From the IMG/VR virus record IMGVR_UViG_3300030109_000556, positions 1-20,139 of that record: DNA of 20,139 nucleotides; one strand, written 5' to 3'. A program made the position numbers and the translations under genes. This document shows positions 1 through 20,139 of this stretch, in pieces. The first letter of the stretch is position 1. Every line of letters begins with the position of its first letter. This stretch comes from a virus. Under the pieces are notes generated by a model. That model saw only the letters and a program-made list of their open reading frames with translations. It made no database searches and was not told the origin of the DNA.

Positions 1-870
1 TCAGTAAGTAATTATAATCAAGGTTTGATACAACAAGGACTTGCAGTAGACCAAAGCACAGGTAAATGTTTAGTTGTTTGGAATAATGCTGCAGATAGTT
101 TTGGTGGTGCAAGTAGTCATCATCCTAATGGAGTAATATTAACTGTAGACACAAGCGACAATAGCATTACAAAGAGTAATGCTGTAAGAATGGCAACTGG
201 TGGGTCAGGTGAAAGCTACCCAGTAATGTTATGTCATTATGACCCTGATAATACTGAATGGGTAGCAGTAACAGATGCTAATGGTAGTTCTACCTCTGGT
301 ATAAATGCTTTGAGAATTACAAATAGTTCTGGAGACCCAGCAGCTGCAAACTTTACATCATTAGGTAGCAATTCAGGACACACCCTACAAGGTTCACAAA
401 GTGTAAATGGTGGTAGATATGGAGGATTGACCTTTATATATGATGAAAGTTCTGATTACTTTATGGTTGGTAGTTCAACATCAAGTGCAACCCCAAAAAT
501 TTTTGCATTTGAAAATACTGGTAGTGCTATAAATTTTGATACAACTGGTATTGCAGTTAGTCATGGAACTGCTTCAAGTCAAAGTGGTAGAGGCGGCACT
601 ATGGCATATAGCCATGCTAGAGGTAGATTTATGTCACACGGTAACACTGGTAGTGCTGAAAACTTAGAAATATTTAGTTATGATGGCTCAAGTTTTACAA
701 GCCATAACGCTAGTAGTTTAATATCAATAAATTCTGATGATGATGGTTTTTATAGAGGTGGTGCATCAATGCAAGACATGTCTGCATTTGCTGATGGAGC
801 TGTAATGATTGTTGGTACTGATTATGATAGCCGACATCCTTACTACATTATTATAGAAGCAGGGGGTTAG
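1..870 (+). CDS. Tail fibre / receptor-binding protein, beta-rich repeats, 5' end missing
   Basis: The reading frame is open from base 1 to the TAG at 868-870, so the gene begins upstream of the window; the TTG at 25 is only the first possible start codon seen and has no clear ribosome binding site. About 289 residues are visible. They are rich in Gly, Ser, Thr, Asn and Asp, with almost no Cys. Hydrophobic beta-strand pairs recur at irregular spacing (for example around GKCLVVW, GGLTFIYDESSDYFMVG, GTMAYSHARGRFMSHG and MSAFADGAVMIVG). This looks like beta-propeller-like blades found in fibre proteins of marine phages. The likely role is host recognition at the tail. The family is assigned from composition and repeat rhythm, not from a catalytic motif, so another beta-repeat structural protein is possible. 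The next gene follows one base later. Confidence 0.6.
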   Translation, partial: SVSNYNQGLIQQGLAVDQSTGKCLVVWNNAADSFGGASSHHPNGVILTVDTSDNSITKSNAVRMATGGSGESYPVMLCHYDPDNTEWVAVTDANGSSTSGINALRITNSSGDPAAANFTSLGSNSGHTLQGSQSVNGGRYGGLTFIYDESSDYFMVGSSTSSATPKIFAFENTGSAINFDTTGIAVSHGTASSQSGRGGTMAYSHARGRFMSHGNTGSAENLEIFSYDGSSFTSHNASSLISINSDDDGFYRGGASMQDMSAFADGAVMIVGTDYDSRHPYYIIIEAGG

Positions 871-871
871 T

Positions 872-1162
872 GTGGCTAAAATAATAAGAAGAAAATCAGA
901 TAACTTAGTAATAGCAGTTCTTGATGATGACAATGTAATAAATTTAGGGTCTAATGGTTCTACATACAATAATGGTCAAACATACGACCAAGACATGACC
1001 AATAGTACACATGAAATAGTTACAGGAGTAACTGCACCAACTAAGTTTTTTTCAGGTTATTTTACATACGATACCGATTGGTCATTAGATACAGATGCCT
1101 TAAACGATTATAATGCAATGGCAGATGATGTTGGTTTGCCTAGAATAGAAGCAGAACTTTAA
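872..1162 (+). CDS. Small hypothetical protein following the tail fibre
   Basis: A 96-residue protein starting at GTG 872, one base after the fibre stop. AGGGGG at 861-866 is a well-placed ribosome binding site and supports the GTG. The N-terminus is basic (MAKIIRRK), and the rest is acidic and Asn/Asp/Tyr-rich with a short Asn-Gly segment. There is no signal peptide, membrane segment or cysteine. I do not recognise the family. Its tight coupling to the fibre gene suggests a fibre-associated or fibre-assembly role, but this is only from context. It is the last gene before the first promoter-bearing gap. Confidence 0.6.
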   Translation: MAKIIRRKSDNLVIAVLDDDNVINLGSNGSTYNNGQTYDQDMTNSTHEIVTGVTAPTKFFSGYFTYDTDWSLDTDALNDYNAMADDVGLPRIEAEL

Positions 1163-1188
1163 ACATTTCTATAAAAAATAGTATAATA
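1156..1188 (+). promoter_or_regulatory. Putative promoter with ACTTTA and ATAGTATAATA elements
   Basis: The 84-base gap 1163-1246 is the largest in the window. It contains TATAAT at 1182-1187 within ATAGTATAATA (1178-1188). ACTTTA lies at 1156-1161, and TTTAAA at 1158-1163 sits 18 bases upstream of TATAAT as a possible -35. The same pair of elements, at nearly the same spacing, occurs in the only other sizeable structural gap (3466-3497). A start point would fall near 1194, giving a leader of about 50 bases before the ATG at 1247, which has AGGAGGT at 1236-1242. Nothing else is evident in the gap. Confidence 0.5.
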
Positions 1189-1246
1189 TAAGTAGAACTT
1201 GCAAAATGAATTGGAATAAGTTAAGATACGATTTTAGGAGGTATAA

Positions 1247-1669
1247 ATGCCAATAGAAACTAAAACGTACAAACATTACTGGACGGATAAGAAGTGGTGG
1301 CAAAACGAAGACTATGTAGAGTTTCCTGTTTTAACTTACAAGAAACACTATGCAAGGACTAAAACAGTTGAAAGAAAAATAAAAAGTTTATTAAGAAGAG
1401 GTAAATCTTTTATACTTAATACAAATATTTTGACTGGAGATGATATACTATATGTAAGTGGCTTTAATGGGATGGTCCAACCATGTGAGGATGCAGTAGA
1501 AGAATGTAAACAAACATGGCAAGCTAAAAAAGAAGAAGGTCACATGTTACATATAAATAATTGTTTACCCTTTTTGAATGGGGTTAGACCGGTATGGGGA
1601 GACCCCCCACCGAAGAGAATTAGAAAAGCCTCAATGAAAAGAGGCATCAGTTCAAGGAGAAATGCGTAA
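1247..1669 (+). CDS. Hypothetical basic protein at the head of the head-tail connection operon
   Basis: A 140-residue protein with a strong ribosome binding site (AGGAGGT, 1236-1242) before the ATG. The N-terminal third is rich in Trp, Tyr and Lys, the middle carries a basic helix (around VERKIKSLLRRGK, 41-53), and the C-terminus is strongly basic (PPKRIRKASMKRGISSRRNA). Cys80, Cys87, His99, His102 and Cys106 could form a metal site, but the spacing fits no zinc-finger class I know. The product is not recognised. Position just upstream of the coiled-coil and adaptor genes suggests a virion or morphogenesis role. The basic C-terminal tail would suit contact with DNA or an acidic portal surface, which is speculation. 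Its TAA overlaps the next ATG by one base. Confidence 0.6.
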   Translation: MPIETKTYKHYWTDKKWWQNEDYVEFPVLTYKKHYARTKTVERKIKSLLRRGKSFILNTNILTGDDILYVSGFNGMVQPCEDAVEECKQTWQAKKEEGHMLHINNCLPFLNGVRPVWGDPPPKRIRKASMKRGISSRRNA

Positions 1670-1890
1670 TGCAAGAAGAGCTTAAACAAGATTTAGAAAC
1701 TTTAGAAAAAGAAATTGAAGGATTGAAACAACAAATAATTAATGTTAATACTCAACGAGATACATTAATAGCAAAAATTCAACAATTAAATGGGGCAGCA
1801 GCTTACTTAAGAGGTAAGTTAGGAGTAACTCCAGAAGAAGTAGTAGAAGAAAAGCCTGAAGAAACAACGGAGGAAAACTCGGAGGGTTAG
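1669..1890 (+). CDS. Small coiled-coil protein
   Basis: A 73-residue protein whose ATG overlaps the previous stop (TAATG). AAGGAG at 1654-1659 serves as ribosome binding site. Residues 1-50 form a continuous heptad-like amphipathic helix (ELKQDLETLEKEIEGLKQQI and following), predicted to be a coiled coil. The last 20 residues are very acidic (Glu-rich) and probably disordered. No catalytic motif is present. Lying between an unknown basic protein and the head-tail adaptor, it may be a small scaffold, neck or assembly partner. The family is not identifiable from sequence alone. Confidence 0.6.
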   Translation: MQEELKQDLETLEKEIEGLKQQIINVNTQRDTLIAKIQQLNGAAAYLRGKLGVTPEEVVEEKPEETTEENSEG

Positions 1891-1893
1891 CCA

Positions 1894-3030
1894 ATGCCTA
1901 CAGTGGCAAACGAACAATTTGATTATGTTAGAATCGATACTGGTGGAGGTGTTTTTACTAATAGAGATTTAGAAGCGAGATCTATTACTGGCACATCATT
2001 TTCAGTAATAGAGGGTACTGACGATTTTTTATATTTAGGGGATGATGCTAAATTTGATATGGCAGTATTTGATATAGATACACCCGGCAGTTACACAGCA
2101 CCTTTAAAATACGAGTATTTCAACGGGTCTAGTTTTAAAGAATTTATTCCTGATACGCAAGAATTTAATTTAGATGACAATGATGATGGTACATACTCTG
2201 GAGAGGCTTATGGATTTGCAGGAGATGGTGTAGAAATTTTTCCAGTAAGAGTGATAAGCGATTGGGCTAAAACAACTGTTGATGCAGGACAGTCTGCATA
2301 TTGGATAAGAATAAGTGCCCCGAATGGTATAACCACGGGTGCAACTATTAAGAATATTAGAAAAAGACCTGTAGAAGCATATTGCACTACACAAGAAGTA
2401 TTTGAATTATTACAACTTGCAAACGTAACAAATACCACAGATTTTACAACAGCTACTATTCCAACTAAAGCTACAGTAGAAACATACATTCATGGGGCTC
2501 AAGCTCAATTAGACTATCAGACTAGAAAGTCTTGGAGAATGAATTATGTTGCAGATGAAAAACATGACTTTAATATATTTGGATTTAAACCTGATAGAAG
2601 AGACCCTTATAAAATATTAGAGCTAGCAGTATGGGATGGTTCTGAATTTGATGTTAGAAGCAAAGGCAGGGATAAAGATTACTTTTTAGTTAGAGATACT
2701 GGCATGATACATTTTTCTAGATATTTCTTTTTACCCGCAAGATTTAGAGGATTTAATACCCCAACATTTAGATTTGGTGGAGGTGAATTTATAATGCCTA
2801 TAAAAATTAAATATTTATATGGTAGAAATATTGGTACCGATATCAGAGAGGGGGGATTTGTTACAGAAATAACTAAAAAAATGGCAGCTTTGGAAATACT
2901 TAAAAATTCTGACTTTGGAAATTTAACTGTAAGCGGTATGGATAGAGTACCATTGCAACAAAAAATTCAACTATTTACGACTGAAGTTGCGGAAGGTATA
3001 GAATCCCTTAAAGGTGTGGAGATATTCTAA
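1894..3030 (+). CDS. Head-tail adaptor (connector)-like protein with N-terminal beta domain
   Basis: A 378-residue protein with GGAGGG at 1881-1886 before the ATG. The N-terminal ~155 residues form a beta domain with the pattern KYEYFNGSSF ... GDGVEIFPV ... YWIRI, which is common in phage baseplate and neck proteins. From about residue 163, the segment CTTQEVFELLQLAN followed by an ETYIHGAQAQLDYQTRKSW helix looks like the helical core of HK97 gp6-type head-tail adaptors (an initial helix, then I-x-x-A-x-x-x-[IL]-D-x-x-T-x-[KR]-x-W). These adaptors bind under the portal and connect head to tail. The total is much longer than a typical 100-150 residue adaptor, so this is an adaptor fused to accessory beta domains. 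The following gene is a terminator candidate, which fits the usual order. Confidence 0.6.
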   Translation: MPTVANEQFDYVRIDTGGGVFTNRDLEARSITGTSFSVIEGTDDFLYLGDDAKFDMAVFDIDTPGSYTAPLKYEYFNGSSFKEFIPDTQEFNLDDNDDGTYSGEAYGFAGDGVEIFPVRVISDWAKTTVDAGQSAYWIRISAPNGITTGATIKNIRKRPVEAYCTTQEVFELLQLANVTNTTDFTTATIPTKATVETYIHGAQAQLDYQTRKSWRMNYVADEKHDFNIFGFKPDRRDPYKILELAVWDGSEFDVRSKGRDKDYFLVRDTGMIHFSRYFFLPARFRGFNTPTFRFGGGEFIMPIKIKYLYGRNIGTDIREGGFVTEITKKMAALEILKNSDFGNLTVSGMDRVPLQQKIQLFTTEVAEGIESLKGVEIF

Positions 3031-3480
3031 ATGCCTACTGAGCCAATACCTGTAAATGAATTTATTACTGAGTTAGAAGATCAGTGGACTCATACTAATG
3101 TCAGTGGGGCTGGTAAAAAACCCGGTTTTATTGAGGTTACGGGGGCTAGTGAACCTATGAGATATAATTTGAACGTAAATGATCAAATTATTGCAAGACC
3201 TTCTGGACCCGCTTTACAAGAAATACCCATTGGAAACAGAAAGTTTGGTAATAGGCTTTATAATATTACATTAGAACTGTATACAAATACAAGTAGGCAA
3301 CGTCTTTATGATGTAATGAGAGAAGTAAGAAGAGTTTGTCATGCTAGAATCCATAGTTTAACAAATTTTCAACGTATCCAATTTATGGATTTTAATGAAT
3401 TAACCAATGCACAAGCTAATGTATGGGCGGGTACAATTTCAATACAATTAGTTAACAGTGCAATTACTTTAGAAACGTAA
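3031..3480 (+). CDS. Probable tail terminator / tail completion protein
   Basis: A 149-residue protein whose ATG immediately follows the previous TAA; GGAG at 3018-3021 can serve as ribosome binding site. It has an alpha/beta composition with a strand near 76-85 (YNITLELYT), an amphipathic helix with many Arg (RQRLYDVMREVRRVCHAR) and C-terminal strands (IQFMDFNELT, WAGTISIQLVNSAI). This order matches tail terminator proteins, which cap the tube and join it to the head. Its place between adaptor and tail tube supports the call. Sequence similarity in this family is low, so a head-stopper or other neck protein is the alternative. It is followed by the second promoter-bearing gap. Confidence 0.5.
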   Translation: MPTEPIPVNEFITELEDQWTHTNVSGAGKKPGFIEVTGASEPMRYNLNVNDQIIARPSGPALQEIPIGNRKFGNRLYNITLELYTNTSRQRLYDVMREVRRVCHARIHSLTNFQRIQFMDFNELTNAQANVWAGTISIQLVNSAITLET

Positions 3481-3497
3481 AGTTTTATAGTATAATA
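3466..3497 (+). promoter_or_regulatory. Putative promoter for the tail operon, ATAGTATAATA element
   Basis: The 36-base gap between terminator and tube genes holds TATAAT at 3491-3496 inside ATAGTATAATA (3487-3497). TTTAGA at 3468-3473, 17 bases upstream, is a possible -35 and overlaps ACTTTA (3466-3471) at the end of the preceding gene. The 11-base core is identical to that at 1178-1188. A start near 3503 would give a very short leader carrying AGGAGG (3504-3509) before the ATG at 3517. High expression is expected because the tube protein is a major virion component. Confidence 0.5.
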
Positions 3498-3516
3498 AAA
3501 CGTAGGAGGAAATATA

Positions 3517-5313
3517 ATGGCAGTATTCCGATCAGATCAATCGCAATTAACATATGCGATGGAATCAGCTCCGGGAGGAGATGTAGAATTAAATAATGGG
3601 TCAGTAGTATCTAGTAATCCGTTTCATGCGTTGTTAACAGCAGCTCATTCAGCGGGGACTACTCAGCTTACATATGACACAGGTACAAACACGCTTACTG
3701 TAGGAGACTTTGTAAGAATAGGTGGAATAGCAGAAGATGCTAATGCGAGTGCTACAACAGTAGTGCCTTTTGAAATTAGAAGAATTGAACACTTTACTAC
3801 ATCTGGTACCTCTGGGTCTAAAACTGGAACTATGTTTTTAGATAGACCCCTAGGATTTAGTCATGCTAATAATGCTAATATTGTTGAAATTGATGGTTCA
3901 AGCACCACTCAACAAACTAAATTAATTACTGAAGTACCGGGAGCTTATGAATCAATAACAGTGCCTGATATGGTTCCTTCTTACGAACCTAGATATTTCT
4001 TAGGTGTAGGTCAAAAAAGAGACTGGACTAAAATGTATGTTGGGGCTCAATCATTTGCTGGATCACTACCCGGATTTATTCCGTTGAGTGGTAAACCATT
4101 TAGATGGGCGATTGGTACAGTATATGATGTTCCTAATGCTGTAACTGGTAGTGCTACAATTACTGAACCTGCAAGTAAAGGTGATATATACATTACTATG
4201 TCAGGTTCACATGGTGTAACAGCTGGGGACTTTATAGCAATATATAATGGGACTAGTGCTACTCTTATAGGTGGTTCTAGTGGAACAGCCCCTACGGCAG
4301 ATAAAAGCGTAGAAATACACAAAGTAGAAGCTATTCCAACTACTAACGTAGCAAGATTAGACAAACCTTTACGATTTGATCACGCAGATGACAGTATTAT
4401 TAGAGAAGTAGCTGCAGATGTGCCAATTCAACACAGAATTGAAGAATCAGTATTGTTAGATACAATGACATGGCATTTACACATGAGAGATAGTAGTGAA
4501 ACATCTGCTAATGATTTTGATAGAAGATATGTTGGTGGATTTGTAGGTTCATCTACCATTTCAGCTGATGAAGGTGGTATGTTAATGTGTAGTTGGGATA
4601 CGGTACAGTTTTTAGATATGATGCATAATCAAGAGAATGTGTCTCAATCAGATGTAAATCCGGGATCTGAAGCCGCTTTAACTAGTTTATTTAGTGGAGA
4701 TTCATTCTCTGCGGGTATGCCTAGATTTTCAGAAATGGCTGATATCTCTACATCGGATGCTGTTTACCCTTCAACAGAACCTTATTATTTCTCTCAAGGA
4801 TCTGTAAAAATTATGGGTCAAGAATTTGCGAGAGTTAGAAATTTTAACTTAAGTATTTCAAACGGAGAGGAGCCTAGGTATTACATTTCTCCTAGACATG
4901 GTAGACACAGAGGTCCATCTGAAATTAGAGAGGGTAGAAGAAGTTACGGCTTAAGTTGTACTTTAGCATTACCAGATTCAGGAGCCTCAGCAAGTGCAGT
5001 TGGTAGAAATACTGCTACAGAATTTTTCAAACAATTACTTTTAGAGGGTAATTATGGAAGTGGAATGGAAGGATTTAACATTGAACTTACTTTCACTAGG
5101 GGTACTAATGATACTATTCAAATATTAATTCCTTCAGATTACACTTCAGGGGATGAGACAACTGGTGCTGAACCGGGATTAGGTGAAAACGGAGCTTTCT
5201 TAACAAGTGCTCCACTTCCAATTGGAGGAGATCCTATATTACAAGTTTCAGCAGAGTTTAGTTGTAGAAATTTAGCAATAATAGTAACAGATACAGAAAG
5301 AGTATATACATAG
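3517..5313 (+). CDS. Major tail tube protein with two inserted repeat domains
   Basis: A 598-residue protein with an excellent ribosome binding site (AGGAGG, 3504-3509). The start (QSQLTYAMESAPGGD) and end (LPIGGDPILQVSAEFSCRNL) resemble tail tube proteins that polymerise around the tape measure. Two copies of a ~85-90 residue beta domain are visible: residues about 45-128, ending LDRPLGFSHANNANIVEI, and about 212-301, ending LDKPLRFDHADDSIIREV. These probably decorate the tube surface and explain a length well above the usual 150-350 residues. The tube order (terminator, tube, chaperones, tape measure) supports the assignment. A tail sheath would be the alternative for this length, but the termini and the absence of a separate tube gene argue against it. 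Confidence 0.72.
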   Translation: MAVFRSDQSQLTYAMESAPGGDVELNNGSVVSSNPFHALLTAAHSAGTTQLTYDTGTNTLTVGDFVRIGGIAEDANASATTVVPFEIRRIEHFTTSGTSGSKTGTMFLDRPLGFSHANNANIVEIDGSSTTQQTKLITEVPGAYESITVPDMVPSYEPRYFLGVGQKRDWTKMYVGAQSFAGSLPGFIPLSGKPFRWAIGTVYDVPNAVTGSATITEPASKGDIYITMSGSHGVTAGDFIAIYNGTSATLIGGSSGTAPTADKSVEIHKVEAIPTTNVARLDKPLRFDHADDSIIREVAADVPIQHRIEESVLLDTMTWHLHMRDSSETSANDFDRRYVGGFVGSSTISADEGGMLMCSWDTVQFLDMMHNQENVSQSDVNPGSEAALTSLFSGDSFSAGMPRFSEMADISTSDAVYPSTEPYYFSQGSVKIMGQEFARVRNFNLSISNGEEPRYYISPRHGRHRGPSEIREGRRSYGLSCTLALPDSGASASAVGRNTATEFFKQLLLEGNYGSGMEGFNIELTFTRGTNDTIQILIPSDYTSGDETTGAEPGLGENGAFLTSAPLPIGGDPILQVSAEFSCRNLAIIVTDTERVYT

Positions 5314-5325
5314 GAGGACTAATAT

Positions 5326-5700
5326 ATGTCAGATAAGCCGAGTGGAGAAAAGACGGGGTTTAATTTAGATAAGTACAAAATCAAAAGTGAAAATCAAACT
5401 TACACTATACAAGTGCAAGATGATGAATTTGATGTAGTAGTAAAACCAGTTACATGGCAATTAAAAAATGAATTAGTAGCCAAGTGCATGAGTTTTAGCT
5501 CAGACGGAAGTTCATCTTTTGATAGCGGTATTTATATAAAAGAAGTATTAAAAGCGATTATAATTGAAGCTCCTTGGGGTAAAACCACAGATGAATTTTT
5601 AAATTCAATAAGTTCAGATTTAGGGGCAGCTTTGGAACAATTAGTTCCATCAGCTTTTGAAACTAACTTTGGGGATGTTAATGTAGTAAAAAAAGGATAG
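5326..5700 (+). CDS. Tail assembly chaperone, gpG-like short form
   Basis: A 124-residue acidic alpha/beta protein preceded by AGGAGG (5312-5317). It begins with a disordered segment, then strands (TYTIQVQDDEFDVVVKPVTW) and helices (LKNELVAKC; SGIYIKEVLKAI), and ends with a helical segment (SSDLGAALEQLV). It lies directly between the tail tube and the tape measure gene, the invariant place of the lambda gpG/gpGT pair in long-tailed phages. Such chaperones coat the tape measure and recruit tube subunits. The last codons GTA AAA AAA GGA TAG form a slippery site that permits a longer fused product (see next two entries). The assignment rests on context plus the frameshift signature, as sequence identity in this family is low. 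Confidence 0.8.
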   Translation: MSDKPSGEKTGFNLDKYKIKSENQTYTIQVQDDEFDVVVKPVTWQLKNELVAKCMSFSSDGSSSFDSGIYIKEVLKAIIIEAPWGKTTDEFLNSISSDLGAALEQLVPSAFETNFGDVNVVKKG

Positions 5701-5745
5701 ATCGGTTTCTAAGATCAATTAGTGTGTCAACAAAGGAATCGATCT
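5688..5745 (+). promoter_or_regulatory. Programmed -1 ribosomal frameshift signal (slippery A-heptamer plus stem-loop)
   Basis: Bases 5688-5694 read A AAA AAA in the zero frame, a valid X XXY YYZ heptamer, followed by GGA TAG. Four bases later begins a stem: 5699-5710 pairs with 5734-5745 over 12 positions (10 Watson-Crick, 2 G-U), with a 23-base loop. The stem starts at the second base of the zero-frame stop codon. The -1 frame is open through to 5945. This is the classic arrangement for tail assembly chaperone frameshifting; the spacer is slightly short compared with the usual 5-9 bases. Confidence 0.85.
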
Positions 5746-5948
5746 TATACTCGCATTTTGCGACTACGTTGACATTATTAGGATTAGGATTGACATATAC
5801 GGAAATTAAAAATTTATCAGACACAGAGGTGACAATGCTTATAGCAACTCATTTATCATTTGAAGAATATAAAAGTGAACAGATGGAACGAAATGCTAAA
5901 CATCAGCAAGCTGCTGGAGCACACCCAGAATTTCCTAGGAGATATTAA
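5694..5948 (+). CDS. Tail assembly chaperone, gpGT-like C-terminal extension reached by -1 frameshift
   Basis: After a -1 shift on the A-heptamer, translation continues as R-I-D-R-F-L-R-S-I-S and on to the TAA at 5946-5948. This adds 84 residues to the first 123 residues of the upstream gene, a fused product of 207 residues. The extension is helical (ATTLTLLGLGLTYTEIKNL; EYKSEQMERNAKHQQ) and ends in a Pro/Arg-rich tail. The first in-frame start codon is a GTG at 5724, but it has no Shine-Dalgarno sequence, so independent translation is unlikely. In lambda the T extension binds the tube subunit while the G part binds the tape measure. The tape measure gene starts two bases after this stop. Confidence 0.8.
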   Translation, partial: RIDRFLRSISVSTKESILYSHFATTLTLLGLGLTYTEIKNLSDTEVTMLIATHLSFEEYKSEQMERNAKHQQAAGAHPEFPRRY

Positions 5949-5950
5949 TT

Positions 5951-6994
5951 ATGGCAGAGCAATATGATGTAAGGTTTTCAATAATTGAAGATGCTACTAG
6001 AACTGCGGGTGTATTGGGAGCAGGCGGTACGGGCTCACCTACAAGGGATCCTGAAAGTCGTAGGAATGAAGAACGGGCTAACAAATCAAGACAAAGAACT
6101 TTGTTACAATTAATTGGTGTGCAATTTACTTTAGCCGCTTTACTTAAAAACTCTCAGATTTTTACAAACACTACAGGAGCATTGTTTCAAATTTTAGGTG
6201 GGTTTATTGATTTGACATTAGCTCCATTAATGCCTTTATTTGCTCAATTCTTAACTTATATGGCTAGTCAATTTCCTGCCTATAATAGATTAATTGCTGC
6301 TATAGCCCCTAGAGCAATAGATATTATAACAAGTATAGGTAGAGGTATAGGACAAATTTTTAGTGCTGTAGCTGCAATAGGAGCTCCAGTATTTAGTTTA
6401 TTTGATAAAGATGGTGTATCAAAAGATGGTAGATTAAGTTTAAACGATATAATCCAAGGTTTGGGAGCTGCAGTGTTAGGACAAGGAATATTTGTTGCAT
6501 TACAAACAGGGTCAACAAATATTGTATCTGCTACGGTTAGAGGCTTAATGGGAGCTACAATAGGAAGACTTTCAGGAGTTCTAAGAGGAACTGCTTTATT
6601 TACTGCAATAATTGGAGGAATTAATTTTTTCTCTACGTTAAAAGAAGAAGGTATTATAGATGCTTTGAGAGTTTTAGCTGATACAGTTGTTACTACAATA
6701 GCTTCTGCTATAGGAGCTATGATTGGTGCTGCTGTGTTAGGTATTCCGGGTATGATATTAGGAGCAATGGGAGGGGCGTTTATAGGACAAAAATTTATAA
6801 CCCCTATGCTTCCGGGAATGGGGGCACCTACTTCTATGCAAGGTGGGGCAGGTGTAGTAGGAAGAAGTGTAGCAGCTGATTTTGCAAATACACAATCTCC
6901 TTACGTTAGTAGTGATAGTGCAGGATTTGTCGGCTCTTCTGAAACTGACGCTTATGGATATGATAGAGAAATAGTAAAACAAGGCGGTAGATAA
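5951..6994 (+). CDS. Tape measure protein (short)
   Basis: A 347-residue protein right after the frameshifted chaperones, which is the standard place of the tape measure. AGGAG at 5937-5941 is the ribosome binding site. The N-terminus is polar and helical with an Arg/Glu-rich segment (33-50). Hydrophobic stretches follow at about 51-65, 76-106 and 135-150, and a Gly-rich pair at 247-281 (IGAMIGAAVLGIPGMILGAM) resembles glycine-zipper membrane segments. These could insert into the host membrane during DNA entry. Residues 152-166 (DKDGVSKDGRLSLND) look like a variant calcium-binding loop. At about 1.5 angstroms per residue the length predicts a tail of only about 50 nm. The C-terminal 60 residues are polar and probably disordered. 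Confidence 0.78.
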   Translation: MAEQYDVRFSIIEDATRTAGVLGAGGTGSPTRDPESRRNEERANKSRQRTLLQLIGVQFTLAALLKNSQIFTNTTGALFQILGGFIDLTLAPLMPLFAQFLTYMASQFPAYNRLIAAIAPRAIDIITSIGRGIGQIFSAVAAIGAPVFSLFDKDGVSKDGRLSLNDIIQGLGAAVLGQGIFVALQTGSTNIVSATVRGLMGATIGRLSGVLRGTALFTAIIGGINFFSTLKEEGIIDALRVLADTVVTTIASAIGAMIGAAVLGIPGMILGAMGGAFIGQKFITPMLPGMGAPTSMQGGAGVVGRSVAADFANTQSPYVSSDSAGFVGSSETDAYGYDREIVKQGGR

Positions 6995-7464
6995 TGGCAT
7001 TATCAATATGTTTATATGATGGATTAACTTCAAGTGAAAAAAGATTTGCTTTAAAAGCTGATTCTTTTTCTGTTAACTATGTTAAGACTCCTGTTCAAAT
7101 TCCATTACCGGGTGGAGGAAACCCGAAACTTTTAGATTTTGGACAAATAAGACCTACAATTACTGTTACTGGTATAGTAGATACTACAGCTCCGGGAAGT
7201 TCAGAAAATGTTGCTGGACCCACTAGAAATAGTAGCACTGTATATACTGTGCCAAGTAAAGAAGAGTTAGAAGATTTTATAACAAGTAAATTTTATGATG
7301 AAAGTGCTTCTAAAGTAGAAATTATGATTTCCGATGGTACAGGCACAGCTGTCGCAGCTTATGAAGCAGCTATTTCACAAGGTAGATTTGATATAGCTCC
7401 TGCAACTGAAGATAGATTTAGTTTTACATTAGTGTTTGTAGCAAGGAAAAGGACTGATTCATAA
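6994..7464 (+). CDS. Probable distal tail / tail-tip protein
   Basis: A 156-residue beta-rich protein, its ATG overlapping the tape measure stop (TAATG). It has strands around FALKADSFSVNYV, a Pro/Gly loop (QIPLPGGGNP), strands IRPTITVTGIVDT, a helix near 87-97 and C-terminal strands (FSFTLVFVARK). Placement between tape measure and hub is where siphoviruses encode the distal tail protein, which forms the ring joining tube and hub. The beta-rich layout fits a tube-like fold. I do not recognise the exact family, so a minor tail protein of another class remains possible. Confidence 0.5.
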   Translation: MALSICLYDGLTSSEKRFALKADSFSVNYVKTPVQIPLPGGGNPKLLDFGQIRPTITVTGIVDTTAPGSSENVAGPTRNSSTVYTVPSKEELEDFITSKFYDESASKVEIMISDGTGTAVAAYEAAISQGRFDIAPATEDRFSFTLVFVARKRTDS

Positions 7465-10400
7465 TGACTGATCCACTAATTCACAGAGCATCTAAAATAT
7501 ATGCGTGGTTGAAGGTAGGTCAGTTAGATGCAGCAATTGCAAATGATACTGTAACTAGCATGACTGTTGACTCTGGGCATAGGATGGTTAATGGTATGGA
7601 TGTGCTTATAGGCACTGAGATGATGACGGTATCGAATATTACCGGTCCTACTGATACTGCTATTACTATAGATAGAGGTGAATATCAGAATACTAAAAAT
7701 GGGACTGTTCATGGTATAGAAATTGGAGGGGCTGCAGCAGCACATTCAGATAACGCTGAGATTTTTGCATGGTCTGAATTAATTGATAGTGATGGTAACA
7801 GTTTAGCTCAAAGTTTTACTATTGAAGAAAATATGTATAAACCTAGAACATTACAACTAACACTGTCTAACTTTGCAACTACTACTAAATTTACTGTGGG
7901 TATATTAGATGGAGTATTAAAAGAAAGCACCCCATTAAAAGTAGTGCACGGAGTAAATTATTCTATTTTATTTTCAGGTAAAATTATTAGAGTTACAAAA
8001 CAACATGCTTTAGAAGAGGGTAATACACTTCAAATTACTGCGGCAGATGCATTTTATGAAATGGGTAGAATTAAAACTGTTGGTGAAGATGCTGTAGTAG
8101 AAGTAAAAAATATAAATAGATCATTATCGACTTCATTTGCTGACGTAGCAGATGCTAACATTTCAAGTGTTATTGAATTATTAGTTAGACGATTTCAATT
8201 TTCTGGTATTACTCCAGCAGGAAGTGGTTCTGGGGCAGTAAAAGAACATAATGTAACAACAACTCCGGGAGTAAGTGGTACTGAAGCAGTTTTTGAAGCT
8301 TCTAGATTTGCTAGAAATGTAAACGCTAGAGGAACAAAAATTAGTTTTGCGGGTTCTAATAATTATCTTTTAAAAGCTATTTCAAGATTAGCATTAAGTG
8401 ATCAATTATCTACTCATAAATATGGATACCAACTTAGTATAAATGATAACTTTACCAGTGTTTCTACAGCACATAATCCACCAAAAATGTTAACCTATAC
8501 TAAATCTGGTTTTGCACCGGGTCTAGCAGAAACTACTAGCCCATCTACAGGAAATTTAACTTTTCAATATTATTTTGAATCAGATCCTGTAGTTGAAAAC
8601 GGTGGTACTAGATTAATGAAATCAGGAGCTTCCTTTGATAATTTAGATATAGATAAAGTTAATGTTATCAATGCTCGTTGGACAGATGCTAATACAGGTA
8701 AAATTCGTAATCTAGAATTTGAACTTTTTAATTATGAAGGGGTAACTAGATCAAGCGGAGGACAATTTTTATCCAACGCTTTTGATGGGGCTAGTGGATC
8801 AGGTGGGGGTAAAAAAATAGTTGCTGATGCTGATGATGCAGACGGAACTCACGGAGTACACGATCTTAATTTAAATTCAACTAGTCCTACAAATTGGAGC
8901 CCTAGAGTTGTAGATGAAGATGATAATTTAATTGGATACTTACAATTTGCTAGTAATAGTAGTACGGGAGCATCTCAAACTGGGTTTGCTTTATTAAGTG
9001 GTACTAGCACTGTAACAGCCGCAAGACAAGTGGTTGCAGGAGAAAATTTATATTTAAATAAGTTTTCTGAGGGAGATTTTTTTACTTTAACGAGTACAAC
9101 TGATCCAGAAGGAGTAGATGTTTTTAGACCTCAACAAGTATTAGAGCAAAAAGTTATGGTTACTATGGATTTTGGAGTAGAAGAAAATTTTAATAATATT
9201 CGTGAAGCTGTTGCAGCTAGATTTTCTCAAAAACAAATACCTAAAGTAAGAGGTAGATTTCAAATTAGTAATAGTTACCCATGCACTACTTGGGAAAATG
9301 TTATTGATACAGGTAGTTCAGGAGATACAATCGCTACTACAGCTGATGGTTCAAAAACAGTAACTGAATTATATGATAATGCTATGGGAGCTTCAATCAC
9401 CACAAGTGATGGTATTAGTTTGGGAGTTGCTTTTACACAATTAGGATTAAGAGCTGGACACTCTATTGGAAAATTAACAGGACAACATGGAGATGTTGAT
9501 ACTTTTGGGTATCTATCTAAAGTTACAACATCTAATTCTGCAGCTCAACTTACATTTATGTTAAATTCTGGTACTGTGTCTAATGGTGATTACTATAGAT
9601 TACATGTACCATTAAGAACGGGACACATAGTAAAAGTTAGATCAACTTATCACGGTATTACAGCAACCACTGGTGGTAATGCTATGGTGACATCAATAAG
9701 TTATTATGAATCTGGGGGTAGTTCGTATACAGATATAGAAACAGTTGGTCAACGTCAAGGTACTGGACAAGATGTCATAGCTTTTGAAAGACCAGATTTT
9801 ACAAAAGATTTAGATGATCAAGGAGACGATGATTACGAAGATAGCCAATTAGGATTTGGGCTTTTAGAACCCGCACACTTTACAGGTATATTTAAAGGGG
9901 GTCAAGAAGGAGGTTCTGAAACTGCCACTGATGTACAATGGACTGCGGGTTATTTATATGTAGGGGGTAGATCTTATTCTATTAATGCTGGAGCTACTAG
10001 TGACTCTAGCTTTGGATTAAATACTACAATGGCAACTACTGATACGGGTGCTACAGGTTTAGCTGATACTAGACACATAGTATTTTTTGATCCTAATATT
10101 AGTGAAAATGAATTTTGTACAGATACAGAATCTAATTTTGAAATACATAATGCTACTGCTGGAAGAGGGCAAGCTTTTTCTAATCCAACACCGTTTGCTC
10201 AACGTAGATTACGAATTGCAACTGTAGCCTCTGGACCACACGGCACTTTTCCAACAATACTCCCATGGATACAAACTGGTGCAAGTAAACAATCAGATCA
10301 ATCTACTGCTGAAACTACCGGTATGAGTTCTTTTATGGGATCAATCGGAGGGAGACAATTAAAGGGTGATGTAGCTTATCATTGGACTCCTACTCAAACT

Positions 10401-10817
10401 GAATTTTTTGATTTAGGTACTGCTTCTAGAGAATGGAAAGATTTGCACATTAAAAATGAACCTACAGTTGACTCTGATAGCAGAAAAAAGAAAAATATTG
10501 CGGACATTGAATTAGGTTTAAATTTTATTAATGATTTAAAACCTAGAAAATATGATTGGACACTAGATGCTACAAAGATTCCTAGGGATCTTAAAGGTAA
10601 TTTTAACACAAATCAAACAATGCGTGGATTAATAGCTCAGGAAGTTATAGAAGCTTTAGCTACACATGGAATTGATGATTTATCAGATTTTGCAGGGATT
10701 TATCTTAACCCAGAGACAGGGTTTTATAGTGCAAAATATAACCAATTTATAGCTATTTTAATTAAAGCGGTTCAAGAACTTTCAGCTAAAGTTAAAGCAC
10801 TAGAAGATGAAGGCTAA
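7464..10817 (+). CDS. Tail hub / central fibre protein with C-terminal S74 intramolecular chaperone
   Basis: An 1117-residue structural protein whose ATG overlaps the previous stop (TAATG). Residues about 25-103 form a beta domain ending in AAAHSDNAEIF, related to the repeats in the tail tube protein. Residues about 112-205 (LQLTLSNF, LKVVHGVNYSILFSGKI, NTLQITAADAFYEM) resemble tail hub domains. The middle is a long Ser/Thr/Gly-rich beta region. Near 980 a DLGTASREWKDLHIK motif leads into the C-terminal domain, residues 1004-1117: Ser1004-Asp1005 in SDSRKKKN, then LNFINDLKPRKYDW, GLIAQEV and a final helix AILIKAVQELSAKVKALE. These are hallmarks of the Peptidase_S74 chaperone of trimeric fibres, which trimerises and cuts itself off before the conserved Ser-Asp. 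The product is probably a trimeric hub-plus-fibre at the tail tip. Confidence 0.82.
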   Translation: MTDPLIHRASKIYAWLKVGQLDAAIANDTVTSMTVDSGHRMVNGMDVLIGTEMMTVSNITGPTDTAITIDRGEYQNTKNGTVHGIEIGGAAAAHSDNAEIFAWSELIDSDGNSLAQSFTIEENMYKPRTLQLTLSNFATTTKFTVGILDGVLKESTPLKVVHGVNYSILFSGKIIRVTKQHALEEGNTLQITAADAFYEMGRIKTVGEDAVVEVKNINRSLSTSFADVADANISSVIELLVRRFQFSGITPAGSGSGAVKEHNVTTTPGVSGTEAVFEASRFARNVNARGTKISFAGSNNYLLKAISRLALSDQLSTHKYGYQLSINDNFTSVSTAHNPPKMLTYTKSGFAPGLAETTSPSTGNLTFQYYFESDPVVENGGTRLMKSGASFDNLDIDKVNVINARWTDANTGKIRNLEFELFNYEGVTRSSGGQFLSNAFDGASGSGGGKKIVADADDADGTHGVHDLNLNSTSPTNWSPRVVDEDDNLIGYLQFASNSSTGASQTGFALLSGTSTVTAARQVVAGENLYLNKFSEGDFFTLTSTTDPEGVDVFRPQQVLEQKVMVTMDFGVEENFNNIREAVAARFSQKQIPKVRGRFQISNSYPCTTWENVIDTGSSGDTIATTADGSKTVTELYDNAMGASITTSDGISLGVAFTQLGLRAGHSIGKLTGQHGDVDTFGYLSKVTTSNSAAQLTFMLNSGTVSNGDYYRLHVPLRTGHIVKVRSTYHGITATTGGNAMVTSISYYESGGSSYTDIETVGQRQGTGQDVIAFERPDFTKDLDDQGDDDYEDSQLGFGLLEPAHFTGIFKGGQEGGSETATDVQWTAGYLYVGGRSYSINAGATSDSSFGLNTTMATTDTGATGLADTRHIVFFDPNISENEFCTDTESNFEIHNATAGRGQAFSNPTPFAQRRLRIATVASGPHGTFPTILPWIQTGASKQSDQSTAETTGMSSFMGSIGGRQLKGDVAYHWTPTQTEFFDLGTASREWKDLHIKNEPTVDSDSRKKKNIADIELGLNFINDLKPRKYDWTLDATKIPRDLKGNFNTNQTMRGLIAQEVIEALATHGIDDLSDFAGIYLNPETGFYSAKYNQFIAILIKAVQELSAKVKALEDEG

Positions 10818-11262
10818 AAATAAAATTGTTAGATTACGTCAAAACAATCGTTTTATGTCTACTGCAAAAATAGCAAAACAAGTCGGTGTAACTAGACAAT
10901 ATGCAAGAGAAGTTTTATTAAAAAATAACTTAGAAACTAACCCTCCTAAACCTAAACGTGTGGTATACTGTAAAGTATGTAGAGAGATAACCACTGATCG
11001 TTATGGACTACATGATGGTGAATGCAGATTTAGATGGAATCGAATAAGATTAACATGCTCTTTTTGTAAAGTACCCTTCTATAGAAGTAGGAAAAGAGTT
11101 ATGCAAGGGTATAAATTAAAATTAAAAAATGTTTATTGCACTCAATCGTGCTATCAAACATACAGAAAGCAAAAAACAAATGGAAATAGACAACGATTTA
11201 ATCCTGAAATGGGAACCAAAAATCAACAAGATGGTATCCAACATTTATATACAAGGGTTTGA
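10807..11262 (+). CDS. HTH and zinc-binding putative transcription regulator
   Basis: A 151-residue basic protein beginning 11 bases inside the end of the hub gene. Residues about 18-40 (STAKIAKQVGVTRQYAREVL) are a typical helix-turn-helix, with AKQVG as first helix and turn and TRQYAREVL as recognition helix. Then come Cys55-x2-Cys58 and Cys73, Cys84-x2-Cys87, and Cys111-x3-Cys115, suggesting one or two zinc sites. It probably binds DNA as a regulator near the border of structural and replication genes. It overlaps the sigma-like gene by 83 bases out of frame, which is long for this genome. The last 25 residues show no recognisable fold, so the overlap may fall in a dispensable tail. The ribosome binding site is weak, suggesting translational coupling. 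Confidence 0.65.
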   Translation: MKAKNKIVRLRQNNRFMSTAKIAKQVGVTRQYAREVLLKNNLETNPPKPKRVVYCKVCREITTDRYGLHDGECRFRWNRIRLTCSFCKVPFYRSRKRVMQGYKLKLKNVYCTQSCYQTYRKQKTNGNRQRFNPEMGTKNQQDGIQHLYTRV

Positions 11263-11725
11263 TAGAGATGATTTAGCTCAAGAATTAAGACTAATAGTTA
11301 TTAAAGCTGCTAAATTATATAAACCTAATAGAAATGCTATTTTCCATACATATTTACATACTGCAATGGCTAATAGGCTTAAAACTTTATGGGTACAAGC
11401 AAGTAAAAAAATTCAAAGTTATAGTTTAGATATGCAAACAGATTCAGATAATGAAAATTCATATAAACTTAGCGACTTCATAAAACAATTAGATGAAAAC
11501 TTAGATGAAGTAGATTTTATTGATTACTTAGAGTCATTAAATTTAGATGCGGGTGAAAAACAATTCCTAACTGATAAGTTTAAAAACCGCACTATGAAAG
11601 ATATTGAAACCAAGTTAAAAAGTATTTCTAATAAAAAAATAGTCAATGGAGAAGAAACTGTGGTAAACTATTCCATATACAAAGTAAAAAAGTCACTTAG
11701 AAATAAACTTAACGAAGAGAAATAG
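11180..11725 (+). CDS. Sigma-factor-like protein (candidate phage late sigma)
   Basis: A 181-residue protein from ATG 11180. An ATG at 11129 is possible, but its extra 17 residues do not look homologous to anything. Residues 7-70 fit sigma-70 region 2: a first helix (LILKWEPKINKMVSNIYI), the DDLAQE motif (30-35), a helix ending KPNRNA, and FHTYLHTAMANRLK (55-68). Residues about 124-178 resemble region 4: a helix EKQFLTDKF, TMKDIETKL, then an insert and NYSIYKVKKSLRNKL as a possible recognition helix. The domain order and size recall small phage sigma factors such as T4 gp55, although gp55 lacks a normal region 4. It probably redirects host RNA polymerase to phage promoters. No ribosome binding site is strong, consistent with coupling to the upstream overlapping gene. 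Confidence 0.65.
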   Translation: MEIDNDLILKWEPKINKMVSNIYIQGFDRDDLAQELRLIVIKAAKLYKPNRNAIFHTYLHTAMANRLKTLWVQASKKIQSYSLDMQTDSDNENSYKLSDFIKQLDENLDEVDFIDYLESLNLDAGEKQFLTDKFKNRTMKDIETKLKSISNKKIVNGEETVVNYSIYKVKKSLRNKLNEEK

Positions 11726-11727
11726 TA

Positions 11728-12966
11728 TTGGAAAATTTTAATTTTATAGAGTCTGCGGTTATCTTTAGTCTATGTGATTCAGGTAACTTCAAGAATTTTA
11801 CCCATTCTCCAAAGGATTTTGCAGAACATGGAGAAACTTATAAGTTCATTCAAGAATATATTGATGAATATACAGAATTTCCAACTCCTGAAATTTTATT
11901 AGAGAAGTTTGATACGCTTAAGCCTGACTCACAATCAGTTAATTTTAACTATGCATTGAATGAATTTAGTAAACAGGTTATGTTTAGAAATATAGTTAAT
12001 GCTTTTAATTCTAATCAAATGATGTTAGAAGACAATCCTAAAAAAGCATTAGGAATGATTATGGATGATCTAAATGATGTAGAGATATTGCATGATGAAG
12101 ATGTTAATCAATATGATAATGGTGGTTTAGATAGATATGAAGAGTGGCAACGTAGAAGTTCTATTAGAAAAATGGGAGATGGTTTGATAGGTATACGGAC
12201 TCCCTTTCATTTAGTTAATGCATCAGGAGTTGGTTGGCAACCCGGTGACTTAATTACGTCTTATGCTAGACCTACAGTGGGTAAAACATGGCTATGTTGT
12301 AAATTAGCAGCAGATGCTGTGCGTAGTGGGCATAAAACACTGCTTGTATCTACAGAAATGCCTACATCAGCTATAGCTTTGCGTATGGATGTGCTATTAG
12401 GGCATTCATTAGGCTATAAACTATCCCATAGTGCCCTTAGAAACGGTAAAGAGATAGATGAAGGCGAATATAAACGCTTTTTAGAAGAAGTAAACTATAA
12501 AAACCTACTAGTATGTGACCATATTAGTGGAGAGGATAGTATATCACTACCTAGTATTACTAATTTAGTGCGTAAGTATAGTCCCGATGTACTTATAATT
12601 GATGGGGTATACTTGATTTCTACATCAGATAAGAATAAAGCAGCGTGGGAACAATCACATTCATTGTTTTATGGATTAAAAACTATGGCATTGTCTACAA
12701 ATACTACAGTTATTGCATCAACCCAAGCCACTAGAGATGCAGCTAACATGTATAATCAGCCAACTGCGGGGCAAGTAGCTTTTGGAGATGCTTTGATTAG
12801 AGCTTCAGATGTAGCTATTTCAATGTGTATGGTTGAAGATGAACCGCAATTAAGAGAAATTATGTTTCAAAAATATAGAGATGGAGACTTAGGAGCTTCA
12901 ACCACTGAATTTCTTTGGGATGTAGATAAAGGTAGAATAGAGGAGAATCATGACACGTTTAGTTAA
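11728..12966 (+). CDS. DnaB-like replicative helicase
   Basis: A 412-residue protein starting at TTG 11728, two bases after the sigma-like stop; the next ATG in frame is inside the N-terminal domain, so the TTG is preferred. Residues 1-115 form a helical N-terminal domain of DnaB type. The RecA-like core has Walker A ARPTVGKT (180-187), the catalytic Glu in STEMP (E210, matching SLEM in DnaB), Walker B VLIID (288-292) and motif STQATRDA (331-338). The basic residues near 382-384 may provide the arginine finger. It is slightly shorter than bacterial DnaB (about 470). It should unwind DNA at the fork as a hexamer with the nearby CHC2/TOPRIM primase. The 3' end overlaps the zinc-ribbon gene by 17 bases. 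Confidence 0.9.
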   Translation: MENFNFIESAVIFSLCDSGNFKNFTHSPKDFAEHGETYKFIQEYIDEYTEFPTPEILLEKFDTLKPDSQSVNFNYALNEFSKQVMFRNIVNAFNSNQMMLEDNPKKALGMIMDDLNDVEILHDEDVNQYDNGGLDRYEEWQRRSSIRKMGDGLIGIRTPFHLVNASGVGWQPGDLITSYARPTVGKTWLCCKLAADAVRSGHKTLLVSTEMPTSAIALRMDVLLGHSLGYKLSHSALRNGKEIDEGEYKRFLEEVNYKNLLVCDHISGEDSISLPSITNLVRKYSPDVLIIDGVYLISTSDKNKAAWEQSHSLFYGLKTMALSTNTTVIASTQATRDAANMYNQPTAGQVAFGDALIRASDVAISMCMVEDEPQLREIMFQKYRDGDLGASTTEFLWDVDKGRIEENHDTFS

Positions 12967-13171
12967 TTTAAAATGCGGTAAATGTTCAGCTAATGGTACA
13001 CTAAGAGTAGGTAAAACTATAGTCGATCATTATTCTTTATTAGAAAAACAAGTATTAGGATTGGTTAAAAATGACCCCTATTGTTTTCAGTGTGGCATGA
13101 CATTTCCTGATGGCTTTTGGAAGGAGTCCAATGGTTATATCTACAGGGTATACTCGTCACAGCGTAAATAG
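12950..13171 (+). CDS. Small zinc-ribbon protein
   Basis: A 73-residue protein with AGGAG at 12941-12945. Cys9-x2-Cys12 and Cys45-x2-Cys48 form a four-cysteine zinc ribbon, separated by a 32-residue helical insert (HYSLLEKQVLGLV). The C-terminus is aromatic and basic. Zinc ribbons of this size act in nucleic-acid binding or protein contacts. Sandwiched between helicase and primase with overlaps on both sides, it may help the primosome, but the family is unknown to me. Confidence 0.65.
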   Translation: MTRLVNLKCGKCSANGTLRVGKTIVDHYSLLEKQVLGLVKNDPYCFQCGMTFPDGFWKESNGYIYRVYSSQRK

Positions 13172-14039
13172 CATGGTAGATTGGACACAAGCACTACTTA
13201 ATTTAGGTATAGATGTGCCCGTAGGCAGTGACGAAATATCTATATTGTGCCCTTTTCATGATGATACTTCTGAATCATGTTCTATAAATACAGAAAAAGG
13301 TTTATGGATTTGTTTTGCTGGGTGTGGGCAAGGTAGTTTAAAAACTTTTATACAGCAATATATGGATTGGGATTTTAGTAAAGTTAATTTATATCTTACT
13401 GATTATAAAAATATAGTTAAAAGTAATATATTTAATATAGCTCCACTTATACCTGAAGATGTAATTTTACCTGAAGTAACCATACCTTACAAACTTGCTA
13501 GTGTGCCAAGATGGATATTTGATAGGGGTTTTAATAAGACTACTATGCGTAAGTGGGGATGTGGTATAACCCCATCTAATGGCTTAGTAATACCGATTAA
13601 AGATAAAGACTTTAGAACAGTTGGATGGATTACTCGACAAGAAAAAATGATCCCTAAGTATTTATATTCTAAAGGATTAAAAAAATCACATGTATTGTTT
13701 GGTCAAAGTTATATTAAATCTTGTGATGCAGTATGTGTGACTGAGGGTACGTTAGATACCATGTGGTTAGATCAATTAGGATTCCCCTCTGTAGCATTAC
13801 TTGGAATGAGTATGTCTATTAAACAACGAGATTTACTATTGACATTACCCACTAAAGAAATTATATTATGTTTAGACAATGATGACGCGGGGCAAATAGG
13901 GAAAGAAAGAGCTTTGAAATTATTAGGTAATAAAATTAAAGTTTCGTACATAAATATACCTAAAGAATATAAAGATGTTCAAGATATCAAATCTTATGAT
14001 ATACTTAAAAATGTAATTAATAATAAAAAATACTGGTAA
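13131..14039 (+). CDS. DNA primase, CHC2-like zinc finger plus TOPRIM
   Basis: I chose ATG 13131, which has AAGGAG at 13121-13126, giving 302 residues and a 41-base overlap with the zinc-ribbon gene. An ATG at 13110 and one at 13173 (just past the upstream stop) are alternatives. Residues 40-65 form the zinc site: Cys40, His43, Cys61 and Cys65 (CPFHDD ... WICFAGCG). The TOPRIM domain has Glu205 in VTEGTLD and Asp249-Asp251 in LDNDDAG. It synthesises RNA primers for lagging-strand replication with the upstream DnaB-like helicase. The length is typical of compact phage primases that lack the bacterial helicase-binding tail. Confidence 0.9.
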   Translation: MVISTGYTRHSVNSMVDWTQALLNLGIDVPVGSDEISILCPFHDDTSESCSINTEKGLWICFAGCGQGSLKTFIQQYMDWDFSKVNLYLTDYKNIVKSNIFNIAPLIPEDVILPEVTIPYKLASVPRWIFDRGFNKTTMRKWGCGITPSNGLVIPIKDKDFRTVGWITRQEKMIPKYLYSKGLKKSHVLFGQSYIKSCDAVCVTEGTLDTMWLDQLGFPSVALLGMSMSIKQRDLLLTLPTKEIILCLDNDDAGQIGKERALKLLGNKIKVSYINIPKEYKDVQDIKSYDILKNVINNKKYW

Positions 14040-14049
14040 AGGAGGACAC

Positions 14050-14781
14050 ATGTCAGGAATCAGTATGATACAAAATAATATAACTAGTAAAGAAAATAGG
14101 TCGTCTCAATCTTCTGAGGCTAATGCTAAAGAAGTTTGGTTGAAAGATGGAGATCAGGTTTTTATGAAATCCATAGCCACAGGTGAAGAAGGCGATATAC
14201 ATATGGAGGAATTTTATGTATATGAATTTCAACAGGGGATTGACAAAGGTTGGACAAGTGTACTAGTAGAAAACGGCGAACCTGTCAGCACTGTACCAAG
14301 TGATGCAATGGTTTATGAAGATGGGAGAAAAAAATCTCCAAGACACAAATTTGCACTCTGGGGATATGTAACTGAAATATTACATACAGAACAGAGAGTT
14401 GATTCATGGGAAGAAATTACTAGCCCATCAGGATCAAAAATGTATAAAGAAACAGTGAATGATTTTAAAGTTTTGACTCTATCTTTTGGAGCACAGAATA
14501 GTAATTGGAATCAGTTTGTAGATATATACGAAGACAATGGTTCATTAGATAAGAACGTGATGAGAGTACGAAGAAGAGGTTCTAGTTTAGACACCACTTA
14601 TACAATTACTTCTACATCAGGAGCTCTGCAGTTACCTGAAGATAAACAAGCAGAGTTAAAGAATTTAACCCCGATTAAAGAGTATTTAAGTCAGAGATAT
14701 GGTGCTGTTGATACAATATCTTCTGATAATGTACCATCAGATGCCGTGAGCGTTGATGACGATGACGACTCTTTATTCTAA
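14050..14781 (+). CDS. Single-stranded DNA-binding protein-like, acidic C-terminal tail
   Basis: A 243-residue protein with AGGAGG at 14040-14045. The central region (about 28-180) is rich in strands and aromatics (VWLKDGDQVFM, EEFYVYEF, KFALWGYVTEI, VLTLSFGAQNSNW) and may form an OB fold. The C-terminus is VDDDDDSLF, an acidic run closed by Phe, as in bacterial SSB (DDDIPF) and T7 gp2.5, where it docks polymerase and primase. Location between primase and polymerase supports a replication role. I cannot trace a specific SSB subfamily, so the fold is inferred; the acidic tail is seen directly. Its last 26 bases overlap the polymerase frame. Confidence 0.72.
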   Translation: MSGISMIQNNITSKENRSSQSSEANAKEVWLKDGDQVFMKSIATGEEGDIHMEEFYVYEFQQGIDKGWTSVLVENGEPVSTVPSDAMVYEDGRKKSPRHKFALWGYVTEILHTEQRVDSWEEITSPSGSKMYKETVNDFKVLTLSFGAQNSNWNQFVDIYEDNGSLDKNVMRVRRRGSSLDTTYTITSTSGALQLPEDKQAELKNLTPIKEYLSQRYGAVDTISSDNVPSDAVSVDDDDDSLF

Positions 14782-16813
14782 GGTAACAACCTCCATAAAC
14801 GTGGACTCTCCGGTAGATACACTGTCGGAGAGTTTACATAATTTACCCATGATAGTAACACCAGATACATTTACAGATACTATAAATTCTTTACCTAAGA
14901 CCCCTATGTGGATAATGGACGTAGAGACAAATGGCTTTAATCCTTATGATATGCATCAGATATGTGGTATAGGTTTAGCCGATATTGATAGTGACCATGC
15001 ATATTACTTTCCTTTTAGGCATCAATCAGACGAGCCTAATTTATCACAAGATCAATTAAAACAATTAGTTGAGTTTATTAATAACACTTGTGAAACAGTT
15101 GTAGGATATAATGTAAAGTTTGATGCTAAATTTTTACACAATGAAGGTATAAATATAGATGCAATGAAGTTATTAGATGTTCTTGTTATGGTAAGAATGA
15201 CTGAGCCCACTACAATGAACAGGCTTAGTTTAACAGATACTTTGATAAGAACTTACGGAGAAAAAGCTGGGGCTTATGATTTAGAAACTAAAAAAGTTTT
15301 AAAGAAAAACAAATGGTTTAGAGACTTTTCTTTAGCACCCCCATCTGTTTTAGGACCATATTGTATAGATGATGTTAAGTGGACGCGTAAACTTTATAAA
15401 GATAGGCTAAGGAAAATAGTTACTAGTAATCAACTAGAGCTTTTTAACTTCCAAACAAAACTTACTAAAACTCTTTACATGATGGAAAGACGTGGCGTAG
15501 TTATAGATAACAAGTACGCTAAACAGGCTTACGATAAGACACTGACTAGAATAGATGTTTTAAAGAATAGAATATATGAATTAGTGGGGCATGAGTTTAA
15601 TATTAGTAGCACTAAACAACTAGGGGAAACATTTAATGCTATGGGTATACACTCTCCGTTACGCACTGCAAAAGGTGCTGAGGCGTGGAATGAAGAAGCC
15701 CTTGTAAGATTAAACTCACCACTAGCCGGATTGATAAGACAATACAGAGCATTAGAAAAGATAAGGTCTACATATATAGAGCCTTACTTAGAATTGCCTG
15801 TGCTTCACACTAGCTTTAATAATTGGGGTACAGTAACAGGTAGATTATCATCTAGCTCTCCTAACTTACAGAATATACCTAGAGATACGGTTTACGTAGA
15901 AGACAGGGAACTATCTGAATCTGATAAAGCAGATGTTAGAGATAGAGTTGCTGCTATAGTATCTAGTAAAGGTGGTAATTCAAGCACTGAACTAACTGAT
16001 GAAGTGTTAGATACATGGAGTTTTTTAGGTGGGGATAAGTTCAACGCTAATGACGATAGACAAATTGCTATTAGAAACTTGTTTATACCTAGAGATGACT
16101 ACAAAATGATAGCGTATGATTACTCTCAAATGGAAGTTAGAGTATTTATGAGTTATGTAAATAACGAAGAGATGAATGAATTGATGAAACAGGATGATGT
16201 TGACTTTCATGGAGAAGCGGCAAAGATAGCTTTTGATGTTACAGAGGATGACGAACAGTTTAAATTCTTTAGGCAACTAGCCAAGTCAATTACTTTTGGA
16301 GTTATATATGGTATTGGTAAAGATAAGTTAGCATTACAATTAAATACTACCCCTGATGAAGCTGCTCAATATAAAAATACATACTTAGAAAATATGAAAG
16401 GTTCTAGAAAATTCTTCAATGCTGTTATTAAAAAGATAAAAGCAGACGGTAGAGTTAGGAATAAGTATGGTAGAGTATATAGAGTACCTAGTGAATTTGG
16501 ATATAAGGGTGTTAATTACTTAATTCAAGGAACTAGTGCAGATATAATGAGTGAGCGTATGGTTGCTGTGGCAGAATACCTAAAGGATAAGAAGAGTAAT
16601 CTGTTACTACAAGTGCATGATGAGATTATCTGTGAGATACATAAAGATGAGGTAGATGAAGTAGCCCCTGAAATAAGAAGATTAATGAAAGAGAACACTC
16701 TTAATATACCACTAGAGGTGGATATGGAAGTATGTGACCCTTCATGGGCAGTAAAAAAAGATTTTGATGATATAAACAAGTTTAATTTAGAGGAGCATAT
16801 AGATTGGAGTTAA
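14756..16813 (+). CDS. polA: Family A DNA polymerase with 3'-5' proofreading exonuclease
   Basis: From ATG 14756 (685 residues; TTG 14753, ATG 14762 and ATG 14849 are alternatives). Numbering here counts from 14753. Exonuclease DEDDy motifs: D56-x-E58 (MDVETNG), N120/D124 (GYNVKFDAKFL), Y203-x3-D207 (GPYCIDDVKW). Polymerase motif A is DYSQME (Asp456), motif B is R507...K511...F515...Y519-G (RQLAKSITFGVIYG), and motif C is VHDE (His622, Asp623). The 5'-3' exonuclease domain of E. coli Pol I is absent, as in T7-type polymerases. A ~60-residue insert (378-438) sits between NLQNIPR and IRNLFIP before motif A. The C-terminus is FNLEEHIDWS, nearly matching the end of the next gene. It replicates the phage genome. 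Confidence 0.95.
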   Translation: MTMTTLYSKVTTSINVDSPVDTLSESLHNLPMIVTPDTFTDTINSLPKTPMWIMDVETNGFNPYDMHQICGIGLADIDSDHAYYFPFRHQSDEPNLSQDQLKQLVEFINNTCETVVGYNVKFDAKFLHNEGINIDAMKLLDVLVMVRMTEPTTMNRLSLTDTLIRTYGEKAGAYDLETKKVLKKNKWFRDFSLAPPSVLGPYCIDDVKWTRKLYKDRLRKIVTSNQLELFNFQTKLTKTLYMMERRGVVIDNKYAKQAYDKTLTRIDVLKNRIYELVGHEFNISSTKQLGETFNAMGIHSPLRTAKGAEAWNEEALVRLNSPLAGLIRQYRALEKIRSTYIEPYLELPVLHTSFNNWGTVTGRLSSSSPNLQNIPRDTVYVEDRELSESDKADVRDRVAAIVSSKGGNSSTELTDEVLDTWSFLGGDKFNANDDRQIAIRNLFIPRDDYKMIAYDYSQMEVRVFMSYVNNEEMNELMKQDDVDFHGEAAKIAFDVTEDDEQFKFFRQLAKSITFGVIYGIGKDKLALQLNTTPDEAAQYKNTYLENMKGSRKFFNAVIKKIKADGRVRNKYGRVYRVPSEFGYKGVNYLIQGTSADIMSERMVAVAEYLKDKKSNLLLQVHDEIICEIHKDEVDEVAPEIRRLMKENTLNIPLEVDMEVCDPSWAVKKDFDDINKFNLEEHIDWS
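14804..14834 (+). promoter_or_regulatory. Strong RNA hairpin at the SSB-polymerase junction
   Basis: GACTCTCCG...CGGAGAGTT forms a 13-position stem (14804-14816 with 14822-14834; 10 Watson-Crick and 3 G-U) closed by a 5-base loop. The outer arm includes an uninterrupted 8-bp perfect inverted repeat (14805-14812 with 14826-14833) and is GC-rich in an AT-rich region. No T-run follows, so it is not a simple intrinsic terminator. It lies 22 bases after the SSB stop and inside the putative polymerase N-terminus, before an alternative ATG at 14849. It could slow ribosomes, protect a processed mRNA end or set the polymerase level. Confidence 0.5.
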
Positions 16814-16814
16814 C

Positions 16815-17369
16815 ATGTTAAAATATGTACCAACAAATGAAACTTTTGAAGAAATAATTGTTACATCTAAAAACAGGGCTAAAAATTTAGGAGCATTAAA
16901 TAATTCAATACGTGAGGGTGCGGGTAATTTTGTAGGGTATGTAGGGCAAATATCTATTGCAAAACTATTAGGAATAGATGAAGTTGATACTTTTGACCAC
17001 GATTTACAATATCAAGACATGACTTTGGAAGTTAAAAGTAAAGATAGAACTGTAGACCCAGCTCTATATTATGATGCTAGTATTGCTAAAACAAGTATGC
17101 ATCAAAATCCAGATATCTATGTATTTGTATCTGTAACTATACCTGCAAATACAACCGCTATAGAAGCCATATGGATTATGGGTTGGATATCAAAAAAAGA
17201 ATATTTTAATAAAGCTACTTTTTATAAAAAAGGGGATATTGACCCTAGCAATAACTTTACTTTTAGAGCAGATTGTTATAATCTACCTTACAATAAACTG
17301 CACCCTATAAAAAAATTATTGCAACAACATAATCAATTTAAACTAGAAGAACATATAGATTGGAACTAA
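16815..17369 (+). CDS. PD-(D/E)XK nuclease-like protein
   Basis: A 184-residue protein one base after the polymerase stop; GGAG at 16806-16809 inside the polymerase end acts as ribosome binding site. Residues 37-54 (GNFVGYVGQISIAKLLGI) are the alpha-helix and G-x-x-G-Q motif seen before the core of many PD-(D/E)XK enzymes. Asp61 and/or Asp63 (FDHDLQY) and E72-V-K74 (LEVKSK) supply the metal-binding residues. The rest is mixed alpha/beta (IYVFVSV, AIWIMGWISKKEYF). It is probably a DNA endo- or exonuclease used in replication, recombination or host DNA breakdown. Its C-terminus FKLEEHIDWN closely matches the polymerase terminus, suggesting a shared partner. Exact substrate is unknown. Confidence 0.68.
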   Translation: MLKYVPTNETFEEIIVTSKNRAKNLGALNNSIREGAGNFVGYVGQISIAKLLGIDEVDTFDHDLQYQDMTLEVKSKDRTVDPALYYDASIAKTSMHQNPDIYVFVSVTIPANTTAIEAIWIMGWISKKEYFNKATFYKKGDIDPSNNFTFRADCYNLPYNKLHPIKKLLQQHNQFKLEEHIDWN

Positions 17370-17551
17370 TGAAAGTAATAGCAAGAAAAAACGAAACCTT
17401 TGAAAAACTACTTAGACGTTTTAAAAAGAACTTACAAAAAGATGATACTCTAAATACATACAGACAAAAACAAGAATTTGTACCTAAGAGTGTAAAAAGA
17501 CAACAACAAAAAGCTAATAAGCTAAGAAAGAGTAGGGAAAAAGATGTCTAG
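17369..17551 (+). CDS. rpsU: Ribosomal protein bS21 homologue
   Basis: A 60-residue basic protein starting at ATG 17369, overlapping the nuclease stop as TAATG; a TTG nine bases upstream is less likely. The N-terminus MKVIARKNETFEKLLRRFKK matches the bS21 signature (a strand, then NE-x-F-x2-x-LRRFK), followed by a Tyr/Arg helix and a Lys/Arg tail. Length fits bS21 (about 55-71). In bacteria bS21 binds the 30S platform next to the anti-Shine-Dalgarno end of 16S rRNA and aids initiation. Phage-encoded bS21 is known in marine phages, including pelagiphages. It may replace the host protein to favour phage mRNAs, which here have strong AGGAGG sites. The family occurs only in bacteria, which supports a bacterial host. 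Confidence 0.9.
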   Translation: MKVIARKNETFEKLLRRFKKNLQKDDTLNTYRQKQEFVPKSVKRQQQKANKLRKSREKDV

Positions 17552-17915
17552 TAAAGATGTATTCCATTGTGAAGAAAATGATGATGAAGTTATATACTAT
17601 GATGGACTAAAAGAAGCCTTTATAGGATTAGGATTTCAACAGTTTAACGGACCCTATGCTATATACGACAGAGAAAAAGCAATAGAAATAATTGCTAGGG
17701 ATTTTTATAAAGAAAAAAAGAAAGAATATGAATTTGAAAAAATGGGTGCAGAAGAAAAACTTAAAGTTGTACAAGATATAGGGGATGAAGCATATATGGA
17801 AGCAGTAGAATATTTTGAATACAATACTGAAGGAGCATGGATGGGGGATAGAACACCCATATTTGTAATTATGAAAGACTTATTAACACCAATAGAACCT
17901 ATAGAGGAGGACTAA
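17544..17915 (+). CDS. Hypothetical acidic protein
   Basis: A 123-residue protein overlapping the bS21 gene by 8 bases. It is acidic and helical, with segments KAIEIIARDFYKEKKKEYEF (about 46-65) and GDEAYMEAVEYFEYN, then EGAWMGDRTPIFV and a Pro/Glu-rich end. No cofactor or catalytic motif, signal peptide or membrane segment is visible. The general pattern resembles small conserved proteins of marine phages, without a known function. Its place in the replication/accessory operon suggests early expression. Confidence 0.6.
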   Translation: MSSKDVFHCEENDDEVIYYDGLKEAFIGLGFQQFNGPYAIYDREKAIEIIARDFYKEKKKEYEFEKMGAEEKLKVVQDIGDEAYMEAVEYFEYNTEGAWMGDRTPIFVIMKDLLTPIEPIEED

Positions 17916-18101
17916 ATGGCAGCAGCAGGATGGGAAAACCCAAAAGCCCCTTATGATTTTACACAAGGTATGTGGAATGATTATAATAAAAACTATTCAC
18001 ATTTATCATGGGAAGAATACATGCAGATGACAAAGTGGGGTATAAAAGAAATAGTAGATAAAACACCTAAAGAAGAAAATAAACAGTATAGTACCTTTTG
18101 A
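17916..18101 (+). CDS. Small hypothetical protein, possible upstream partner of a frameshift
   Basis: A 61-residue protein with GAGGAGG (17904-17910) ideally placed before ATG 17916. It is rich in Trp, Tyr, Asn and Lys (GMWNDYNKNY, WEEYMQMTKWGIKEIV) and ends KQYSTF just before TGA. No family is recognised. The end reads ACC TTT TGA T, so a +1 slip of the Phe codon on TTTT would enter the DUF3310-like frame that otherwise lacks a start. Either it ends here as a normal short protein or it supplies the N-terminus of a fused product. Confidence 0.6.
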   Translation: MAAAGWENPKAPYDFTQGMWNDYNKNYSHLSWEEYMQMTKWGIKEIVDKTPKEENKQYSTF

Positions 18102-18261
18102 TTACATACATGACAATCAGATGGGTTTTGCAGAGGGAAATGTGATAAAATATATAACAAGGTGGAGATACAAAGAGAATGGTATCGAAGACCTATACAA
18201 AGCAAAGCAATATATAGATATGTTGATAGCGAAGGAGCTAATAGATGACACTAATGGATGA
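18079..18261 (+). CDS. DUF3310-like protein with no normal start codon
   Basis: An open frame from 18058 to the TGA at 18259-18261 reads ...SIVPFDYIHDNQMGFAEG, then NVIKYITRWRYKENG and IEDLYKAKQYIDMLI. This matches the DUF3310 pattern (DYI ... F..GNVIKY..R...K.G.EDL.KA..Y...LI), a small helical family common in phages, sometimes called nucleotide-kinase-like, with no proven role here. The only ATG (18121) lies inside the conserved block and would remove VPFDYIHDN. Upstream codons offer only ATA. I give 18079 (ATA after AAGAAG) as a nominal start. Alternatives are a +1 frameshift from the preceding gene at TTT TGA (18096-18101), or a one-base sequence error. The 3' end overlaps the next gene by 17 bases. 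Confidence 0.55.
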   Translation: MNSIVPFDYIHDNQMGFAEGNVIKYITRWRYKENGIEDLYKAKQYIDMLIAKELIDDTNG

Positions 18262-18814
18262 TAAAAAAATATATAATATGAACGACCAAGTAAATGAAGG
18301 TAAAACAGGTGAGGAAAAAATACTACAATTACTTGAAGTTAGACATCCAAAAGCCAAAATTAAAGATGTTAGGAATGTGCAAAAATATAGAACAGACGAT
18401 ATAGATTTTGTTATTACTTTACCTAGTGGACAAACAAAAACAATAGAAGTTAAAACAGACAGCTACACCACGGGTAATTTTGCACTTGAAGAATGGAGCA
18501 CTAATCCAAAAAATACAGATGAATTTGGAGAATTTATTGAGGACGGCTCTGGAAGCATAGGGTGTTTTAGAAAAACTAAAGCAGATTATATATACTATTA
18601 CTTTTCAGTATGGGATTTGTTATTTGTTATGAAAACAAAGCCTGCTCAGGAATGGTTTGAGGAAGCAAGGCACACATTTGAAAGAAGCAATGTTTATAAC
18701 GAGGGGTACACTGGAAGTATAAGAAAAGTGCTTATAGGAGAAATGCAAATGGCACTTGGAGATGATAATATAAAAGAATATAAAAATATAACTAAGGAAA
18801 TAGAAAATGGCTAA
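18245..18814 (+). CDS. PD-(D/E)XK nuclease-like protein (second)
   Basis: A 189-residue protein with AAGGAG (18232-18237) before ATG 18245. Motifs follow the PD-(D/E)XK order: helix NEGKTGEEKILQLLEVRH with Glu18/Glu23, DDIDFVI with Asp54, then a strand and IEVKTD with Glu68 and Lys70, followed by TGNFALEEWSTN, a motif typical of phage nucleases of this class. The C-terminal half is aromatic (YIYYYFSVWDLLFVM). It is unlike the first nuclease (16815) outside the core, so they are not recent copies. Possible roles are end processing, recombination or host DNA degradation. Confidence 0.7.
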   Translation: MTLMDDKKIYNMNDQVNEGKTGEEKILQLLEVRHPKAKIKDVRNVQKYRTDDIDFVITLPSGQTKTIEVKTDSYTTGNFALEEWSTNPKNTDEFGEFIEDGSGSIGCFRKTKADYIYYYFSVWDLLFVMKTKPAQEWFEEARHTFERSNVYNEGYTGSIRKVLIGEMQMALGDDNIKEYKNITKEIENG

Positions 18815-19040
18815 AGTAGGATTAAAATTAGGATTTACGTTTAGAGTAGGTCCATTAGAAACCAATCAGTATGCAAGAATGGACATGGAGATTCATGACA
18901 TTGATACTGAACTACCAGTAGAAGAACAACTAGAAGAAGCGGGATTAACATTAGATAAAGCATATAAAGCAGTATATGATAAAGTTGATGGTGAGATTAG
19001 GGGAATCCTAAAGAAGGGTAAGAAGAAGGATGGAAGCTGA
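18807..19040 (+). CDS. Small hypothetical protein
   Basis: A 77-residue protein starting 8 bases inside the nuclease gene, with AAGGA nearby upstream. The first half has alternating strand-forming residues (KVGLKLGFTFRV, ARMDMEIHDI); the second half is helical (EEQLEEAGLTLDKAYKAVYD) and ends in a basic KKGKKK tail. This suggests a small beta-then-alpha protein that may contact nucleic acid. I do not recognise it. Its 3' end overlaps the next gene by 11 bases. Confidence 0.55.
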   Translation: MAKVGLKLGFTFRVGPLETNQYARMDMEIHDIDTELPVEEQLEEAGLTLDKAYKAVYDKVDGEIRGILKKGKKKDGS

Positions 19041-19311
19041 ACACATTAGAGCTATTATTACTGAACAATTTTTATCTGAAAGAGAAACCTTTGATAAAAA
19101 GTTTAGTGAGCAGATGAGCCATCCAGATGATTTTTGGAATACTATACTAACAAAAGAAACAGGTAAAATAGCTGACGCTGTTTACGAAGAGACTCCAAGT
19201 GTATTGTATAACGGCTTGGTTAAATGTGGTGCAGTATGCATGGCGTGGGCTGAAGCAATACAAAAAAGAAACATAAAAAGACGAATTGAAAAAGGCGATG
19301 ATTTAATATGA
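19030..19311 (+). CDS. Degenerate MazG-like all-alpha protein
   Basis: A 93-residue helical protein, the ATG lying 11 bases inside the previous gene. The segment HPDDFWNTILTKETGKIADAVY and then LYNGLVKCGAVCMAWAEAIQ resembles small phage MazG-like NTP pyrophosphohydrolases, whose pattern is roughly W..VL.EE.GE.a.A ... EL..vAAv...W.EA. Here the metal-binding acids appear changed: EE..E reads K42-E43-T-G-K46, and the EL before the second helix reads G62-L63. It may therefore be inactive, or a structural relative with another role. The 3' end overlaps the recombinase start as ATGA. Confidence 0.5.
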   Translation: MEAEHIRAIITEQFLSERETFDKKFSEQMSHPDDFWNTILTKETGKIADAVYEETPSVLYNGLVKCGAVCMAWAEAIQKRNIKRRIEKGDDLI

Positions 19312-20139
19312 GAGAAAATGCAAAAGAAATATTTAATAGTTTACTAAATGATAAGAAAGTAAAGGCTACGACTGGGGATGATACAGTTTTTGAGTACACT
19401 AAGATACCTTTTAATATCCCACAACTAGATAAAATTACACACGGCGGTATACCTAGAAAAAGATTTACTCTTTTATTTGGTGGATTTTCATCAGGCAAGT
19501 CTTATGTAGCATCACAACTATGTAAAACTGTGCAAGAAGATGGTGGAGTAGCTGTATGGATTGACTTAGAGAAGTCATGGGATAACGATTGGATGACTAA
19601 GAGTGGGCTAAATACTAAAGAAATGTTAGTTTACGACCCCGACACAGCAGAGGAAGCATTCAAAGCTGCTAGAAACTCTTTACAAGCAGGAGCAGATATA
19701 GTAGTTCTAGATAGTGTAGCAGGTTTAGTACCTAATGATATCTTTACACATGAAGATGGCGTGGGTCATAGCCCTATTGCATGGCAGTCTAGAGCTTGGA
19801 ATCAAATGTTGATGAGACTTATACCTGAACTGAAACACGGTGGGGCTTTTGTAGCTATTAATCAGACTAGAGGCACCATGGGTAATGTACAAATGATGGA
19901 TACAATGCCGGGTGGAGAAGGTCAAAAATACTTTTCACACTGTTGTATGCATTTTACTAGAGGTTCTTGGTTAACTAAACCGGGTAAAAGCGGTTCAAAA
20001 AACATGTCAGACAGGATGGGGTTTGAGATAAACGCTAGATTATTAAAAGATAAGTTTGGTGGAGAGAAGTTTGAACAAGCTATAGTTCCATTTAAGTTTG
20101 ATGGTGGTATAGACATGATTGAAACTTATGTAAGAGTGG
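19308..20139 (+). CDS. RecA/UvsX-like recombinase, 3' end missing
   Basis: The frame runs from ATG 19308 (ATGA overlap with the previous stop) to the window end, 277 codons plus one base, without a stop. Walker A is GGFSSGKS (58-65), the catalytic Glu lies in IDLEKSWD (Glu88, equivalent to RecA IDAEHALD), Walker B is IVVLD (131-135), and the NQTRG motif (185-189) corresponds to RecA NQ-x-R. The segment MPGGEGQKYFSHCCMHFTRG matches the RecA L2 and adjacent strand (GGNALKFYAS). It forms filaments on single-stranded DNA and promotes strand exchange, repair and recombination-dependent replication. It is closer in layout to phage UvsX/RecA types than to RadA. The C-terminus lies outside the window. 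Confidence 0.9.
   Translation, partial: MRENAKEIFNSLLNDKKVKATTGDDTVFEYTKIPFNIPQLDKITHGGIPRKRFTLLFGGFSSGKSYVASQLCKTVQEDGGVAVWIDLEKSWDNDWMTKSGLNTKEMLVYDPDTAEEAFKAARNSLQAGADIVVLDSVAGLVPNDIFTHEDGVGHSPIAWQSRAWNQMLMRLIPELKHGGAFVAINQTRGTMGNVQMMDTMPGGEGQKYFSHCCMHFTRGSWLTKPGKSGSKNMSDRMGFEINARLLKDKFGGEKFEQAIVPFKFDGGIDMIETYVRV

Follow-up and report, generated by a model that had tools for sequence, protein, structure and literature searches.

The window analyzed here is the whole stretch of 20,139 nucleotides from IMG/VR virus record IMGVR_UViG_3300030109_000556, in which a family A DNA polymerase gene is followed by a small ORF for a predicted nuclease and then by an S21-like gene. The features of interest are:

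11728-12966, + strand: DnaB-like helicase, in the same module as the polymerase (PF03796, E = 1.4e-18)
14050-14781, + strand: likely SSB with its own acidic tip, DDDDSLF, unlike IDW (weak PHROG SSB matches; sequence)
14753-16813, + strand: family A DNA polymerase (3′-5′ exonuclease and DNA_pol_A), 686 aa (PF00476, E = 8.7e-81; PF01612; alignment of 46 sequences)
16775-16810, + strand: C-terminal tag of the polymerase, NKFNLEEHIDWS, core IDW at 16799-16807 (conservation among 46 polymerases)
16781-16813, + strand: left copy of the direct repeat on either side of the putative insert
16815-17369, + strand: putative inserted mobile nuclease gene, 184 aa, predicted PD-(D/E)XK fold (alignment, AF2 model, structure comparison)
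17331-17366, + strand: nuclease tail, NQFKLEEHIDWN, residues 173-184, core IDW at 17355-17363 (pLDDT; polymerase/S21 junction of relatives)
17337-17369, + strand: right copy of the direct repeat and apparent native polymerase/S21 junction (repeat search; L030 alignment)
17369-17551, + strand: S21-like gene (PF01165, E = 2.2e-9)

The C-termini of the polymerase (NKFNLEEHIDWS) and of the next ORF (NQFKLEEHIDWN) are identical at nine of 12 residues, as the first-pass annotation of this DNA had noted, and the synonymous codon differences that it listed (TTA/CTA, and GAG/GAA twice) are present. From amino-acid composition we estimate the chance of such identity between unrelated protein ends at ~1e-8; an estimate from random pairs, inflated by homologous genes, was set aside. 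The corresponding DNA is an imperfect direct repeat of 33 nt, 82% identical, the copies being 556 bp apart. The ends presumably resemble each other because they share descent via insertion and duplication.

Scans of IMG/VR with the polymerase, from close relatives outward, yielded about 100 distinct polymerases; the sequences are metagenomic contigs, several records overlap and the gene calls are simple. The triplet I-[DE]-W lies within the last ~25 residues in 84 of 86 sequence-distinct polymerase clusters (which are not independent of one another) from this uncultured marine phage group. Among the polymerases without it, those inspected show IVW in one case and LDW in the other. The conserved core of the polymerase end is IDW; FxLEEHIDW, resembling the [FL]-x-LEEHIDW that had been recommended for searching C-termini, is too narrow a motif. 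Between the end of the polymerase fold (…PSWAxK) and the tag lies a lineage-specific, unalignable linker of 15-41 residues, beyond which the proteins finish in …YIDWD, …HSIDWS, …EEAIDWE, …EDYIDWR and the like. In the alignment of 46 polymerases W685 is invariant and I683 at least 90% conserved. The AlphaFold model of the polymerase (overall pLDDT 85.8) predicts no secondary structure beyond residue 675, and its tail is of low confidence (pLDDT about 58-66). The simplest reading of these sequences is that the polymerase ends in a C-terminal short linear motif, which fits a docking peptide, and we infer that it probably tethers the polymerase to some other replication protein.

None of the C-termini of eight cultured phage polymerases (~25-28% identical) carries IDW, their ends being of the type ..NWGQ or ..DWGH; four of the eight adjoin an annotated beta-subunit gene. 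L360, L361, L363 and L364, cultured phages whose polymerases are related, have a gene annotated as DNA polymerase III beta subunit beside the polymerase and no IDW tail. Two papers on virioplankton polA make no mention of a C-terminal tag (PMC6302109, PMC9069017), and within the open-access literature covered the IDW tag is provisionally undescribed.

The S21-like gene comes directly after the polymerase in nearly all close relatives (…CATATAGATTGGGAC-TAATGAAAG). The alignment of these relatives to the window runs as far as 16807 and starts again at 17329, so that the one polymerase 3′-end that they have corresponds to both copies; for example, positions 1-899 of L030 align to window 15909-16807 and positions 864-1625 to 17329-18092. 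The right copy, encoding the nuclease tail, runs on as the native polymerase/S21 junction of the relatives, whereas the distal part of the left copy, at the polymerase end, departs from them (GAGGAGCATATAGATTGGAGT-TAAC). The distal part of the polymerase tag thus appears to have come with the insert. This weakens the earlier argument that the synonymous differences reveal a peptide under conservation, one of the copies having apparently been imported. The alignments indicate that the nuclease gene is an insertion of ~556 bp at the polymerase/S21 junction and that its tail is encoded, in frame, by the native polymerase 3′-end that the insert displaced. In a second lineage a related nuclease is found in L124 and L154 and is missing from L152, L153 and L155, in which the polymerase is almost the same.

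We consider it probable that these observations are explained by a conserved docking tag on the polymerase combined with insertion of a mobile nuclease gene that displaced the original polymerase end onto the nuclease. The polymerase would carry, on a disordered linker, a tag with the core I-D-W at or near its end. A mobile gene for a predicted PD-(D/E)XK nuclease, by its genetics of the free-standing homing type, would enter the polymerase/S21 junction, bringing a substitute polymerase end (GAGGAGCATATAGATTGGAGT-TAA). The original end (GAAGAACATATAGATTGGAAC-TAA) would be displaced in frame and become the C-terminus of the nuclease, as the comparison with relatives indicates. The tag of the nuclease would thereby be a consequence of the mode of insertion, and its in-frame IDW copy may in addition bring the nuclease to the phage replisome, which we rate somewhat below an even chance.

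Two further observations concern the same junction. At L134:12147-12698 (L134 and L151 are the same contig), 21 codons from the start of the S21-like gene stand, in register, in place of the first 21 of the nuclease, resulting in a 183-aa fusion between polymerase and S21; either alleles with and without the nuclease have recombined here, or the assembly is chimeric. The N-termini of the nuclease and the S21-like protein also share NETFE in register (MLKYVPTNETFE and MKVIARKNETFE; window 16815-16850 and 17369-17404). This start match is equaled by one of 862 other gene starts for the window, and by 16 of 862 for the weaker L124 case. The head of the nuclease may derive from that of S21; the window is suggestive, L124 less so, and we put no weight on this.

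A comparable anatomy is known from mobile ORFs of fungal mitochondria (atp6, atp9, cox2, nad3; Allomyces, Glomus), where an endonuclease gene at the 3′-end supplies a substitute C-terminus and the native one is displaced downstream (PMC3630166). The present case differs in that the host gene encodes a phage DNA polymerase, that the enzyme is a predicted PD-(D/E)XK rather than a LAGLIDADG or GIY-YIG endonuclease, and that the displaced C-terminus is a short tag fused in frame to the endonuclease. By its sequence organization the window insert appears to work like a fungal C-terminus-replacing mobile ORF but is not a member of that class. It would represent a phage case of this insertion anatomy: the end of an essential gene is exchanged for one that a mobile endonuclease gene brings, and the displaced end becomes the tail of the endonuclease. 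Displaced native C-termini in the fungal insertions are remnants (PMC3630166), and the same may apply here, the nuclease tail being displaced polymerase sequence without function on the nuclease. We regard this as a serious alternative, a little short of evenly balanced, and return to it below.

The ORF has no Pfam family match; it is a predicted nuclease on the basis of a PD-(D/E)XK model and conserved residues, namely D63 (17001-17003), E/D72 (17028-17030), K74 (17034-17036) and K76. In the alignment, D63, K74 and K76 are invariant and position 72 is acidic. The AF2 model, for which two rows from annotated records were excluded from the alignment, has a core with pLDDT of about 90, and residues 173-184, the tail, are disordered (<50). 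Its best VIA-align matches, at moderate Z values, are Eco15I/NhoI (Z 8.6-9.4) and Hjc (Z 7.7), but the residues of the active site are conserved. Sequence searches found no close relatives in bacterial genomes and none with a solved structure. Homologues occur in Ruegeria phage RpAliso, two spring-water phages and about 78 IMG/VR loci, and they lack the IDW tail, ending shortly past a conserved CYNL…L block. The tail therefore seems foreign to the nuclease family, since the out-group homologues do without it. The neighbors of these homologues, read from their sequences, presumably include T7-like polymerases, RNR and helicase-like genes. The vicinity of such genes is a usual site of phage homing endonucleases (PMC10448857, PMC2988022). 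As in T4-like and other phages with such enzymes (PMC2988022, PMC10448857), a small nuclease gene sits between conserved genes near polymerase/RNR, only some relatives carry it, and there is a recombination border. Unlike those cases, the insertion overlaps and duplicates the polymerase 3′-end, and the window nuclease, whose cleavage of a target is putative, belongs to a family not described as homing.

The divergence of the gene is discordant with that of its surroundings. Between the window and L124, dS is 0.67 for the nuclease versus 1.4-2.5 for helicase, primase, polymerase and SSB; between L246 and L247, the polymerases are 93% and the nucleases 50% identical, the reverse of window and L124. 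Because nuclease and polymerase divergences disagree in this way, the nuclease gene appears to be mobile. The window and L007 are nearly 100% identical at ~15600-17901, which covers the nuclease, and ~70-80% identical just upstream; this step alone is no proof of homing, since L009 and L010 show a similar one in the same place. The gene displays three features of a free-standing phage homing endonuclease: clean presence or absence among close relatives, a predicted nuclease fold with intact catalytic residues, and horizontal spread relative to its flanks. As a separate observation, the polymerases of L007, L008-L012 and L029 carry a ~45-residue insertion in the exonuclease region (732 aa), and their identity to the window climbs sharply at ~15560-15600.

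An HMM search for the nuclease, made blind to the tag, located six sequence-distinct forms directly behind the polymerase. The IDW tail is present in the window, L124, L213, L246/L252 and L247, and is absent from L201, which occupies the same place; the in-group nucleases L317, L318 and L321, lying away from the direct 3′ side of the polymerase, are without it. Overall, the tail occurs in five of the six nuclease clusters immediately 3′ of a tagged polymerase and in none of 42 elsewhere (Fisher P = 3.5e-6); for the in-group alone, the association of adjacency and tag gives P = 0.048. The L124 nuclease and an unrelated 100-aa ORF of L156, apparently a winged-helix protein, have NKFKIE[E/D]HIDWS in common, and TNDGIDW occurs in the nucleases of both L246 and L247. 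It seems that the cargo at the site is exchanged and the tail remains there. Within one phage the nuclease tail and the polymerase end agree only at IDW (FKIEEHIDWS versus ELVHSIDWS in L124; NDGIDWNSI versus EDHIDWDTVEV in L246). The first-pass annotation had named differing ends among relatives as evidence against a shared peptide: the ends do differ outside IDW (L124, L213, L246), but IDW itself is shared.

A frame-blind search reaching up to 1.5 kb behind 102 polymerases showed that the core copies which end a nuclease ORF are all in frame, with a stop 4-8 codons on, and revealed no clear out-of-frame displaced copies in this range. Given probably three to four independent events, the chance of all being in frame is ~0.01-0.04. 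This speaks against a functionless tail, as do the retention of IDW while its neighbors change (NDGIDWNSI / NDGIDWDSVKE / NDGIDWD) and of FK[LI]EEHIDW between nucleases whose linkers have diverged; in the window and L124 the tail is identical at 9/12 positions and the linker at 3/10. On the other side, L201 has a nuclease in the same place without the tag, and the tail could have been refreshed by recombination with other polymerase ends rather than kept by selection. A synonymous-site test on the tail alone showed no difference (1/8 versus 26/107, P = 0.68). Since the displaced copies found are all in frame and all keep IDW, the tail may act as a tag that draws the nuclease to the phage replisome; on these sequences we would put this slightly under evens. 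If the tail works, selfish genes would have a simple way to evolve a replisome address. A broader proposal is that this large marine phage group uses an undescribed IDW docking tag on its family A polymerase, and that mobile nucleases, as well as one or more other small genes, insert behind the polymerase and repeatedly capture the tag in frame, which would deliver them to the replication fork, the place of homing and repair; this is more speculative still, and we rate it less likely than not.

Conservation might also operate on the DNA. ATA encodes the tag Ile (window 16799-16801) in 71 of 84 clusters, and in 35 of 41 at looser clustering, against the 39-52% expected from the polymerase bodies. 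The bias hints at an added DNA-level constraint on TATAGATTGG, and the persistence of the tag in the polymerase might partly reflect it. That TATAGATTGG is conserved primarily because it serves in regulation or is targeted by a nuclease or by recombination, the peptide identity simply following, is improbable: ATAGATTGG is indeed common to the displaced copies, but lineages with ATT/ATC, GAC or IEW/LDW keep the peptide class, and frame and C-terminal position are maintained across linkers of 15-41 residues.

The first-pass annotation had interpreted both ends as T4-like docking tags. This holds for the polymerase, where a tag follows a variable linker in nearly all relatives, but not for the nuclease, whose copy appears to be a displaced polymerase 3′-end. 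In T4 the clamp-binding ends of gp43, gp55 and gp33 are interchangeable between proteins, and a divergent linker has been described for gp55 (PMC2988020). The likeness lies in a hydrophobic-acidic C-terminal peptide on a replicative polymerase, a divergent linker, and a second protein that shares the peptide. Here, in contrast, the polymerase is of family A, the core is IDW, the second carrier is a mobile insert instead of a resident factor, and no phage clamp was found, DnaN (PF00712) and PCNA (PF00705) profiles being unmatched in six contigs with positive controls; it is docking that we infer. Were both proteins resident replication enzymes, with selection keeping a tag in each as in T4 gp43/gp55/gp33, the conserved polymerase tag, the in-frame tagged nucleases of several lineages and the better preservation of the nuclease tail than of its linker would all be expected. 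This is nevertheless unlikely: the nuclease is present or absent among near-identical phages, the rest of its family lacks the tail, the repeat and flanks have the structure of an insertion, and large contigs hold no other tagged replisome protein.

In three contigs of 81-85 kb the polymerase is the only convincing tag carrier, and among these and 1489 ORFs no convincing others were found beyond ORFs directly 3′ of the polymerase. The helicases of L194 and L290 (ends YEWGDF and FEWGDF), a 55-aa ORF in L252 and an 82-aa ORF in G001 (TIDW end) were judged chance matches. With lone polymerase carriers in large contigs and untagged nuclease homologues elsewhere, a general replisome tag is not supported by the contigs and ORFs scanned. 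Nor do the polymerase tails, ending in IDW, contain the bacterial beta-clamp motif (Q-x-x-L-x-F / QLxLF). The gp45 profile PF02916 had no match in the contigs, its positive control being silent too. The C-terminal tip of E. coli SSB and the acidic tails of T7 gp2.5 and gp4 are acidic-aromatic and dock replication proteins; here, by contrast, the tail is on the polymerase and Trp-based, and the phage SSB has its separate DDDDSLF. For these abundant uncultured phages, in whose contigs no phage clamp turned up, IDW at the end of the replicative polymerase is a conserved, testable candidate for an interaction peptide and gives a starting point for learning how that polymerase stays at the fork.

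Some minor observations concern genes downstream of the polymerase. The polymerase of L200 ends in IDWGN, and the next gene (L200:4727-5227) has, 35 nt further on, IDWG close to its N-terminus (MQVLNTEDKKSWIDWG); this is perhaps another duplication. Most of the loci examined encode, downstream of the polymerase, a protein of 72-77 aa (MAKVxxxLGFTFRVG...; window 18807-19040 and equivalents) without a Pfam match, a possible replication accessory factor. Upstream of this conserved 77-aa gene, window 18245-18814 and L002:11011-11439 hold different ORFs with EVKT-type motifs in the same place, which may be a second site where nuclease-like genes are swapped.
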